Translations under genes and position numbers: made by a program
Part shown: positions 1 through 64,000 of the stretch, one piece after another
Position numbering within the stretch: the stretch's first letter is position 1
Layout of the letters: each line of letters begins with the position of its first letter
Assembly: GCF_007845675.1 (NCBI RefSeq)
Contig: NZ_VOBR01000014.1
Location: 62,001-126,000, forward strand
DNA: 64,000 nt
From: Lentzea tibetensis
GTDB lineage: Bacteria; Actinomycetota; Actinomycetes; Mycobacteriales; Pseudonocardiaceae
Direction: 5' to 3'
Notes under the pieces: model-generated
What the model was told of the DNA's origin: nothing
Databases searched by the model: none
The model's input: only the letters and a program-made list of their open reading frames with translations

Positions 1-779
1 GCGATCGGGACGCAGCCGCTGTAGTTGGAGTCGCACGTCGGCTGAGGCTGAGGCTGGGGCTTGGGTTGCGGCTGAGCTGCCGGAGGCGGCGGAGCCGGGG
101 TGTTGACCGGGTTCTGGGCCACAGGCGGCGGAGCCACCGGCGGGGCAACAGTGGTGGTCGTCGTCGTAGGCGCAACAGTCGTTGTGGTGGAAGAAGTTGT
201 GGTGGTGGAAGAAGTAGTTGCGGTCGTCTCGTAGGTCGACGTGGCCAGCTGGGCGGCGGGAGTCGTCGACGGGGAGTCGTTGTCCGTGCTGGCCAGTGCC
301 GCCACGAAGATCAGGGCGATGACCGCCGCGGCGATCCACTTCGGCGCCTGGGACGAGCTGCGGCGCACCGGCGGTGGCACGTGCGCCACCGGCGGAGCGG
401 GTAGCGGAATCACGACGTTGCCGTTGCGCGGCAAGCGGAGCAGCACCTCGATGCCGCGGTTGCCCCACTGGATCAACGCTTGGCAGCCGGGACGGGCGCC
501 GCGCGCGGTGAGCTGGGCGACGAGTGGTGCGTAGCGCTGCGACATGAGGTGGGTCAGCGAACCGACGCGCTGGCCGTCCAGTCTGACCTCGATGGCGCGC
601 TGACCGCGGTACTTGCCCGACGCGATGACGCACCAGGCGAGCTCGACGACCACGTGGCGCTGCATCCCCTGCGCCACGGGGAAACGGGCCAGTGCGGCCT
701 GGTGGTGCTCCTCGCCGATGACGGTCACCATCACCTCGGATTCGAGCATCACGAGACCGGCAGGCGAGTTTTCGATCAC
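1..779 (-). CDS. HIRAN-like, membrane-anchored protein with excalibur-type C terminus (partial)
   Basis: The gene reads leftwards and its 3' end is cut by the window edge. The GTG start at 779 sits 6 bases after a TGGAG ribosome site. About the first 110 residues (GEEHHQAAL, RAIEVRLDGQRVGSLTH) resemble the HIRAN-like module common in actinobacterial membrane proteins. A hydrophobic segment (about residues 152-165, WIAAAVIALIFVAALA) follows, then a long Thr/Ser/Pro linker. The last visible residues CDSNYSGCVPIA match the beginning of the short Cys/Asp calcium-binding excalibur-like domain. The expected topology is an N-terminal cytoplasmic module with the C-terminal domain outside. No function is assigned; the domain names are from motif recognition only. 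Confidence 0.72.
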   Translation of the reverse strand, partial: MIENSPAGLVMLESEVMVTVIGEEHHQAALARFPVAQGMQRHVVVELAWCVIASGKYRGQRAIEVRLDGQRVGSLTHLMSQRYAPLVAQLTARGARPGCQALIQWGNRGIEVLLRLPRNGNVVIPLPAPPVAHVPPPVRRSSSQAPKWIAAAVIALIFVAALASTDNDSPSTTPAAQLATSTYETTATTSSTTTTSSTTTTVAPTTTTTTVAPPVAPPPVAQNPVNTPAPPPPAAQPQPKPQPQPQPTCDSNYSGCVPI

Positions 780-873
780 GGGTGACTCCAGTCGAAGGCG
801 ACGTGTGCACGGTGCATCGCGCGGGACCGGAGGAGCCGTTACGAGGTGACTCGAAAGTGTCATAGGGCTTTGT

Positions 874-965
874 GATCGGTAACAACGGACCGAAGAAGAA
901 TCTGGGGAGATTCCGAGCACCACGCCAGTGATCTGACCCCACGATGTGACTGACCGGTAACAACG
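874..965. repeat. Pair of direct repeats, GAYCGGTAACAACG, upstream of the SGNH hydrolase
   Basis: The 14-base word occurs at 874-887 and 952-965, 78 bases apart, in the 200-base gap between two divergent genes (starts at 779 and 980). The second copy ends just before the ribosome site of the hydrolase. A pair of regulator sites is possible, but no regulator is known and chance cannot be excluded. I see no other structure in this gap. Confidence 0.35.
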
Positions 966-979
966 ACGTGGAGGTCGGG

Positions 980-1813
980 ATGCGGCGACTCGTGGCAGTG
1001 CTGCTGGCGGGCGGGCTGGCGATGACGGTGACACCCGCGCACGCGCAGGGTGAGCTGGAATACGTGGCGCTGGGCGACTCCGCCGCCGCCGGGCCGCTCA
1101 TCCCCACGCAGGACCCGAACCTGCTGTGCCTGCGGTCGAACCGCGACTACCCGGCCGTCGCGGCCAAGGCACTGCAGGCGAAGCTCACCGACGTCTCCTG
1201 TTCCGGCGCCACGACGGACGACCTCGCCAACCGGCGGTTCGGCATCCTCGCGCCGCAGTTCGACGCCATCAAGCCGAGCACCGACCTGGTCTCCGTCACG
1301 ATCGGCGCCAACGACATCGGGCTGTTCCAGACGGCGTTGTCGTGCATCAACTTCCTGCCCGAACCCGTCGGCATCTCGTGCGCTGACCGGTTCACCGCGG
1401 GTGGCAGGGACCAGCTCGCCGAGGCCGTCGACGCGTGGGCGCCGAACTTCGGCCAGGCGCTCGACGAGATCCAGAAGCGGTCACCGCAAGCCAAGATCGT
1501 GGTCACCGGGTACGGCACGTACGTGCGGCACAACGGTTGCCACCCGATCCAGCCGGTGTGGGCGCGCGACGCCAACTACCTGCAGAGCGTGATGAGCCGG
1601 ATCTCCTTGCACAGCAAGGAAGAGGCTGCCAAGCGCAACGCCGTGTTCGTCGACTTCGCCGCCGTCACGGTCGGGCACGACATCTGCGCCGCGCCGAAGG
1701 ACCGGTACCTCGAAGGACTCATCCCCACGACCATCGCGGCACCGCTGCACCCGAACGCGCAGGGCATGGTGGCGTTCGGCAACGCCGTCGCCGCCGCGGC
1801 TAACGGCGGTTGA
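980..1813 (+). CDS. Secreted SGNH/GDSL hydrolase
   Basis: This is a 277-residue predicted secreted esterase or lipase of the SGNH fold. ATG 980 is preferred over GTG 968 because GGAGG lies five bases upstream. Residues 1-22 form a signal peptide ending AHA. Block I is GDSAAAG with nucleophile Ser34, block III is GAND at 109-112, and the catalytic His is in LHPN near residue 257. Six cysteines (about 50, 74, 123, 134, 187, 235) could form the three disulfides typical of secreted actinomycete SGNH esterases. The 3' end overlaps the convergent PucR-type gene by 14 bases. Substrate is not predictable. Confidence 0.88.
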   Translation: MRRLVAVLLAGGLAMTVTPAHAQGELEYVALGDSAAAGPLIPTQDPNLLCLRSNRDYPAVAAKALQAKLTDVSCSGATTDDLANRRFGILAPQFDAIKPSTDLVSVTIGANDIGLFQTALSCINFLPEPVGISCADRFTAGGRDQLAEAVDAWAPNFGQALDEIQKRSPQAKIVVTGYGTYVRHNGCHPIQPVWARDANYLQSVMSRISLHSKEEAAKRNAVFVDFAAVTVGHDICAAPKDRYLEGLIPTTIAAPLHPNAQGMVAFGNAVAAAANGG

Positions 1814-2980
1814 GCCGGGAGGCCATGGCCGCGGTCAGCAGCGCGATGTCGCTGACGCTCGACGGGTCGAGGCCGGTGAGCTCGGAGATCTTGCGCAGCC
1901 GGTAGTCCACGGTGTTCGGGTGCACGTGCAGCTCGGTGGCCGTCGGGCGACGACTTCCCCGGCGCAGGAACGTCTCCAGGGTGAGCAGCAGGTCGTCGTC
2001 CAGCGGATCCAGGATCGCCGCCAAGCGGTCCTGGGCCCGACTGGGCCGGGACATCTGGTACTCCAGCAGCACGTCGTCGAGCTGGAACACACCCGGTGGC
2101 CTGCCGAACGACGTGGCGACCTCGAGCACCTCGCGTGCCAGCGAAGCCGCACCGGCCACTTCGGACGGTTCCGCCGAGACCGCGCCCACCCACACCGGAG
2201 CACCGGCGGCCTTGCCGACGTCCGCGACCACCCGGTCCAGCCGAGCCCGGTCGAAGCCCGGCAGGAGAGCGATCCCGCCCTCCGGGGTCAACGCCGACAG
2301 CACCGGCTCACCGCTCTGCCGCTCCAGCTCACCGCGCAGCCGGCGCAGTTTCCGGCGCCCGCGACGACACCGGAACGCTCCTCGTCGGGATGCGGGCCGA
2401 CGCCGAAAGCCAGCACGAGGTAGTGCGACGGCAGCCGCAGGCCCGTCCGGCTCACGGCGGCGTCCAGCGAAGTCCCCTCGAGCAACGCCGTCAGCAGGGT
2501 GTGCCGCGCGGACTGCTCCTCACCGAACATCGTCTGGCGCTCGTCGAGGTAGCCCGCGGCGACGGCGGGCGCGACGAGCTCCAGGTACCGCAGGGACAGC
2601 GCGCTGACGGCCATGACATCGGCGACGTCGGACGGGAGTGCCTGCGGGATCAGCGACTCCCAGACCACCTGGACGCCGATGTGGTACGCCGTCAGCACGA
2701 CGTCGACCGGGATGCTCTCCTCGGCACGGCGTGCGGCCGACTCGCGCAGGAGGTCCACTTCCTCCTGTCCCGGAAGGGTTCGCGTGCGCAGCACGTCGGC
2801 GAACGAGCGCAGGTTCTGCTCGATCACCCGCGTGATGTCGCCCGCGAGCTGCTCGGACGGCAGCAGGCCGTACGCGGGGATGCGCGACGTCACCTCGGCG
2901 AGCACGAGCGAGGCGTACTTCGGCAGGTCCTCCGCGATCTGTTCGTGCAGCACGCGACCGCCCACGGCCAGGTCGGTCAC
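1800..2980 (-). pseudogene. PucR/CdaR-type transcriptional regulator, frameshifted
   Basis: Two reading frames together make one PucR-like regulator. The upstream frame (2980 to about 2360) gives the helical N-terminal sensory region through LVLAFGVGPHPDEE. The downstream frame (about 2355 to 1800) resumes with RKLRRLRGELE and ends in the C-terminal helix-turn-helix (TATELHVHPNTVDYRLRKI). The break lies at about 2352-2360. One extra base there would give GGRKLRRLRG, the expected family continuity, so a single base appears to be missing. The GTG start (2978-2980) overlaps the TGA of the glycosyltransferase (GTGA), so this is the last gene of that operon. It may be a true pseudogene or a sequencing error in a GC-rich run. 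Confidence 0.8.
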
Positions 2981-4059
2981 GCGAACGCCTCCTCCGTGCT
3001 GGGCTGTTCGGCGATCTCGTCAGCGAGAGCACGAGCGGCAGCACGGTAAGAGCCGTCTTCCAGCACACTGTCCACAGCGGACCGGATGTCGGCCGGTGCG
3101 ACGAACAACCCGGCCCCGAAGGCCGCGACGTGTCGTGCGTTCACGTGCTGATCCTCCGCGAACAGCGGAACGATCACCAGCGGAACGCCCGCGGCCAGCG
3201 CGCCGACCGTCGTGCCACCTCCTCCGTGGCACACGACGGCCGTGGCGCGCGTGAGCACGGAAGCCTGGTCCACCCACTGCTCGACGCGCACGTTCGGCGG
3301 CGGCGTCCCGAAAGCATCCGGGTCGACGCCGCGGCCGACGGTCAGCAGCACCTCCGCGTCGAGTCCGGCCAGCGCGGTCAGCGCCTCGGCGTACACGTGG
3401 GCCACGTGCGGCATCCCGCCGGCCACGCTGCCGAACGTCACGTACACGAACGGATCCGCGCCGGTGGACCGCATCCACGACGGGTCGCGGAACCGGGTGG
3501 CGGGGTGGTCGTCGATCCCGGCGGGGAAGAGCGTGAAGTACCTGCTCCTGCGCAGGCCGGCCCCGTCGGGGTCCGACGGCAGGCGGTAGGACCGGCGCAG
3601 CGCGTCGACGTTGGGCGCCGCGATGGAGATCATCATGTCCTCCATCTCCCCCAGCCCGATGCCGACCCGCGTCACCGGCACCGAGTGCAGCTCGGCGGCG
3701 ACGGCGGAGCCGAACTCGGCGGACTCGCGCACGACGAGGTCGGGGCGCCACGACTCCATCAGCGTCAGCAGCCGCGGGACGGCGGCCGTGGCGTCGAGCC
3801 TGCCGAAGATCTCGCCGACGACCGTGCGGTTGGCCTCGTCGTGCGACATCCCGTGGAGCCCGCCCATGACGGCACCCATCTCGTCCGGCGGCGGGTCGTC
3901 GAACGGCCAGAACGTGGCGCCGGTCGGTGACACCGCAGGTGCCAGCGCGGCGGGTGCGGCGACCATGACCTCGTTGCCCGCGCGCAGGCACGAGCGGACG
4001 AACGGGACCAACGGCCCGAAGTGCCCGGCGCCTGCCGTGGACGAGAAGAGAACGCGCAC
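2977..4059 (-). CDS. GT1-family (UGT/MGT-like) glycosyltransferase
   Basis: This is a 360-residue GT-B fold enzyme expected to move a nucleotide-activated sugar onto a small molecule or lipid. The N terminus has the glycine-rich SSTAGAGHFGPL motif. The C-terminal donor site has the HGGGGTTVGALAAGVP signature followed by PLFAEDQHVNA, characteristic of macrolide and antibiotic glycosyltransferases. The GTG start is one base after the stop of the upstream methyltransferase, and its stop overlaps the regulator start, so the three genes form one operon. At 360 residues it is slightly short for the family (about 390-420). The acceptor is unknown and there is no polyketide or peptide synthase in the window. 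Confidence 0.85.
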   Translation of the reverse strand: MRVLFSSTAGAGHFGPLVPFVRSCLRAGNEVMVAAPAALAPAVSPTGATFWPFDDPPPDEMGAVMGGLHGMSHDEANRTVVGEIFGRLDATAAVPRLLTLMESWRPDLVVRESAEFGSAVAAELHSVPVTRVGIGLGEMEDMMISIAAPNVDALRRSYRLPSDPDGAGLRRSRYFTLFPAGIDDHPATRFRDPSWMRSTGADPFVYVTFGSVAGGMPHVAHVYAEALTALAGLDAEVLLTVGRGVDPDAFGTPPPNVRVEQWVDQASVLTRATAVVCHGGGGTTVGALAAGVPLVIVPLFAEDQHVNARHVAAFGAGLFVAPADIRSAVDSVLEDGSYRAAARALADEIAEQPSTEEAFA

Positions 4060-4060
4060 G

Positions 4061-4753
4061 TCAGTGACGGTAAGCCGCTTTCGTCCCCATCACCAGTGCA
4101 CCGCGCTTGGTGACCGTTAGCGGAACCGGCAGCTCGGCGGCGGCCCGCTCGGCGGCCTCCGCGGCGACCCGCCGCATGAGCAGGTAGTCGCGGACCGTCT
4201 CGCGCGTCGGCAGCGTCACGTAGGGCGCGTCCCACGCGTCCACGGCCACCGCGTCGAACACCGACTCCACAATGGACGGTGCTTCCTCCGCGTCGAAGGT
4301 GGACGGAACGCGGACGCGGTAGGCCGAGAACTCCGGTGAGTCGGTGCGCGTGATCGTCGCGGCCACCAGCAGTCCACCCGGCTTCAGCACGCGGTGCGCC
4401 TCGCGCAGCGCGACCGCCGGGTCCGGCAGGTGGTAAAGCACGTTGATCGCCGTCACCGCGTCGAACACGCCGTCGCGGAACGGCAGCGCCACCGCGTCAC
4501 CGAGCACTCGGGGCTCCGGGTGGCCGCGCAGCAGCGTCATCGACGCGTCCAGCCCCACCAGCCGAGAGCCGGTCACGGCTGCGCTGAGCACGCCCTCAGC
4601 GCAGCCGACGTCCAGCACCAGCTCCCGGCCGCGCAGCTGCTCCGCGACGCGTCCGCAGAGATCGTGGCTGGAGTACGCCTTGCTGATGCCGATGCCGAGC
4701 CGGTAGCGCTCGGGCGTGCTGTCGTAGTCGCGGGGCACCACAGCGAAGGTCAT
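4061..4753 (-). CDS. Class I SAM-dependent methyltransferase
   Basis: This is a 230-residue Rossmann-fold methyltransferase of the UbiE/Methyltransf_11 type. Motif I is LVLDVGCAEGVL, followed by LVGLDASMTLL and a post-motif FDAVTAINVLYHLPDP. ATG 4753 is chosen because it begins MTFAVVPRDYD; an upstream in-frame start at 4789 would leave only 42 bases to the divergent reductase gene. It is the first gene of the methyltransferase-glycosyltransferase-regulator operon, suggesting successive methylation and glycosylation of one substrate (inference). Confidence 0.82.
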   Translation of the reverse strand: MTFAVVPRDYDSTPERYRLGIGISKAYSSHDLCGRVAEQLRGRELVLDVGCAEGVLSAAVTGSRLVGLDASMTLLRGHPEPRVLGDAVALPFRDGVFDAVTAINVLYHLPDPAVALREAHRVLKPGGLLVAATITRTDSPEFSAYRVRVPSTFDAEEAPSIVESVFDAVAVDAWDAPYVTLPTRETVRDYLLMRRVAAEAAERAAAELPVPLTVTKRGALVMGTKAAYRH

Positions 4754-4830
4754 CCAGCTACTGTGCCGCAGGTCACAGATGAGTTCCACGCGCGGCGCCG
4801 GTCTGCCCCACTGACCGAGATGGAGGAGCC

Positions 4831-5364
4831 ATGATCACCCACTTCGTGCACCAGTCCGTCGACGGATTCATCGAGGGCCCGAACGGCGAGTTCGACTGGC
4901 CCGTGATGGGCCCCGAGCTGTCCGCCGCCTCGCACGAGCTCACCGGTAGCGCCGACGCGTTCCTCTACGGGCGCAAGGTGTGGGACATGATGTCGAGCTT
5001 CTGGCCGAACGCCGAGGAGATTTCGGACCACCCGCACGACCTGAAGTTCGCGCCGGTGTGGCGGGAACGGGCGAAGGTCGTCGTGTCGCGCACGCTGACC
5101 GAGGCCGGCTGGAACACCAGGGTCGTGAGCAGCCCCGACCAACTCGGCGACGAGAACCTCGTGTTGTTCGGCGGGGCCGAGCTCGCCGCGTCGCTCACCG
5201 AGCGGGGCCTGATCGACGAGTACAAGATCTTCGTCCACCCGGTCGTGCTCGGTGGCGGCAAGCCGACGTTCCTCGACCCCGCCGCACGTCTCGACCTGGA
5301 GCTCGTCGAGTCACGGACGTTCGACGGCCAGGTCGTGCTGCTGACCTACTCCAGGCGCCACTGA
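4831..5364 (+). CDS. Dihydrofolate reductase-family (RibD C-terminal fold) protein
   Basis: This is a 177-residue NADPH-dependent reductase fold of the RibD C-terminal/DHFR-like group found widely in actinomycetes. It has the typical opening VHQSVDGFIEGPNGEFDW, the central LVLFGGAELAASL nucleotide-binding loop and the closing HPVVLGGGKPTF. GGAGG lies just upstream of ATG 4831. It is divergent from the methyltransferase operon. These proteins are rarely true folate enzymes; substrate unknown. Its last 19 bases overlap the ricin remnant on the other strand. Confidence 0.85.
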   Translation: MITHFVHQSVDGFIEGPNGEFDWPVMGPELSAASHELTGSADAFLYGRKVWDMMSSFWPNAEEISDHPHDLKFAPVWRERAKVVVSRTLTEAGWNTRVVSSPDQLGDENLVLFGGAELAASLTERGLIDEYKIFVHPVVLGGGKPTFLDPAARLDLELVESRTFDGQVVLLTYSRRH

Positions 5365-5450
5365 CTCGCGACGTTGTTCGCACACCTGGCCAGCTTCGCG
5401 GGCGAGCCGTTGGCGTAGGAGCCGAGGTCGAGGCAGCCGCTGCCGACGTA
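5346..5450 (-). pseudogene. Remnant of a ricin B-type lectin domain
   Basis: On the minus strand an open stretch of 34 codons reads YVGSGCLDLGSYANGSPAKL and then ARCANNVASQWRLE before TAG. This is the C-terminal third of a ricin-type beta-trefoil repeat: CLD, the N-G-(S/T)-P step, the second Cys and the closing QW motif. It has no start of its own. It lies in the same frame as, and directly after, the TAG of the GNAT gene at 5451-5453, so readthrough would fuse the two. Most likely it is the tail of a lost secreted lectin or glycosidase gene. Its 3' end overlaps the reductase gene. Confidence 0.7.
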
Positions 5451-5918
5451 CTAGGGCGACACGTGGGTGTAGCGGACCTCGGCCACCTCGCGGCCGCCGA
5501 TCGTGTCGACCCGCGTCTCACCGTCGAGCACGAACCCGTGCCGCTCGTAGAACCTGCGGGCGCGCGGGTTCTCCGCGAGCACCCACAGCACGGTCGTCTG
5601 CGCGGGCAGCACGGCGATCAGTTCGTCGGCCGCGCCGGTACCCCACGACTCGGGCCGCACGTAGATCGCGTACAGCTCGTACGTGTCCGGCACGCCGCGC
5701 GCGGGCCCCATGGCGATGAACCCGACGACCGGGCCGGCGACGGCCACGTGCACCGTGCCGTTCTCCAGGTTGCGGCGCCAGGGTTCGACGCGCTGCCGCC
5801 AGTCCATCGCGTCGAGGAACTCGTCGGGCAGGACCCCTCGGTAGCCGACCTGCCACGTCCGCGTGTGCACCTCGGCGATCGCCTCGGCGTCCGCCGCCAC
5901 TGCCCGCCGCACGCTCAC
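5451..5918 (-). CDS. GNAT-family N-acetyltransferase
   Basis: This is a 155-residue acetyl-CoA-dependent acetyltransferase. GTG 5918 begins VSVRRAVAADAEAIAEVH, the normal first strand of the fold, and has GGGGGTGG just upstream. Visible family features are HTRTWQVGYRGVLP near the N terminus, ELYAIYVRPESWGTGAADEL (motif A, a variant of the R/QxxGxG/A pyrophosphate loop) and NPRARRFYERHGFVLDG (motif B). Substrate unknown. The stop is TAG and the ricin remnant continues in the same frame immediately after it. Confidence 0.86.
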   Translation of the reverse strand: MSVRRAVAADAEAIAEVHTRTWQVGYRGVLPDEFLDAMDWRQRVEPWRRNLENGTVHVAVAGPVVGFIAMGPARGVPDTYELYAIYVRPESWGTGAADELIAVLPAQTTVLWVLAENPRARRFYERHGFVLDGETRVDTIGGREVAEVRYTHVSP

Positions 5919-5936
5919 AGCCACCCCCGGAGTGCT

Positions 5937-5983
5937 GTCAGGGCCACCTTCACAACCGTGAGGGTCGCAAATGTGGCCCTGAC
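5937..5983. terminator. Perfect 11-bp inverted repeat between protease and GNAT genes
   Basis: Arms GTCAGGGCCAC (5937-5947) and GTGGCCCTGAC (5973-5983) are perfect complements with a 25-base loop that itself holds TCAC-GTGA. It lies just after the protease stop and just before the GNAT start, both leftward. It could terminate protease transcription or serve as an operator for the GNAT gene; there is no T-run. Confidence 0.5.
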
Positions 5984-5995
5984 GGCACCAACGGA

Positions 5996-6763
5996 TTAGC
6001 GGTAGGCGGCCACGATCGGCGCGGACTCGTTCAGCATCGACACCTCGTCGGCCTCGTGGAGTTCGCCCTTCGGCACACCGAGCCGTTCGCCCTCGTAGGT
6101 GAGCGACGGGTTGGAGAAGTACTGGACGTCCGGGCAGGTGGTGCCCGCGTCCTTGCACTGGGTCTCGTAGGCCATGATCGTGCGCCACTTCAGCGACGGC
6201 GCCACGTAGCCGCGGACGTAGTCGTAGCCGTCACCGCGGCCGGGGCCGAGGTGCTCGTCGTGGTCGAGGCCGAGCAGGTGGCCGAGCTCGTGCGCGAAGA
6301 AGGTCTCCGGCCGGTCGAATCCCACCAGCACCTTCTTGCCCGGCCCCTCACTGGTGGTGGGCACGGGACGTCGCTGGCTGTTGGAGAAGCCGCCCACCTC
6401 GGCCGCCATGACGTGCACGACGTCCGCCCGCACGCGGTCGCGCACGGCGGCGGCCGACGCGGGCGTGCGGACCGTGTAGTCGTAGGCGGCGGGGCTCTCC
6501 TCCTTGCCGGAGGGGTTGTAGTCCGGCGCGGGCTCGACGGCGACGATGCGCGTGCGCACCTCGGCGTAGCTGTTGATGAACGCGCCGTTGGTGTAGTCGG
6601 CGTTCTTCTGAGCGATGGCTTTCAGCTGCTCCACGCCGCCGGCGCCGTGCAGGGCTTTCGGGGTGTACAGGACCAGGACGTCGACAACGGGCAGCTCGTC
6701 GGCGGACGCCGTCGGCGCGGCCGCCACGAGCATCGCCAGCGCTGCCAGCAGGATTCGGGTCAT
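5996..6763 (-). CDS. Secreted zinc metalloprotease (metzincin)
   Basis: This is a 255-residue predicted exported protease. Residues 1-22 (MTRILLAALAMLVAAAPTAS) are a signal peptide. HELGHLLGLDH at about 158-168 is the full metzincin zinc motif HExxHxxGxxH, and IMAY at about 196-199 is the Met-turn. DVLVLYTPKA near the N terminus resembles peptidyl-Asp/reprolysin-type bacterial metalloproteases. Two cysteines near residues 203 and 210 may bridge. ATG 6763 is preferred; an in-frame TTG at 6784 directly abuts the ZapE-like stop. Probably co-transcribed with the upstream ATPase gene. Confidence 0.85.
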   Translation of the reverse strand: MTRILLAALAMLVAAAPTASADELPVVDVLVLYTPKALHGAGGVEQLKAIAQKNADYTNGAFINSYAEVRTRIVAVEPAPDYNPSGKEESPAAYDYTVRTPASAAAVRDRVRADVVHVMAAEVGGFSNSQRRPVPTTSEGPGKKVLVGFDRPETFFAHELGHLLGLDHDEHLGPGRGDGYDYVRGYVAPSLKWRTIMAYETQCKDAGTTCPDVQYFSNPSLTYEGERLGVPKGELHEADEVSMLNESAPIVAAYR

Positions 6764-6784
6764 GCGGGTCAGGCTGTCGGGCAA

Positions 6785-7672
6785 CTATGAAGAACTTGTA
6801 GGCACCGTGTCATGGTTTCGCCACACCTGCTTCAACAGCCGCAGCCTGCTCGCGGTGCGCGCGAAGTCCGGCAGGTTCACGTCCGCGAGCACGGCGTCCA
6901 GCGGCAACTGTCCATTGAGGACCAGGTGTATCCCCTTGTCGTACAACACGTCCACCAGGTTGAGGAACCGCTGCCGCGCATCCGGTGAGACAGCCGCCAA
7001 CGCGGGCACACCCGTCACCACCCAGCTCCGGCCCTCAGCGGCCCAGCCGAGGTAGTCCTGCACCGAACGCGGCCCGCGGCACAGGAAGTCGAACGTGAAG
7101 TGCACGCCGTCGGACGGCTCGCAGGCGGGCCACGAGTACACGCCCCAGTGCTCGGTCGCGTCCAGCGACCGGTAGTCGACCGGCCCGGCGAGCTCGACGA
7201 CGTCCATCCGCGCGGTGATCAGCTCGATCGTCGGCTCGAACAGGTGGTGGTGGAGCGGGTTGGGCAGCAGTCCGGACGGCGGGTAGTTCGACGTCGTCAC
7301 CAGCCGGATGCGCCGCTCGAACAGCTCCCGCATCAGCCGGGCGACGATCATCGCGTCACCGGGGTCGTGGAAGTGGAACTCGTCGAAGCACACGAGCCGC
7401 AGACCGTCCAGCGCAAGGCCACCGGCGTAGTACGAGCGGAAGAAGTCGTGGAAGTGCCAGCGCTGCTTGCGCTTCTCGTGCACACCGGCGAAGAACGCGT
7501 CCATCAGCCACGTCTTGCCGCGGCCGACCGGTCCCCACAGGTAGACGCCGCGCTTGCCCTCCAAGGCCGAGACCGCCCGCGACTGCGCGGCGTCCAGCGC
7601 GAACCCGTGATCCGCGGCGGTCAGTCGGAAGTGCTCCCCCAAGCCCACGATCTCGAAGCTACGCCGGAACAT
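6785..7672 (-). CDS. zapE: ZapE/AFG1-like ATPase
   Basis: This is a 295-residue AAA-type P-loop ATPase of the AFG1/ZapE family. Walker A is GPVGRGKTWLMD (about 47-58), followed by the family hallmark WHFHDFFRSYY, Walker B LVCFDEFHFHD, and the sensor RIRLVTTSNYPPSGLLPNPLHH. It is shorter than Proteobacterial ZapE (about 375 residues), lacking part of the N-terminal extension. In E. coli ZapE acts at the division ring and in mitochondria AFG1 helps degrade inner-membrane complexes; the role in actinomycetes is not settled. It is divergent from the nucleoside hydrolase, with 50 bases between starts. Confidence 0.85.
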   Translation of the reverse strand: MFRRSFEIVGLGEHFRLTAADHGFALDAAQSRAVSALEGKRGVYLWGPVGRGKTWLMDAFFAGVHEKRKQRWHFHDFFRSYYAGGLALDGLRLVCFDEFHFHDPGDAMIVARLMRELFERRIRLVTTSNYPPSGLLPNPLHHHLFEPTIELITARMDVVELAGPVDYRSLDATEHWGVYSWPACEPSDGVHFTFDFLCRGPRSVQDYLGWAAEGRSWVVTGVPALAAVSPDARQRFLNLVDVLYDKGIHLVLNGQLPLDAVLADVNLPDFARTASRLRLLKQVWRNHDTVPTSSS

Positions 7673-7722
7673 CCGCGCGAATCGGTCAACGTTGCCCAGC
7701 TCACCAGGGCAGACTGGGGTTC

Positions 7723-8694
7723 ATGCGGATCATCGTGGACACGGACCCCGGCGTCGACGACGCCTTCGCCCTCTTCTACCTCGCCGCCGAACCGGACGTC
7801 GAGATCGTCGCCGTCGGCAGCGTGCACGGCAACGCCCCGACCCCGGTGACCACCGCCAACTCGCTGCGGCTGCTGGAGCTGCTCGGCCTCGAGCACGTCC
7901 CGGTCGCCCGCGGCGCGCTCCGCCCGCTCGCCCAGCCGCTGATGACCGCCGAGGCGGTGCACGGCGACGACGGGCTCGGCGGTTTCGCCGGCCCCGAACC
8001 GCGCACCGAGCCGGTCGACGAGTCGGCCGCCGAGCAGCTCGTCCGGCTCGCGCGGCAGAACCCCGGCAAGCTCACCCTGCTCGCGCTCGGCCCGCTGACG
8101 AACGTGGCGCTGGCGCTGCAGCTGGAGCCCGAGCTGCCGAAGCTGCTGGCCAAGGTGGTCGTGATGGGCGGCGCACTGACCGTGCCCGGCAACATCACGT
8201 CCTACGCCGAGGCGAACTTCTGGCACGACCCGGAGGCCGCGGACCTGGTGCTCGACGCGGGCTTCGGCGACCTCACGATCATCGGCCTGGACGTGACCAT
8301 GGAGTCGCACGCCGACACCGCGTGGCTCACCCGGCTCGCCGAGATCGACGGCCCGATCGCGAAGTACGCGCGGGACATCGTCGGCTTCTACGCGAACTTC
8401 TACGAGAGCTTCCTCGGCAAGCCCGGCTTCGTGCCGCACGACTCGCTGGCCGTCGCGATCATGATCGACCCCGACCTCGCCACGTACCGCGAGGAACGGC
8501 TGGCGATCGAGCTGACCGGGCGGCACACGCGCGGCCAGCTCGTCGCCGACCTGCGCTACCTCGCGCCGGGCTCGCCGTTCGACCGGGACATCGCGAAGGA
8601 CCGCACGCCCGCGAAGTACGCCGTCACGGTCGACACGGCGACGTTCCTCGAACGGCACCTCGACCGGATCAAATGCTGTACCCCGCCCGCCTGA
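7723..8694 (+). CDS. Inosine/uridine-preferring nucleoside hydrolase (IUNH family)
   Basis: This is a 323-residue enzyme that hydrolyses the N-glycosidic bond of nucleosides for salvage. The calcium-binding signature DTDPGVDDA is at residues 6-14. The body contains LLALGPLTNVALAL, VVMGGALTVPGNIT and EANFWHDPEAA, and the late active-site His/Asp in VPHDSLAVA. Length is normal for the family. The last 26 bases overlap the convergent DinB-fold gene. Base preference cannot be told from sequence. Confidence 0.92.
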   Translation: MRIIVDTDPGVDDAFALFYLAAEPDVEIVAVGSVHGNAPTPVTTANSLRLLELLGLEHVPVARGALRPLAQPLMTAEAVHGDDGLGGFAGPEPRTEPVDESAAEQLVRLARQNPGKLTLLALGPLTNVALALQLEPELPKLLAKVVVMGGALTVPGNITSYAEANFWHDPEAADLVLDAGFGDLTIIGLDVTMESHADTAWLTRLAEIDGPIAKYARDIVGFYANFYESFLGKPGFVPHDSLAVAIMIDPDLATYREERLAIELTGRHTRGQLVADLRYLAPGSPFDRDIAKDRTPAKYAVTVDTATFLERHLDRIKCCTPPA

Positions 8695-9217
8695 GCAGGT
8701 CCGGCAGCTCGGGCCAGTCACCGGACTGGAGCACGAGCCGGACGGCGTCCGCGCCGTCGAGCGACTCGCGGATGATGTCCGCGTGCCCGGCGTGCCTGGC
8801 GAACTCCTCGATCAGGTGCAGCACGATCCACCTACCTGATCGGAAAGTGCCCGCGGGGACGACGCCGTGACCGATGTCGACCGGCGCGGACAGGTCGACC
8901 CCGGCGACCGCGGCCTCGGTCTCCGCCGCAGCCGCGGCGAGGTCGGCGAGCAGGTCGGCGACCGTCGCGCCCTCCGGCACGTCGAAGCCGCTGACTCCCT
9001 CGGACGGCTTCCCGATGAGGATGCCCGTCCAGTTGCGCTCGACGATCGCCGCGTGCCGGAGCAGCGCCGCGAGCGTCAACGCGCTGACACCGGGCTTCTC
9101 GAGCGCCTGCGCGTCGGTGAGCCCCAGCACGGAGCGGCGCAACGCACCGCGCTGCTCGGTGAGGAACGCCAGCAGGGCGTCCTTCTCGTCGACGACGTCA
9201 CGAACCAAAGTGGGCAT
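8669..9217 (-). CDS. DinB-fold / mycothiol-dependent maleylpyruvate isomerase-like protein
   Basis: This is a 182-residue four-helix DinB/MDMPI-type protein (DUF664-like). It starts MPTLVRDVVDEKDALLAFL, has LAALLRHAAIVERNW with the conserved metal-binding His, and ends with IVLHLIEEFARHAGHADIIRE, whose spaced histidines complete the usual three-His site. ATG 9217 is chosen over longer upstream starts that give non-family sequence. Such proteins in actinomycetes use mycothiol or bacillithiol as cofactor; the reaction here is unknown. It is divergent from the LCP gene. Confidence 0.82.
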   Translation of the reverse strand: MPTLVRDVVDEKDALLAFLTEQRGALRRSVLGLTDAQALEKPGVSALTLAALLRHAAIVERNWTGILIGKPSEGVSGFDVPEGATVADLLADLAAAAAETEAAVAGVDLSAPVDIGHGVVPAGTFRSGRWIVLHLIEEFARHAGHADIIRESLDGADAVRLVLQSGDWPELPDLLRRAGYSI

Positions 9218-9284
9218 ACCGCCATCGTTGCAGAACCATGACATTTCGCGGACGCGCTCCGGACATCTGGTCGGCACCGTCGAA

Positions 9285-10202
9285 ACCATGGCATCAGTCC
9301 ACTTGAAACGGTGGCTCGGTGCGGCGGCCGTCGTGGTGGTCGCTGCCGCCGGTACCACCGGCTACCTCTACTGGCGGCTCGACCGCAACGTGCAGACCGT
9401 GAACCTCGACGAGGAGATCGGCCCCGCTGCCGCGCGTCCCCCTGCCACGCCCGGCAAGACCATGAACATCCTGGTGCTCGGCAAGGACGACGGGCGCTCC
9501 GACACGGCCATGCTCGTCAACGTCTCGGCGAACGGCGAGCGGGCCAAGGTGATCAGCATCCCGCGCGACACGATGGTGCCGCGCCCGCAGTGCGGGTCCG
9601 TCCGGCCCGCGAACCTCGTGATGTTCAACAGCGCCTTCTCCACCGGCGGCGCGGCGTGCACGGTCAAGACCGTCGAGGCCATGACCGGCGTGCGCGTCGA
9701 CCACTTCATCCAGATCGACTTCGCGGGCTTCGCGCGGATCATCGACGCGATCGGCGGCGTCGAGGTGGAGCTCCAGGAGCCGATCGACGACGAGAAGAGC
9801 GGCCTCAGCCTCCCGGCCGGGACGTCCAAGCTCAGCGGCCAGCAGGCGCTCGCTTTCGTGCGCACCCGGTACAGCATCGGTGACGGCAGCGACCTGAACA
9901 GGATAAAGATGCAGCACCGGTTTCTCGAGGCGCTGAGCAGGAAACTCAGCGACGAGAACTGGCTCGGCGATCCGTTGAAAACCTATCGGCTCGCCGAGGA
10001 CGCCACGAAATCGATCGTCACGGATTCCGGACTCGGTTCACTCGCGAAACTGGCGGACCTCGCCGGAAAGCTGCACGGCCTGAATCCGGCGAACATCGCG
10101 TACCTGACGCTTCCGACGGAACCCTACGAGCCGGACCCCAACCGGGTGCAGCCGAAGCAGCCGGACGCGGATCAGCTGTGGGAGTTGGTCGGCGCCGCCT
10201 GA
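9285..10202 (+). CDS. LytR-CpsA-Psr (LCP) family cell-wall ligase
   Basis: This is a 305-residue membrane-anchored LCP enzyme, which attaches polymers such as arabinogalactan or teichoic-type glycans to peptidoglycan. ATG 9285 gives a short cytoplasmic N terminus and a transmembrane helix at about 10-30. The LCP core follows: MNILVLGKDDGRSDTAMLV, VISIPRDTMV with the catalytic-site arginine region, DHFIQIDFAGFARIIDAIGG, and LAFVRTRYSIGDGSDLNRI with the polyprenyl-phosphate-binding Arg/Asp residues. A strong hairpin follows the stop. No carbohydrate cluster adjoins, so the polymer is unknown. Confidence 0.9.
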   Translation, partial: TMASVHLKRWLGAAAVVVVAAAGTTGYLYWRLDRNVQTVNLDEEIGPAAARPPATPGKTMNILVLGKDDGRSDTAMLVNVSANGERAKVISIPRDTMVPRPQCGSVRPANLVMFNSAFSTGGAACTVKTVEAMTGVRVDHFIQIDFAGFARIIDAIGGVEVELQEPIDDEKSGLSLPAGTSKLSGQQALAFVRTRYSIGDGSDLNRIKMQHRFLEALSRKLSDENWLGDPLKTYRLAEDATKSIVTDSGLGSLAKLADLAGKLHGLNPANIAYLTLPTEPYEPDPNRVQPKQPDADQLWELVGAA

Positions 10203-10237
10203 TCGAGGCAGGGCGCGCCGTTCCACTCGGGCAGGGC

Positions 10238-10275
10238 CCACGGCTGAGGAGACCCCCAGTGCTCCTCAGCCGTGG
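10238..10275. terminator. Strong hairpin terminator after the LCP gene
   Basis: Arms CCACGGCTGAGGAG (10238-10251) and CTCCTCAGCCGTGG (10262-10275) are a perfect 14-bp inverted repeat with a 10-base loop, 36 bases after the LCP stop. There is no T-run, as is usual in high-GC actinomycetes. The remaining 178 bases up to 10454 hold the presumed promoter and leader of the STAND gene, where I see no clear site. Confidence 0.75.
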
Positions 10276-10453
10276 AAGTTCTGCCCCCAGCGTGCGAGAT
10301 CATCTCGACCCTTTCGTCGATCACATCGGCACGTGCGGTCGAGCTTGTCAGCAGACATCGTTAGGGTGGGCCCCCGAAGTCAACTCCGGTGCCCGCAACC
10401 GCAGCTCAGGCGGCTCGCGCGGGTTTTCCGGACCGGACGGGCGTGGAGGCCGG

Positions 10454-13400
10454 ATGGGGCCGCGCGGGGTCTTCGCCGAGCGGTTCGCGCTGCTCTACGC
10501 GGAGGCGGGCGACCCGCCGCTGAAGAGGGTCACCGAGTCGGTCGCGCGTGCCCGCCGAACGGACGAGCAGGGCCGTCCGGTCCGGGTACCGGCGCAGCGG
10601 GTCAGCGACTGGCGGCGGGGCCGCAACGTGCCCGCCCGGTTCACCGCGCTGTCGGCCGTTCTCGAGGTCCTCATCGGCGAGGCGCGCAAGCGCCGCCCGC
10701 AGCCCGCGAGCACCGGGCTGTACGACCTGGACGCGTGGCGCTCGCTGTGGGAGGAGGCGCTCGCCAGCCCGGTCGGCGAGGCCGAGGAACCGCAGGACGA
10801 CTCCGGTGTCTGCCCCTATCGCGGCCTGGCCGCTTTCCGGTCCGAGGATTCGAACTGGTTCTTCGGACGTGAACGCAGCACGGCCGCGCTGCTCGATCGC
10901 ATCGAAGACCGTGGAATCACGATGCTCGTCGGCGCTTCGGGTGCCGGTAAATCGTCGTTGATGAAAGCCGGCCTGCTGCCCGCGTTGCAGAAGAAATCAA
11001 TTGTTCTCACGCCCGGAAACGATCCGTTGAAGGAGTTCGCGCTCCAGGTTCCCGAGCTGATCGAGACGCTGGAGAGGGCGGCGCTGCACGACGAGGTCGC
11101 CGAGTTCGCCGAGCGGGTGTGCGTCGCGGTCGGCGACCGGGTGGTGATCGTCGACCAGTTCGAGGAGGCGTTCACGCTCGGCGGCGACGAGGACCGGCTG
11201 CGGGTGTTCGTCAGCGCACTGCACGCGGCGGCCGAGCGGACGTCGGTCGTGCTCGGGGTGCGGGCGGACTTCTACGCGCGCTGCCTGGACTACCCGGAGC
11301 TGGCCGACGCGCTGCAGAACCGGCAGATGGTGCTCGGCCCGATGACGAGCGCCGAGCTGCGCGAGGCCGTGGCGAGCCCGGCGAAGGCGGCCGGGCTCCA
11401 GCTGGAACCGGGACTCGTCGAGCTGATGCTCCGGGACCTCGGCGCGCAGAACGGCAAGCGCCAGGAGGCCTACGACGCGGGAGCGCTCCCGCTGCTGTCG
11501 CACGCGCTGCTCGCGACGTGGCAGCGCAGGCAGGCCGGCAGGCTGACGACAGCCGGTTACCGCGCGACGGGCGGCATCCAGGGCGCGGTCGCCGCGACCG
11601 CCGAACGCGCGTGGGCCGACCTCGACCAGCCGGGCCAGCAGGCCGCGCGGTCGTTGCTGCTGCGCCTGGTCCGAGTCGGTGACGACACGCAGGACACCCG
11701 GCGCCGGTCGAGCCGCATCCGGCTGCTGGAGGCCGCTGGCAACCAGGCGGCGACCGAGACCGCGCTGGAGGTGCTGGCCCGTGCCCGGCTGATCACGCTC
11801 GACGCCGGCACCGTCGAGATCACCCACGAGGCGCTGCTGCACGCGTGGCCGCGGCTGCGCAGCTGGATCGACGAGGACCGCGCGGGCAACCTGCTGCGCC
11901 AGCGCGTCGAGGAGGACGCGGCGACGTGGGTCAAGCAGGAACGCGAGTCGTCGCTGCTCTACCGGGGCGCCCGGCTGGAGACCGCGAAGCCGGTGGCGAA
12001 GGAGGTCACAGCCAGCGCGCGTGAGTTCCTCGCCGCGTCGGAACGGCAGCGGCGCCGGACGGCGTGGATGCGGCGCGCGGCCGTGGCGCTGGTGGCCGTC
12101 TTCGCGCTGATCGCCGCGTCGGCCGCGGTGATCGCGGTGCGGCAGCGCAACGACGCGGTGTTCCGCCAGGTCGTCGCCGAGGCGAACCGGTTGCAGGAGC
12201 AGGACCCGTCGCTCGCCGCGCAGCTCGCGCTGGTGGCGTACCGGATGCGGCCGGACGACGCGGACGTGCGCGGGCTTCTCCTGTCCACGCAACAGGGTCC
12301 GCTCGCCGCGCCGCTGCTCGGGCACTCCGGCGCGGTGTACCTGACGTCGTTCAGCCCGGACCGCAGGACGCTCGCGACCGCCAGCTACGACAACACCGCG
12401 CGGCTGTGGGACGTGAGCGACAGCGCGCACCCGAGGCAGCTGGGCGCGCCGCTGGTCGGGCACCGCAGCTGGGTGAGCTCCGCGGTGTTCAACAACGACG
12501 GCACCGTCCTCGCGACGGCGGGCGACGACAAGACCGTGATCCTGTGGGACGTCCGCGACCGCGAGCACCCCCGGCGGATCGGCGACCCGATCGACGGCGG
12601 CAACGGCACGATCTACCTGGTCGAGTTCAGCCCCGACGGCAAGACCTTGGCCACCGCCAACGAGGACAAGACCGCGCGGCTGTGGGACGTGGCCGATCCG
12701 GAGCACCCGAAACCGCTCGGCGAACCGCTGCGCGGCCACACCGACCAGGTGCGGTCGATCGCGTTCAGCCCGGACGGCCGGACGCTCGCGACCGTCGGCG
12801 ACGACACGACGCTGAAGCTGTGGAACGTCGCGGACCACGCGCTGCTGAGCGACGTGCCGAGCGGGCACGTCGAAGGACTGCACACCGTCGCCTACAGCCC
12901 GGACGGCACGCTGGTCGCGACCGGCAGCGAGGACGGCACGATCCGGCTGTGGCGGGTGGGTGATCCGCGCGCACCGCGGCCGATTCCGTTGCCGCTGGCC
13001 GGGCACTCAGGTGGCGTGTGGTCGGTGAAGTTCAGCCCGGACGGCACGACGCTGGCTTCGGCCAACAGCGACAGCACCGTGCGGCTGTGGAACGTCTCGG
13101 ACCCCGAGCACGTGGCGACGCTCGGCAGTCCGCTGACGGCGCAGGCGAACGGGCTCTTCGCGGTCGGTTTCAGCCCGGACGGCCGCACGCTCGCGACCGG
13201 CAGCGAGGACAGCGTCGTGCGGCTGTGGCACCTGCCGGAGGGGCTGATGCTCGGCCACCGCGGGGGCGTCTCCGCACCCGCGTGGCGCGCCGACGGCGCG
13301 ATGATCGCGACCGGTTCGTCGGACCGGACCGTGCGGCTGTGGGACCCGGCGACCGGCAAGCAGATCGGTGCGCCGATGATCGGCCACGAGGGCGACGTCT

Positions 13401-14239
13401 GGCAGCTCACGTTCCGTCCGGACGGCGAGGTGCTCGCCACCGCGGGCGAGGACAAGACCGTGCGGCTGTGGGACGTCGGCTCCCGCGGCCCGCTCGGCCA
13501 GCCGCTGCGGCTCGGCACCCGGTACTCCTCGCCCATCGCGTTCAACCGGGACGGCGGGCTGCTCGCGACCGGCGACGACGACAAGTCCGTGCAGCTGTGG
13601 GACGCCCGCGACCCGGCGAAGCCGGTCAAGGTCGGCACGCCGCTCACCGGGCACGAGGGATACGTGAACTGGGCGGGCTTCAGCCCGGACGGCACGCTGC
13701 TCGCCACCGCGAGCGCGGACCAGACCGCGCGGCTGTGGGACGTGCGCGACCCGGCGAAACCGGTGCTGCGGCACGAGCTGACCGGCCACATCGGCCCGGT
13801 CAACCGCTCGGCGTTCAGCCCCGACGGCACGCTGCTCGCGACCTCCAGCGGTGACCACCGGATCTTCCTGTGGGACGTGGCGACGGGCAAGAAGGTCCGC
13901 TCGCTCGACGGGCACACCGAGGGCGTGAGCGCCGTGACGTTCAGTCCGGACGGCACCCGGCTGGCCAGTGGCAGCGGTGACGGCACCATCCGGGAGTGGG
14001 ACGTCGCGAGCGGCACGTCCGTCCCGATCACCGGGTACGTCGAGACGAGCTTCGAGACCGTGTTCAGCCCGCGCGCGAACGTGGTCGCGGCCAGCACCCG
14101 TGATCGCTCGGTGCGGCTGTGGTCGCTGGACGAGCAGGCCGCGATCAACCGGATCTGCGCGTCGACGCCCGGTGTCCTGACGGAACAAACGTGGGATGAA
14201 CATCTGCCTCAATTGGACTACCGGCCACCCTGCGCGTAG
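10454..14239 (+). CDS. nSTAND-type NTPase with C-terminal WD40 propeller
   Basis: This is a 1261-residue signalling NTPase. ATG 10454 follows GGAGG. Residues 1-80 form a helical DNA-binding-like region (VPAQRVSDWRRGRNVP resembles a helix-turn-helix). CPYRGLAAFRSEDSNWFFGR at 120-139 is the typical entry to the nSTAND1 domain. Walker A is GASGAGKSS (160-168) and Walker B VVIVDQFEE (about 230-238). A single transmembrane helix lies at about 538-560. From about 610 to the end there are roughly 14 WD40 repeats ending RLWDV or close variants. The ending LTEQTWDEHLPQLDYRPPC is typical of actinomycete members. Likely a membrane-tethered sensor; ligand unknown. Confidence 0.9.
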   Translation: MGPRGVFAERFALLYAEAGDPPLKRVTESVARARRTDEQGRPVRVPAQRVSDWRRGRNVPARFTALSAVLEVLIGEARKRRPQPASTGLYDLDAWRSLWEEALASPVGEAEEPQDDSGVCPYRGLAAFRSEDSNWFFGRERSTAALLDRIEDRGITMLVGASGAGKSSLMKAGLLPALQKKSIVLTPGNDPLKEFALQVPELIETLERAALHDEVAEFAERVCVAVGDRVVIVDQFEEAFTLGGDEDRLRVFVSALHAAAERTSVVLGVRADFYARCLDYPELADALQNRQMVLGPMTSAELREAVASPAKAAGLQLEPGLVELMLRDLGAQNGKRQEAYDAGALPLLSHALLATWQRRQAGRLTTAGYRATGGIQGAVAATAERAWADLDQPGQQAARSLLLRLVRVGDDTQDTRRRSSRIRLLEAAGNQAATETALEVLARARLITLDAGTVEITHEALLHAWPRLRSWIDEDRAGNLLRQRVEEDAATWVKQERESSLLYRGARLETAKPVAKEVTASAREFLAASERQRRRTAWMRRAAVALVAVFALIAASAAVIAVRQRNDAVFRQVVAEANRLQEQDPSLAAQLALVAYRMRPDDADVRGLLLSTQQGPLAAPLLGHSGAVYLTSFSPDRRTLATASYDNTARLWDVSDSAHPRQLGAPLVGHRSWVSSAVFNNDGTVLATAGDDKTVILWDVRDREHPRRIGDPIDGGNGTIYLVEFSPDGKTLATANEDKTARLWDVADPEHPKPLGEPLRGHTDQVRSIAFSPDGRTLATVGDDTTLKLWNVADHALLSDVPSGHVEGLHTVAYSPDGTLVATGSEDGTIRLWRVGDPRAPRPIPLPLAGHSGGVWSVKFSPDGTTLASANSDSTVRLWNVSDPEHVATLGSPLTAQANGLFAVGFSPDGRTLATGSEDSVVRLWHLPEGLMLGHRGGVSAPAWRADGAMIATGSSDRTVRLWDPATGKQIGAPMIGHEGDVWQLTFRPDGEVLATAGEDKTVRLWDVGSRGPLGQPLRLGTRYSSPIAFNRDGGLLATGDDDKSVQLWDARDPAKPVKVGTPLTGHEGYVNWAGFSPDGTLLATASADQTARLWDVRDPAKPVLRHELTGHIGPVNRSAFSPDGTLLATSSGDHRIFLWDVATGKKVRSLDGHTEGVSAVTFSPDGTRLASGSGDGTIREWDVASGTSVPITGYVETSFETVFSPRANVVAASTRDRSVRLWSLDEQAAINRICASTPGVLTEQTWDEHLPQLDYRPPCA

Positions 14240-14252
14240 CTATCGTCACTCC

Positions 14253-14747
14253 ATGCGCATTCTCGCCAGGGTCGGCAGTCTGAACGCGGTGGTCACGGTC
14301 CTCACCGGGATCAGCGCGCTGTACATGCTCCTCGTGGTGTTCGGCAACGTGACGGACTACGGCTCGAACGAGGCCTTCGTCAAGCACGTCCTCGCGATGG
14401 ACACGACGTTCAAGTCGGACAAGACGATGTGGCGGGCGATCACCAGCCCGGCCGTCGTCACGGTCGTCTACGTTGCGATCATCGCGTGGGAGGCGCTGAC
14501 GGCGCTCGTGCTCACCGCGGGCTTCGTCGCCTGGCTGCGCGGCCGCGCGTCAGCCGCGTCGCTGTCGTCGACCGGCTGGCTGATGCAGGTGCTGCTGTTC
14601 CTGGGCGGGTTCATCACCGTCGGCGGCGAGTGGTTCGTGATGTGGCAGTCCGAGCAGTGGAACGGCCTGCAGGCCGCGCTGCAGAACGTGATCATCGCGG
14701 CGTTCGGCCTGGTGCTCGTGCACCTCAGCAGGAAACAGGCCAGCTGA
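14253..14747 (+). CDS. DUF2165-family small integral membrane protein
   Basis: This is a 164-residue predicted four-helix membrane protein. ATG 14253 gives MRILARVGSLNAVVTVLTGI; helices run at about 8-30, 68-95, 108-128 and 140-158. NVTDYGSNEAFVKHVLAMDT and the conserved GGEWFVMWQSEQWNG motif between the last helices match the DUF2165 family, whose function is unknown. It begins 13 bases after the STAND gene and may be co-transcribed with it. The 3' end overlaps the convergent GGDEF/EAL gene by 23 bases. Confidence 0.8.
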   Translation: MRILARVGSLNAVVTVLTGISALYMLLVVFGNVTDYGSNEAFVKHVLAMDTTFKSDKTMWRAITSPAVVTVVYVAIIAWEALTALVLTAGFVAWLRGRASAASLSSTGWLMQVLLFLGGFITVGGEWFVMWQSEQWNGLQAALQNVIIAAFGLVLVHLSRKQAS

Positions 14748-16824
14748 CGCCCGGCTCGGGGCAGTAGAGAGGACCGACGCAGGCGTCCGCGCCGATCTCG
14801 CGCCACCAGGACGCCTGCTCCTCGGTCTCCACCGGGTCGATCACGACGAGCCCACCGGCCGCGTGCACGAACGTCACGAGGTCCTCGAGTACGTGCGTGA
14901 TCAGCTCGTCCGGCCTGATGGTGCGGCCCTTGATCCGGACGGCCTTCACGCCGAGCGACCGCACGAGCTCGACCTCGGTGGACGAGCCGCTGAAGTCGCG
15001 GGCGCCGATGGCGCAGCCGAGCTCGGCGATCATGTCGAGGTTGTCGATGGCCTCGCCGTTGTCCGAGCCGAGCACGTGCACCGGGAAGCCGAGCAGCAGC
15101 CGGGACGCGGGCAGCCCGGTGTCGTCGAGCACGCGGCGCACGTCGCGCACGAGGTCCGGGTTGTTCGCCATGCTCTCGGTGAGGCAGACGGCGAGCATCC
15201 CGGTGTGCGACACGGCTTCCGCGGCAGCCTGGCGCAGCACCCACTCACCGAGCGGCAGCATCAGGCCGGTGTGCTCGGCCATCGACACGCACTTGTCGTG
15301 GGTGATGACGCCCGCGTCGCGGTGCTCCCAGTGCAGCTCGGCCTCGATGCACACAGCCGACTGGTCGCCGAGTGCCACGACCGGCTGGTAGACGACGGAG
15401 ATCTCGCCGTTCTCCCACGCGCCCGGCATGACGGCGGCGAGCCCGAACTCCTTCTGCTCCTGCTTGTCGGCGGTCGCGTCGTGCAGGCCCCACTGCCTGC
15501 GGCCGCTGCGCTTGGCGCGGCGCAACGTCATGTCGGACGCGCGCAGGATCTCGGCGGGCGTCGTGTTGACCGGCAGCCGGGGCAGCACGCCGACGGACGC
15601 GGAGACCGCGACGCCGTGACCTTCGAGGAACACCGGCTCGGAGAGCTCGGCCTCGATGCGGCTGATCGTGGCGTTGACGTCCGGCGTCGTCGGCGCGTTC
15701 TCCACCAGCACGGCGAACTCGTCGCCCTCCAGCCGCGCGACCATCGCCTTCTCCTCGGCGAAGACCGTGGAGAGGCGTTCGGCGACGAGCCGCAGCACGC
15801 GGTCGCCGATCTGCCTGCCGAGGCCGTCGGTGATCACCGAGAACGCGTCGAGGTCGAGGTGGTACAGCGTCACGCCGTGCTCGGGCTCGGCGTGCATCAA
15901 CGACTCCATGCGAGTCGTGAGGTACTGGCGGTTCGGCAGACCGGTCAGCGGGTCGTGCAGCGACTGGTACTGGAGCTGGCCGCCGAGCAGGGTGAGCTGG
16001 CTGTCGTCGTCGATCATCAGGACGTACTTGTTCGGCACGTCGTCGACGTCGCGCTGCATCGTCGCCGCGAGCACGACGCGGACGGACTCGCCGTCGCCGT
16101 CGAGCATGCGCGGGCGTTCCTCGGCGCGGTGCTTGCCGCCCTCCACGAGCTCCGTGAGAGCGATTTCCACGAGCGGCAGGTCCGGTTCCACGACGAGGTC
16201 CGCGAGCGTGAGCCCCTCGAACTCCTCGACCTCACGGCGCAGGATCCTGCCGAGGGCCGCGTTCGCGCGCTGGACCGTGCCGTCGAGGTCCGTGATCGCG
16301 ATGCCGCTGGCCGAGTACGTGAAGAGCTCCTCGAACTGCTGCTCGCTCACCTTCAGGTTGAGCTGCACCGACTTGTTCGCGCGGACCAGCGCCTGGCTCA
16401 CGGACTCCTGCTGTTCGAGCACGAACGCCTGCATCTTGTCCGTGTACCCGGCCGCGACGGCGCCGATCACCAGCCCGACGCGCTCGGGCAGGTTGGCGAT
16501 GGCGGCGATTTCCGGTTGGTACGGAAGGTACTTCGACAGCACGTCGATCGTCGCGCGCAGGCTCGTCGCGCCGACGCAGTGCAGTTCGACCAGGCGCGTG
16601 CCGACCGTCGCTGCCGTCTCCGGGTCACCCTGCATCGCGTCGAACAGGCGTCCCACCAACGGCTGAAGCTGCTTGGCGAGCTTGTTGGTCGAGAAGGGCA
16701 CGTACGCGGTCGCGCTGAGGAGGAGAGCCCACTCCCGCGCAAGGTCATCCCGCCCGCGAGGGCCGGCACTTCCCGCGTCGTCCTGGCTCGGCAAAACGAT
16801 CCACCTGACCTGCTCGACGAGCAA
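14725..16824 (-). CDS. PAS-GGDEF-EAL protein with degenerate catalytic motifs
   Basis: This is a 699-residue multidomain protein: helical N-terminal region (25-150), PAS sensor (about 160-280, EELFTYSASGIAITDLDG), GGDEF domain (285-445) and EAL domain (460-699). The diguanylate cyclase signature is EGDEF (366-370) rather than GGDEF. The phosphodiesterase signature is EAELHW (494-499) rather than EALLRW, and the DDFG metal loop is RDFSG. The EAL part is therefore probably inactive or a c-di-GMP sensor, and cyclase activity is doubtful. The only usable start is TTG 16824, so the N terminus is less certain. It stands alone and is convergent with the DUF2165 gene. Confidence 0.85.
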   Translation of the reverse strand: MLVEQVRWIVLPSQDDAGSAGPRGRDDLAREWALLLSATAYVPFSTNKLAKQLQPLVGRLFDAMQGDPETAATVGTRLVELHCVGATSLRATIDVLSKYLPYQPEIAAIANLPERVGLVIGAVAAGYTDKMQAFVLEQQESVSQALVRANKSVQLNLKVSEQQFEELFTYSASGIAITDLDGTVQRANAALGRILRREVEEFEGLTLADLVVEPDLPLVEIALTELVEGGKHRAEERPRMLDGDGESVRVVLAATMQRDVDDVPNKYVLMIDDDSQLTLLGGQLQYQSLHDPLTGLPNRQYLTTRMESLMHAEPEHGVTLYHLDLDAFSVITDGLGRQIGDRVLRLVAERLSTVFAEEKAMVARLEGDEFAVLVENAPTTPDVNATISRIEAELSEPVFLEGHGVAVSASVGVLPRLPVNTTPAEILRASDMTLRRAKRSGRRQWGLHDATADKQEQKEFGLAAVMPGAWENGEISVVYQPVVALGDQSAVCIEAELHWEHRDAGVITHDKCVSMAEHTGLMLPLGEWVLRQAAAEAVSHTGMLAVCLTESMANNPDLVRDVRRVLDDTGLPASRLLLGFPVHVLGSDNGEAIDNLDMIAELGCAIGARDFSGSSTEVELVRSLGVKAVRIKGRTIRPDELITHVLEDLVTFVHAAGGLVVIDPVETEEQASWWREIGADACVGPLYCPEPGVSWPVSC

Positions 16825-16948
16825 CGGTTCGGAAGCCTACCGCCAGCAAACCGCAGGCTCCTACCGGTCGCCCCCATTCGCTCTAATGGGCGACTGAGGG
16901 GATTCAGAGCGTGAGGTCCGCAGACGGCCGTGCCTCGGGTGAACCTGC

Positions 16949-19276
16949 TCAGCTTCCAACAATCAAGCGTAGCTGAGCGAGCAGGTCACTTCGACTCGTG
17001 CTGCCGAGCCGCTGCCGCATCCTGGCCATGTGGTGCTCGACCGTTTTGGCCGAGATGAACAGCCGGTCGCCGACCTGCTTGTAGGTCATTCCCTCCACGA
17101 CGAGCTCCGCGACCTCGCGTTCCCGTTCGCTGAGCTTGCCGGTGTCCTCCACCACCACGGGTACTTCGCTGTCGTGCGCACGACGCGTCGTGACGGCACG
17201 GCCCTGGAGCAGGCGCGCGCAGTCCAGCAGCCGCACCATGGCCTGCCGGTCGGACGTCCGGATCGCGGCCTGCCCGGCGAGCCGCGCCGCGTCCCACCAC
17301 TGCCCCGCCGCGTGCAGGCCGCGCGCGGCCTCCTCGACCTGGTCCGCGTCGACCTTGCCCGCGACGACGTCCAGCCAGCTCTCCGCGGCGGACGAGATGA
17401 TCGCGCAGTACCTGGTGTGGCCGCGGTTCTCGGCCAGCGCGGCGGCGTGCTCCTCGGCGCTCTCGTGGTTCTCGTCGATGATCGCCGCGTGCAGCAGGCT
17501 CCAGTGCAGCGTCGTCGCCCAGAGCGGCGGGTTCCCCAGCTGCCGCAGCAGTGCGCGCGCCTCGTTGAGGTGCGGGCGCAGCCGGTCCTGGTCGCGCAGC
17601 CGGGCCGCGGCGGCCGCGAACTCGCCGAGCGGGAGGAAGCTGAACAGGTCGACCGGGTGCCGCAGCACGGCCTCGCACGCCTGCTCCCACGTGCGGCGCA
17701 ACGTGGCGAGATCGCTGTTGCGCCTGGCGATCCCGACCTCCAGCGCCACCGCGAAGATCCAGTCGCGCGGCTCGAACACGCCGCGCACGGACATCAGGTA
17801 CTCGCGCGCCACGGTCAGGTTGCCGCGCAGCATGTGCAGCCACGCCTGGAGAAGCCGGTGCCGCACGGACATCAGCACGCCGCCGGTTCCGGTCTCGACC
17901 GCGCGTTCCAGCACGCTCTCCGCGACACCCGGCTCACCGCAGTGCACGGCGACGAGCGCCGCCAGCGAGGCGGGGCTGTCCGGCAGCAACACGGTGGCGC
18001 CGGCCGGTTCCAGCAGACCGGACGCTCTGACCAAAGTGGACAGAGCGGCGGTCTCCGCGCCGGAGACGGACTGCTGGATGCCGCGCAGCATCAGGTCCGC
18101 CGCGCCGCCGAGCATCGTCGGCGGCTGCTTGGGGACCTCGTCGGTGCGGTGCCCGGTGCCGATCATCCCGATGCCCGCGAACGCCTGCGCGTACGGCGTG
18201 GCCGCCCAGCGGAAGAGCTCGGTGCTGCGGGCCAGCTGGCCGCGGTGCGCGAGCGCGACGGCGGCGACCTCGGCCGCGGTGCGCCGGTGCGGCGTCTCGG
18301 CACCGCTGATCACCTGGTCGGACAGGCGGAGCGCGGCGTCGAGGTCACCGGCCATCGCGGACGCCGTCGCCCAGCGGGCCGCGAGCTCCGGCTCCGGCGT
18401 GCCGCCACCGGCGGACGCGCTGAGCAGCTTCGCGGCCAGCGCCGCGTCGACCGGCAGCGCCTCGCGTGCCGCGGCGCGCAGCACGTTCGCGTGCACGCCA
18501 CCGGTGTCCAGCACCGGTTTGATCAGGTCGAGCACCGGGCCGCCGCGTTCCAGCTGCAGCTCGGCGAGCCGCTGGCGCACGGCGATGCGCCGCTCGGTGC
18601 GGCTGAGCGTGGCGACCGCCCGTGCCGCGATCGGGTGCAGCGAGCCGTCCTCCGCGAGCAGCCCGGTGGCGCGGCCCGCGTCGATGACGTCGCCGACCGC
18701 GTCGAAGTCGGTGTTCAGCAGTGCGCTGAGCAGGTCGAGCCGCAGGCCCACCCCGGCTTCGGCGGCGAGCAGGAACTTCTGCAGGTCGGCGTCCAGCCAC
18801 TCGAGGTCGTGCCGGAACGCCGCGACCGCGTCCGCCGACACCTCGGTGGTCGCGCCGAGCAGGTCGACGAACCTCGGCACGCCACCGGTCTGCGCGTGCA
18901 CGAAGTCCACGACGCCGCGGTTGGCGTGCGGCAGGTGCTCGCGCACCTGGTCCTTGGTGAACGGGTGCAGCGTCAGCACGGTGCAGCCGCGGGCCAGCGC
19001 CGACAGCGCCTGCCTGCGCGGCCACGGCCGGTACGCGACGACGAGCCTCGGCTCGGTCAGCAGCTCGGCGAGCGTCCCGTCGTCGAGCAGGTGCGCGTCG
19101 TCGACGACCTTCACGTCAGCGGCGTCGATCTCGCCGAGCAGGGCTGTCTTGCCGTACCCACCGGGCGCCACCACGGCGACGCGCAGCCGCGCGCCGGGAT
19201 CCGTGAACGCGTCCAGCGTGCGTCGCGTGCGCTCGTCCAGCACGAGCCGCGACCGGGTACCTGCTCGACTGCTCAA
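16949..19276 (-). CDS. iniR: IniR-like LuxR-family ATPase regulator
   Basis: This is a 775-residue large ATP-binding LuxR-type regulator. A P-loop GGYGKTALL lies at about 39-47, with VKVVDDAHLLDD as the likely Walker B; a long helical repeat middle follows, and the C terminus carries a LuxR helix-turn-helix (LSEREREVAELVVEGMTYKQ then ISAKTVEHHMARMRQRLG). Its position beside iniB/iniA/iniC homologues matches mycobacterial IniR, which controls iniBAC. The TTG start (19274-19276) overlaps the TGA of the hsp70-like gene (TTGA), so the two proteins are translationally coupled. The ligand of the ATPase module is not known; in the family it is thought to sense a cell-wall signal. Confidence 0.82.
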   Translation of the reverse strand: MSSRAGTRSRLVLDERTRRTLDAFTDPGARLRVAVVAPGGYGKTALLGEIDAADVKVVDDAHLLDDGTLAELLTEPRLVVAYRPWPRRQALSALARGCTVLTLHPFTKDQVREHLPHANRGVVDFVHAQTGGVPRFVDLLGATTEVSADAVAAFRHDLEWLDADLQKFLLAAEAGVGLRLDLLSALLNTDFDAVGDVIDAGRATGLLAEDGSLHPIAARAVATLSRTERRIAVRQRLAELQLERGGPVLDLIKPVLDTGGVHANVLRAAAREALPVDAALAAKLLSASAGGGTPEPELAARWATASAMAGDLDAALRLSDQVISGAETPHRRTAAEVAAVALAHRGQLARSTELFRWAATPYAQAFAGIGMIGTGHRTDEVPKQPPTMLGGAADLMLRGIQQSVSGAETAALSTLVRASGLLEPAGATVLLPDSPASLAALVAVHCGEPGVAESVLERAVETGTGGVLMSVRHRLLQAWLHMLRGNLTVAREYLMSVRGVFEPRDWIFAVALEVGIARRNSDLATLRRTWEQACEAVLRHPVDLFSFLPLGEFAAAAARLRDQDRLRPHLNEARALLRQLGNPPLWATTLHWSLLHAAIIDENHESAEEHAAALAENRGHTRYCAIISSAAESWLDVVAGKVDADQVEEAARGLHAAGQWWDAARLAGQAAIRTSDRQAMVRLLDCARLLQGRAVTTRRAHDSEVPVVVEDTGKLSEREREVAELVVEGMTYKQVGDRLFISAKTVEHHMARMRQRLGSTSRSDLLAQLRLIVGS

Positions 19277-20493
19277 CGGCTGTCCTCGTCATCGTCGTCG
19301 TCATGGGTGCTCCGGCGGGCGCCGGCGGGCTTGAGTCCGCGCACCACCCGCTTCACCGAGCTGCGCTCGGGCAGGTCCAGCGGGGTGATGTCCACCGGCG
19401 GACGCGGTGGTGGTGCGGTGATCTCCTGGTCGTGCGTGACGATCTCACCGACCGGGAAGCGCAGCGAGAGGTCGTCCGAGCGGGCCATCACCGAGGTCGT
19501 CGGAGGCTCCGGTTCTTCCTCCGGGCCTTCGACGAGCAGGCGCGCGGCGAGCGCGGCACCCTTGACCACGGACGTCTCCGGCGCGGCCTCGGCGAGGATC
19601 CGGCAGTCCAGCGCGGCGGCGAGTGCGTCCGGGATCGCGGGCACCCGGACCGCGCCGCCGACGAGCAGCACCGCGTCCAGCTTCGTGTCGCCGACGGTGC
19701 GCACGAGCGTCTGCACCGAGTGCTCGACGGCCGGGCGGATCTCCTCGGCGAACTCGGCCCTGGTGATCGTGACGCCGCGGATGTCGACGTGCGGCGCGTG
19801 CGACAGCACGGTCTTCGCCTTGCCGCACTCGAGTGCGGACACCTCGTTCGCGCCCTTGCCGAGCTTGCCCCTGATGAGCGTGCCGAGCGCGTCGTCGAAG
19901 TCGGTGCCCGCGTGGTGGTCGACGGTGTCGACGCCGCTCAGCACCTCGAACGTGCGGCCGGGCGTGCGGCGCACCAGCGAGCAGCTGAACGCGTGGCTGC
20001 CCATCGAGTAGACGGCGAGCGTCGAGCCGACCGGCACCCGGTCACGCGCCGCGTGATTCTCCGCGGCGGCGACCGGCTCGGGCAGCAGCGTGGCGTTGTC
20101 GATGCCGACCTGGCGCAGGGCCTGGTGCAGGAGCCCACGCCGATAGGGACCCCACCCGACCGGGTGAGCGACGGCTACGTGCTGTGCTGGCACGCCCTCG
20201 CGCGCCATGACCTGCCCGGCGATCCACATGATCATGAGCGCGGTCAGTTCCTCGGCGGAACAGGTCTCCGGGCCGAGCACGAGCGGCACCGCGTCGCCCA
20301 CCCGCCTGCTGAAGCCCCACGCGGTCCAGCCGCCGGGGTCGACGTCGCCGACCGCGAACGACCCCGCGTCCGTGAGCTGCAACAACGAGGGTGCGACGAC
20401 CGCGATCTCGGCTTCCCGCGTGCTGTCGCCGAGACGGCAGACAGCAGCGGCGGTGTGGGTTGTCCCCACGTCGACTCCGAGTACGTACGGCAC
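19273..20493 (-). CDS. Hsp70-family ATPase without substrate-binding domain
   Basis: This is a 406-residue actin-fold ATPase. The phosphate-1 loop is VLGVDVGTTHTAAAV at the N terminus and the adenosine motif is VLLVGGAVRVPAIPDAL at about 280. The phosphate-2 region reads LAVYSMGSHAFSCSL in place of the usual DLGGGT, so nucleotide hydrolysis may differ from DnaK. After about residue 325 there is only an acidic and proline-rich tail (DDDDDED near the end) and no beta-sandwich peptide-binding domain. The GTG start lies behind GAGGATGGGCA. It is the first gene of a two-gene operon with iniR and divergent from iniB. A regulatory partner role for IniR is inferred from coupling. Confidence 0.8.
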   Translation of the reverse strand: MPYVLGVDVGTTHTAAAVCRLGDSTREAEIAVVAPSLLQLTDAGSFAVGDVDPGGWTAWGFSRRVGDAVPLVLGPETCSAEELTALMIMWIAGQVMAREGVPAQHVAVAHPVGWGPYRRGLLHQALRQVGIDNATLLPEPVAAAENHAARDRVPVGSTLAVYSMGSHAFSCSLVRRTPGRTFEVLSGVDTVDHHAGTDFDDALGTLIRGKLGKGANEVSALECGKAKTVLSHAPHVDIRGVTITRAEFAEEIRPAVEHSVQTLVRTVGDTKLDAVLLVGGAVRVPAIPDALAAALDCRILAEAAPETSVVKGAALAARLLVEGPEEEPEPPTTSVMARSDDLSLRFPVGEIVTHDQEITAPPPRPPVDITPLDLPERSSVKRVVRGLKPAGARRSTHDDDDDEDSR

Positions 20494-20575
20494 TGCCCAT
20501 CCTCACCTGTTCGCACTAGTGCCCTGTTGCTACACGGGTGAAACGCGTGCGCTCAAGCTGTGCCCCTAATCCCCT

Positions 20576-20633
20576 AAGGGGTCAACGAGCGTCACCCCTT
20601 CAGGGAACGGGGATCTACTGGGCGTGATCCCCG
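20576..20633. promoter_or_regulatory. Two dyads in the divergent hsp70-iniR / iniBAC control region
   Basis: The 212-base gap between the two starts (20493 and 20706) contains two inverted repeats. Dyad 1: AAGGGGT (20576-20582) and ACCCCTT (20594-20600), 11-base spacer. Dyad 2: CGGGGATC (20608-20615) and GATCCCCG (20626-20633), 10-base spacer. Both sit 70-130 bases before the iniB start. They are good candidates for binding by IniR or another regulator of both arms; no core promoter is clear enough to mark. Confidence 0.5.
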
Positions 20634-20705
20634 ATGTTCGGGTGCCGGCGTCCCAATACGGTCGGTCACAACCCATTTGATACGTGCCCCACCAGGAGAT
20701 TTCTC

Positions 20706-21641
20706 GTGACCACGTCGCCCAGCACGATCCACGACTTCGTCCTCAACCTGCTGACGGACCCGTCCGCCAAGGCCGCGTTCGACATCGACGCGCAGGGCGC
20801 GCTCGAGCAGGCCGGCCTGAGCGACATCAGCGCGGTGGACGTGCAGGAGGTCATCCCGCTGGTCCTCGACACGCTGCCCGCCGCCAACGGCCTGCCCGCC
20901 GTTGACGGCCTCGCGCTCGACGGCTTCGCGTTCGAGGGTCTGCCGGAGACGGTTCTCGAGTCGGGCACGGCCGGCGCCATCAGCCAGCTGCAGGCGGTCG
21001 CCTCGCAGCTGACCTCGTCGGGCCTGTCCCTCGGTGACCTCAACACCTCCTCCGCCGGCGTCCTCGCGGCCGACGAGCAGGGCCTGACCGTGTGGGGTGG
21101 CAACGAGACCCTCGGCACCTACGGCGCCGGCTCGGCCACCATCGCCGGTGACTTCTCGTTCGTCGACGACGTCTTCGGCATCACGTCCACGGCCACCACG
21201 CCGGTCGCGGACACCACGCTGGGCACCCTCGACACCGCGACCGCCACGGTCGACTCGACCGCGCACACCGCGACGTCGCTGGTCCCCGGCGCCGACTCGC
21301 TGCTCGGCACCGTGAACCTGGGTGCGGTCGACACCGTCAACGGCATCGTCCACAGCGCCGTCGGCGCGCTGGGCGGCGGCGACGCGAGCGTCACCTCCGC
21401 GCTGGACGTCACCAGCCTCGGCCAGAACGCCAACGGCAACGTCGAGATCTACAGCGACGACACCGTCGGCAACCTGGTCGGCACCGCGACCGGCGTCGTG
21501 GACCAGGCCGGTGTGGGCGGCGTCCTCGACACCGCGAACGGCGTCGCGCACTCGGCCGGTGCCGGCAGCGTCGTGAGCAACGTCACCGACGTGGCGGGCG
21601 ACGCAGTCGACGGCCTCGGCGTGACGGACCTGCTGTTCTGA
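20706..21641 (+). CDS. iniB: IniB-like protein
   Basis: This is a 311-residue protein. GTG 20706 is set by AGGAG seven bases upstream. Residues 7-55 (TIHDFVLNLLTDPSAKAAFD then GALEQAGLSDISAVDVQEVI) match the IniB N-terminal domain. The remainder is low-complexity, rich in Ala/Gly/Thr/Val/Asp with repeating VDTVNGIVHSAVG-like segments and no cysteine. Mycobacterial IniB is a glycine/alanine-rich, cell-wall-stress-induced protein of unknown function. It heads the rightward ini operon, but a strong terminator follows before iniA, so iniB may be made in excess over the GTPases. Confidence 0.82.
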   Translation: MTTSPSTIHDFVLNLLTDPSAKAAFDIDAQGALEQAGLSDISAVDVQEVIPLVLDTLPAANGLPAVDGLALDGFAFEGLPETVLESGTAGAISQLQAVASQLTSSGLSLGDLNTSSAGVLAADEQGLTVWGGNETLGTYGAGSATIAGDFSFVDDVFGITSTATTPVADTTLGTLDTATATVDSTAHTATSLVPGADSLLGTVNLGAVDTVNGIVHSAVGALGGGDASVTSALDVTSLGQNANGNVEIYSDDTVGNLVGTATGVVDQAGVGGVLDTANGVAHSAGAGSVVSNVTDVAGDAVDGLGVTDLLF

Positions 21642-21657
21642 GCCATCTGGCCGCGCC

Positions 21658-21695
21658 ACGAACCGGCTCCGCCCCTGAGGGCGGGGCCGGTTCGT
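21658..21695 (+). terminator. Hairpin terminator between iniB and iniA homologues
   Basis: Arms at 21658-21674 and 21679-21695 (ACGAACCGGCTCCGCCC and its partner) pair over 17 positions with one G-U type mismatch and a CTGA loop. It begins 17 bases after the iniB stop. It should stop or attenuate transcription into iniA, giving differential expression. Confidence 0.75.
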
Positions 21696-21742
21696 CGTAT
21701 CCGGTCTTCACCCAACGGGGTGAACACGGCACACTGAGTCGG

Positions 21743-23557
21743 GTGATGGCACCGCCCTGGCTCGACGTTCTCGACGAGACGATCGGGGCCTGCGCCACGC
21801 ACCGGAGGCCCGATCTGGAGGCCCGGCTGCGCGAGAAGCGGGCTCAGCAAGTCGACCCGAAGCTGCGCGTACTGGTGATCGGCGAGTCCAAACAGGGCAA
21901 GAGCCAGCTGGTGAACGCGCTGATCAACGCACCCGTCTGCGCCGTCGGCGACGACATCACCACCACCGTGCCGACCTTCGTTCAGCACTCGGAGACCCCG
22001 TCCGCGGCGCTCGTGCGCAACGCGTCGTCCCGCCGTTCGATCATGAACGCGCCGACCGAGCGCGTGGCCGTGCCGATCGAGCAGGTCACCAAACAGGTGA
22101 GCGCCATTCACTCGGGCGAGCTAGTCCGGGCCGAGATCGGCATCCCGCGGGCGCTGCTCACCAGCGGCCTCGTGCTGATCGACACCCCCGGCATCGGCGA
22201 CACCCGGTCCGCGAACACCGCGAGCACGTTCGCCACGGTGCTGCAGGCGGACGCGGTGCTGATGGTGTCCGACGCGACCGGCGAGCTGACCTCGGCCGAG
22301 CTGGCGCTGCTCAAGAAGGTCATGGCGGCCTGCCCCAACGTGACCGTGGTGATCACCAAGACCGACCTGTGCCCGCAGTGGCGCACGGTGGTCGAGCGCA
22401 ACCGCTCCCACCTGGCGCGGGCGGGCATCCCGGCGAAGCTGCTGCCGGTGTCCGCGACGCTGCGGCTGCGCGCGGCGAAGACCGGCGACCAGGTGCTGAA
22501 CACCGAGTCCGGCTTCCCCGACCTGCTCGCGTGCCTGCAGCGGGACATCGTCGCGAGCGCCGACCTGCTGGCGCGGCGCGCGGTGTCCGTGGTCGCGTCG
22601 TCGGTGATCAGCCAGCTGGTGACGCCGTTGCGCGAGGAGCTGACGACGCACGACTCGTCGCACACGGCCGCGACGATCTCGACGTTGCAGGAGGCGCAGC
22701 GCCGCGTCGACGAGCTGCGCAGGCGGTCGGCGCGCTGGCAGAACGTGCTGAACGACGAGATGGCCGATCTGGTCTCCGACGTCGAGTACGACCTGCGCGA
22801 CCGCACCCGCAAGATCCTGCGCGAGGTCGACAAGACGTTCGACGAGGCCGACCCTGCGCAGGGCTGGGAGCAGTTCGAGCAGTGGCTCGAGGACAACCTG
22901 AACGACGCGGCGACGACCAACTTCGCGTGGCTGATGGAACGCGCCGAGTGGGTGGCGGAGAAGGTCGCGCGGAACTTCCCGGTCTACCGCGAGGACATCC
23001 TGCCCGGCTCGATCCTGCCGGACGACGTGCTCGACCCGGTCGGCAAGCTGGACAAGCCGAAGATCGAGCCGTTCACGATCACGCAGAAGGTGTTCACCGG
23101 CCTGCGCGGGTCCTACGGCGGCGTGCTGATGTTCGGTCTCGTCACGTCGCTCGCCGGCATGCCGCTGATCAACGTGATCTCGCTGGGCGCGGGCGCCCTG
23201 TTCGGCGGCAAGACGATCAAGGACGAGAGCGACGCCAGGCTGAAGCGGCGTCAGGCCGCGGCGAAGGCGGCCGCGCAACGGCACGTCGACGACTTCTTCA
23301 TCAAGTTCAGCAAGGACTGCCGCGACGCCGGCCGCTACATCCAGCGCTCGCTGCGCAACCACTTCGCCTCGCTCGCCGAGGAGATGCAGGAGACCCTGCT
23401 GGAGTCCGCCCGCAGCGCCAAGCGCGCCGTGCAGGACGACGCGTCCCAGCGCGACCAGCGCCAGCGCGAGGCGCGCCGCGAGCTCGACAAGCTGGTGACG
23501 TTGTACAAGCGGGTGCAGGCGCTCGGTGGCGGGGCCGCTATGGAGTTGAGCGCATGA
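21743..23557 (+). CDS. iniA: IniA-like dynamin-family GTPase
   Basis: This is a 604-residue bacterial dynamin-like protein. G1 is GESKQGKS (47-54), G3 DTPGIG (147-152) and G4 TKTD (205-208). A long helical stalk follows. A hydrophobic paddle at about 455-485 (GVLMFGLVTSLAGMPLINVI) would insert in membrane, and the C-terminal helices return to the GTPase. In Mycobacterium, IniA is induced by cell-wall drugs and its homologue remodels membrane. The start is GTG 21743 or the adjacent ATG 21746; no strong ribosome site separates them. The stop overlaps the iniC start (ATGA). Confidence 0.88.
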   Translation: MMAPPWLDVLDETIGACATHRRPDLEARLREKRAQQVDPKLRVLVIGESKQGKSQLVNALINAPVCAVGDDITTTVPTFVQHSETPSAALVRNASSRRSIMNAPTERVAVPIEQVTKQVSAIHSGELVRAEIGIPRALLTSGLVLIDTPGIGDTRSANTASTFATVLQADAVLMVSDATGELTSAELALLKKVMAACPNVTVVITKTDLCPQWRTVVERNRSHLARAGIPAKLLPVSATLRLRAAKTGDQVLNTESGFPDLLACLQRDIVASADLLARRAVSVVASSVISQLVTPLREELTTHDSSHTAATISTLQEAQRRVDELRRRSARWQNVLNDEMADLVSDVEYDLRDRTRKILREVDKTFDEADPAQGWEQFEQWLEDNLNDAATTNFAWLMERAEWVAEKVARNFPVYREDILPGSILPDDVLDPVGKLDKPKIEPFTITQKVFTGLRGSYGGVLMFGLVTSLAGMPLINVISLGAGALFGGKTIKDESDARLKRRQAAAKAAAQRHVDDFFIKFSKDCRDAGRYIQRSLRNHFASLAEEMQETLLESARSAKRAVQDDASQRDQRQREARRELDKLVTLYKRVQALGGGAAMELSA

Positions 23558-24945
23558 AAATCGACCACGTCACCTGGTCGATCCTGCAAGAAGCTTTGGC
23601 CGTGTACCGCGACAGTCCGCGCGCTTTCGGGTGGCTGCGCTCGCACGTCGAGCGCTTCACCGAGCCGGTGCGGGTGGCCGTCGCCGGCCAGCCGGGCATC
23701 GGCAAGTCGACGCTGGCCAACGCGCTGATCGGCGAGTCCTTCGCGCCCGCACCCACGTTCTCCTGGTACCGCAACGGTTCCGCCGCGCACGCGCAGGTGT
23801 TCAGCGGCGGCCGCTTCGCGGAGGCGCCGGTGGTGCGGCGGGGTGGCCGGATGGCCGTCGACGCCGGGTCGTGGGACACCGTCGACCGCGTGGTCGTCGA
23901 CTGGCCGTCCCGCTCGCTGCGCGACTTCGTGCTGATCGACACCCCCGCGTCCGCCGCGCCGGAGCAGATCTTCGCCGACGCCGACGCGGTCGTGTACCTG
24001 ATGCGCCACCTGAAGGACGACGACCTGCAGTTCCTGCGCTCGGCGCACGACCACCCCATCGCCCGCGTCGCCGCGGTGAACACGATCGGCGTGCTCGCGC
24101 GGGCCGACGAGATCGGCGGCGGCCGCATCGACGCGCTGTCGTCGGCGAAGCAGATCGCCCGCCGCTACCGGCGTGACGTGCAGGTGCAACCGTTGTGCCA
24201 GAACGTGGTCGCGTGCGCGGGACTCATCGCGGTGGCCGCGCGCACGATGCGCGAGGACGAGTTCCAGGCGTTGCGCGCACTCGCCGCGCTGGGCCGCGAG
24301 GAGCTGGAGGACCACCTGCTGTCGGCGGACCGGTTCGTCGGCACGGCGTTCCCGCTGGACCTGGATCCCGCGGTGCGGCAGGGGTTGCTGGAGCGGTTCG
24401 GGCTGTTCGGCGTGCGGCTGTGCTGCGCGCTGGTGCGCCAGGGGTTCGACACGACGGTGAAGCTGACCGGCCAGCTGGTGCAGCGCAGCGGCTTGGGCGA
24501 GCTGCGCGACTCGATCGCCATCCACCTGGTGGAACGGCGCGAGGTGCTGAAGGCGCGGTCCGCCTTGCTGGCGTTGGACGTCGTGCTGCGCATGGAACCC
24601 CGGCCCGGTGCGCGCAAGCTGATGGCCGACCTGGAGCGCGCGGTGGCCTCCGCGCACGACTTCCGCGAGCTGCGGCTGGTGGCGGCGTTGCAGGGCGGCA
24701 GGACGAAGCTGCCGCCCGAGCTGGAGACCGAGGCCATGCGCCTGGTCGGCGCCGAGGGCACGACTTCCTTGGCGCGGCTGGGTTTCGACTACGACGCCAC
24801 GCCCGCGGAGCAGCGTTCGGTGCTGCTCGACGCGCTGGCCCGCTGGCAGGCCCAGGCCACCGACCCGCACCTCGGCGGCGACCACCGCCGTGCCGCACAG
24901 ATCGTCGTCCGCTCCTGCGAAGGCCTGCTGACCGGCCTGATCTAG
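23554..24945 (+). CDS. iniC: IniC-like dynamin-family GTPase
   Basis: This is a 463-residue partner GTPase. G1 is AGQPGIGKST (44-53) and G3 LIDTPASA. The G4 position is LARADE, not the canonical TKxD, as expected for the IniC side of the pair. It lacks the long hydrophobic paddle of IniA. The ATG overlaps the IniA stop by four bases, giving coupled 1:1 synthesis and suggesting a hetero-oligomer. The stop overlaps the convergent hydrolase-fold gene by three bases. Confidence 0.85.
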   Translation: MKIDHVTWSILQEALAVYRDSPRAFGWLRSHVERFTEPVRVAVAGQPGIGKSTLANALIGESFAPAPTFSWYRNGSAAHAQVFSGGRFAEAPVVRRGGRMAVDAGSWDTVDRVVVDWPSRSLRDFVLIDTPASAAPEQIFADADAVVYLMRHLKDDDLQFLRSAHDHPIARVAAVNTIGVLARADEIGGGRIDALSSAKQIARRYRRDVQVQPLCQNVVACAGLIAVAARTMREDEFQALRALAALGREELEDHLLSADRFVGTAFPLDLDPAVRQGLLERFGLFGVRLCCALVRQGFDTTVKLTGQLVQRSGLGELRDSIAIHLVERREVLKARSALLALDVVLRMEPRPGARKLMADLERAVASAHDFRELRLVAALQGGRTKLPPELETEAMRLVGAEGTTSLARLGFDYDATPAEQRSVLLDALARWQAQATDPHLGGDHRRAAQIVVRSCEGLLTGLI

Positions 24946-25418
24946 AGGATGCGGTCGACGAAGTCGCGGATCGCGTTCACGGCGTCCTTCGGGTCCAGCA
25001 GGCCCGGCGCGATGTGCTCCTCGAACGCCATGCCGCGGATGCGGTCCGTGCCCGCACGGGTGTCGGAGATCGGCACGATCTCGTCGGCCTCGCCGTGCAG
25101 CCACAACGTCGGCAGCGCGCCGAGGTGCGGGCCGAAGTTGACCTCGTCGATCAGGTCGGCCAACTCGTCGGACGCGCCGTCCCACATGCCGAGCACCGGC
25201 GACACGAGCACCAGTGCGGCGAGCTGCGCGCCGTGGTGCTGCGCGTACCTGGCGGCGACCGGCGCGCCGGTGAAGTGTCCGATGAGGACGACCGGCGCGT
25301 CCGCCGCACCCACGACGGCGTCCACGTCGTCAGTCACGACGACGTGGACGCCCGCGGACTCGAGCGCCTCGGCGAAGGCGCTGTGCACGAGGACGGCGAG
25401 CCACCGGTCCGATGTCAT
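24942..25418 (-). CDS. Alpha/beta-hydrolase-fold protein lacking the nucleophile
   Basis: This is a 158-residue small alpha/beta-hydrolase-like protein, similar in size and layout to RBBP9/YdeN-type hydrolases. The nucleophile elbow reads IGHFTGAPVAARY; the Ser expected in GHSxG is Phe. The acid loop LWLHGEADEIVP and a candidate His (FEEHIAPG) remain. It should be catalytically dead or act otherwise. The ATG abuts the TAG of the upstream DUF4232 lipoprotein gene, so both are one operon. Confidence 0.75.
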   Translation of the reverse strand: MTSDRWLAVLVHSAFAEALESAGVHVVVTDDVDAVVGAADAPVVLIGHFTGAPVAARYAQHHGAQLAALVLVSPVLGMWDGASDELADLIDEVNFGPHLGALPTLWLHGEADEIVPISDTRAGTDRIRGMAFEEHIAPGLLDPKDAVNAIRDFVDRIL

Positions 25419-25982
25419 CTAGGCAGGGTAGAACGCGCTGATCTCGATTCGACCGCCGCCGCACACCGGGCCGTAGTCCCAGGTGAGGCTCATCGGCTTG
25501 GTGTCGTCCGGTGGAATCGCGGCCGCCTTGCGCGCCTCGGGCTGGCACGGCTGGTCGACCGGCTCAGCGCCCGCGGGCACGACGGACCAGTGCAGGTTGG
25601 CCGCGGCCTTGCCGCTGGGCGCCAGCTCGAGCGGGGTCGGACCGGGGGTCGCGACGCGCTCCAGCTTCGTCGGGACCGCGCTGTCGTCCTCGGCGAGCAG
25701 CTGGAGTCCGCTGTAGCCGTTCAAAGTGCACGGTGCGGCGCCGCTGTTCGTGACGAACAGCTTGCCGTACCTGTTGCCCGCACCGGAGTCCGTCGGGGTG
25801 ATCTCACCTTTGAGGACGGCCGCGTCGCACCGGCTGACGACCGGCGCGGCGGGGGAAGTAGAGGTCGTCGGCGGCAACGAGCTCACCGAGAGCGAACCCG
25901 CGGCGGGCTGAGCTCTCTCACCGCACGCCGCCGTCGCCAGCGCAAACACAACCAGTCCGCATGCGAGCACCCGTCGAGTCAT
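25419..25982 (-). CDS. DUF4232-domain lipoprotein
   Basis: This is a 187-residue predicted lipoprotein. ATG 25982 is preceded by a textbook AGGAGGTGCGTC. The signal peptide ends in a lipobox, LATAAC, with acylated Cys near residue 20. A Ser/Thr/Pro linker leads to a DUF4232 domain: RCDAAVLKGEI, NRYGKLFVTNSGAAPCTLNG, and CGGGRIEISAFY at the end, with four cysteines likely in two disulfides. Exposed on the outer face of the membrane. Function of the family is unknown. Confidence 0.85.
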   Translation of the reverse strand: MTRRVLACGLVVFALATAACGERAQPAAGSLSVSSLPPTTSTSPAAPVVSRCDAAVLKGEITPTDSGAGNRYGKLFVTNSGAAPCTLNGYSGLQLLAEDDSAVPTKLERVATPGPTPLELAPSGKAAANLHWSVVPAGAEPVDQPCQPEARKAAAIPPDDTKPMSLTWDYGPVCGGGRIEISAFYPA

Positions 25983-26054
25983 GACGCACCTCCTATCAGG
26001 AGGACGTAGCCACCGACGCGCGAGTTGAACCACGCGGGGCGAAGTTCACCGGAT

Positions 26055-27107
26055 CTAGTGCACCCAGCCGTCCGGTAGCACCGGCATGTTCTCGATCGGC
26101 GACGTCCACAGGTACGTCCACGCGATGCGCCCGCCGGGCAGCACGACGCGCACGCGGCGGTACTCGTCGCCCTCGTACTCGTCGAGCAGCGGCAACGCGT
26201 CCTCCGGCGACCGCAGCCGCACCACGTAGCCGGGCACGCCGGGCCCGGTGCCGGGGCGGAATGCCGGGTAGCCGAGACCCGTGTCGTGCAGCGTGCCCGC
26301 GAGGCGCACGACGTCGGGGGTGCCCGTGACGTGCGGTTCCATCAGGTGCCAAGCGCTTGCGCCCGGCATCAGCGTGCCGTAGACGAACAGCAGCTCGGGC
26401 CAGTCGTCGGCCGACGGGGCGCCGTGCACCTCGGTGACGTCCAGGCCGTCGGACGGAACCGGCCGGTCGCCCAGGTGCCGGGTGTACTCCTGCTCGATCT
26501 CGCTGCACCGCACCATGCGCCCGTTGAACAGCACGGGCAGCCGGTTCTTCGACGCCGCGGTGTACGCGAGCACCGAGTCGATCACGCCGCCGTTCTGCAG
26601 CGTCACGCGCCCGGTGTGCAGCCGGACGAGCCGGTAGCGCAGGCCGCGGCCCTCGCAGCGGTCCAGCACGCGCAGCTGCTCCGGCGTCGCGAACCAGACG
26701 GAGTGCTCCTCGGCCGAGCCGGGAGCGGCGGCCAAGGTGGCGCAGCGCTGCCCGTCGCGGGTGCGCAGACCGGCGGCCCACACCGCCGCGAGACCCTCGC
26801 ACCGGGCGCGCAGGACGACCGCGGGGCCCACGAGGCCGAGCTCGTCGCGCAGCCAGGTGACCTTGGACGGGTTGGCGTTGCTGCCGTACCCGAGCACCGG
26901 CATCCGGCCCGCGAGTGGCGGCTCGCCGCGGTCCGCGAGCCATTGGTCCAGATCCACGTTCTCCGGCTCAACTCGCCACCCGGACTCCATGGCCAGGTCG
27001 GGTGTCACTGGCCAGCCCGTTTCGTCCAGGTGCACGAAGCAGTGCTCCGGACGGGTGCCCGGATAGGGCTCCGCCGGATGCCTGTCGTCCGTGAAAGGTT
27101 GGGCCAT
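26055..27107 (-). CDS. Tandem gamma-glutamylcyclotransferase-like protein
   Basis: This 350-residue protein has two cyclotransferase-like modules. The first (about 68-215) begins MPVLGYGSNANPSKV; the second (about 235-350) begins LLFVYGTLMPGASAWHLM and ends LLDEYEGDEYRRVRV. YGSN and YGTL are the substrate-pocket motifs of the GGCT/AIG2 fold. In the second module the catalytic acid is probably in LDEYEGDEY; in the first LDRCEGRGLRYR holds the matching Glu. Two fused copies are less usual than single-domain enzymes. Substrate not predicted. Confidence 0.78.
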   Translation of the reverse strand: MAQPFTDDRHPAEPYPGTRPEHCFVHLDETGWPVTPDLAMESGWRVEPENVDLDQWLADRGEPPLAGRMPVLGYGSNANPSKVTWLRDELGLVGPAVVLRARCEGLAAVWAAGLRTRDGQRCATLAAAPGSAEEHSVWFATPEQLRVLDRCEGRGLRYRLVRLHTGRVTLQNGGVIDSVLAYTAASKNRLPVLFNGRMVRCSEIEQEYTRHLGDRPVPSDGLDVTEVHGAPSADDWPELLFVYGTLMPGASAWHLMEPHVTGTPDVVRLAGTLHDTGLGYPAFRPGTGPGVPGYVVRLRSPEDALPLLDEYEGDEYRRVRVVLPGGRIAWTYLWTSPIENMPVLPDGWVH

Positions 27108-27234
27108 TGGTCCATTGTGTCAACACTTTGGTCTTCTCCGCTTCCCCCAACCGTTATACATCCGAGCTTTTGCCCGGATATCTAGGTGTTTCGTGGCGAC
27201 TATCACGCGGCAATCGGGTGAAAACTCCGATGAC

Positions 27235-27600
27235 TCAGGACACTTTTCGGTCGTCGTAGCGATCTTGAGCGGCCACGACGTCACTCGTGTGGTCCTCGAT
27301 CCAGGCGAACAGCGCCGCGACGCGCGCCGCCGCGCCCTCGCCGAGCGGGGTGAGCGAGTACTCCACGTGCGGAGGGATCACCGGGAACACCTCGCGGTGC
27401 ACGAGGCCGTCCCGCTCCAGCGTCTGCAGCGTCTGGGTGAGCATCTTCTCGCTCACGCCGATGATCTTGCGGCGGAGCCTGCCGTACCGCAGCGTCTCGG
27501 ACCGCAGCGCGTGCAGCACGAGCACGCCCCAGCGGCTCGTGACGTGCTCCATGATCGGCCTGGACGGACAGTTCCGGTCGTACACGTCGGCGGCGAGCAC
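27235..27600 (-). CDS. HxlR-family transcriptional regulator
   Basis: This is a 121-residue winged-helix regulator of the HxlR group. GTG 27600 is preferred because AAGGAG lies five bases upstream; a longer start at 27630 would run into the operator. NCPSRPIMEHVTSRWGVLVL carries the single Cys of thiol-sensing members such as YodB/QorR. LRYGRLRRKIIGVSEKMLTQ is the recognition helix region. It is divergent from a QorB-like oxidoreductase, the same arrangement as ytfH/qorB in E. coli, suggesting a redox or quinone switch. Confidence 0.88.
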   Translation of the reverse strand: MLAADVYDRNCPSRPIMEHVTSRWGVLVLHALRSETLRYGRLRRKIIGVSEKMLTQTLQTLERDGLVHREVFPVIPPHVEYSLTPLGEGAAARVAALFAWIEDHTSDVVAAQDRYDDRKVS

Positions 27601-27615
27601 ACTTACTCCTTCGTT

Positions 27616-27640
27616 AGTACCCCACTTCAAAGTAGGTACT
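27616..27640. promoter_or_regulatory. Candidate HxlR operator
   Basis: AGTACC (27616-27621) and GGTACT (27635-27640) are perfect arms, with ACTT/AAGT pairing inside, between the HxlR start (27600) and the QorB-like start (27676). The spacing and TACT/AGTA ends resemble operators of the HxlR/YodB group. Confidence 0.6.
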
Positions 27641-27675
27641 TACGAATAGTTAGCGCAACCCCTAGCGTCGTTCAC

Positions 27676-28437
27676 ATGACGATCCTGATCACCGGTGCGA
27701 CCGGTCAGTTCGGCGGCGCGGCCGTTCGCCACCTCCTCGACCGGACCGACGAGCTGCTCGCCGTCTCCGTGCGCGACCCCCGCAAGGCCCAGCACCTCGC
27801 CGACCGGGGTGTCGACGTGCGGCAGGGCGACTTCACCCGCCCGCAGACGCTCGACTTCTCCGGTGTGGACAAGCTGCTGCTCGTGTCGTCGGAAGGCGAC
27901 AACGACGACCGCATCGCCCAGCACGCCAACGCCGTGGCCGCCGCGCAGCAGGCGGGCGTCGGCTTCATCGCCTACACGAGCGTCACCGACGCGGACACCT
28001 CGCCGCTCCTGCTCGCGCAGGTGCACAAGGCGACCGAGGAACGCATCCGCGCCACCGGCATCCCGTTCTCCTTCCTGCGCAACGGGATGTACCACGAGAA
28101 CTACCTCGGCCTGCTCGCCGCGGACGAGGTCGCGACGTCCGCGGGCGACGGCCGGATCGCGAGCGCGGCCAGGGACGACCTCGCACTCGCCGCCGCGATC
28201 GTGCCGGCGGGCGACGGGTACGAGAACACCGTCCACGAGCTCACCGGCCCGGCCGCGTGGTCGTTCCCCGAGCTGGCGGGCGACCGGTTCAGGAGCGTCA
28301 CCGACGACGACCTCCGCGCGGCCGGGCTGCCGGAGGTGATCGTCGACATCTTCGCCAGGGCGCGCGAGGGCGTGTTCGCGCAGGTGCGCCCGGACCTGGA
28401 GAAGCTGCTCGGCAGGACGCCGGCGCCGATCAGCTGA
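27676..28437 (+). CDS. NmrA-type NAD(P)-dependent oxidoreductase, QorB-like
   Basis: This is a 253-residue atypical short-chain reductase. The N-terminal nucleotide loop is MTILITGATGQFGG. LLLVSSEGDNDDRIAQHANAV and a helix with LAQVHKATEERIRATGIPFS follow, then FLRNGMYHENY, all typical of QorB/azoreductase-like NmrA proteins that reduce quinones. It lacks the YxxxK catalytic pair of classical SDRs. The divergent HxlR gene is its likely repressor. The last 8 bases overlap the convergent LysR gene. Confidence 0.87.
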   Translation: MTILITGATGQFGGAAVRHLLDRTDELLAVSVRDPRKAQHLADRGVDVRQGDFTRPQTLDFSGVDKLLLVSSEGDNDDRIAQHANAVAAAQQAGVGFIAYTSVTDADTSPLLLAQVHKATEERIRATGIPFSFLRNGMYHENYLGLLAADEVATSAGDGRIASAARDDLALAAAIVPAGDGYENTVHELTGPAAWSFPELAGDRFRSVTDDDLRAAGLPEVIVDIFARAREGVFAQVRPDLEKLLGRTPAPIS

Positions 28438-29377
28438 TCTCCGGGTGCGCTTCCGGGTGCGCGTCCCACCAGCGGCGGTAGTCCGGGTTCCGGTCCAGCA
28501 CCGACTTGTAGGCCTCGGCGGCGCACGCGAACACCTCGTGCGCCCGCCCGGCCAGCGGTGACTCGCGGTGGGTCGCGACGTACAGGTCGATCATGATCGG
28601 CATGCCGCGCAGCCGCCGGATGACGATGCCGTCGCCGGTCCGGGACGGCGCTGAGGCGAGCGACACGGCCCCGTTCGCGACCAGCCCGCGCGCCATACCG
28701 GCCTCGTTGGTGTGGTGCGTCAGGCGCGGCGTGAACCCCGCGTCCGCGCACGCACGGAAGAGCTGGAGCCGGTTGCCCATCTGCTCGGCGGGTGGCGTGA
28801 CCCAGTCGTGCGCCGCGAGCTGCGCCAGGTCGATCTCCTCGTGGTGCGCGAGCGGGTCGTGCTCGGAGACCGCGACGAACTGCGGTTCGGAGACGAGCTT
28901 GCGCAGCTCGATGCCGCGCAGCTCACGGCTCTGCATGCCGTCGAAGTACTCGAACATCGCCACGTGCACCTGGCCCGCCAGCAGCTGGTCGACGACCTCG
29001 GCCGACGACGACTGGGCGTCCGCGCGCACCTCGGGGCACAGCACGCGCAGGCCTTCGACGAAGTGCGCGAAGAACAGCATCGGCACGCCGCCGACGACGA
29101 GCGGCCCGTTGCGGCCCGGTCTGGTGGAGCTGACCAGCTGCGCGACCTCGTCCAGCACGAGCCGCGCCGTGCCGACCACCTGCTTGCCCAGATCCGTTGG
29201 GACGCAGCCGTTCGGCGAACGGTCGAACAGCTGTCCGCCGACCAGCCGCTCCACGGTGCGCAACTGGGCGCTGAGCGCTGGTTGGGTCAGTCCGAGCCGG
29301 GTGGCCGCTCTGGTCACACTGCCTTCTTCCGCGATGGTCCTGACCGCTCGCAGGTGGCGCAGTTCCAACTCGGGCAT
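28430..29377 (-). CDS. LysR-family transcriptional regulator
   Basis: This is a 315-residue LysR regulator. The N-terminal winged helix (about 3-62) reads LELRHLRAVRTIAEEGSVTR then LGLTQPALSAQLRTVERLVG. The effector domain spans about 90-300 and includes VSEHDPLAHHEEIDLAQLAA, typical of the hydrogen-peroxide/aromatic-sensing subgroup. It is monocistronic, convergent with the QorB-like gene. Its target is unknown; the 310 bases upstream contain a hairpin and no obvious divergent partner. Confidence 0.88.
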   Translation of the reverse strand: MPELELRHLRAVRTIAEEGSVTRAATRLGLTQPALSAQLRTVERLVGGQLFDRSPNGCVPTDLGKQVVGTARLVLDEVAQLVSSTRPGRNGPLVVGGVPMLFFAHFVEGLRVLCPEVRADAQSSSAEVVDQLLAGQVHVAMFEYFDGMQSRELRGIELRKLVSEPQFVAVSEHDPLAHHEEIDLAQLAAHDWVTPPAEQMGNRLQLFRACADAGFTPRLTHHTNEAGMARGLVANGAVSLASAPSRTGDGIVIRRLRGMPIMIDLYVATHRESPLAGRAHEVFACAAEAYKSVLDRNPDYRRWWDAHPEAHPEIS

Positions 29378-29497
29378 AAGGACCTTCTATCCCCCTTCTG
29401 TATGAGCCGCCACCCCTCGATCGGGTCATAGTTGGTGTCTGCGGCTCGGCGGCCGCGCATCGCTAGCGGCAGCGACAGCGCGGACGGGCCCCTATTC

Positions 29498-29541
29498 CGA
29501 CGCTACTGCCGCGCACCCTGCAAGGCGCGGCAGTAGCGTCG
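29498..29541. terminator. Perfect 17-bp hairpin between LysR and LysM-MBL genes
   Basis: CGACGCTACTGCCGCGC (29498-29514) and its exact complement (29525-29541) flank a 10-base loop. It lies 147 bases after the 3' end of the LysM-MBL gene and 120 bases upstream of LysR, so it may terminate the former. Apart from it, 29378-29687 holds no gene or motif I recognise. Confidence 0.55.
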
Positions 29542-29687
29542 ATGTCCCTGGCGCACAAGGACGTTGAGTGGCGCCTCAGCTATCGGCAGCGCACCGACCG
29601 AATTTCCAGTCTTGGTGCTCGATCAGGCCCCGCGAGGGAAGACACCGACTTCAGGCGACCTCGCCGCCGTCTGCGGAGCAGCGGCAA

Positions 29688-30920
29688 TCAAACACCGAGA
29701 TCCTTCGGCTGGTCTACCCGAGCCGAGACAGCCATGGTCTTCAGGTTCTCGCGCAGCCACACGTCGACAGCTCCCAGGCGGCCGGTCCACTTCCTGATGA
29801 TGGGGTCCTCCGCTTTAACCGCGATCGCGTCGTACCAGAGTTCCACCGCAGCCCAGGTGTTGCCCGCCTCGACCTGGCCGAAGAACGGCGCGATGGGCGT
29901 CGCGGCGATCGCCTTGGTGGTCTCGTTCCACATGTCGAAGACGAACTCGCGTGAGACGGCGATGTCCTGCTTGCCGCCGTAGCGGTGCATGTGGCCGCCG
30001 ACGAAGTGCTCGATGTCGAGCTTCATCAGCTCGTTGTGCGCGCGCAGCACGCCCGGCACGCTGTCCGCGCTGCCGAACGCGCGGAACGGCGCCCAGCCCG
30101 GCACGGCCACGTCGACCATCATCGCGAACCGCTGCTGCGGCGCGTGGATGATGATGTTGCCGGACTCGTGGTTGGGGCCGGGGTAGCTGAGCACCAGCCG
30201 CTGCCCGCCCACGTCGAGCACGTGCTGGTCGGTGAACGTCACCGTCGGCACCGGGCGCGCCGGGTCCTTGGCGGCGCGCAGCGTGCTGGCGGTGTCGGCG
30301 TGTCCGATGAGGACGGCGTTGGCGAAGAGGTTCGCGGCACCCACGTGGTCGCTGTGGCTGTGCGAGTACACGAAGTGCGTCACCGGCTTGTCCGTCACGG
30401 ACGCGATCACCTTCGGCAGCACCGCCGCGTGGCTGGACGGCGCGTCGAGCACGACGACGCCGGTGTCGGTGACCACGAAGGCGCTCTGCCCTGGACCGAC
30501 CTGCACGCCGTAGCCCCGGTCGCCGAACCTCGTCAGCCGGTAGCCCTCCGGGCCGAACGGTGTCGGCTTCGAGTCCGCGGGGATCGGCGCGAACGTCCGG
30601 GTGTTCGGACCGGCGGGCGACTCGGGCAGCGTCACCTTCTGCCCCGCCCGAGGGTCCCTGCCGTGCAGGCCGGGGTTGGCGGCGAGCAGTTCCTTCCAGC
30701 GGTCGACGTTGCCGAGGAAACGGCCCGCGATCGTCTTGAGCGTGTCACCGGCCTGAGCGACGTAGAAGGCGGCGCCGCGTTTGGCGCCGGTCGCGATGCT
30801 CAGGCCGGCCGCCTGCGCGGTGCCGGCGAGCGGGACCGCGGCTGCCGCAGCCGCGGCAGCGGCACTCCACTTGATCAGGCTGCGCCGGGTCGGCTTCTCG
30901 GACGGGCAGGTGTCGCACAC
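29688..30920 (-). CDS. Tat-exported LysM plus metallo-beta-lactamase-fold hydrolase
   Basis: This is a 410-residue predicted exported protein. GTG 30920 gives the N terminus VCDTCPSEKPTRRSLIKW, a twin-arginine signal (RR at 12-13) followed by a long Ala stretch ending AQAA. Residues about 51-98 (FYVAQAGDTLKTIAGRFLG, then WKELLAANPG) are a LysM peptidoglycan-binding domain. The MBL fold fills about 125-410, with zinc ligands in HSHSDH (187-192), a His in GPNHESGN, an acid in MVDVAVPG and GGHMHR. Folding before export fits a metalloenzyme. Substrate unknown; a secreted wall-bound lactonase or similar is only a guess. A Cys pair before the RR motif is unusual. Confidence 0.82.
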   Translation of the reverse strand: MCDTCPSEKPTRRSLIKWSAAAAAAAAAVPLAGTAQAAGLSIATGAKRGAAFYVAQAGDTLKTIAGRFLGNVDRWKELLAANPGLHGRDPRAGQKVTLPESPAGPNTRTFAPIPADSKPTPFGPEGYRLTRFGDRGYGVQVGPGQSAFVVTDTGVVVLDAPSSHAAVLPKVIASVTDKPVTHFVYSHSHSDHVGAANLFANAVLIGHADTASTLRAAKDPARPVPTVTFTDQHVLDVGGQRLVLSYPGPNHESGNIIIHAPQQRFAMMVDVAVPGWAPFRAFGSADSVPGVLRAHNELMKLDIEHFVGGHMHRYGGKQDIAVSREFVFDMWNETTKAIAATPIAPFFGQVEAGNTWAAVELWYDAIAVKAEDPIIRKWTGRLGAVDVWLRENLKTMAVSARVDQPKDLGV

Positions 30921-31080
30921 GGGTGGTCGTCCTCTCGCTCTGGGCGGCTTGTGCACAGGCTCTGCGCTGACGCCGCTGCCCGGTTCAGCAGTGCGAGTGA
31001 GGTGACGGTCATCCAAAAGGTTGATGCGCGGTCCCGTGAGAGCGCTTTCGCTCGTTTTACACTCACGCGCGGAGGCACAT

Positions 31081-32091
31081 GTGGACACCCAGCGGTTCGA
31101 CCGAATCGTGCGCACCGGTTTCTTCGTCGTGCTCGCCGCCTGCACGGTGCGGTACCTGTGGTGGAGCGGCCTGGTCACGAGCGCGCTGCCGGTCGTCTGC
31201 GGTGCCGCCGTGCTGGGGCTGGCCTTCGCGTTCACGACCGGCCGCGCCGGACTGGTCGCGGTGCTGGTCGGCTGGGTCGTGCTGACGCTGGTGGCGGCGA
31301 GCTTCACCTGGCTCGCCGTGCCGTTCTTCTTCCTGGTGCTGCGGACGTTCCCGGCGCGGACGGCGCTGGTGCTGGTCGTCGGCATCACCGCGTTCGCGGC
31401 GGTGGAGGGCACGGTGCACGCGCTGACCGCGTGGGATCCGAGCCCGATCATCGCCCCGGTCGCCATCGCCGTGCTCGCGTTCGTGCTGTTCCGCAACCTG
31501 CACGAGGCGGGCAGGCTCACCGAGCGCGTCCGGCTGTCCCGCGAGATCCACGACACGCTGGCGCAGGGCCTGTCGAGCATGCACCTGCTGCTGCACGCGG
31601 CCGACCAGGAGTGGGACACGGCGCCCGGCAAGGCGCGCGAGCACGTCCGGCAGGCCGCGCGCACCGCGCAGGAGAACCTGGCCGAGGCCCGCCGGTTCGT
31701 CCGCGAGCTCGCACCGCCCGCTTTGGACGGCGGCTCGCTGCCGGACGCGCTGAGCAGGCTCACCGACGACGTGCGCATCGTCGGCGAGCCCTACCCCGTG
31801 CACGTGGACGTGGAGATCGCGGTGCTGCGCGTCGCGCAGAACGCACTGGCCAACGTCAAGCAGCACGCGTCGGCGTCACGGGTCGTCGTGACGCTGACCT
31901 ACCTGAACGGCGAGCTCACGCTGGACGTGTGTGATGACGGCGTCGGTTTCGACGCCTCGGCCTGCCGCGGCTTCGGCCTGCGCGCGACCGAGCAGCGCGT
32001 GCAGGCTCTGGGAGGACGGGTGACGGTGGAGAGCGCTCCTGGCGAGGGCACCGTGCTGGCCCTGTCCCTACCGACGCGAGGTGGCTCGTGA
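31081..32091 (+). CDS. Two-component sensor histidine kinase (HisKA_3/NarL type)
   Basis: This is a 336-residue membrane sensor. GTG 31081 follows GGAGG by five bases. Four to five transmembrane helices lie within residues 12-138 with very short loops, so it has almost no extracellular sensor domain. The dimerisation box LSREIHDTLAQGLSSMHLLL carries phospho-acceptor His157. The ATPase region has LRVAQNALANVKQHA (N box), DVCDDGVGFD (G1) and FGLRATEQRVQALGG (G2). The GTGA overlap with the next gene couples it to its response regulator. Signal unknown. Confidence 0.92.
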   Translation: MDTQRFDRIVRTGFFVVLAACTVRYLWWSGLVTSALPVVCGAAVLGLAFAFTTGRAGLVAVLVGWVVLTLVAASFTWLAVPFFFLVLRTFPARTALVLVVGITAFAAVEGTVHALTAWDPSPIIAPVAIAVLAFVLFRNLHEAGRLTERVRLSREIHDTLAQGLSSMHLLLHAADQEWDTAPGKAREHVRQAARTAQENLAEARRFVRELAPPALDGGSLPDALSRLTDDVRIVGEPYPVHVDVEIAVLRVAQNALANVKQHASASRVVVTLTYLNGELTLDVCDDGVGFDASACRGFGLRATEQRVQALGGRVTVESAPGEGTVLALSLPTRGGS

Positions 32092-32708
32092 AGGTGCTGA
32101 TCGTCGACGACCACCCGGTGGTCAGGGCCGGGCTGCGGGCACTGCTGTCCGTGCCGGACGAGTTCGAGGTCGTCGGCGAGGCCTGCGACGGCGCGGAGGC
32201 CGTGCAGCTCGTCGCCGCGCTGCGCCCGTGCGTCGTGCTGATGGACCTGCAGATGGGCGACGGCGTGGACGGGGTGACGGCCACCCGGCAGATCACCGCG
32301 CTGCCCGCGCCGCCGAAGGTCGTGGTGCTCACCACCTACGACTCGGACGCGGACATCCTGCGCGCCGTCGAAGCCGGTGCCGCGGGTTACCTGCTGAAGG
32401 AGTCACCTCCCGAGGAGCTGTTCGCGGCACTGCGCACCGCGGCGGCCGGTGAGATGGCGCTGTCGCCACCGGTCGCGTCCCGGATGATGCGGCGTGTGCG
32501 CGCGCCGCAGCTCGCGTTGTCGCAGCGCGAGATCGAGATCCTGGAGCTGATCGCCGCCGGGCGGTCCAACCGCGAGGTCAGCCGTCAGCTGTTCATCAGC
32601 GAGGCGACCGTGAAGACGCACCTCGCGCACGTCTACGACAAGCTCGGCGTGGACAGCCGGACCGCGGCCGTGAAAGCCGCGGTCGACCGACGGCTCATCA
32701 GGCTGTGA
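32088..32708 (+). CDS. NarL/FixJ-family response regulator
   Basis: This is a 206-residue response regulator. The receiver domain (1-120) has the acidic pair in VLIVDDHP, phospho-acceptor Asp53 in LMDLQM, and VLTTYDSD and LLKES for the Thr and Lys switch residues. A LuxR-type helix-turn-helix follows at about 144-200 (LSQREIEILELIAAGRSNRE, ISEATVKTHLAHVYDKLGV). Coupled to the kinase gene by GTGA. Its last 11 bases overlap the convergent PhzF gene. Targets unknown. Confidence 0.93.
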   Translation: MKVLIVDDHPVVRAGLRALLSVPDEFEVVGEACDGAEAVQLVAALRPCVVLMDLQMGDGVDGVTATRQITALPAPPKVVVLTTYDSDADILRAVEAGAAGYLLKESPPEELFAALRTAAAGEMALSPPVASRMMRRVRAPQLALSQREIEILELIAAGRSNREVSRQLFISEATVKTHLAHVYDKLGVDSRTAAVKAAVDRRLIRL

Positions 32709-33516
32709 TCGGTACGGCCCCACCGGAGACCGTGACGCGGCGGTCCTCCCCGGTGGCGTCGACCTCGAGCCTGCTGGGCCGTCCCATGTCCTCGCCCTGC
32801 CGGATGACGAACCGTTGCGGCCCTTCGAGATCACGCAGGTAACCGCCGAACGCGGCCGCCGCGGCACCCGTGGCCGGGTCCTCGACGACGCCGCCGACCG
32901 GGAACGGGTCGCGCGCGTGCACGAGCTCCGGCGACTCGCGCCAGAACAGGTGCACGGTGGTGAGGTCGTTGGCGTGCATGAGGTTCTTGAGCGCCTCGAA
33001 GTCGTAGTCCAGTTCCGCCAGGCGTTCCCGGCTGCTCACGCCGATCAGCAGGTGGTCGTTGCCCGCGTTCCCGATGTGGACCGGATGGTCCTGGCTGACG
33101 TCGCTCTCCTTCCAGTGCAACGCTTCCAGCACCTGGCTCACCAGCTCGGGCGTGGCCGGCCGCGTGCTGGTGGGCACGCTGGTGAGGCTCGCGGTTCCCG
33201 CTGTGGTGGCGATGTCGATCACGCCGGCCTTGGTCGCGAACGTGAGCGTGCCGGGCCCGGCGCGCTCGGCCAGCGCGACGGACGTGGCGATGGTGGCGTG
33301 GCCGCAGAAGGCGACCTCGGCGAGCGGGCTGAAGTACCGGACGTCGTACGCCCGGTCTCCGGTCCGGACCGCGAACGCGGTCTCCGAGTAGCCCACATCG
33401 GCCGCGATCTTCAACATGTCGTCGTCGGTCAGCCCCGTCGCGTCGAGCACGACGCCAGCCGGGTTGCCGCCTCGAGGATCGTCCGTGAACGCGCTGTACC
33501 GCAGAACCTCCGTCAT
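32698..33516 (-). CDS. PhzF-family isomerase
   Basis: This is a 272-residue diaminopimelate-epimerase-fold enzyme. It opens VLRYSAFTDDPRGGNPAGVV, has GYSETAFAV with the catalytic Glu, RYFSPLAEVAFCGHATIATS and the closing EDPATGAAAAAFGGYL, the standard PhzF motifs. Its ATG overlaps the stop of the upstream GNAT gene (ATGA). No phenazine genes are nearby, so it is probably one of the many general-purpose PhzF paralogues. Confidence 0.92.
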   Translation of the reverse strand: MTEVLRYSAFTDDPRGGNPAGVVLDATGLTDDDMLKIAADVGYSETAFAVRTGDRAYDVRYFSPLAEVAFCGHATIATSVALAERAGPGTLTFATKAGVIDIATTAGTASLTSVPTSTRPATPELVSQVLEALHWKESDVSQDHPVHIGNAGNDHLLIGVSSRERLAELDYDFEALKNLMHANDLTTVHLFWRESPELVHARDPFPVGGVVEDPATGAAAAAFGGYLRDLEGPQRFVIRQGEDMGRPSRLEVDATGEDRRVTVSGGAVPITA

Positions 33517-33977
33517 GCCCGCTCCAACGCATACACGTGCTGGAGTCTTCCTGCGGCTCGGAAGCTCCGGTCGTAGCGCAGCCCGATCTTGACCATCACG
33601 CGCTCGGACGCGCCGTTGCCGTCGACGTACCCGGCCACGACGCGCCGGACTCGGGCGAGCGCGGCGTCCCGCAGCTCCGTCGCGATGGCGGTCGCGATGC
33701 CGCGCCCCCAGTGCTCGGGGTCGACCCACCAGCCGATCTCGATGACGCCGTCACCGTGGTCGACCATCGAGCCGAGCCCGACGAACGCGCCCCGCTCGAG
33801 CGCCGCGCACCAGCCGAAGCCGTGCTCGGCCCAGTGCGCGAGCGCCTTCTGGTGCCGCTCGGCGGCGTGGTCGGGCGACCACGGCTTCCCGTCGCCGACG
33901 TACTCCACGACCCGCGGATCCGAGGCGAGCCGGACCAGGTCGTCGAAGTGCTCATTCCCCCACGGCACGAGTTCCAC
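33513..33977 (-). CDS. GNAT-family N-acetyltransferase (RimJ/RimL type)
   Basis: This is a 154-residue acetyltransferase. GTG 33977 gives VELVPWGNEHFDDLVRLASD, the normal opening of the RimJ/RimL group; an in-frame TTG at 34016 would add 13 atypical residues. GWWVDPEHWGRGIATAIATE is the acetyl-CoA-binding motif A, and NGASERVMVKIGLRYD is motif B. It is first in a two-gene operon with the PhzF gene. Substrate unknown. Confidence 0.85.
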   Translation of the reverse strand: MELVPWGNEHFDDLVRLASDPRVVEYVGDGKPWSPDHAAERHQKALAHWAEHGFGWCAALERGAFVGLGSMVDHGDGVIEIGWWVDPEHWGRGIATAIATELRDAALARVRRVVAGYVDGNGASERVMVKIGLRYDRSFRAAGRLQHVYALERA

Positions 33978-34027
33978 GAGCCCATGGTGCCTGGGTGATA
34001 GCGGCCTGCGGGACAATTCGCCTCGCT

Positions 34028-34435
34028 ATGGGCGCTGAGGACCTTGAGCTGCTGGTCACGATCGTGGTCGGGGCAGCCGACGAGCAGCAGGCCCGCGCGG
34101 CCTGCGACGAGCTCGTCAGCCGTGCGGGTGGTGTGGTGGTCGCCGCGCGGGACTGCTCGGACGAGGAGCCCGGCTGCTGGTCCGTCGCGATCACAGTGGC
34201 GACGGACGAGAAGGCGACGCACAGCGTGAGCGGTGCGCTGGGGCGGGCGGTGCGCACGTTCGTCCGCAGGCTGGGTGACGGGTTCCCCACGCCGCGCGTG
34301 TCGTGCGAGCCGCCGACGGCATGGACGGTGCTCGACGACCCCGATCTGATCGACGTGCTGGTGCCCGGCGGGGAGCGCATCCTGGTCGAGGCGTGGGCCG
34401 GCGTCGACCCCTTTTGGAGTACGCACTCGCAGTAG
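34028..34435 (+). CDS. Protein of unknown function, 135 residues
   Basis: The gene is not recognised. ATG 34028 begins MGAEDLELLVTIVVGAADEQ; codon usage (GC-rich third positions) supports a real gene. The protein is soluble, mildly acidic, with alternating strand-helix pattern (LELLVTIVVG, AACDELVSRAGGVVVAA, WSVAITVATDE) and no cysteine motif, signal or membrane segment; it may be an ACT- or ferredoxin-like fold, but this is a guess. It is divergent from the GNAT-PhzF operon. Confidence 0.7.
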   Translation: MGAEDLELLVTIVVGAADEQQARAACDELVSRAGGVVVAARDCSDEEPGCWSVAITVATDEKATHSVSGALGRAVRTFVRRLGDGFPTPRVSCEPPTAWTVLDDPDLIDVLVPGGERILVEAWAGVDPFWSTHSQ

Positions 34436-34646
34436 CCGGCGGGCATCGATTCAGTTGATCTTCACTCGTCCGCTGGCACCATCTGCACGCTGGGCTAACT
34501 GACCATTAGATCAAACGCATGACTACGTGCTGCAGGGCGCACCCAGATAGCTCATCTTGCGTCTCGCCTGTGAAAATTTGCGAAAATGTCTACTGAGAGT
34601 GGCCTCAGTGCCGCTCATCGTGTCCGTTGGAGGGTCGGGAGCCGAC
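34436..34646 (+). promoter_or_regulatory. Leader region of the FtsK-like operon
   Basis: This 211-base gap is noticeably less GC-rich than its surroundings (for example the stretches around 34491-34520 and 34570-34590, with runs such as GTGAAAATTTGCGAAAATG). It should hold the promoter of the operon that starts at 34647. No single promoter or operator could be fixed. Confidence 0.4.
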
Positions 34647-34907
34647 ATGGCCAGCATCGAAGAGGTCCGTGCCGCAATTGCCCAGGCAGTCGACAAGGCC
34701 ACGCAGAGCCAGGCCGCTCTCCAACAAGCCGCCCAGCTCGCCGAGGACGCGCAGGCGCTGCTGTCCTCGGTGACCCAGGGCAGCGTGCAGAACGACGTCG
34801 AGCAGACGAACGCGCACTTCGCACAGGTCGTCGGCGGCGTCGGCGAACTGCAGAACTTCCTCGGAGCCGGGATCTCCTCGGCCGAGGGCATCAACGCCAG
34901 GCTCTGA
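34647..34907 (+). CDS. Small helical protein, first gene of FtsK-like operon
   Basis: This is an 86-residue protein of unknown function. ATG 34647 follows GGGAG by six bases. It reads MASIEEVRAAIAQAVDKATQ, then Gln/Ala-rich helix (SQAALQQAAQLAEDAQALL) and a second helix with VGGVGELQNFLGAG. It looks like a helical hairpin of the size of WXG100 proteins but has no WxG. A homologous-looking small protein follows one base after the stop. It is conserved in layout with an FtsK-type ATPase, suggesting a substrate or adaptor of that motor (inference). Confidence 0.78.
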   Translation: MASIEEVRAAIAQAVDKATQSQAALQQAAQLAEDAQALLSSVTQGSVQNDVEQTNAHFAQVVGGVGELQNFLGAGISSAEGINARL

Positions 34908-34908
34908 C

Positions 34909-35160
34909 GTGACGTCCATAGCCGAGGTCCAGGTCGCACTCGAGCAGGTCTGCGAGCAGCTCCGCGAGTCGTACCGCACCGCGCGGGGTGCGCAGCAGGA
35001 CCTGGACGAGGCCGTCGCGCTGCTCTCCGAGGTGAGCGAGACGCACCACGAGTCGCTGCTGCCGCCCGAGTTCGCGCGGGCCAAGGAGCGGTTCCCCGAC
35101 GTGCTCGAACTGATCGTGACCACGCTGGAACGGATCCAACGACTCTCGGCGGAGCTGTAG
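34909..35160 (+). CDS. Second small helical protein of FtsK-like operon
   Basis: This is an 83-residue protein, GTG start one base after the previous TGA. It begins MTSIAEVQVALEQVCEQLRE and is almost wholly helical, with the same xSIxEVxxAxxQ opening as its neighbour, so the two may be diverged paralogues or heterodimer partners. One Cys lies at residue 15. It ends directly at the ATG of the ATPase with no gap. Function unknown. Confidence 0.78.
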   Translation: MTSIAEVQVALEQVCEQLRESYRTARGAQQDLDEAVALLSEVSETHHESLLPPEFARAKERFPDVLELIVTTLERIQRLSAEL

Positions 35161-37926
35161 ATGAGCAGGCGCGACGATCGGCGCAAGAAGGTCGAGGAGG
35201 CCTTCGCGGAGTTCCGCGTCGCCGTGTCGGCGGCGCTGGGCGCCGTGTCGCGTGAGCACCGCCTGCTCGCCGAGGAACGCGCGCAGGACATGTTCGAGCT
35301 GATCGTGCGCGGCGAGGGCGTCGACAAGGCGCTGAACGACCCGGTGCTGCAGCCCGCGCTGCAGAACCCGCGGTTCCGCGAGCGGCTGCTCGGGGTGCTG
35401 CGCGACCGCGAGCACGCGTTCAGGGAGTGGACGGACAACGGTCCCTCGCGGCTGGCGCGGCTCGTCGAGGTCGCGAACAGCCCGGCGTCGCTGCCGCACG
35501 AGGACTGGCTCGGCAAGCCGGGCCACCACGACGGCAGCGAGGGCGTGCCGGAGCTGTGGCGCGTCGGCACCGGCGTGGTGCCGAGCGCGCCCGAGCAGCA
35601 GCCGTTCCCCGTCGCCGTGCCGCTGCTCGACCACTCGCACCTGCACGTGATGTCCACTGTGGACACGCGATCGACCGCGGACACGCTGGTGGAGAACCTG
35701 TTGCTGCGGGTGCTCAGCCACTTCCAGCCGGGTCTCGTGCACGTGCACGTGTGGGACGTCAACCAGCTCACCGGGTCGCTGCCGGGGCTCTACCCGCTGA
35801 CCCGCGCTGGCCTGCTGACCGTGCACGACCCGTCGCGGTTGCAGGAGATGCTGGACGAGCTGTCCGACCACATCCGCCGGGTGCACACGAAGGTGCTGGT
35901 GGACGGGCACCTGACGCTGCACTCGGTGAGCAACGAGGGCAGGCGGACCGAGCCGTGGCACGTCGCCGTGCTGTTCGGCAACCGGCAGCCGTTGCGCGAG
36001 GAGCACCAGCAGCAGCTGCAACGCGTGGCGCGCAACGGTCTGGCGTCCGGCGTGCAGCTGTTCATCGTGGACATCCCGATCACGGTCAACTCGCCGGTCG
36101 AGACCATTCGCCTGCACGACAACGGCACCGCGGCGTGCACGATGACCGGCAAGCACGTCACGGTGACCATCGACCCGGCGCTGCCGCGCGCCAAGGTGCC
36201 GCGGGCGTGCGCGGCGATCGCGGAGAAGCGCGAGGAGCGGCGCAACCGGATGGGCGCGTTCGCCGACCTGACGCGCGAGCCGCACTGGACGGAGAACGCG
36301 GCGACGTGCGTGCTGGCGCCGGTCGGCTTCGACGACGGCGAGCCGGTGTGCGTGCGGCTGGGCGACACGTCACCACACGCGTTGATCGGCGGACCTTCCG
36401 GTTCCGGCAAGACGAACTTCCTGTACGCCATGCTTGGCAGCCTCGCGGCGCGCTACTCGCCGGACGAGCTGGAGCTGTACCTGCTGGACTTCAAGGAAGG
36501 CGTGTCCTTCGCGCAGTTCGCGCCGGGGTTGAAGGACAAGAGCTGGCTGCCGCACGCGCGGCTGGTCGGCGTGAACGTCAACACCGACCGCGAGTTCGGC
36601 GTGGCGCTGCTGAAGTTCCTCGCGGACGAGATGCGCCGCCGCGCGGACGCGGCGAAGCGGCACGAGGTCACGAAGCTGGAGCAGCTCCGCGAGGAGGACC
36701 CGGAGGGCCGCTGGCCGCGGATCGTCGCGGTGATCGACGAGTTCCAGTACCTGTTCGGCGAGCGCGACCAGGTGACCGCGCAGGCGACGCAGCTGCTGGA
36801 GGACGTGGCGCGGCGCGGTCGTTCGCAGGGCATCCACCTGGTGCTGTCGTCGCAGGACGTCGCGGGCATCGAGGGCTTCTGGGGCAAGTCGGCGATCTTC
36901 GAGCAGTTCACCGTGCGCATCGCGCTGCCGAAGGCGCGCCGGGTGCTCGCGGAGCCGGGCAACGACGCGGCCGTCGAACTGCCCCGCTGGCACGCCGTGA
37001 TCAACCACGACTCGGGCGTCAAGCCGGGCAACGAGATCGCGCGCATCCCGGACTCCACCACCAAGGGCACGTTCGACCTGCTGCAGAACGTGCTGTGGAA
37101 CAGGGACCACTCCAAGCCGCCGAGCCTGTTCGACGGCAGCAGGACGCCGTTGCTCGACGAGCTGCCGGACTTCCTGGACCTCGGTCCTGGCGACCCGAAC
37201 CCGACCATCCTGCTGGGACAGGTCATCGACGTGGCGGGCAGCGCGGCCAAGGTGCGCCTGGCCCGCACGCCCGGCCGCAACATCGCGGTGATCGGCTCGG
37301 TCGTCGAGGACGCCGCGGCCGTGCTCGGTGGCGCCGCCGCTTCCCTTGGCAGGCAACACGAACCGGGTGAGGCGACGTTCAGCCTGTGCTGCCTGGTCGA
37401 CGAGGCGCTGCCGAACGCGCGCCACCTGGAGAAGCGACTGGTCGCGGCGGGCCACACGGTCAACCTGATCCGCGTCGACGGCGTGCGCGAGCTGCTCGAC
37501 GACACCGCACGACAGATCAACTCGTTCATCACCGGAACGGCGGAGACGCCGCCGAAACCTCACTACCTCGTGTTGTACGCGGTCGACGCCGCGCACACGT
37601 TGCTCGAACAGAAGGACCCAACCACGCGGGCGTCCGGAGTGGACAGTCTGCGCACCGTGCTGAAGCACGGCCCGGAGAACCGCACCCACGTGCTCGGCTG
37701 GTGGCGTGGCGTGCAGCGGCTCAAGAGCAGCTTGAGTCCGGGCGTGTACGACGACATCGGTGCGTGGGTCGCTTTCGACGTCCAGGGCAAGGAACTGCTG
37801 TCGCTCGGGCCCGAGCAGGTCATGGCGTGGTCACCCCGACCGCAGCGCGGCCTGTTCTTCGACCGGTTCGAGCACTCGCGACCGCAGGTGGTCATCCCGT
37901 TCGACACAAGGGAGGAAGTCCTATGA
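35161..37926 (+). CDS. FtsK/SpoIIIE-type ATPase
   Basis: This is a 921-residue motor ATPase. Residues 1-130 are helical and charged. At 130-370 there is a poorly conserved domain beginning around the first FtsK-like core (HLHVMSTVDTRSTADTLVEN), lacking a P-loop. The active core is at about 370-640, with Walker A GGPSGSGKT (411-418), FKEGVSFAQFAPGL, and Walker B VAVIDEFQ (522-529), then VARRGRSQGIHLVLSSQD. The C-terminal 280 residues may hold a third degenerate module. It has no transmembrane segment, unlike FtsK and EccC. The ATG is immediately after the upstream stop, and its TGA overlaps the next start. It may pump DNA or protein; the target is unknown. Confidence 0.86.
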   Translation: MSRRDDRRKKVEEAFAEFRVAVSAALGAVSREHRLLAEERAQDMFELIVRGEGVDKALNDPVLQPALQNPRFRERLLGVLRDREHAFREWTDNGPSRLARLVEVANSPASLPHEDWLGKPGHHDGSEGVPELWRVGTGVVPSAPEQQPFPVAVPLLDHSHLHVMSTVDTRSTADTLVENLLLRVLSHFQPGLVHVHVWDVNQLTGSLPGLYPLTRAGLLTVHDPSRLQEMLDELSDHIRRVHTKVLVDGHLTLHSVSNEGRRTEPWHVAVLFGNRQPLREEHQQQLQRVARNGLASGVQLFIVDIPITVNSPVETIRLHDNGTAACTMTGKHVTVTIDPALPRAKVPRACAAIAEKREERRNRMGAFADLTREPHWTENAATCVLAPVGFDDGEPVCVRLGDTSPHALIGGPSGSGKTNFLYAMLGSLAARYSPDELELYLLDFKEGVSFAQFAPGLKDKSWLPHARLVGVNVNTDREFGVALLKFLADEMRRRADAAKRHEVTKLEQLREEDPEGRWPRIVAVIDEFQYLFGERDQVTAQATQLLEDVARRGRSQGIHLVLSSQDVAGIEGFWGKSAIFEQFTVRIALPKARRVLAEPGNDAAVELPRWHAVINHDSGVKPGNEIARIPDSTTKGTFDLLQNVLWNRDHSKPPSLFDGSRTPLLDELPDFLDLGPGDPNPTILLGQVIDVAGSAAKVRLARTPGRNIAVIGSVVEDAAAVLGGAAASLGRQHEPGEATFSLCCLVDEALPNARHLEKRLVAAGHTVNLIRVDGVRELLDDTARQINSFITGTAETPPKPHYLVLYAVDAAHTLLEQKDPTTRASGVDSLRTVLKHGPENRTHVLGWWRGVQRLKSSLSPGVYDDIGAWVAFDVQGKELLSLGPEQVMAWSPRPQRGLFFDRFEHSRPQVVIPFDTREEVL

Positions 37927-38339
37927 GCGCAGTTCTTCGGCTTGTGGACTGGTCCGACGAGTCCGACGTCCCTGAGCCCGCCGGGTCGGCGATCGAGCGG
38001 TACAAGGAGATCGTCGCGACCGCGACGGAAGCGCACGCGCGGATGCGGGCGCACGACGCGGCGCGCAACGCGGAGCTCAGCGCGCGGATCGGGCAGACGC
38101 AGGAGCGCGTCGCCGAGATCAGCGAGCGCGAGCAGATGGTGCGGTTCGGTGCCGAGCTGCACTGGGAGGCCGCCAAGAAGCAGCTGTGGAACGAAACGTG
38201 GTTCCGGATGACGGTGTTCCCGAAGCCGGACGAGTCCGTTCCGCCGCGGCCGCAGGGCGAGTACAACGCGGCGATGGACGCGGCGTACGACGTGCTCGAG
38301 GCCAGCCTGCAGAAGAAGCCTCTGCTGCGTCGGCGCTGA
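37923..38339 (+). CDS. Charged helical protein, last gene of FtsK-like operon
   Basis: This is a 138-residue protein. ATG 37923 overlaps the ATPase stop and has GGAGG just upstream. It begins MSAVLRLVDWSDESDVPEPA, then a long charged helix (IERYKEIVATATEAHARMRA to REQMVRFGAELHWEAAKK) likely to form a coiled coil, and a short Pro/Arg-rich tail. No family recognised. Tight coupling suggests it acts with the ATPase, for example as an adaptor. Confidence 0.78.
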   Translation: MSAVLRLVDWSDESDVPEPAGSAIERYKEIVATATEAHARMRAHDAARNAELSARIGQTQERVAEISEREQMVRFGAELHWEAAKKQLWNETWFRMTVFPKPDESVPPRPQGEYNAAMDAAYDVLEASLQKKPLLRRR

Positions 38340-38351
38340 CCAGTTCTTTCG

Positions 38352-38379
38352 CGACGCGGCGGGGATGGCCGCCGCGTCG
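38352..38379 (+). terminator. Terminator of the FtsK-like operon
   Basis: CGACGCGGCGG (38352-38362) and CCGCCGCGTCG (38369-38379) form a perfect 11-bp stem with a 6-base loop, 12 bases after the stop, followed by GTCTT. Confidence 0.75.
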
Positions 38380-38474
38380 GTCTTGAGCGTTAGGTCACAC
38401 CGGGAACACTCTCCGGCATCGCGTTGTTCGAACAGGTACCGATCAGTTTCGAATTCAGAAGGGTCGAACACACG

Positions 38475-39491
38475 ATGTCTGTGCCGAGCACCGCACTTGA
38501 GGTCCGCCTCGCCTCCCGCCCCCACGGCTGGCCGACGGATGAGAACTTCGAGATCGCAGAGGTCTCGGTGCCGTCGCCCGGTGAGGGCCAGATCGTGGTC
38601 CGCAACGTCGTGATGAGCGTCGACCCGTACATGCGCGGCCGGATGAACGACGTCAAGTCCTACTCGGCTCCGTTCCAGATCGGCGAGCCGCTCGACGGCG
38701 GCGTGGTCGGCGAGGTCGTCGCGTCCAACTTCGACGGCCTCAAGCCCGGTGACCACGTCCTGCACGGCCTCGGCTGGCGCGAGTACGCCGTCCTCGACGG
38801 CACGCAGGCCCTCAAGGTCGACCCGGCCGTCGCGCCGCTCAGCACCTACCTCGGCGTCCTCGGCATGCCCGGCCTGACCGCCTACGCGGGCCTGCTCGCG
38901 ACCGCCGAGTTCAAGGAGGGCGACGTCGTGTTCGTGTCCGGCGCCGCCGGCGCCGTCGGCCAGCTCGTCGGCCAGATCGCCCGCCTCAAGGGTGCCTCCC
39001 GCGTCATCGGCTCGGCCGGTTCCGCCGACAAGGTCAAGTACCTGGTCGACGAGCTCGGCTTCGACGCCGCGTTCAACTACAAGGACGGCCCCGTCGCCGA
39101 GCAGCTGGCCGCTCTCGCGCCGAACGGCATCGACGTCTACTTCGACAACGTCGGTGGCGAGCACCTCGAGGCCGCCATCGCCGTCATGAACCCGCACGGC
39201 CGGGCCGCGCTCTGCGGTGCGATCTCCATGTACAACGACACCACGCCGCCCGCCGCGCCGCGCAACCTCGTGCAGCTGATCGGCAAGCGCATCACGCTGC
39301 GCGGTCTGCTCGTCGGCGACCACCAGGCGCTGCAGCCGCAGTTCGTCGCCGAGATGGGCGCCTGGATCGCCTCCGGTGAGCTCAAGTACACCGAGACCGT
39401 CGTCGAGGGTGGCGTCCGGCAGGCTCCCGCCGCGTTCCTCGGCATGCTGCGCGGCGAGAACACCGGCAAGATGCTGGTCCAGCTGGGCTGA
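38475..39491 (+). CDS. Zinc-independent MDR-family NADP reductase (PTGR/CurA-like)
   Basis: This is a 338-residue medium-chain reductase that reduces C=C bonds of enones with NADPH. It opens with the family signature region VRLASRPHGWPTDENFEI, has SVDPYMRGRM, the nucleotide loop VFVSGAAGAVGQLVGQIA, FDAAFNYKD, VDVYFDNVGG-like (IDVYFDNVGGEHLEAA), and ends with EGGVRQAPAAFLGMLRGENT. No zinc ligands. ATG 38475 gives a normal N terminus. It is followed by the first copy of the promoter-hairpin element. Confidence 0.9.
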   Translation: MSVPSTALEVRLASRPHGWPTDENFEIAEVSVPSPGEGQIVVRNVVMSVDPYMRGRMNDVKSYSAPFQIGEPLDGGVVGEVVASNFDGLKPGDHVLHGLGWREYAVLDGTQALKVDPAVAPLSTYLGVLGMPGLTAYAGLLATAEFKEGDVVFVSGAAGAVGQLVGQIARLKGASRVIGSAGSADKVKYLVDELGFDAAFNYKDGPVAEQLAALAPNGIDVYFDNVGGEHLEAAIAVMNPHGRAALCGAISMYNDTTPPAAPRNLVQLIGKRITLRGLLVGDHQALQPQFVAEMGAWIASGELKYTETVVEGGVRQAPAAFLGMLRGENTGKMLVQLG

Positions 39492-39514
39492 TCTTGATCT
39501 TGCGGCTCCCGGAA

Positions 39515-39572
39515 CTGTCGGGGTCGCGTGGGATGATTGAAACAGGGGTCCCCCCGGCGGGGACCCCTGTTT
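39515..39572 (+). repeat. Promoter-hairpin element, copy 1
   Basis: CTGTCGGGG (39515-39523), 8 bases, GATGAT (39532-39537) is a degenerate form of the TTGTCRGTG-N8-TANNNT promoter motif. Six bases later comes a perfect hairpin with arms 39540-39553 and 39559-39572 (AAACAGGGGTCCCC and its complement, CCGGC loop). The hairpin followed by a T-run also fits a terminator of the MDR gene. Two further copies lie at 44354 and 45338. Confidence 0.6.
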
Positions 39573-39593
39573 TGCGTTGTGGTGTCGCGCTCG

Positions 39594-40739
39594 CTAGAGG
39601 AGCTCGCCTTCGGCAGCCACCACGTTGCCCTTGTGGATCACCAGAGTGCGCTGTGCGCGGTCCATCACCGCGGCCGCCACCGAGTCACCCGGCACCACGA
39701 CCAGCTCCGCGGGCGCCCCCTCGCTCAGGCCGGACTCCACGCCCAGCACCGAGGCGCCGCCACGCGTCGCGACGTCCACGCACATCTCGATCTGCTCGTC
39801 GCGCCGGAAACCGTTGCGGAACGCCAGCTGCCACGTCCGGTCGAGCATGTCGCCGTCGCCGTACGGAGACCAGTAGTCGCGGATGCCGTCCTGCCCCAGC
39901 CCCACCCGCACCCCGGCCCACCGCAGTTCCTGCAGCGGCAACGGGTCCCGCGTGCCCGGCGCGACCGTCGTCACGGCCACGTCGTGCGAGGCGAGCAGGT
40001 CGACCAGGCCCTCGCCGGGCAGCGCGAAGCAATGGCTGATCGTCACCTTGCCCTGCATGCCCAGTGCCGCAACGCGTTCGCAGATCAGCTCCACCTGGAA
40101 CGCGCCCAGTGAGCCCGCGTCGTGCAGGTGGACGTCGACGCCGCGCTGGTGGCGCGACGCCAGGTCGAACACCACGTCCAGGTGGCCGACGGGGTCGCGG
40201 TCGTAGCCTGCCGGGTCGAGGCCGCCGATGAGGTCGGCACCCAGCAGCAGCGCCTCTTCCAGCAGCTCGGCGGTGCCCTTCTCGCGCAGGATGCCGCACT
40301 GCGGGAACGCCACCACCTGCACGTCGGCGTGATCGCGGTGGGCCTCACGCGCCGCGAGGACGCCCTCGAGCTTCTCCAAGCCCGAGTCGACGTCGACCTG
40401 GGCGTGGCTGCGGACGCGGGTCGCGCCGGACGCGATGGTGCGGCCGAGCGTGTGCGTCGCGCGTTCGGCGACGGTGCGTTCGGCGGTGCGCCAGTTGCGG
40501 CGGTCGTTCTCGATCAGGCCGGCCAGGCCCGGTTCCGCGGTGTGCCTGCGGAACGGAAGGCCGAGGCGGGTGGAGTCGAGGTGGGCGTGCGCGTCGACGA
40601 ACGCGGGCAGCAGGACGCCGCCCTTGCCGTCGACCCAGTCGTCGCCGGTGAGGTTCGGGCCGATCTGCGTGATCAGGCCGTCCTCGCAGCGGACGTCCAC
40701 CTCGTCGCCGCCCCACGGGCGCACGGAACGGATCAGCAT
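39594..40739 (-). CDS. Cytosine deaminase-like amidohydrolase
   Basis: This is a 381-residue metal-dependent amidohydrolase of the CodA-like group. Metal site: DAHAHLDS (HxH), RSHAQVD, LDPAGYDRDP, SHCFALPG, and GLGQDGIRDYWSPYGDGDML near the end, closely following the cytosine-deaminase pattern (canonical GSDNxRDPW is here GQDGIRDYW). ATG 40739 overlaps the TGA of the upstream flavoprotein gene by one base (TGATG). Substrate not certain; deamination or hydrolysis of a pyrimidine or triazine-type ring is expected. Confidence 0.85.
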   Translation of the reverse strand: MLIRSVRPWGGDEVDVRCEDGLITQIGPNLTGDDWVDGKGGVLLPAFVDAHAHLDSTRLGLPFRRHTAEPGLAGLIENDRRNWRTAERTVAERATHTLGRTIASGATRVRSHAQVDVDSGLEKLEGVLAAREAHRDHADVQVVAFPQCGILREKGTAELLEEALLLGADLIGGLDPAGYDRDPVGHLDVVFDLASRHQRGVDVHLHDAGSLGAFQVELICERVAALGMQGKVTISHCFALPGEGLVDLLASHDVAVTTVAPGTRDPLPLQELRWAGVRVGLGQDGIRDYWSPYGDGDMLDRTWQLAFRNGFRRDEQIEMCVDVATRGGASVLGVESGLSEGAPAELVVVPGDSVAAAVMDRAQRTLVIHKGNVVAAEGELL

Positions 40740-42286
40740 CACATGAGTTTGCCAGGGTTCAGGATGCCCGTCGGGTCGAATGTCGACTTGAGAGCGCGGA
40801 GCACCTCGACGCCGAGGCTCCCGATCTCCGCCTCCAGGTACGGCGCGTGGTCGCGGCCGACGGCGTGGTGGTGGGTGATCGTGCCGATGCCGGAGATCGC
40901 CTCGCACGCGGCGGCCTTCGCCTGCTGCCACTGCGTGACCGGGTCCTCGACGTCGCGCGGCACCAGGACGGTGAAGTACAGCGACGCGCCCGTCTCGTAC
41001 GCGTGCGACACGTGGCACATCACCACCGGGTCGCCCAGCGCGCCCTTCAACGCGCCGCGCACGGCGTCGTACAACGCGGGCAGCTTCGACCAGTGGGTCG
41101 CGGTTTCCAGGGTTTCCGCGCACACGCCGGCGTCGAGCAGCGCGTCGCGCTGACGGGGGCCGTTGAACCGCCCGTGCCGCCACGACTCGCCCATCGCGCG
41201 CCCCAGCCGCACCAGCTTGTGGCCGTACGTGGCGCCCATCGTGACGTCGCGCGAACGTCCCTCCCAGCCGAAGATGACGAGGCACGGCTGCTCGACGCCG
41301 CGGAACCGCAGGTACTTGCCGAGCAGTTCGGCCTTGCGGCCACCGGTCAGCGCCAGCGCCACCTCGGTCTCGTCCACATCGGACAGCCGGGTCACGTCGG
41401 CGAGCGCGTTGCGCTGCGCCAGGTCGCGGATGAGCGCGGTGCCCGCTTCCCAGCCGTCGACGACGACGCCCTCGTAGACCGGGTTCTCCGGCTTCGGCCG
41501 CACGCGCAGGGCGACCTCGGTGATCACGCCGAACAGGCCTTCGGAGCCGATGACGAGCTGCTGCAGGTCCGGGCCCGCCGCGGACGCCGGCGCGCTGCCG
41601 AGGCGCCACTCGCCCGCTGGCGTCTGGACCCGCACGCCCTCGACCATGTCCTCGAAGCGGCCGTAGCCGGACGACGCCTGGCCCGCCGAACGCGTCGCGG
41701 CGAAGCCGCCGATGGTGGCGCGCTCGAACGACTGCGGCACGTGGCCGAGCGTGAAACCGTGCTCCGCCAGCAGGTTCTCGGCGTCCGGCGCGGTCGTGCC
41801 CGCCTGGAGCACGGCGATCCGGGACACCGGGTCGATCGACACGAGGCGGTTGAGCCTGGCCAGGTCGAGCGCGATGACGGCGTCCTTGCCGCCGCGCAGC
41901 GCCTCGACGCCGCCGACGACCGACGTGCCGCCGCCGAACGGCACGACCGCGATGTCGTGCTCGACGCAGACGCGCAGGACCTCCTGCACCTCCTCCGGCG
42001 AGGACGGCAGCACGACCGCGTCCGGGATGGTCAGCTCACCGCAGCCGCGTCGCTTGATCAGGTCCAGGTAGGACAGTCCACCCGCGCGGCCGAGGCGGTC
42101 GCCGGCGTCGAGGCTGATCTCGGCGACGGCCTCCAGCGCCTCGAAGGCGTCCTCGGACAGCGCCGACTCGGGCACGGTCACCGGCACCTCGTCCAGCGGT
42201 GTGCCGAGCCCGATCCGGGTGCTCAGCCACGCGAGCGCGTGCGGCGGCAACGGCGTCGTTTCTGAGGTCCATCTGGCTCTCGTCAC
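40739..42286 (-). CDS. ADPS-like FAD-binding oxidoreductase
   Basis: This is a 515-residue flavoprotein of the alkyldihydroxyacetonephosphate synthase/D-lactate dehydrogenase fold. The PCMH-type FAD site shows VVPFGGGTSVVGGVEAL, ATIGGFAATRSAGQASSGYG and GSEGLFGVITEVAL. The ITHHHAVGRDHAPYLEAE motif matches the catalytic HHH loop of ADPS, and the end is FDPTGILNPGKLM. Divergent from a TetR gene that is followed by GlpD; the same three families lie together in Mycobacterium tuberculosis (Rv2249c-Rv2251). It may act on DHAP-derived lipids (inference). GTG start overlaps the candidate operator. Confidence 0.87.
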   Translation of the reverse strand: MTRARWTSETTPLPPHALAWLSTRIGLGTPLDEVPVTVPESALSEDAFEALEAVAEISLDAGDRLGRAGGLSYLDLIKRRGCGELTIPDAVVLPSSPEEVQEVLRVCVEHDIAVVPFGGGTSVVGGVEALRGGKDAVIALDLARLNRLVSIDPVSRIAVLQAGTTAPDAENLLAEHGFTLGHVPQSFERATIGGFAATRSAGQASSGYGRFEDMVEGVRVQTPAGEWRLGSAPASAAGPDLQQLVIGSEGLFGVITEVALRVRPKPENPVYEGVVVDGWEAGTALIRDLAQRNALADVTRLSDVDETEVALALTGGRKAELLGKYLRFRGVEQPCLVIFGWEGRSRDVTMGATYGHKLVRLGRAMGESWRHGRFNGPRQRDALLDAGVCAETLETATHWSKLPALYDAVRGALKGALGDPVVMCHVSHAYETGASLYFTVLVPRDVEDPVTQWQQAKAAACEAISGIGTITHHHAVGRDHAPYLEAEIGSLGVEVLRALKSTFDPTGILNPGKLM

Positions 42287-42300
42287 TGATACAGTGTGAC
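42282..42300. promoter_or_regulatory. Candidate TetR operator
   Basis: GTCAC (42282-42286) and GTGAC (42296-42300) flank CTG-ATA-CAG, giving a 19-base near-palindrome in the 16-base gap between the divergent flavoprotein (start 42286) and TetR (start 42303). It would let the repressor block both genes. Confidence 0.6.
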
Positions 42301-42302
42301 AT

Positions 42303-42869
42303 ATGACGTCTAATCGTCACAGCGATGACACGCTGTTGGACGCCGCCCGCGACTGCGTGCTCGAGGTGGGTGTGCGGCGCACCAAGCTGACCGACGTCGC
42401 CAAGCGCGCGAACGTCAGCCGGATGACCCTGTACCGGCGGTTCCCGGACGTGGACCACCTGGTCAGGGCCTTGATGACCAGGGAGTTCGCCGCGCTGCTC
42501 GGGCAGACGACCGGCACCGGCAACGCGCGCGAGCAGCTCGTCAGCCGGGGTGTGGATGCCATCCGCCTGCTGTCCGGGAGCCCGCTGATGCAGCGCGTGC
42601 TGGACCTGGACGCCGAGCTGATGCTGCCGTACCTCGTCGAACGGCTCGGCAGCACGCAACGCCTCGTCGAGCAGTTCCTGCTGGAGCAGATCCGGCTCGG
42701 CCACGACGACGGCTCGATCCGCCGCGGTGACGCCGCGTTGCAGGCGCGGGTCGTGCTGCTGACGACGCAGTCGATGGTCCTGTCGACCCGGCCCGCGACG
42801 TCGGGACTCGAGTTCGACGCGCTGCTCGCCGAGCTCGCCACCCAACTGGACGGAGCACTGAGGCCGTGA
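42303..42869 (+). CDS. TetR-family regulator of the ADPS-GlpD cluster
   Basis: This is a 188-residue TetR repressor. The DNA-binding domain (about 8-55) reads DDTLLDAARDCVLEVGVRRT, LTDVAKRANVSRMTLYRRFP. The ligand domain follows. It is divergent from the ADPS-like flavoprotein by 16 bases and its stop overlaps the glpD start (GTGA), so it likely controls both directions. Ligand unknown; a glycerol phosphate or fatty derivative would fit the neighbours. Confidence 0.9.
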   Translation: MTSNRHSDDTLLDAARDCVLEVGVRRTKLTDVAKRANVSRMTLYRRFPDVDHLVRALMTREFAALLGQTTGTGNAREQLVSRGVDAIRLLSGSPLMQRVLDLDAELMLPYLVERLGSTQRLVEQFLLEQIRLGHDDGSIRRGDAALQARVVLLTTQSMVLSTRPATSGLEFDALLAELATQLDGALRP

Positions 42870-44302
42870 ACACGTCGTTGAACGCGCACCGCCGCGCCGA
42901 GGACCTGCACGCCGTCCAGGAGGAGGTCGTCGACGTCCTCGTGGTCGGCGGCGGCGTCACCGGTGCCGGCGTGGCACTCGACGCGGCGTCCCGCGGGCTG
43001 TCCGTGTGCCTGCTGGAGGCGCACGACCTCGCGTACGGCACGTCGCGCTGGTCGAGCAAGCTCGTGCACGGCGGGTTGCGCTACCTCGCGCAGGGCGACG
43101 TCGCGCTGGCCCACGAGAGCGCCGTCGAGCGCGGCATACTCATGACGTCCACCGCGCCCCACCTGGTGCGCGCGCTGCCGATGCTGTTCCCGTTGCACGG
43201 CAAGGACAACGGGATGCGGATCATGGCCGGCCTGCGGGCGGGCGACCTGCTCCGCCGGGCCGCGCGGACCCCGTCCGCCGTGCTTCCCGGACCGCGGCGC
43301 GTACCCGCCGCCGAGGCTTCCGCGCTGGTGCCCGGACTGCGTTCCACCGGGCTGCGCGGCGGGCTGTTGAGCTTCGACGGCCAGCTGGTCGACGACGCAC
43401 GGCTCGTCGTCGCGCTGGCCCGTACCGCGGCTGGTCTGGGCGCGCGGATCATCACGCGTGCTCGGGTGACCACGTTGACCGGCAGTGGCGCGTCGGCCGT
43501 CGACGGGGTCAGCGGGGACTCGTTCTCCGTGCGGGCCCGTTCGGTGATCAACGCTTCCGGGGTGTGGGCCGGTCAGCTGGTGCCCAGCGTGCGGTTGCGG
43601 CCGTCGCTCGGGTCGCACCTCGTGCTGGACGCCGCTGCCACCGGGATCGTCGGTACCGCGGTGATGTTCCCGGTGCCCGGTGAGCGGAACCGGTTCGCGA
43701 TGCTGCTCCCCCAGCGCAACGGGCGGGTGTACCTGGGGCTGACCGACTCGCCGGTCGACTGGCCCGTTCCCGATGTCGTGCCCGTCCCGTCGGCCGATGT
43801 GGATTTCCTGCTTTCCGTTACCTCGCAGGTGTTGCGCGTCGGGTTGACGCGCGCCGACGTGCTCGGTTCGTACGCCGGGTTGCGGCCTTTGCTGGACGCG
43901 CCCGGTTCGACCGCCGACCTGTCGCGGCGGCACGCGGTGCTGACCGCGCCCAACGGTGTGGTGACGATCGTGGGCGGGAAGCTCACGACCTATCGGCGAA
44001 TGGCTTCCGACGCCGTGGACGCCGTCGGGTTGGCGTCCGGACCTTCTCGCACCGCGTCGTTGCGGCTGGTCGACGACTCGGCTCGGGTCGCCGCTCTGTC
44101 CGATGTGGACTCCTCGCTCGGCGCGGAGATCATGTGCGGCGTGACCGGAGCCGATGTCGTGTGGGCGGTGCGGCACGAGGGGGCGCTCGACGCCGGTGAC
44201 GTGCTGGACCGGCGGACGCGGATCGGGCTCGTGCCCGCGGATCGGGCTGCCGCTGAGCCCGTTGTCGCGGACCTCGTGTCACGCTCGCTGGCCGGACTCT
44301 GA
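42866..44302 (+). CDS. glpD: FAD-dependent glycerol-3-phosphate dehydrogenase
   Basis: This is a 478-residue flavoenzyme that oxidises glycerol-3-phosphate to DHAP at the membrane. FAD motif DVLVVGGGVTGAGVALDAAS (23-42), LAYGTSRWSSKLVHGGLRYL (a hallmark of GlpD), VINASGVWAG, and VTIVGGKLTTYRRMASDAVD at about 375-395. The C-terminal DAO_C region is present but shorter than usual (mycobacterial enzymes are about 515-585 residues). GTG start overlaps the TetR stop. With the ADPS-like enzyme it suggests glycerophosphate/ether-lipid metabolism (inference). Confidence 0.9.
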   Translation: MNTSLNAHRRAEDLHAVQEEVVDVLVVGGGVTGAGVALDAASRGLSVCLLEAHDLAYGTSRWSSKLVHGGLRYLAQGDVALAHESAVERGILMTSTAPHLVRALPMLFPLHGKDNGMRIMAGLRAGDLLRRAARTPSAVLPGPRRVPAAEASALVPGLRSTGLRGGLLSFDGQLVDDARLVVALARTAAGLGARIITRARVTTLTGSGASAVDGVSGDSFSVRARSVINASGVWAGQLVPSVRLRPSLGSHLVLDAAATGIVGTAVMFPVPGERNRFAMLLPQRNGRVYLGLTDSPVDWPVPDVVPVPSADVDFLLSVTSQVLRVGLTRADVLGSYAGLRPLLDAPGSTADLSRRHAVLTAPNGVVTIVGGKLTTYRRMASDAVDAVGLASGPSRTASLRLVDDSARVAALSDVDSSLGAEIMCGVTGADVVWAVRHEGALDAGDVLDRRTRIGLVPADRAAAEPVVADLVSRSLAGL

Positions 44303-44353
44303 GCCGCTGGCCTGTGGACAAATCCCCGGTTGCCTGTGGATGACCGACCGGAA

Positions 44354-44408
44354 TTGTCGGTGTCGGCTGGGAGAATGATGTCAGGGGATCCCCCGGCGGG
44401 GACCCCTG
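44354..44408 (+). repeat. Promoter-hairpin element, copy 2
   Basis: TTGTCGGTG (44354-44362), 8 bases, GAGAAT (44371-44376) fits the TTGTCRGTG-N8-TANNNT pattern known for PafBC/RecA-NDp-type promoters. CAGGGGATCCCC begins at 44382 and pairs with GGGGACCCCTG (to 44408) with one bulged base. It lies between convergent glpD and an alpha/beta hydrolase gene, pointing toward the 3' end of the latter. Confidence 0.65.
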
Positions 44409-44438
44409 CGTGAGCTTGGAGCCGGCGGGGACCCTGCG

Positions 44439-45275
44439 TCAGCTCGTGAGCCGGAGGATGGCGGGCACGACGGTGTCCCACGTGCGAGGCGGTGGCCACT
44501 CGTGGCCGACGCCGTCGAGCAGCAGGAGCTCAGCGCCGGGGATCTCCCGCGCCAGCGCTTCACCGTGGCCCGGCGGGAACATCGGGTCCGCGGTGCCGTG
44601 GATGACGAGCGTCGGCGCGGTCACCCCACCCAGCCGCGGACGCAGACTGGCGCCGTCACCTGGGGCAGCCCAGTGGTTCTTGGTGGCCGACTCGGGGTTC
44701 ACCGTGCGACTGACGACCTTCTCGATCAGCGCGCGGGCGCGTGCCTCGTCGAACGACCCCGCGTACGGGCGCTCCACCTCGACGAGGTAGTCGACGACCG
44801 CGGCGTGGTCCGTCCAGTCCGGCTCGGGCACGGGGTTCGCGAACACCTCCTTGAGCTCGTCCGCCATCGGCGGCAGGTCGCCTGCGGGGCCGGGGCTCGT
44901 GGACATCAGCGTCAGCGTCGCGACGTGCGCGGGGTGCTCGACTGCCAGCTGCTGGGCGATGCCGCCGCCCATCGACAGGCCGACGACGTGTGCGCGGCCG
45001 TTCGCCAGCACGTCGATCAGCGCCAGCGGGTCCAGCACCAGGTCGGACGACGTGTAGCCGGGTTCGCCCGGCGGGTAGCTGGCCGAGCGGCCGGTGTCGC
45101 GGTGGTCGTAGCGGATGACGAACCTGCCGTCCGCGAGGCGTTGGCAGAACTCGGGATCCCAGTAGTCCATCGACGCGGCGCCGCCGGAGATGAGCAGGAT
45201 CGCCGGTGCCGTGCGATCGCCGAACGTCTCGACGCACAGTTCCACACCGTTGGCGCGCACCATTTCCTCGGTCAT
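44439..45275 (-). CDS. Alpha/beta-fold hydrolase
   Basis: This is a 278-residue alpha/beta hydrolase with an intact triad: Ser in VVGLSMGGGIA (about residue 100), Asp in VIHGTADPMFPP and His in DGVGHEWPPP. The oxyanion-side motif LLISGGAASMDYWDPEF and YDHRDTGRSASYPPG are typical of the group close to anthracycline methylesterases (RdmC-like). No neighbouring biosynthetic genes indicate a substrate. A 21-base palindrome lies 25 bases before its start. Confidence 0.88.
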   Translation of the reverse strand: MTEEMVRANGVELCVETFGDRTAPAILLISGGAASMDYWDPEFCQRLADGRFVIRYDHRDTGRSASYPPGEPGYTSSDLVLDPLALIDVLANGRAHVVGLSMGGGIAQQLAVEHPAHVATLTLMSTSPGPAGDLPPMADELKEVFANPVPEPDWTDHAAVVDYLVEVERPYAGSFDEARARALIEKVVSRTVNPESATKNHWAAPGDGASLRPRLGGVTAPTLVIHGTADPMFPPGHGEALAREIPGAELLLLDGVGHEWPPPRTWDTVVPAILRLTS

Positions 45276-45300
45276 GGAACCAACCTATGCCGAATTCGAT

Positions 45301-45321
45301 GCGTGAACGGGCCGTTCACGC
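45301..45321. promoter_or_regulatory. 21-base perfect palindrome upstream of hydrolase
   Basis: GCGTGAACGG (45301-45310), one base, CCGTTCACGC (45312-45321). Perfect 10-bp arms with a single central base is the geometry of a dimeric regulator site rather than of a terminator. It lies 25 bases upstream of the hydrolase start (45275). Confidence 0.5.
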
Positions 45322-45337
45322 CTCAGCCCGGCCGAAA

Positions 45338-45396
45338 TTGTCGGTGCCTTGTGGCAGTGTGAAAAACAGGGGTCCCCCTGCGCGGGGGACCCCTGT
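45338..45396 (+). repeat. Promoter-hairpin element, copy 3
   Basis: TTGTCGGTG (45338-45346), 8 bases, CAGTGT (45355-45360), then a perfect 13-bp hairpin: ACAGGGGTCCCCC (45366-45378) and GGGGGACCCCTGT (45384-45396). It is just before the 3' end of the WXG-like gene on the other strand. The hairpin can serve as that gene's terminator. Confidence 0.65.
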
Positions 45397-45412
45397 CACG
45401 AGATGCGTGTGC

Positions 45413-47347
45413 TCACTCGCCGATGATCGGCTTCGACGCCTTCGGCGGGTCGACGAGCTTCTCACCTTCCAGCTTCACCTTGCGCTTGTGGTCGGAACCG
45501 CCACCGCCCTGCTGGCCCTGGCCGGCCATCGGCGCGCCGCCCATCATGCCGCCGCCGGCCGCACCGCCACCGCCACCACCGGACGCGCCACCGCCACCGG
45601 ACGGCATCACGCCGCCGCCACCAGCGGCCATCACGCCGGCCGCACCGCCGGGCGTCATCGACGCACCGGTGCCGCCACCGCCGGGGCCACCGTGGGGCAT
45701 GCCGCCGCCACCGCCACCACCGAGGCCGGGCATGCCGCCGCTCGGGATGCCACCGCCGCCGCCACCGCCACCGGCCGCGTGGGTCGTCAGGTCAGGCCCA
45801 CCCGTCGGGATGTGCCCACCGGGGCCACCGGAGCCCATCATGCTGTCGGGGCCACCGAGGCCCGGCATGGTGGTCGGGCGGTACCAGTCGCCCGGACGCG
45901 TGGTCGGCGTGCCGCCGACCTGACCGCCGCCGGCCGTGTTCGTCGCGGCGCCCTTCTCCCAGTGGCCCTCGACCCACTTGCCGGTCGACTGGTCGTAGTG
46001 ACCGTCCTCCCAGCGACCCGGACCGGTCGGCTGGCCGACGCCACCGGGACCACCGGGGGCGTAACCGCCGGGGTTGCCGGGTCCACCGGGGCCGTAGCCA
46101 CCGGGGTTGCCGGGACCACCAGGACCGTAGCCACCGGGGTTACCAGGACCGCCGGGGCCGTAGCCACCCTGTCCACCAGGCCCGTAACCACCGGGGCCGC
46201 CAGGACCGTAGCCACCGGGACCGCCGGGGCCGTAACCGCCAGGGCCGCCAGGTCCGTAACCGCCACCGGGCCCGTAACCACCACCAGGCCCGTAACCACC
46301 ACCGGGGCCGTAGCCACCGGCACCGGGCAGGTTCGGCGGCTGATTCACCTGACCGCCACCCGCGGCGGGGGCGTAGCCGCCCTGCCCACCGGCCGGACCA
46401 CCGGGGATGTTCGGCGGAGCCGACACGTGCGGACCGGGGCCCGCGCCGGAGGCGTGCGTGCCGCCGCCACCGGGGTTCTGGGCGTACTGCCCGCCCGCGC
46501 CCTGGGAGGCCTGGTTCATCTGGCCCTCGGTCAGCCCGAGACCGCCCGCGGAAGGCCGTGTGCTGCCGCCGCCGGGGCTGCTGCCCTTGTTGGCGATGGT
46601 CGAGATGGCCTGGATGACCTGCTCGGCCACCTTGGCGATCTCGGAGACCTTCTTGACCAGGTCCATCAGCTTGGTCAGCGAACCGGCCAGCTTGGACAGG
46701 AAGTCCGAGAGCTTCTTCGCGTACTTGCAGGCGGTGCTGACGATGTCCGCGATCGCGCCCGCGATGGCCGCACCGAAGGTGAAGATCGACGCCGCGAGCC
46801 ACTGGATGATCTTCATGACCATGTCGGCCACGGCCTGGCTGATCAGGTCCATGATCATCTTGCGGACGGTCGCGACGAGCTGGCCCGCGCCGGAGACGGC
46901 CGCGGCGACACCGTTGCACGCCTTGGCGAGCGAGTCCATGCCGCCCGCGTGCTTGTCGGCAGCGGCGCGGTAGCCGTCGGCGGACGTGCCCGTCCACTGG
47001 CTCGTCTGCGAGACCGCGACGCGGCGGTACTCGGTAGCGATGCCCTGGACCTGGCCGCCCGCGGTCTTGAAGCTCTGCGCCATCTGCTGGATGGCCTGGG
47101 GGTTGCCCAGCAGGGCGTCGAACGGCTCGCGCAGGAAGTCGACGTGCTCGATCGCCCAGCTGAAGCCCGCGGAGAGGAAACCGCTCAGCGGGTTCGACGC
47201 GACGCCGACGATGTCCATCGCCGTGTTCGCGATGCCGAGGCCGGCGTTGATCCAGTCACCGCGCTCGACGGCCGAGACGGTCCCCTGGACGTCGTTGAAC
47301 AGCTTGGCCGGGTCGGTGCCCTTCGACTGCGTCGCGGGGGCGCTCAT
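45413..47347 (-). CDS. WXG100-like protein with glycine-rich repeat tail
   Basis: This is a 644-residue protein. Residues 1-260 are helical and resemble an extended WXG100/PPE-like module: TSQWTGTSADGYRAAADKHA carries the W-x-G turn, and hydrophobic helices follow (IIQWLAASIFTFGAAIAGAI). Residues about 260-625 are Gly/Pro-rich, with tandem GYGPGG units and later GGGGGG runs, ending in a basic KRKVKLEGEKL segment. The stop of the small upstream gene overlaps its ATG (ATGA). Likely a type VII-secreted or wall-associated protein; no secretion ATPase gene is adjacent, the nearest FtsK-type gene being 7.5 kb away. Confidence 0.8.
   Translation of the reverse strand: MSAPATQSKGTDPAKLFNDVQGTVSAVERGDWINAGLGIANTAMDIVGVASNPLSGFLSAGFSWAIEHVDFLREPFDALLGNPQAIQQMAQSFKTAGGQVQGIATEYRRVAVSQTSQWTGTSADGYRAAADKHAGGMDSLAKACNGVAAAVSGAGQLVATVRKMIMDLISQAVADMVMKIIQWLAASIFTFGAAIAGAIADIVSTACKYAKKLSDFLSKLAGSLTKLMDLVKKVSEIAKVAEQVIQAISTIANKGSSPGGGSTRPSAGGLGLTEGQMNQASQGAGGQYAQNPGGGGTHASGAGPGPHVSAPPNIPGGPAGGQGGYAPAAGGGQVNQPPNLPGAGGYGPGGGYGPGGGYGPGGGYGPGGPGGYGPGGPGGYGPGGPGGYGPGGQGGYGPGGPGNPGGYGPGGPGNPGGYGPGGPGNPGGYAPGGPGGVGQPTGPGRWEDGHYDQSTGKWVEGHWEKGAATNTAGGGQVGGTPTTRPGDWYRPTTMPGLGGPDSMMGSGGPGGHIPTGGPDLTTHAAGGGGGGGGIPSGGMPGLGGGGGGGMPHGGPGGGGTGASMTPGGAAGVMAAGGGGVMPSGGGGASGGGGGGAAGGGMMGGAPMAGQGQQGGGGSDHKRKVKLEGEKLVDPPKASKPIIGE
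46039..46326 (-). repeat. Tandem coding repeats for GYGPGG-type units
   Basis: Within the WXG-like gene the DNA repeats in three tiers: 18-base units (GGGYGP), 24-base units (GGPGGYGP) and 33-base units (PGNPGGYGPGG). The protein tract is elastin/collagen-like and expected to be disordered. Such repeats change copy number readily and are a likely site of strain variation or misassembly. Confidence 0.85.
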
Positions 47348-47655
47348 CCTCTTCCCTTTCCTTGGAAGCCGAACGCGTTGTCGAGATCGACGTTCTCGTA
47401 GAGATCAGCGACCTGCTTGACGCCGTTGCACATGTCCATGATGGAGTCGGCGGCGTTGCCGAGTCCGTCCTGTGACTTGCCCGCGATCTGCAGGATGAAC
47501 TGAGCGAGGAAGCTGCCGAAGATGCCGAACGCCTCGGTCGTGAGCGACGACGGATCCGCAGTGTCCGTCGCCGTGCGCATGCGGGCCGCGAGCTGGTCGA
47601 TGGTCGCGGCATGAGTCCGCAACTCCTCGACGCTCACGTTGAACGAGTGGAACAT
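47344..47655 (-). CDS. EspC-like (type VII secretion target) small helical protein
   Basis: This is a 103-residue protein. It begins MFHSFNVSVEELRTHAATID and continues as a helical hairpin with QDGLGNAADSIMDMCNGVKQ, the size and pattern of EspC/WXG100-type secreted partners (the first helix resembles VxxxxLRxxAxxxxxLAxRM). No WxG is seen. Its stop overlaps the start of the large WXG-like gene, so the two probably form a heterodimer. Confidence 0.78.
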   Translation of the reverse strand: MFHSFNVSVEELRTHAATIDQLAARMRTATDTADPSSLTTEAFGIFGSFLAQFILQIAGKSQDGLGNAADSIMDMCNGVKQVADLYENVDLDNAFGFQGKGRG

Positions 47656-47667
47656 CCCTACCCCCTG

Positions 47668-48111
47668 CTATGCCATGACGTCCGGCGGGTTGGTGAAGTA
47701 GTCGTCGTCGGGCCTGGTGTCCCGACGCTTCAACTCAGACTCCGGTTCCTCCTCGTCGGTTCCGTCACCCGAATAGCCGTGAGGCATCTGCTGCTTCACG
47801 AAGTCGAGCGCCGGGCTCTCGCCGACGAACTCGGTCATGATCTCCACGACCTTGCCGGACGCGGAGCGCTGCGCCTGGGTCGCGGCGGTCAGAATGGCGG
47901 ACGCGATCTCGTCCGGGTCCATTCCCCGCGCGGCGGGCTTGATGTCCAGGGCGGTCAGCGCGCCCGAGGCGTTGACGGAGACCCTGATGAGCCCGTCCGG
48001 CGACTCGGCACTGCCTCCCACCTCCCCGAGCTGCGACGTCGCCTGCTCGGACTTCTGCTTGGCTGCCGCGATCTTCGAGTCGTACTGCGCCAGCCATTGG
48101 TCGGGCTGCAT
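47668..48111 (-). CDS. YbaB/EbfC-like protein of WXG cluster
   Basis: This is a 147-residue protein. ATG 48111 follows GGGGGTGG. MQPDQWLAQYDSKIAAAKQK begins a coiled coil; the middle (DGLIRVSVNASGALTALDIK) is the YbaB-type beta layer seen in the small proteins that accompany EspC/WXG genes in actinomycetes; the tail is acidic. It is the first gene of the three-gene cluster, 12 bases before the EspC-like start. Role unknown; DNA binding or chaperone function have been proposed for the fold. Confidence 0.8.
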   Translation of the reverse strand: MQPDQWLAQYDSKIAAAKQKSEQATSQLGEVGGSAESPDGLIRVSVNASGALTALDIKPAARGMDPDEIASAILTAATQAQRSASGKVVEIMTEFVGESPALDFVKQQMPHGYSGDGTDEEEPESELKRRDTRPDDDYFTNPPDVMA

Positions 48112-48240
48112 GGCCACCCCCGTGAGTGAATCCTTCGACGGTTCGATTCGCCGTAGACGCCCGTATCGTTTCACTCGTTCCCTGATCGTCGATACTTACG
48201 TTCCGAATACCGCCATCTGGGCTAACGAAAGGACCTCACC

Positions 48241-49152
48241 GTGGTCGAGGGGGTGCTGGAGATCGACCGGGTCTCCAAGCGCTACGGAGAGGTCGTCGCA
48301 CTTCAGAACATGTCGTTCGACGTTCGTGGTGGCGAGCTGTTCGGTTTCGTCGGGAGCAACGGTGCCGGGAAGACCACCACCATGCGCATCGCGCTGGGTG
48401 TGCTCGCCGCCGATTCTGGTGAAGTTCGGTGGAACGGAAAGCCCATCGACATCGACACGCGTCGCCGGATCGGGTACATGCCCGAGGAGCGCGGGCTCTA
48501 CCCGAAGATGAAGGTCCTCGACCAGCTCGTGTACCTGGCCGAGCTGCACGGCATGAGCACGAACGACGCGCACCGCTCCGCGGAGAACTGGATCTCCCGG
48601 CTCGGGCTGCGCGACCGGCGCACCGACGAGGTGCAGAAGCTGAGCCTCGGCAACCAGCAGCGCGTGCAGCTCGCCGCCGCGCTGGTGCACGAACCGGACG
48701 TGCTCGTGCTCGACGAGCCGTTCTCCGGGCTCGACCCCGTCGCGGTCGACGTCATGAGCCACGTGCTGCGCGAGAAGGCGTCCGCGGGGGTACCCGTCGT
48801 GTTCTCCAGCCACCAGCTCGACCTGGTCGAGCGGCTGTGCGACCGGGTCGGCATCGTGCGCAGCGGGTCGCTCGTCGCGTGTGGGACGGTGGACGAGCTG
48901 CGCGCCGGTGGCACCAGCAGGCTGGTCGTCGAGGTGCCGGAGGCCGTGAACGGCTGGACGGAAGGACTGGACGGGGTGCGGGTGATCGGGTCCGAGGGAC
49001 GCCGCACGGTGCTGGAACTGGACCACGGCGTCGACGACCAGGTGGTGCTGCACGCCGCGCTGGCCACCGGCCCGGTGCACGAGTTCTCCCGGCAACGCCC
49101 GTCGCTCACCGAGCTCTTCCGCAACGTGGTCACTGAGGAGAGGACGGCGTGA
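48241..49152 (+). CDS. ABC transporter ATP-binding protein (ABC-2/Nat type)
   Basis: This is a 303-residue ABC ATPase. Walker A GSNGAGKTTT (38-47), signature LSLGNQQ (134-140), Walker B VLVLDEPFSGLDP (154-166), then the switch His in VVFSSHQLD. GTG 48241 follows GAAAGGA. The C-terminal 80 residues are an accessory domain typical of NatA-like exporters. Its stop overlaps the permease start (GTGA). It is divergent from the WXG cluster. Confidence 0.93.
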   Translation: MVEGVLEIDRVSKRYGEVVALQNMSFDVRGGELFGFVGSNGAGKTTTMRIALGVLAADSGEVRWNGKPIDIDTRRRIGYMPEERGLYPKMKVLDQLVYLAELHGMSTNDAHRSAENWISRLGLRDRRTDEVQKLSLGNQQRVQLAAALVHEPDVLVLDEPFSGLDPVAVDVMSHVLREKASAGVPVVFSSHQLDLVERLCDRVGIVRSGSLVACGTVDELRAGGTSRLVVEVPEAVNGWTEGLDGVRVIGSEGRRTVLELDHGVDDQVVLHAALATGPVHEFSRQRPSLTELFRNVVTEERTA

Positions 49153-50327
49153 GCCCCTTCAGGTCGGTGACGCTGGTGGCGCGGCGCGAGTTCGTCGCCA
49201 AGGTGCGCACCAGGTCGTTCCTCATCGGCACGGTGGTGATCATCGCGGTGCTCGCCGGGTACGTGCTGCTGCAGGCCGCGCTGTTCTCGGACGGCCAGCG
49301 CAGCGTGGTCGGGCTGACCGGCCAGGCCGTGCAGTTGGCGGATCCCTTGCGGGAGAAGGCGAAGGCCTTCGGCATCGAGGTCGAGACGCGCGACGTCACG
49401 ACCGCGGAGAACGCCGAGCAGCTCGTCCGCGACGACGAGCTGGACGCGCTCGTCACGGGCGCGCCGCCCGCACTGCGGATGATCGTGAAGGACCAGGGCG
49501 ACGACGTGCTCCGCAACGTGCTGGACGACGTGCTGCGCCAACAGGTGCTGGCCGCGCAGCTCGCCGAGGCCGGCCTGCCGCAGACGATCGCGCAGGAGCT
49601 GCAGAACGTCCGGGTCGCGGTGACGGCGCTCGAACCGGCGGACCCGTTGCGCGGCGAACGGCTCGCGGTCGGGCTCGTGGTCGCCGCGCTGCTGTACTAC
49701 TCGCTGCTGGTCTACGGGACGATGGTCGCGCAGGGCGTGGTCGAGGAGAAGTCCAGCCGCGTCGTGGAGATCCTGCTCGCGACGCTGCGGCCGTGGCAGC
49801 TGTTGCTGGGCAAGGTGATCGGGCTCGGCGCGGTCGGGCTCGTGCAGCTCGTCCTGATCAGCGGCGTCGGCCTGCTGCTCGCGAGCGGGTCCGGCGTGCT
49901 GAGCATCAGCGGGGTCGGCGGCAGCGTCGTCGCGAACGGCGTGCTCTGGTACCTGCTCGGTTTCTTCTTGTACGCCACCGTGTTCGCGGCCGCCGCGTCG
50001 CTCGTGTCGCGACAGGAGGAGCTTCAGTCCGTGCTGACGCCGATCAGCATGACGATCATCATCGCGTTCGTCGTCGGCATCAACCTGATGATCCAGAACG
50101 CCGCGGGCACCGCGGTGACGGTGCTGTCGATGCTGCCGCCGTTCGCCCCGATCCTGATGCCGGGCCGGATCGCGATGGGCGTCGCGCCCGCGTGGCAGGT
50201 GCTGGTGGCCGTCGTGCTGGCGCTGGGCGCGATCGCCGCCATCACGTGGCTCGGCGGCAAGGTCTACGCGAACGCGGTGCTGCGCGTCGGCAGCCGGGTG
50301 AAGCTGCGCGAGGCGCTCAGGACCTGA
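49149..50327 (+). CDS. ABC-2 type permease (NatB-like)
   Basis: This is a 392-residue membrane subunit. Helix 1 (about 24-43) is followed by an extracytoplasmic domain to about 170. Five or six further helices fill 175-385, including the ABC-2 motif VVEEKSSRVVEILLATLRPW before a helix. It exports an unknown substrate (Na+, drug or peptide types occur in this family). Its end overlaps the convergent photolyase gene by 11 bases. Confidence 0.88.
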   Translation: MSPFRSVTLVARREFVAKVRTRSFLIGTVVIIAVLAGYVLLQAALFSDGQRSVVGLTGQAVQLADPLREKAKAFGIEVETRDVTTAENAEQLVRDDELDALVTGAPPALRMIVKDQGDDVLRNVLDDVLRQQVLAAQLAEAGLPQTIAQELQNVRVAVTALEPADPLRGERLAVGLVVAALLYYSLLVYGTMVAQGVVEEKSSRVVEILLATLRPWQLLLGKVIGLGAVGLVQLVLISGVGLLLASGSGVLSISGVGGSVVANGVLWYLLGFFLYATVFAAAASLVSRQEELQSVLTPISMTIIIAFVVGINLMIQNAAGTAVTVLSMLPPFAPILMPGRIAMGVAPAWQVLVAVVLALGAIAAITWLGGKVYANAVLRVGSRVKLREALRT

Positions 50328-51540
50328 TCCGCCGGTAGCGGTCGAGCGCCACCTGCCGCTCGACCGCGTGGTCCACCACCGGTTCCACGACCTCGGTGAC
50401 GTACCGGCGCACGTACTCGCCGTCGGGATCGAACTTCTCGGCCTGCGTCGCCGGGTTGAAGATCCGGAAGTACGGCGCGGCGTCCGTGCCGCAGCCCGCC
50501 ACCCACTGCCAGTTGTGCTGGTTCGACGCGATGTCGCCGTCGACGAGGTGCTTCATGAAGTGCCGCGCGCCCCACCACCACGGCAGGTGCAGGTCCTTCA
50601 CCAGGAAGCTCGCGACGATCATGCGCACCCGGTTGTGCATGAAGCCCTCCGCGAGCAGCTGCCGCATGCCCGCGTCGACGATCGGGAAACCGGTGCGCCC
50701 TTCCTGCCACGCGCGGAACAGCTCCAGGTCGTCGTCGTGCTCGATCCCGTCGAACCGGCGGTCGTAGTTCTGCCGCGCGGTTTCCGGCTTGTGCCACAGG
50801 ACGTCCGCGTAGAACTCGCGCCACGCCAGCTCGGAGCGGAACGCGCCGTCGCAGCCTGCGAGCAGCGTGCGCGGGTGCAGCACCCCGAACTTGAGGAACG
50901 CCGACAGCCTGCTGGTGGCGTCGAGGTCGGGACGGTCACGCGTCTCGTCGTAGTCCGGCAGCCGCTCGTCGCGGAACCTCTCCCACAACGCCATCGCGTC
51001 CGGCAGCGGTTCGGCCGCGGGAATCTCGTTGCCGCGCGGCGGTTCCATCCAGTCCACAATGGACGCGTCCGTGTCGGCCGGCGCGCGCCACCCGTGCGCG
51101 AGCCACGCGGTGCGGAACGGCGTGAAGACCTTGAACGGCGTGCCGTCCGCCTTGCGCACCCGCCCCGGCGTCACCGCGTACGGCGAGCCGGAACGCACGA
51201 GCTCGATGTCCCCCAACGCTTTCTCGACAGCCTCGTCACGGCGGCGGCCGTACGGCGCGCAGTCGGCGGAGATGTGCACGCTCGCGGCACCGACCTCACG
51301 CGCGACAGCCGGGACGACCTCGGCCGGGTCGCCGTGCACGACCATCAGCCGCCCGCCGAGCTGCTCGTTCAACGCGTGCAAGCACTGGTGCAGGAACCGC
51401 ACGCGCGCCTCGCCCGACGGCTTGAGCAGCCGGTCGTCGAGCACGAACAACCCCAACGCGCGTCCCGACCGTTCAGCGGCGGCCAGCAACGCGGGATGGT
51501 CGGCCGTGCGCAGATCTCGGCGGAACCACACGATGTTCAC
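50317..51540 (-). CDS. phrB: Deoxyribodipyrimidine photolyase (CPD class I type)
   Basis: This is a 407-residue DNA repair flavoprotein that splits cyclobutane pyrimidine dimers with light. The N-terminal photolyase domain starts NIVWFRRDLRTADHPALLAA. The FAD domain carries SRLSAFLKFGVLHPR, ELAWREFYADVLWH, GRTGFPIVDAGMRQL, MHNRVRMIVASFLVKDL and DIASNQHNWQWVAGCGTDA; the tryptophans of the electron chain are present. GTG start. It is somewhat shorter than E. coli PhrB (472). Monocistronic. Confidence 0.92.
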   Translation of the reverse strand: MNIVWFRRDLRTADHPALLAAAERSGRALGLFVLDDRLLKPSGEARVRFLHQCLHALNEQLGGRLMVVHGDPAEVVPAVAREVGAASVHISADCAPYGRRRDEAVEKALGDIELVRSGSPYAVTPGRVRKADGTPFKVFTPFRTAWLAHGWRAPADTDASIVDWMEPPRGNEIPAAEPLPDAMALWERFRDERLPDYDETRDRPDLDATSRLSAFLKFGVLHPRTLLAGCDGAFRSELAWREFYADVLWHKPETARQNYDRRFDGIEHDDDLELFRAWQEGRTGFPIVDAGMRQLLAEGFMHNRVRMIVASFLVKDLHLPWWWGARHFMKHLVDGDIASNQHNWQWVAGCGTDAAPYFRIFNPATQAEKFDPDGEYVRRYVTEVVEPVVDHAVERQVALDRYRRIRS

Positions 51541-51558
51541 CAGGTGAACCTACAAAGC

Positions 51559-51591
51559 ACGAAGCGCGCCTGCAGAACAGGCGCGCTTCGT
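51559..51591 (-). terminator. Hairpin terminator of citrate synthase gene
   Basis: ACGAAGCGCGCCTG (51559-51572) and CAGGCGCGCTTCGT (51578-51591) are a perfect 14-bp stem with a CAGAA loop, 16 bases beyond the gltA stop and before the photolyase start. Confidence 0.78.
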
Positions 51592-51606
51592 CAGTGCTCG
51601 GAACGA

Positions 51607-52920
<1,314 letters not shown>

Positions 52921-53050
52921 TCAAGTCCCTCTCAACGCTCGGACGGGGTGGCTGGTCAGCTTGGTCAGCCGGTCGTCTTGTGGACCACCCCGTTGGGATC
53001 CAGTCAGTTCTCGCACGTTAGTCGGCGGCACCAGAACCAAGTGAATGGCT

Positions 53051-53068
53051 GGTAGCTAGCGTGCTACC
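53051..53068. promoter_or_regulatory. Dyad upstream of citrate synthase
   Basis: GGTAGC (53051-53056) and GCTACC (53063-53068) with a 6-base loop lie about 130 bases before the gltA start, in the 180-base gap that must hold its promoter. A third GGTAG follows at 53073. Could be an operator. Confidence 0.4.
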
Positions 53069-53100
53069 CCACGGTAGTCCGTTCGTCGCGCTAATCCAGC

Positions 53101-54024
53101 TCACCGGACGGTGAGTTCGCTCGCAAAGGGTGGTTCGGCCCCGGCGCGAGAACACGTGATCGCGGCGGCCGCGGCGGCGAATGTGAGAGCTTCTGACCAT
53201 TCATCAGTTGTGAGTGCACGTACTTTTTCCACGGCCAGTGCGTCGTGTTCGTGCAGCCAGGCGAGCAGAGCGCCCTGGACCGTGTCCCCCGCACCGATCG
53301 TGTCGACCACGTCGACCTTCGTCGGCGGCACCTCGACGAGGTCGTTCCCGGCGAGCACGGCCAGCCCGTCGCCCCCCTTCGTGAGCACGACGGCGACCGG
53401 TCCCTGCTTCAGCCAGCCCCGTGCGATCTCGATCACATCACCGCCGTCGGCCAGCCATTTGGCGTCTTCGACGGACACCTTCAGCAGCCCGACGTCCGGC
53501 AGCCACGACCGGAACCGCGCCCGGTAGGCGTCCGGGTCCCGGATGAGCGCGGCCCGGATGTTGGGGTCGAGCACGGTCAGCACCCGGCCGCTCTCCCTGC
53601 GCAGGACCTGCTCGTACGTCGTCGCGCCCGGCTCGAGCACCAGCGAGAGGGTGCCGAGGGAAACCGCTTTCGCGCCCTCCGGCAGCGGGCCGGGATCGGT
53701 GACCAGCCGGTCCGCGGTGCCGTCGGTGTAGAAGGAGTAGCGGGCCGAACCGTCCTCGGCCAGCCCCACGACGGCCAGCGTCGTCGGCTCCGGTCCACGT
53801 TGGACCAGGTCCGTCCGCGCGCCCGACGCGTGCAGCCTGGCGATGAGCGCCTCACCGAAGAGGTCGGTGGACACGCGGGACAGGAAGCTCGCGGGCGCCC
53901 CGAGCCGCGCGGCGGCCACCGCGACGTTGTACGGACCACCGCCGAGGCGCGGCGCCAGGTCGGCGAGCTCGCCGTCGGTCACCGGCACCAGGTCGACCAG
54001 TGCCTCACCAGCCACCACGATCAC
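53101..54024 (-). CDS. PfkB-family carbohydrate kinase
   Basis: This is a 307-residue ribokinase-fold sugar kinase. Signature 1 lies near LGGGPYNVAVAAARLGAPAS and signature 2 is VDVVDTIGAGDTVQGALLAW with the catalytic Asp in GAGD. It resembles fructokinases and 2-keto-3-deoxygluconate kinases. The GTG start overlaps the TGA of the upstream TetR gene (GTGA). Substrate not certain; no sugar transporter adjoins. Confidence 0.9.
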   Translation of the reverse strand: MIVVAGEALVDLVPVTDGELADLAPRLGGGPYNVAVAAARLGAPASFLSRVSTDLFGEALIARLHASGARTDLVQRGPEPTTLAVVGLAEDGSARYSFYTDGTADRLVTDPGPLPEGAKAVSLGTLSLVLEPGATTYEQVLRRESGRVLTVLDPNIRAALIRDPDAYRARFRSWLPDVGLLKVSVEDAKWLADGGDVIEIARGWLKQGPVAVVLTKGGDGLAVLAGNDLVEVPPTKVDVVDTIGAGDTVQGALLAWLHEHDALAVEKVRALTTDEWSEALTFAAAAAAITCSRAGAEPPFASELTVR

Positions 54025-54605
54025 TTGGGACTCCCATCTCTCTGGAGCCCATCCAACAACAGTTCACCGAGCGCGGTGAACGCCTCGGCGTCCGAAACGC
54101 CCGCCCGTTTGGTGAGGACACCCGTCTGGATGCCCTCGATGAGCAGGCCGGCCATCTCGGCGAACAGCGTGGCGTGCACCTCGCGGAACACGCCCTCGCG
54201 CACGCCGTCCTGGATGAACGTGCGGATGCGCTCGGCGGCCGCGCGGGCGTTGCGCTCGTAGGTGGCGCGGGTCGGTGGGAACGCGCCGACGTCCTCGATG
54301 AACTTCTCGGAGGCCTTGCGCAGCTCCTGCGACGCGCCCGCGAGGTAGCTGCCGACGCGTTTGCGCACGTCGGTCATGGGTGCGATCTGCTGCTCGATGC
54401 GCCGGGCGGCGCCGCGGAAGTACAGCCCGACGATCTTGACGGCCAGCTGCTCCTTGCTGCCGGCGAGCGCGTAGAGCGTCGACTTGGAGCAGCGCAGGCG
54501 CGCGGCCAGGTCGTCCAGCGTGAAGTGGGCGAAGCCCTCCGCGAGGAACAGCGCCTCGAGCCTGGTCAGCAGCTCGGCCTGCCGCGTCGTGAGACCCCTC
54601 GTCAT
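54021..54605 (-). CDS. TetR-family regulator
   Basis: This is a 194-residue TetR repressor. ATG 54605 begins MTRGLTTRQAELLTRLEALF; the DNA-binding helix-turn-helix is FTLDDLAARLRCSKSTLYALAGS. The C-terminal ligand domain includes LFAEMAGLLIEGIQTGVL. Divergent from an acyl-CoA dehydrogenase gene with three AGTACT words between, and coupled to the kinase gene by GTGA. Fatty-acyl-CoA is a plausible ligand by context. Confidence 0.88.
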   Translation of the reverse strand: MTRGLTTRQAELLTRLEALFLAEGFAHFTLDDLAARLRCSKSTLYALAGSKEQLAVKIVGLYFRGAARRIEQQIAPMTDVRKRVGSYLAGASQELRKASEKFIEDVGAFPPTRATYERNARAAAERIRTFIQDGVREGVFREVHATLFAEMAGLLIEGIQTGVLTKRAGVSDAEAFTALGELLLDGLQRDGSPK

Positions 54606-54636
54606 ACCTGAGGAGCCTGCCACATCTAGTAGAAAC

Positions 54637-54674
54637 AGTACTCTGGTACGTCCTACAGTACTGCTGAGAGTACT
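54637..54674. promoter_or_regulatory. Three AGTACT sites between TetR and acyl-CoA dehydrogenase
   Basis: The 6-base palindrome AGTACT occurs at 54637-54642, 54657-54662 and 54669-54674, the first two within ACAGTACT, in an 84-base divergent gap. Three copies in 38 bases of 70% GC DNA is unlikely by chance. Probable TetR binding region. Confidence 0.6.
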
Positions 54675-54689
54675 CAACGGAGGTCGAGG

Positions 54690-55832
54690 ATGCCCGCCGA
54701 GCGGCTGCTGCCCACAACTGAAGCGGAAGACCTGATCGAGCTGGTCAGGGAGATCGCACGCGACGAGCTGGCGCCCCGTGCCGCCGCGGCCGAGGAGCAC
54801 GCGCAGTTCCCGCGTGAGATGTTCCGGCTGCTCGGCAAGAGCGGTCTGCTCGGTCTGCCGTACGCCGAGGAGTTCGGCGGTGGTGAGCAGCCCTACGAGG
54901 TGTACCTGCAGGCGCTCGAGGAGATCGGCTCGGCGTGGATGTCGGTCGCCGTCGGCCTCTCCGTGCACGTCATGTCCTGCTACGGGCTGGCGACGTTCGG
55001 CACGCGGCAGCAGCAGGAGCAGTGGCTGCCCGAGATGCTCGAGGGCGAGCTGCTCGGCGGGTACGCGCTGTCCGAGCTGCACGCCGGCTCCGACGCGGCC
55101 GCGCTGTCGACCCGTGCCACGCGCGACGGCGACGAGTACGTGGTGTCCGGCCAGAAGGCGTGGATCACGCACGGCGGCGTCGCCGACTTCTACACGCTCA
55201 TGGCGCGCACGTCGCCGGACGGCGGCAAGGGCATCAGCTGCTTCCTCGCGCCCGGCGTCGCGGACGGTCTGTCGGCCGCGACTCCCGAGCGCAAGATGGG
55301 GCTGACCGGCTCGGTGACCACCCAGCTGACGTTCGACCGGGTGCGGTTCTCAGCGGACCGCCTGATCGGCGCCGAGGGTGACGGCCTCAAGATCGCACTG
55401 TCCGCTTTGGACTCTGGCAGGCTCGGCATCGCCGCGTGCGCCGTCGGGCTGGCGCAGGCCGCGCTCGACGAGGCCGTGGCGTACGCCAAGACCCGCAGCC
55501 AGTTCGGCAAGCCGATCATGGAGTTCCAGGGCCTGGAGTTCCTGCTGGCCGACATGGCGGCGGCCGTCGACTCGGCGCGCGCGACGTACATCGCGGCGGC
55601 CCGGCTGCGCGACCGCGGCAGGCCGTTCCAGCGCGCGGCGTCGGTGGCGAAGCTCGTCGCGACCGACGCGGCGATGCGGGTGACGACGGATGCGGTGCAG
55701 GTGCTCGGCGGCGCCGGCTACACGCGTGACTTCCCGGTCGAGCGCTACATGCGCGAGGCGAAGGTGCTGCAGATCTTCGAGGGCACCAACCAGATTCAGC
55801 GACTGGTGATCGGCCGGTCGCTGAGGAAGTAG
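54690..55832 (+). CDS. Acyl-CoA dehydrogenase
   Basis: This is a 380-residue FAD-dependent acyl-CoA dehydrogenase of fatty-acid or branched-chain catabolism. It has the FAD/substrate signature GGYALSELHAGSDAAALSTR, WITHGGVADFYTLMART, RSQFGKPIMEFQGLEFLLAD, VQVLGGAGYTRDFPVERYMR and the catalytic Glu in LQIFEGTNQIQRLVIGR. GGAGG precedes ATG 54690. It is likely repressed by the divergent TetR. Confidence 0.95.
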   Translation: MPAERLLPTTEAEDLIELVREIARDELAPRAAAAEEHAQFPREMFRLLGKSGLLGLPYAEEFGGGEQPYEVYLQALEEIGSAWMSVAVGLSVHVMSCYGLATFGTRQQQEQWLPEMLEGELLGGYALSELHAGSDAAALSTRATRDGDEYVVSGQKAWITHGGVADFYTLMARTSPDGGKGISCFLAPGVADGLSAATPERKMGLTGSVTTQLTFDRVRFSADRLIGAEGDGLKIALSALDSGRLGIAACAVGLAQAALDEAVAYAKTRSQFGKPIMEFQGLEFLLADMAAAVDSARATYIAAARLRDRGRPFQRAASVAKLVATDAAMRVTTDAVQVLGGAGYTRDFPVERYMREAKVLQIFEGTNQIQRLVIGRSLRK

Positions 55833-55852
55833 CACTGAGGAAGTGAGACCAG

Positions 55853-55921
55853 GGGGTGGGCAGGGCCCCGCGAGGCGCCTGACAGCACGACGTCGCGCCC
55901 GTGGGACGACCCGCCCACCCC
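55853..55921. terminator. Long-stem structure between convergent genes
   Basis: GGGGTGGGC (55853-55861) and GCCCACCCC (55913-55921) enclose 51 bases that contain further GC-rich pairing. It fills the gap between the convergent acyl-CoA dehydrogenase and amidohydrolase genes and may terminate both. Confidence 0.5.
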
Positions 55922-55931
55922 GATATAAAGA

Positions 55932-57146
55932 TCAGGACTCGCGGTAGTAGGGGTCGGCGACGACGCCCTCACCGAGCTCCTCGGAGAACGTGTAGACCTC
56001 GCGGCCCTGCACGAACACCCGCAGCGCGCGGCTCATCACGTCGAGCGGGTCGCCGGACCAGATGACGACGTCCGCGTCGAGACCGGGCTTGAGCGCGCCG
56101 ACCCGGTCGTCCAGGCCCATGATCCGGGCCGGGTTGATCGTGATCGACCGCAGCGCGACGTCGCTGTCCAAGCCCTCCTTGACGGCGAGCGTCGCCTGGT
56201 GGACCAGGAAGTGGATGGGCACGACCGGGTGGTCCGTGGTGATCGCCAGCTCGATGCCCGCCCGCGCGAGGATGCCGGGGTTGCGCAGCGAGCGGTGGCG
56301 CAGCTCCACTTTGGACCGCGTGGTGAACAGCGGCCCGATGATCACCGGGATCTGCTTCTCCGCCACGACGTCCGCGATCAGGTGCGCCTCGGTGCCGTGG
56401 TTGAGGATCAGCTTGTAGCCGAACTCCTCGGACAGGCGGATGGCCGTCGCGATGTCGTCGGCGCGGTGGGCGTGCTGGCACCACGGCAGCTCGCCGTCGA
56501 GCACGCGCACCAGCACCTCGCACGTCTCGTCGCGGTCGAACGGCTTGCCGTCGGACTGCGCCTCGGCCCGCTTCGCCTTGTAGTCCTGCGCCTTGATCAG
56601 CGCGTCCCTGATGACCGCGGTGACGCCCTGCCTGGTCGACGGGACCTTCTTCTGGTCGCCGTAGACGCGCTTGGGGTTCTCGCCGAGCGCGGACTTCACC
56701 GAGACGGGCTCGCGCATCAGCATCTCGTCGACCGTGCGGCCCCAGCACTTCACGGCCACGGTCTGGCCGCCGATCGGGTTGCCGGAGCCCGGCTTGATCA
56801 CCGCGGTGGTGACGCCACCGGACAACGCGTCGGCGAAGCCCAGGTCAGCGGGGTTGATCGCGTCCAGCGCCCGCATCCGCGCGCCGATCGGGTCGGTCAT
56901 CTCGTTGGTGTCCTGACCGGCCCAGCCCTCGGCCTCCTCGTGCACGCCGAGGTGCCCGTGCGCCTCGACGAAGCCGGGCAGCACCCACGAGCCGTCCGCG
57001 TCGACGACGGTCGCGCCGTCCGGCACCTCGACCGACCCGGCCGGTCCGACGGCGACGATCCTGCCGTCCTCGATGAGCACGGTCCCGCCGTCGATGGGCT
57101 CGCCTTCGACCGGGACGACGTATCCGCCAGTGATCGCGATTGTCAT
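55932..57146 (-). CDS. Imidazolonepropionase-like amidohydrolase
   Basis: This is a 404-residue metal-dependent amidohydrolase. LPGFVEAHGHLGVHEE has the HxH metal pair, LPWCQHAHRADD and LILNHGTEAHLI give further histidines, and ITTDHPVVP the late Asp. The end SGDPLDVMSRALRVFVQGRE is typical of the imidazolonepropionase/prolidase-like group. The start ATG 57146 adjoins a palindrome. The natural substrate is not known. Confidence 0.88.
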   Translation of the reverse strand: MTIAITGGYVVPVEGEPIDGGTVLIEDGRIVAVGPAGSVEVPDGATVVDADGSWVLPGFVEAHGHLGVHEEAEGWAGQDTNEMTDPIGARMRALDAINPADLGFADALSGGVTTAVIKPGSGNPIGGQTVAVKCWGRTVDEMLMREPVSVKSALGENPKRVYGDQKKVPSTRQGVTAVIRDALIKAQDYKAKRAEAQSDGKPFDRDETCEVLVRVLDGELPWCQHAHRADDIATAIRLSEEFGYKLILNHGTEAHLIADVVAEKQIPVIIGPLFTTRSKVELRHRSLRNPGILARAGIELAITTDHPVVPIHFLVHQATLAVKEGLDSDVALRSITINPARIMGLDDRVGALKPGLDADVVIWSGDPLDVMSRALRVFVQGREVYTFSEELGEGVVADPYYRES

Positions 57147-57147
57147 G

Positions 57148-57162
57148 GTTAGCTACGCTAAC
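57148..57162. promoter_or_regulatory. GTTAGC-TAC-GCTAAC palindrome
   Basis: Perfect 6-bp arms around a 3-base centre directly upstream of the amidohydrolase ATG (57146) and about 70 bases before the divergent secreted hydrolase gene. A regulator could affect both. Confidence 0.5.
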
Positions 57163-57230
57163 AAAGAATCAGCGTCTCGACAGCTTCAACCAGCCCAAAG
57201 TTGCACGTGAGAGCGCGACCATCCCGTGCT

Positions 57231-58973
57231 GTGAAAACACTCGTCACCCTGCTCCTGCTCGGGCTCACACCGCCCTCGCCTGCCGCGCCCCAGCTGACCC
57301 AGCCGATCTACTCGTACGCGGACGCGATCCGCGAGACGGTGTACGTCGAGTCGACGATCGACGGCGACGGAGACGGCCGGCTCGACCGGATCGTCGCGGA
57401 CGTCATCCGGCCGAGAACGACCAAGAAGATCCCGGTGCTCATGGGCGCGTCGCCGTACCACGCGCCGTGGAGCAACATGACCGCGTTCAACGAGGACCAG
57501 GTCGTGCCGCACGACTCGGGCCACAAGGACCTGGTCGACGACGGGCACCCTGACCTGTTCCCGTACTTCTACGACAACTACTTCGTGCCGCGCGGCTACG
57601 CCGTCGTCGCGGTGGACATGGCGGGCACGCGGTTCTCCGAGGGCTGCCCGGACCTCGGCGGCCCGAACGAGGTGCTCGGCACCAAGGCGGTCATCGACTG
57701 GCTGGGCGGCAGGGCGAAGGCGTTCGACCGCGACGGCAGGCGGGTCACGCCGGACTGGACGACCGGCAACGTCGGCATGTACGGCACGTCGTGGGACGGC
57801 ACCCTGCCCCAGTACGTCGCCACGACGGACGTGCCGAACCTGAAGACGATCGTGCCGAACGGGGCGATCTCCAGCTGGTACGACTACACGCGCGTGGACG
57901 GGATCAAGCGCAGCCCCGACCACGCGGACTGGCTCGCGGACCTCGTGATGAGCACGCAGTCGCGGCCGAAGTGCGCCGAGGAGCACGCCGAGCTCGTGCG
58001 GCGGGCCGAGCAGAACGCCGACTACAACTCGTTCTGGGCAGAGCGGAACATCACCGATGACGCGCACAAGGTCAAGGCCGCGGTGTTCGCGATCCACGGC
58101 CTCAACGACACCAACGTGACCACGCGCCACTTCAGCCGCTGGTGGCAGAACCTGAAGGCGCCGCGCAAGCTCTGGCTGTCGCAGAGCGGGCACGCCAACC
58201 CGCACTACTTCGCGCCCGACCGCTACGTCGCGACCGTGCACCGCTGGTTCGACCACTGGCTGCGGGGCATCGACACCGGCATCATGCGCGAGCCCGCCGT
58301 CGACGTGGAGCGCTCGCCCCAGATCTGGGAGTCCAGCCGGACCTGGCCCGTGCCCGGCACCCAGCGAACGATCGCGCTGGGCGGGCAGGTGTTCACCGAC
58401 GACCCGGAGCTGACCCGCGACCAGCTCGTCGGGCCGGAGGGCGAGGGTCACCGGCTGCTGCACGTGACCGAGCCGCTGACCTCCGACTCGAGGATGAGCG
58501 GCACCCCGAAGATCACGCTGCGGGTATCCGCGAACGTGCCCAACACACCGCTGAACGCGTTCCTCGTCGACCTCGGTGAGGACACCCGCGTCGTCGACGA
58601 CGGATGGGGCCTGCAGGTGGTCGCCGGGCCCGAGCGGTGCTTCGGCGAGGGGCTCGGCGCGGACACCGGTTGCTACCGGAACTACGAGTACGCGACGAAG
58701 ACGGCCCCGTACCGGATCGTCACCCGCGGCACGCTGGACGCGGCGCACCGCTACACGCTGAGCCGCGCCTTCCCGCTCACGCCGGGCGTGCCGGAGACGT
58801 TCCGCTGGGAGCTCCAGCCGAACGACTACGTCTTCAAGGCGGGACACCGCATCGGCGTGGTGATCGCGGCGAACAACGCGGCGGGCCCCTCGTGGCCCTA
58901 CCGGCCTGCCCAGCCGTCCGGCGAGATCACCGTGAGGAGCGGATCGATCAGCCTGCCCATCGCACGGCGCTAG
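57231..58973 (+). CDS. Secreted CocE/X-Pro dipeptidyl-peptidase-type hydrolase
   Basis: This is a 580-residue exported serine hydrolase. The preferred GTG 57231 gives VKTLVTLLLLGLTPPSPAAP, a signal peptide; GTG 57207 or TTG 57201 are also in frame. The alpha/beta-hydrolase domain has nucleophile Ser in GMYGTSWDGTLPQ, Asp in IHGLNDTNV and His in SGHANPHY. The C-terminal jelly-roll domain (about 370-580) is the X-Pro peptidase C-terminal fold, ending GHRIGVVIAANN. It could cleave X-Pro peptides or esters. It is divergent from the amidohydrolase. Confidence 0.88.
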   Translation: MKTLVTLLLLGLTPPSPAAPQLTQPIYSYADAIRETVYVESTIDGDGDGRLDRIVADVIRPRTTKKIPVLMGASPYHAPWSNMTAFNEDQVVPHDSGHKDLVDDGHPDLFPYFYDNYFVPRGYAVVAVDMAGTRFSEGCPDLGGPNEVLGTKAVIDWLGGRAKAFDRDGRRVTPDWTTGNVGMYGTSWDGTLPQYVATTDVPNLKTIVPNGAISSWYDYTRVDGIKRSPDHADWLADLVMSTQSRPKCAEEHAELVRRAEQNADYNSFWAERNITDDAHKVKAAVFAIHGLNDTNVTTRHFSRWWQNLKAPRKLWLSQSGHANPHYFAPDRYVATVHRWFDHWLRGIDTGIMREPAVDVERSPQIWESSRTWPVPGTQRTIALGGQVFTDDPELTRDQLVGPEGEGHRLLHVTEPLTSDSRMSGTPKITLRVSANVPNTPLNAFLVDLGEDTRVVDDGWGLQVVAGPERCFGEGLGADTGCYRNYEYATKTAPYRIVTRGTLDAAHRYTLSRAFPLTPGVPETFRWELQPNDYVFKAGHRIGVVIAANNAAGPSWPYRPAQPSGEITVRSGSISLPIARR

Positions 58974-58990
58974 GGCTCGCAAAAGCACTA

Positions 58991-59659
58991 CTAGGCCAGC
59001 CAGATGATGAGCGCCGCGAGCAGCACCCAGTGACACGCCCCGGCGATCGCGAGCCGTGCGGTCCGGCTATGAGTGAACAACCACGAGAAGCCCCAGCTGG
59101 CGGGGGCGAACAGCAGCAGCACGAGGAAGTAGCTGAGCGGCAACGGCCACACCTCCTCGCGCCACGGGTGATCCGGCGCCGCCGTCCAGAAGTAGACGGA
59201 GAAGAAGCTCACCAGGAACACGCAGAGGTGCACCGCGTACCTCGGCACGACCAGGCAGGCCGCCATCGGCAGAGCGGCGAGCGCCCAGCCCGACAGGGCC
59301 AGCGGAAGGGAGTAGCACCCGCTCGGCGTGCAGTACAGCGCGTCGAGCAGGCGGTCGACGGGCTCGAAGACGAACCCACCGACCAGCACACCGGCGAAGC
59401 CGAAAGCGACCGCCAGCCACACGACGCCCCTGGGAGGATCCTCAAGCGACCCCTCGCCGGCGGCTTCCACCTCCACCGGAGGGCGGTGGGTCGCTTCGGC
59501 TCGCACCGGCCGAACTGCGCGTCGTCGGCGGGGTTTCCGCGAAATCCCGCCCAACAGCGCACCCACGAACACAAGACCCAGCAGCAACCAGAAGCCGCGC
59601 CGTCTGGCGCCCGAGTCGTCCACGATCACCAGACGCGCGGCGACCCCGCTTTTGTGCAC
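58991..59659 (-). CDS. Integral membrane protein of unknown function
   Basis: This is a 222-residue membrane protein with about six helices (near 22-40, 80-100, 118-138, 142-160, 172-190, 202-220). A basic cytoplasmic stretch, RKPRRRRAVRPVRA, follows helix 1. A CTPSGCY motif in a loop could bridge. No family recognised. GTG start at 59659; 3' end is near the convergent secreted hydrolase. Confidence 0.75.
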   Translation of the reverse strand: MHKSGVAARLVIVDDSGARRRGFWLLLGLVFVGALLGGISRKPRRRRAVRPVRAEATHRPPVEVEAAGEGSLEDPPRGVVWLAVAFGFAGVLVGGFVFEPVDRLLDALYCTPSGCYSLPLALSGWALAALPMAACLVVPRYAVHLCVFLVSFFSVYFWTAAPDHPWREEVWPLPLSYFLVLLLFAPASWGFSWLFTHSRTARLAIAGACHWVLLAALIIWLA

Positions 59660-59674
59660 TCGCCGGGCACCGCA

Positions 59675-60559
59675 CTACAGCGGACGGATGCCCCACCGGC
59701 CGCCCCAGGACTCACCCGGTGCCAGGTGAATGAGGCCGGTGCCCGAGTTCAGCGCGTCCGGCGGGCACGTCATCGGCTCGATCGCGCACGCGCGGCCCCG
59801 GTCCGGATACCCGTCGGGGGTGTAGACCTGGACCCAGCGGAAGTCCGGGTCGGCCCACACCTCGACGCCGGAAGCGGGGCCGCGCAGCACGTGGTGGATC
59901 AGCCCGTCAGAATCCGGTTCGCAGCCGCCGAAGGGGGTGTCGAGGTGCACGGTCCGCAACGGCCTGCCCGCGCGGAAGTCGAACTCGGTGCCCTCGACGC
60001 TCCGCGCGGGGCCGGTCGGCACCATGCGTTGCGGGTCGAGGTCGAGCACGGTCGTGGCGGCCAGGGTCAGCTCGCAGTCGTCGGTCTGCGCGTTGCCGGC
60101 CCTCGGGTACGGGTGCGTGCCGACGCCGAACGGGGTCGGCCCGTCACCGACGTTGTTGACGCCGTGCGTGACGGTCAAGCCGTGCTCGTCGAGCGCGTAG
60201 CTGACCGTGGTGTGCAGTGCGATGGGCCAGCCCGGCTGCGGCTCGATCGTCGTCTCCAGCACCACCAGCGACCCGGTGTGCTCGACGACGTCCCACGGCC
60301 TGCGCCGGACGAGGCCGTGGATCGCGTTGCCGCGCGCGGGTTCCGTGACGTCGAGGTGCTGGACGGTTCCGTTGAGCGACCACGTGGCGCCCGCGGTGCG
60401 GTTGGGCCACGGCACCAGGACGGAGCCCGCGCCCATCGGGGGTTTCTCGTCGGGGCCGAACGACTCGACGTACGGCACGCCGTCGGACTCGAACGACCTG
60501 AGCCCCGCGCCGACCAGCGTGATCACGGCGCTGGAGCCGCCGTATGAGATCCCCAACAT
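59675..60559 (-). CDS. Aldose 1-epimerase family protein
   Basis: This is a 294-residue galactose-mutarotase-fold protein. ATG 60559 begins MLGISYGGSSAVITLVGAGL. It shows LVPWPNRTAGATW (substrate Arg loop), NAIHGLVRRRPWDVVEH with the catalytic-region His, PFGVGTHPYPRAG with the second His, and CAIEPMTCPPDALNSG with the catalytic Glu. It interconverts sugar anomers, and is divergent from the MBL gene. Confidence 0.9.
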   Translation of the reverse strand: MLGISYGGSSAVITLVGAGLRSFESDGVPYVESFGPDEKPPMGAGSVLVPWPNRTAGATWSLNGTVQHLDVTEPARGNAIHGLVRRRPWDVVEHTGSLVVLETTIEPQPGWPIALHTTVSYALDEHGLTVTHGVNNVGDGPTPFGVGTHPYPRAGNAQTDDCELTLAATTVLDLDPQRMVPTGPARSVEGTEFDFRAGRPLRTVHLDTPFGGCEPDSDGLIHHVLRGPASGVEVWADPDFRWVQVYTPDGYPDRGRACAIEPMTCPPDALNSGTGLIHLAPGESWGGRWGIRPL

Positions 60560-60599
60560 GTTGCAGAAGAGTACGGGTCCGAGGAGGAGATTCGCGCCC

Positions 60600-61415
60600 A
60601 TGAAGACTCACCACCTGAACTGCGGCACCTTCCGGCCGCTGCTCGGCGGCGGCGAGCTGGTGTGCCACACGCTGCTCGTCGAGACCGAGCAGGGCCTCGT
60701 GCTCGTCGACACCGGGTTCGGCACGCACGACGTGCGCGAGCCGGCGCAAACGATGGACCGGCTGTTCCGGACCGCGATGAGACCCGCGCTCGACCTGGCG
60801 GAGACCGCCGCGCACCAGGTCGAGCGGCTCGGCTACCAGCGTTCCGACGTCCGGCACATCGTGCTCACGCACCTGGATCTCGACCACGCGGGCGGGCTGC
60901 GGGACTTCCCGGACGCCACCGTGCACGTGCTGGAAGAGGAGTTGGCCGCGGCGATGAACCCCGTCACCCGCGGCGACCGCGGCCGCTACCCGGCGATCCA
61001 GCGGTCAGGCGTCGAGAACTGGGCGACGCACACCGCGAGCGGCGAGCCGTGGTTCGGTTTCGAGGCCGTGAGGTCCATCCCCGGCCTGCCGGAGGACATC
61101 CTGCTGGTGCCGCTCGTCGGGCACACTCGCGGCCACACCGGTGTCGCGGTGCGCGGTGACGACAAGTGGCTGCTGCACGCGGGTGACGCGTACTTCTTCC
61201 GCGGCGAGGTGCAGCGACCGCCGTCGTGTCCTTGGCTGCTGAAGACGTTCCAGCGCGCCGTCGAGACCGTTCCCGAGCTGCGACTGTCCAATCAGGACAG
61301 GTTGCGGGAGCTGGTGGCAGAACACGCCGACGAGGTCGACGTGTTCTGCGCCCACGATCCGGTCGAGCTCACTTCGAGAGCTTCTCCGGGTGGATCTCGA
61401 CCCGCCCGTGCGTGA
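60600..61415 (+). CDS. MBL-fold metallo-hydrolase
   Basis: This is a 271-residue cytoplasmic metallo-beta-lactamase-fold enzyme, similar to quorum-quenching-type lactonases. The metal site is LTHLDLDHAGGLRDF (HxDxDH variant of HxHxDH: the second His is Asp), VPLVGHTRGHTGVA, and LLHAGDAYFFRG. ATG 60600 lies behind GAGGAGGA. It overlaps the convergent permease gene by 47 bases. Substrate unknown. Confidence 0.87.
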   Translation: MKTHHLNCGTFRPLLGGGELVCHTLLVETEQGLVLVDTGFGTHDVREPAQTMDRLFRTAMRPALDLAETAAHQVERLGYQRSDVRHIVLTHLDLDHAGGLRDFPDATVHVLEEELAAAMNPVTRGDRGRYPAIQRSGVENWATHTASGEPWFGFEAVRSIPGLPEDILLVPLVGHTRGHTGVAVRGDDKWLLHAGDAYFFRGEVQRPPSCPWLLKTFQRAVETVPELRLSNQDRLRELVAEHADEVDVFCAHDPVELTSRASPGGSRPARA

Positions 61416-62754
61416 CGCGGTTGATCCCCCACAGCACGAGGCCGGCGGCCAGCAGGTAACCGGCGATCTTGTAGTCGTCCCACGGACGGCCGGACAGCAC
61501 CGGCATCGCGAGGTACGCACAGGTGATCGCACCGAGCACCGGCGCCCACGTCGGCGCGCGGAAGTGCTTGTGCTCGGCCTTCTCCTTGCGCAGCACCAGA
61601 ACCGCGACGTTGACGATGGTGAAGACGATCAGCAGCAGCAGTGACGTGGTGCCACCGAGCTTCGCGATGTCCGCGGTGGACACCAGGATGACCGCGATGC
61701 CGCTGGTGAAGACGATGGAGATCCACGGCGTGCGGCGGAACGGGTGCACCGTCCCGAAGAATCTCGGGATGATGCGCTCGTTCGCCATGCCGTAGATCAA
61801 CCGGCTGGCCATCAGCATGTTGATCAGCGCGGAGTTGATGACCGCGAACAGGCCGATCAGGGAGAACACCCACAGCGGGAAGCTGGGCGCGCCGACCTGC
61901 ACGACCCGCAGCAGCGCGCTGCTACCGGCCTTGGCGAGCTCGTCGGACGGGATGAGCAGCGACGAGGTGATCGCGACCGCCACGTAGATCAGCGCGGCGG
62001 CGCCCATGCCCCACAGCATGGCCTTCGGGAAGATCCGCACCGGGTCCTGGCACTCCTCGGCCATGTTGACCGAGTCCTCGAACCCGACCATGGCGAAGAA
62101 CGCGAGCGCGGTGGCGGACGTGACCGCGAGCAGCGCGGTCTGGCCGGGCGCGGTGTGGATCTCGGTGAGCCTGCCGGGATCGCCGTCGCCGACGGCGATG
62201 GCGTAGATGCCGATCGCGATGACGATCAGCAGGCCCGACAGCTCGATGCAGGTGAGCACGACGTTGGCCTTGACCGACTCGGACACACCCCGGAAGTTGA
62301 TGCCGGCGAGCGCGATGATGAAGAGGATCGCGACGAGCGTCGCCGAGACGGTGAACGTGTCGGAGAAGAACTCCTTGATCACCGACTGCAGGTACGTGCG
62401 TCCGAACGCGAGCGCCGCCGACGACGCGGACGTGATGCCGGAGCTCATGACCGCGAAGGCGACCATGAACGTCAAGAACTGGATCTTGAACGCCCTGTTG
62501 GTGTACAACGCGGCGCCCGCGGCCTTGGGGTACTTGCCCACCAGCTCGAGGTAGCTGAAGGCAGTGAGGAAAGCGACGACGAACGCGAGCAGGAAGGGCA
62601 GCCAGAGCGCCCCACCGATCTTCCCCGCGACGTTGCCCGTGAGCGCGTAGATGCCCGTTCCGAGGATGTCGCCGATCACGAAGAACAGCAGCAGCTTCGG
62701 GCCGATGGCCCGCTTGAGCTCCGGTTGTTCCGTCGACGGAGTCGCTTCAGCCAT
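61369..62754 (-). CDS. APC-family amino acid permease
   Basis: This is a 461-residue permease with about 12 helices, importing amino acids or polyamines with protons. ATG 62754 starts MAEATPSTEQPELKRAIGPK; helix 1 is LLLFFVIGDILGTGIYALTG with the unwound GDILGTGIY substrate loop typical of APC. AFFAMVGFEDSVNMAEECQD (helix 6) and the C-terminal HFRAPTWAPVLGA are family features. Substrate cannot be set. Confidence 0.92.
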   Translation of the reverse strand: MAEATPSTEQPELKRAIGPKLLLFFVIGDILGTGIYALTGNVAGKIGGALWLPFLLAFVVAFLTAFSYLELVGKYPKAAGAALYTNRAFKIQFLTFMVAFAVMSSGITSASSAALAFGRTYLQSVIKEFFSDTFTVSATLVAILFIIALAGINFRGVSESVKANVVLTCIELSGLLIVIAIGIYAIAVGDGDPGRLTEIHTAPGQTALLAVTSATALAFFAMVGFEDSVNMAEECQDPVRIFPKAMLWGMGAAALIYVAVAITSSLLIPSDELAKAGSSALLRVVQVGAPSFPLWVFSLIGLFAVINSALINMLMASRLIYGMANERIIPRFFGTVHPFRRTPWISIVFTSGIAVILVSTADIAKLGGTTSLLLLIVFTIVNVAVLVLRKEKAEHKHFRAPTWAPVLGAITCAYLAMPVLSGRPWDDYKIAGYLLAAGLVLWGINRVTHGRVEIHPEKLSK

Positions 62755-62827
62755 GCCAGAAGATTGTGCCCCACATGCCAGACGACCAGCGGAAGTGATC
62801 GTGATCGTCACCCGTATGGTGTAAGAC

Positions 62828-63490
62828 ATGCGCCTCGCGTGTCTCCTGATGGCAACAACGCTGCTCACGGCATGTGCCGAGGACACGCCACCCCCTGCGT
62901 TGGGCACGGCCGGCGAGCTGGCCACGACCCTGACCCAGGCGGCACGCGCGAAGGGCGGCTACAGCTTCTCCCTCACGTCCCGCAGCGGCCCGGCGTCCGG
63001 CACCGTGCGCCTGACCGACCGCCCGTCGCTGGACGTGACCCTGGACCGCGTCGTGCGGACCGGCGGGCAACCCGAGCGCCTGCGCTTCGTCTCCACGGAC
63101 CAGACCTACGTGCTCCTGCCCCCGGTGTTCGACCTGCCGCAGGCGAAGCCGTGGGTCAAGCTCGACCGGGCTCAAACCGACGAGTTCACCGCGGGCATGC
63201 TGGCCTACTTCGACGCGGCGGCGCAGCAGGCGTTGTTCACCGAGCACCACCTGAAGGCCGTGGCACAGGGCAAGCTGACGTCGACGGTCGAGCGCGACGG
63301 CAAGACCACCTACGCGGTGACCGTCGAGGTCACGACGTTCACCATCACCGTCGAGGGCGGCCTGCCCACCAGGATCGTGGTGTCGACGCCCTCCGAAACG
63401 GGCCCGATCGTGGACGAGGCGTCGTTCAGCTGGGGCGCCGTGGCCGACATCAGCGCCCCGAGCCCGGACTCGATCAGCCCGCGGAGCTGA
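62828..63490 (+). CDS. LppX/LprG-like lipoprotein
   Basis: This is a 220-residue predicted lipoprotein. The signal ends LLTAC with acyl-Cys at residue 16. The body (FSLTSRSGPASGTVRLTD, LRFVSTDQTYVLLPPVFD, LTSTVERDGKTTYAVTVEV) has the alternating strand pattern of the LppX/LprAFG half-barrel that carries lipids, though identity is low. It is located on the outer face of the membrane. Its 3' end overlaps the convergent MFS gene by 17 bases. Confidence 0.78.
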   Translation: MRLACLLMATTLLTACAEDTPPPALGTAGELATTLTQAARAKGGYSFSLTSRSGPASGTVRLTDRPSLDVTLDRVVRTGGQPERLRFVSTDQTYVLLPPVFDLPQAKPWVKLDRAQTDEFTAGMLAYFDAAAQQALFTEHHLKAVAQGKLTSTVERDGKTTYAVTVEVTTFTITVEGGLPTRIVVSTPSETGPIVDEASFSWGAVADISAPSPDSISPRS

Positions 63491-64000
63491 ACCGGTACCG
63501 CCAGATCGCGGGCAACAACAACGTCGCCCCGACGGCGGCCACCACGACCAGCACCCCACCACCGGCGACCGCACCGGACGTACCGATCATCGCGCCCGTG
63601 GTGCCGTGCAGGAGATCCGCGATCCGCGGCCCACCGGCCACCACGACGATGAACACGCCCTGCATGCGTCCGCGCATCTCGTCGGTGGCAGCCGACTGCA
63701 GAATCGCACCCCGGAACGCCATGGACACCATGTCCGCGGCACCGGCGAGCGCGAGGAACACCGCGGCCAGCCACAGCGCGTGACTGAGCCCGAACCCGAC
63801 GATCGCGATCCCCCACGCGACCACGGCCCACACGACCGCCGCACCGTGCCGCGACACCTTGGAGATCCACCCGGACGTCAGCCCGCACACCACCGCGCCG
63901 ATGGGAATGGCCGCGAACAACACCCCCAGCGCCAACCCGCCACCGGGCGGGTCACCGAACGTCTCCTGCGCCATCTCGGGGAACAACGCACGCGGCATCC
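63474..64000 (-). CDS. MFS transporter (partial)
   Basis: This is the C-terminal half of a major facilitator exporter; the gene continues beyond the right edge. Visible are the GMPRALFPEMAQETFGD loop, GVLFAAIPIGAVVCGLTSGW, and helices to VGATLLLPAIWRYR, resembling EntS/multidrug-type members (FRGAILQSAATDEMRGRMQG is the family loop). Substrate unknown. Confidence 0.87.
   Translation of the reverse strand, partial: MPRALFPEMAQETFGDPPGGGLALGVLFAAIPIGAVVCGLTSGWISKVSRHGAAVVWAVVAWGIAIVGFGLSHALWLAAVFLALAGAADMVSMAFRGAILQSAATDEMRGRMQGVFIVVVAGGPRIADLLHGTTGAMIGTSGAVAGGGVLVVVAAVGATLLLPAIWRYRFSSAG

Follow-up and report, generated by a model that had tools for sequence, protein, structure and literature searches.

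An Hsp70-fold protein encoded beside an IniR-like STAND regulator is a candidate gate of the actinomycete ini module

In Escherichia coli, the activator MalT is subject to inhibition by MalK. In mycobacteria, the transmembrane receptor PknD joins a cytoplasmic catalytic domain to a propeller on the outside of the cell. Among the described systems closest to the locus studied here is the mycobacterial iniR/iniB*/iniBAC cluster. Excerpts of the paper that named IniR (Boot 2017, PMC5760070) describe binding of this regulator just upstream of iniBAC, compare IniR with MalT, describe its MalT-like domains, report that trehalose induces the ini operon while leaving IniR-trehalose binding for future work, and already mention a dnaK-like gene adjoining iniR in M. 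smegmatis. Judged from their result lists, literature searches turned up no paper that links iniR or iniBAC to an Hsp70 or that deals with a transmembrane Hsp70 of the kind described below; searches on M. tuberculosis homologues found none either. We also did not find in print that IniR-linked Hsp70 proteins lack the substrate domain, have lost ATPase residues, or carry a membrane helix with a Pro/Thr-rich tail.

We analyzed a stretch of 64,000 nucleotides (the window) from a Lentzea-type soil actinomycete. It contains a five-gene cell-envelope stress module comprising an iniR-like gene, an Hsp70-fold gene, iniB, iniA, and iniC (Table 1). The first two are encoded on the minus strand and face iniB, iniA, and iniC on the plus strand. 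The preliminary description had called this a complete ini-type locus, and reading frames together with profile matches bear out its genes and strands. The TTGA overlap between hsp70 and iniR, where the iniR-like frame opens with a TTG inside the hsp70 stop codon, and the ATGA overlap of the iniC start (ATG at 23554) with the end of iniA are present in the sequence as described. Like the mycobacterial system, as far as the excerpts of PMC5760070 portray it, the locus combines a STAND/LuxR-type IniR near iniB-iniA-iniC, an IniB N-terminal domain, and dynamin-like IniA and IniC proteins. Unlike that system, it has an Hsp70-fold gene between iniB and iniR that overlaps iniR, no iniB* copy that we could find, an IniR homologue that scores under the equivalog cut-off, and an Hsp70 without a helix.

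We propose that the locus is a complete five-part envelope-stress module in which the STAND activator IniR is gated by a membrane-linked partner with an Hsp70 fold, in the way that MalT is gated by MalK; we assign this reading a probability of roughly 0.45. IniR, a MalT-like activator, would bind tandem CCCCTAA boxes in the divergent hsp70-iniB region and turn on iniB-iniA-iniC. A hairpin after iniB would yield more IniB than IniA and IniC, and the latter two could reshape or restore the membrane. Hsp70 would be co-translated with IniR and would serve not as a chaperone but as a membrane-linked partner that restrains IniR and releases it on envelope damage. In relatives, a Pro/Thr-rich outside tail could feel the wall.

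Table 1. Features of the ini-type locus (positions within the window)
Feature	Position	Strand	Description and basis
iniR-like gene	16949..19276	-	775 aa; NF038181, GerE, P-loop
Hsp70-fold gene	19273..20493	-	406 aa; PF00012, alignment to the genome's own DnaK, hydropathy
TTGA stop/start overlap of hsp70 and iniR	19273..19276	-	sequence
Coding sequence of the PPPRPPVDITPLDLP motif region toward the C terminus of the Hsp70-fold protein	19369..19413	-	about residues 361-375; alignment
Tandem CCCCTAA box (CCCCTAATCCCCTA), predicted IniR operator	20563..20576	+	conservation across divergent regions
Predicted iniB promoter core	20629..20662	+	CCCCGATG, 20 bp, TACGGT; conserved spacing
iniB-like gene	20706..21641	+	311 aa; likely GTG start after AGGAG; NF038175, sequence
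iniB-iniA hairpin	21658..21695	+	17-bp stem, 4-nt loop; folding of the gap
iniA-like gene, dynamin-like GTPase	21743..23557	+	604 aa; Dynamin_N, PDB 6j72
iniC-like gene, second dynamin-like GTPase	23554..24945	+	463 aa; MMR_HSR1 P-loop

The IniR model NF038181 matches the iniR-like product nearly over its full length (residues 53-773, 382.5 bits, E 4.6e-114). Since this score falls under the NCBI equivalog cut-off of 750 bits, we refer to the protein as IniR-like. Judged by its domains, it is a STAND-type NTPase with a P-loop, in which G39, G42, and K43 are invariant among 42 aligned sequences, and a C-terminal LuxR/GerE DNA-binding domain (Pfam GerE match at residues 715-765). By analogy with published IniR, the protein would also contain a helical sensor part. 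The STAND NTPase, helical sensor, and LuxR-type domain recall E. coli MalT, and the MalT model matches the protein through the HTH part only. The partners are of different kinds: MalK is an ABC ATPase, whereas the protein in the window has an Hsp70/actin fold.

The HSP70 profile PF00012 covers the ATPase part of this protein only, ending at profile position 376 of 599 (52.1 bits), and the best match among solved structures is a DnaK chain (E 1.5e-11). It resembles the chaperones DnaK and HscA in its nucleotide-binding domain and differs from them by the absence of a substrate-binding domain and of K70, D194, and T199. Pfam scans of six Hsp70 copies, the one in the window and five others, detected no substrate-binding domain. 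The catalytic positions, numbered on DnaK and located with the genome's own DnaK as reference, are D8, K70, E171, D194, and T199, which we take to be the catalytic residues of DnaK-type Hsp70 proteins. The window protein reads D, S, E, S, and A at these positions (K70 to S, D194 to S, T199 to A). Three or fewer of the five are kept in 143 of 148 distinct Hsp70-fold copies from Mycobacteriales, and K70 survives in 4 of 148. All five persist at loci L031, L047, L052, L059, L074, and L129. Because the ATPase site is also intact in 7 of 10 loci from other actinomycete orders, the family as a whole cannot be described as pseudo-ATPases.

These intact sites, and the clear nucleotide-binding domain in general, would be expected of a dedicated chaperone that folds or assembles IniR or the dynamins through an Hsp70 ATPase cycle. 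The missing substrate-binding domain, the rarity of K70, and a tail and helix unlike those of a chaperone make this explanation improbable. The lost catalytic residues could instead mark hsp70 as a degenerating gene that persists through its linkage to iniR, and Hsp70 does vary more than IniR (mean column identity 40% versus 51%, from alignments that differ in make-up). A relic would hardly retain, in the copies used, a reading frame that stays open over a long stretch, nor a fold glycine (G342) in 155 of 155 aligned rows, an overlap with iniR that recurs across families, and a PxRP motif strictly conserved in 57 relatives (P362, R364, and P365 invariant; P371, L372, and P375 at 90% or more). 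We regard decay as very improbable. A strict rule by which one of the two partners always keeps its ATPase site was also rejected, as loci L067, L068, L083, and L235 have lost both. Regular-expression counts that ignore kinship find no P-loop in IniR at 7 of the 14 loci whose Hsp70 is intact and at 16 of the 158 whose Hsp70 is degenerate; six of these 16 are misses of the expression, which leaves 10 of 158.

An Hsp70 arm had been considered exceptional in view of the mycobacterial layout. This idea has to be abandoned, as the hsp70-iniR pairing is the usual layout of Mycobacteriales. Among the 100 IniR genes that we examined, 83 are directly preceded by a co-oriented Hsp70 gene and another 11 have one at a different place in the cluster, giving 94 with an Hsp70 in the cluster; it is absent from the stretch examined in five cases, and one gene is truncated by a contig end. 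All 16 clusters examined from the genus that we take to be Mycobacterium (g28) contain an Hsp70, as do all 10 ini clusters examined from other actinomycete orders, and PMC5760070 mentions the dnaK-like gene next to the iniR of M. smegmatis. The claim that Hsp70 is coupled to IniR, with conservation beside iniR in related genera as its proposed test, held up: besides the pairing itself, 83 of 145 distinct pairs could share a 4-bp xTGA overlap, their start codons differing, and in 127 of 145 a start lies at most 30 bp from the hsp70 stop. Both the upstream position and the overlap favour gating. So do loci L237-L240 from other orders, where hsp70 and iniR are adjacent though iniB follows on the same strand.

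Other loci weaken the gating model. Hsp70 stays with iniB while iniR sits at the far end in L047, L049, L051/L242, and L059, and it is not beside iniR in five of the 10 loci from other orders (L232-L234, L236, and L241). In g28, 11 copies lie beside iniR and five past iniC, so that loss of Hsp70 can be dismissed for the latter five. Three IniR-IniB loci without iniA and iniC (L053, L054, and L112) lack Hsp70 too. These patterns fit equally well an effector-side scaffold that acts at the membrane together with IniB and IniA/IniC and takes no direct part in regulation. In favour of this reading, Hsp70 remains beside iniB or iniC where iniR is elsewhere in the cluster, and the predicted membrane helix would place it where dynamins act. 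What speaks against such a scaffold is that most loci of the order have Hsp70 beside iniR, often overlapping and outside the iniB-iniA-iniC transcript, and that L237-L240 keep this adjacency. We consider it the main rival, possible but rather unlikely. Two further points may count against gating by Hsp70: in L165 the 2.4 kb before iniB hold neither Hsp70 nor IniR, and published IniR proteins of M. marinum and M. tuberculosis respond to drugs.

Hydropathy analysis found no transmembrane helix in the window copy and predicted one in 53 of 91 Hsp70-fold copies. Of these 53, all but one (52) show a K/R excess on the domain side of the helix, and 34 have outside tails of at least 100 aa, 32 of them with at least 30% P/T/S. 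In many relatives, the predicted architecture leads from a nucleotide-binding domain in the cytoplasm through a single membrane helix to an outside tail rich in Pro and Thr, with the C-terminal proline motif directly preceding the helix in tail-anchored forms. At L241, a beta-propeller takes the place of the tail after a single predicted helix. This copy resembles PknD-type receptors, except that an Hsp70 fold replaces the kinase. The lineage of the window has no helix, although its cytoplasmic domain persists along with the proline motif; the receptor picture for the window protein is therefore borrowed from its relatives.

The receptor-like build of the relatives favours a sensing role for the Hsp70-fold protein and, together with the propeller, the missing substrate domain, and the catalytic losses, supports gating of IniR. 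A conserved receptor-like partner encoded beside iniR would be a direct candidate for how wall damage reaches IniR, and the pairing points to a possible sensor for the IniR switch. If true, the Hsp70 fold would here be put to an unusual use, lacking the substrate domain and, in Mycobacteriales, mostly the catalytic residues as well. More speculatively, transmembrane Hsp70-fold receptors, mostly pseudo-ATPases in Mycobacteriales, might be the input arm of ini systems across Actinomycetes: the tail or propeller would read the wall and the cytoplasmic domain would hold or release IniR, with the helix-free lineage of the window acting through its PRPPV motif and basic tail. We hold this generalization to be doubtful.

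The gating model also draws on the shared promoter. Of 140 distinct divergent regions, 133 contain CCCCTAA (shuffles: 4.6 of 147), and within the window this sequence occurs only at the boxes listed in Table 1; the 9.36-Mb genome has 2 sites with CCCCTAANCCCCTA. The distances between the tandem boxes and a conserved core are helically phased. In this predicted promoter core, 20 or 21 bp separate CCCGATG from TA[CG]NNT in 87 of 88 distinct regions that yielded the hexamer, out of 118 examined. We predict that these CCCCTAA (TTAGGGG) boxes are the IniR operator. MalT boxes consist of direct repeats that share a GGGGA core; the predicted box of the window reads TTAGGGGA or similar. The boxes and their phasing, in combination with the IniR binding and MalT-like domains described in the excerpts of PMC5760070, favour gating of an activator. 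A literature search on the operator returned an unrelated paper only. Operator and promoter, both predicted, offer a way to seek IniR targets in other genomes. Neither a sigma-70 consensus nor a T-run terminator was found between 20400 and 21800.

The iniB-like product matches IniB_NTERM (NF038175) with 59.7 bits, above the cut-off of 40. GTG 20706 is the most likely start; ATG 20634 was discarded, as it falls inside the promoter. Of the 17-bp terminator described earlier between iniB and iniA, the hairpin is real (folding z-score of -5.06 for the 104-nt gap) but the T-run of a terminator is absent. It is a probable attenuator or 3' stabilizer, and 131 of 138 distinct iniB-iniA gaps contain a hairpin that exceeds in strength every one of ten shuffles of the gap. 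A threshold of -25 kcal/mol, reached by 158 of 160 gaps, was abandoned, as 735 of 1380 shuffled sequences pass it too. An excess of IniB, as previously suggested, is plausible with such an internal brake, and Boot 2017 (PMC5760070) likewise states that its RNA-seq might favour more IniB.

IniA aligns almost over its full length with the solved IniA structure 6j72 (residues 8-584, E 9.8e-107) and matches Dynamin_N; iniC homologues follow iniA in the locus census. The hsp70-iniR pairing, seen directly upstream in 83 of 100 IniR genes, exceeds what chance would give: no more than 23 of 180 related loci share the genes flanking the module in the window, although some of these loci are represented by stretches that end before the flank. 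No Rfam RNA reached gathering scores between 16000 and 26000. A plasmid origin was rejected: 22 plasmid records weakly match Hsp70, none across more than 80% of it. A role in anti-phage defence was rejected as well, since no complete known PADLOC system is present at the locus. Among single PADLOC models, Hsp70 and IniB have no match, IniR matches one through its HTH, IniC matches one weakly (E 0.00046), and IniA resembles LeoBC (80.1 bits).

The sequence and its reading frames confirm what the preliminary description had claimed for this stretch, namely a complete ini locus of five genes on the strands listed in the table, with the Hsp70-fold gene adjoining iniR and 4-bp overlaps between the hsp70 stop and the iniR start (TTGA) and between iniA and iniC (ATGA). 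The IniR-like protein encoded in this 9.36 Mb genome carries a P-loop and a GerE domain, and matches the IniR equivalog model NF038181 across nearly its whole length with 382.5 bits, below the cut-off of 750. The Hsp70-fold protein consists of the nucleotide-binding part only; its closest solved chain is a DnaK. IniB scores above the cut-off of its family model, and since the first 30 residues of the longer frame precede the IniB domain, translation most likely starts at the GTG at 20706, ahead of which lies AGGAG. IniA is 84–86% identical to that of the named Lentzea loci and has 6j72 as a solved homologue, and IniC is the second GTPase of the locus.

Coordinates of the window genes and of the compared loci and sites for which positions are given
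Feature	Position	Strand
nSTAND1-WD40 protein, large	window 10178-14239	
PAS-GGDEF-EAL gene	window 14725-16824	-
iniR-like	window 16949-19276	-
Hsp70-fold gene	window 19273-20493	-
iniB	window 20706-21641	+
iniA	window 21743-23557	+
iniC	window 23554-24945	+
L031, second ini locus of the same genome	G000:C38:60000-79900	
L222, second CCCCTAANCCCCTA site	G000:C20:104759	
L165, Micromonospora deserti	L165:1-2453	
L241, locus outside the order	L241:1437-3899	

IniR matches (E 1e-20 or better) were found in 134 of 298 Mycobacteriales genomes, 25 of them over the family cut-off. Regions drawn from 94 of these 134 genomes, together with the window, gave 100 IniR genes, and hsp70 lies immediately upstream on the same strand in 83. 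The remaining 17 comprise four with hsp70 beyond iniB and iniR relocated (L047, L049, L051, L059), five with hsp70 past iniC (L100, L102, L103, L104, L105), two IniR fragments in L065 with hsp70 downstream, one interrupted by a contig end (L072), and five with no hsp70 within the stretch examined (L053, L054, L061, L086, L112). The five loci with hsp70 past iniC all belong to genus g28, which we take for Mycobacterium because its IniR scores exceed the curated cut-off. L053, L054 and L112 each consist of an IniR-IniB pair with one CCCCTA box, and the stretch examined contains no hsp70, iniA or iniC.

A second census started from IniA and covered named loci, the 80 best among at least 567 confirmed matches; 74 of them contain the Hsp70 gene and 73 contain iniR. 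Five of the six loci without Hsp70 end too near iniA or iniB to show one. The sixth, L165, is a genuine exception at this position: its iniB-iniA-iniC cluster has 2.4 kb of sequence ahead of the IniB domain, with neither hsp70 nor iniR in it. L170, without IniR, lies at a contig end. A class-level search of 296 genomes matched 11 from other orders; all 10 examined have Hsp70 in the cluster, adjoining iniR in five and on the opposite side in five. The Hsp70 gene is conserved beside iniR in related genera, and the idea that it sets this locus apart from the usual layout is not borne out: the arrangement is the standard one. The association itself has already been mentioned once in print, as a dnaK-like gene beside iniR in M. 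smegmatis in Boot 2017 (PMC5760070). What is new here is that the Hsp70-fold protein has a build resembling that of a receptor, that its ATPase site has largely been lost within the order, that the module extends beyond the order and that an operator can be predicted; the function of the locus we infer.

Residues D8, K70, E171, D194 and T199 (DnaK numbering) have functional roles in DnaK. Alignment with the DnaK of the same genome shows D8 and E171 conserved in the window copy and the others replaced (K70 to S, D194 to S, T199 to A). When S is allowed at T199, four or five of the residues survive in 5 of the 148 distinct copies from Mycobacteriales, and three or fewer in the other 143; K70 itself survives in four. 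All five are intact in 7 of the 10 copies from other orders. In a quick tree built from 91 copies with two DnaKs as the root, the intact-site forms (L031, L129, L047, L059, L052, L074) branch close to the base and the remaining 85 rows make up a single clade (support 97), although the root should be treated with care because of several long branches and a short search. On these sequences, the simplest reading is that the ancestor was an ATPase and that the site was lost later. L031 is a complete ini locus whose Hsp70 has an intact ATPase site, a membrane helix and a tail rich in Pro and Thr; the IniR-like frame of L031, which includes a run of X, has no visible P-loop. L129, from a genome of the same genus, contains the same pair. 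Further Hsp70-fold proteins of ini type, distant from ini genes, occur in three g28 genomes (L223, L224, L225, L226, L230, L231); they may be related to Rv0312 and Rv2264c of M. tuberculosis.

A simple hydropathy rule, applied in place of a trained predictor, predicts, for 53 of 91 copies, a helix C-terminal to the Hsp70 domain. Lys and Arg are more numerous on the side towards the domain in all of these except one, in which the two sides are equal. At least 100 residues follow the helix in 34 copies, with 22–72% Pro, Thr and Ser (at least 30% in 32). The same scan found no helix in the window copy. Most helix-less copies of its family and of family f13 end in a PPxRPPVxITPLxLP-like motif and a basic tail; in tail-anchored relatives this motif stands just before the helix. 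In L241, one protein beside iniA and iniC joins an Hsp70 domain, a predicted membrane helix and a beta-propeller.

Of 145 distinct hsp70-iniR pairs, 83 have a possible iniR start codon that would give the 4-bp overlap, and 127 have one within 30 bp of the stop; both counts are of predicted starts and are biased toward overlap by using the start nearest the stop in every pair. Between hsp70-iniR and iniB, CCCCTAA occurs in 133 and CCCCGATG in 107 of 140 distinct divergent regions (shuffles, 4.6 and 4.9 of 147), counts that, like the spacings, overstate the evidence because related sequences are not independent. Box copies are frequently 8 bp apart (60 cases). Distances from the last CCCCTA to CCCGATG cluster at 34, 37, 47-48 and 58-59 bp, the main groups about one DNA turn apart, and 16 of 118 distinct regions fall outside 34-60 bp. 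Among these 118, a TA[CG]NNT hexamer was found in 88, in 87 of them 20 or 21 bp after CCCGATG. The same boxes precede both iniB* and iniB in five g28 loci; only some class-level loci have the box, and none was found in the divergent region of L086. CCCCTAANCCCCTA occurs twice in the genome, at the ini locus and at L222, its sole other site. We predict that IniR binds the CCCCTAA boxes as its operator. M. tuberculosis IniR is reported to bind directly upstream of iniBAC, with no motif given in the available part of that paper (Boot 2017, PMC5760070).

The window iniB-iniA gap, site of a putative attenuator, has a fold z of -5.06, and the best 60-nt hairpin beats all ten of its own shuffles in 131 of 138 distinct gaps (medians -40.2 and -25.4 kcal/mol for gaps and shuffles in the undeduplicated set). 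Boot 2017 (PMC5760070) states that its own RNA-seq might speak for a high amount of IniB. For comparison with the Hsp70 gene, no gene flanking the locus in the window was found in more than 23 of 180 related loci; some of the stretches compared stop short of the flank. The PAS-GGDEF-EAL gene that follows iniR has a counterpart in 20 of the 180; a c-di-GMP receptor is reported to repress iniBAC in BCG (PMC13413693). The nSTAND1-WD40 protein is likewise encoded near the locus in 20 of the 180.
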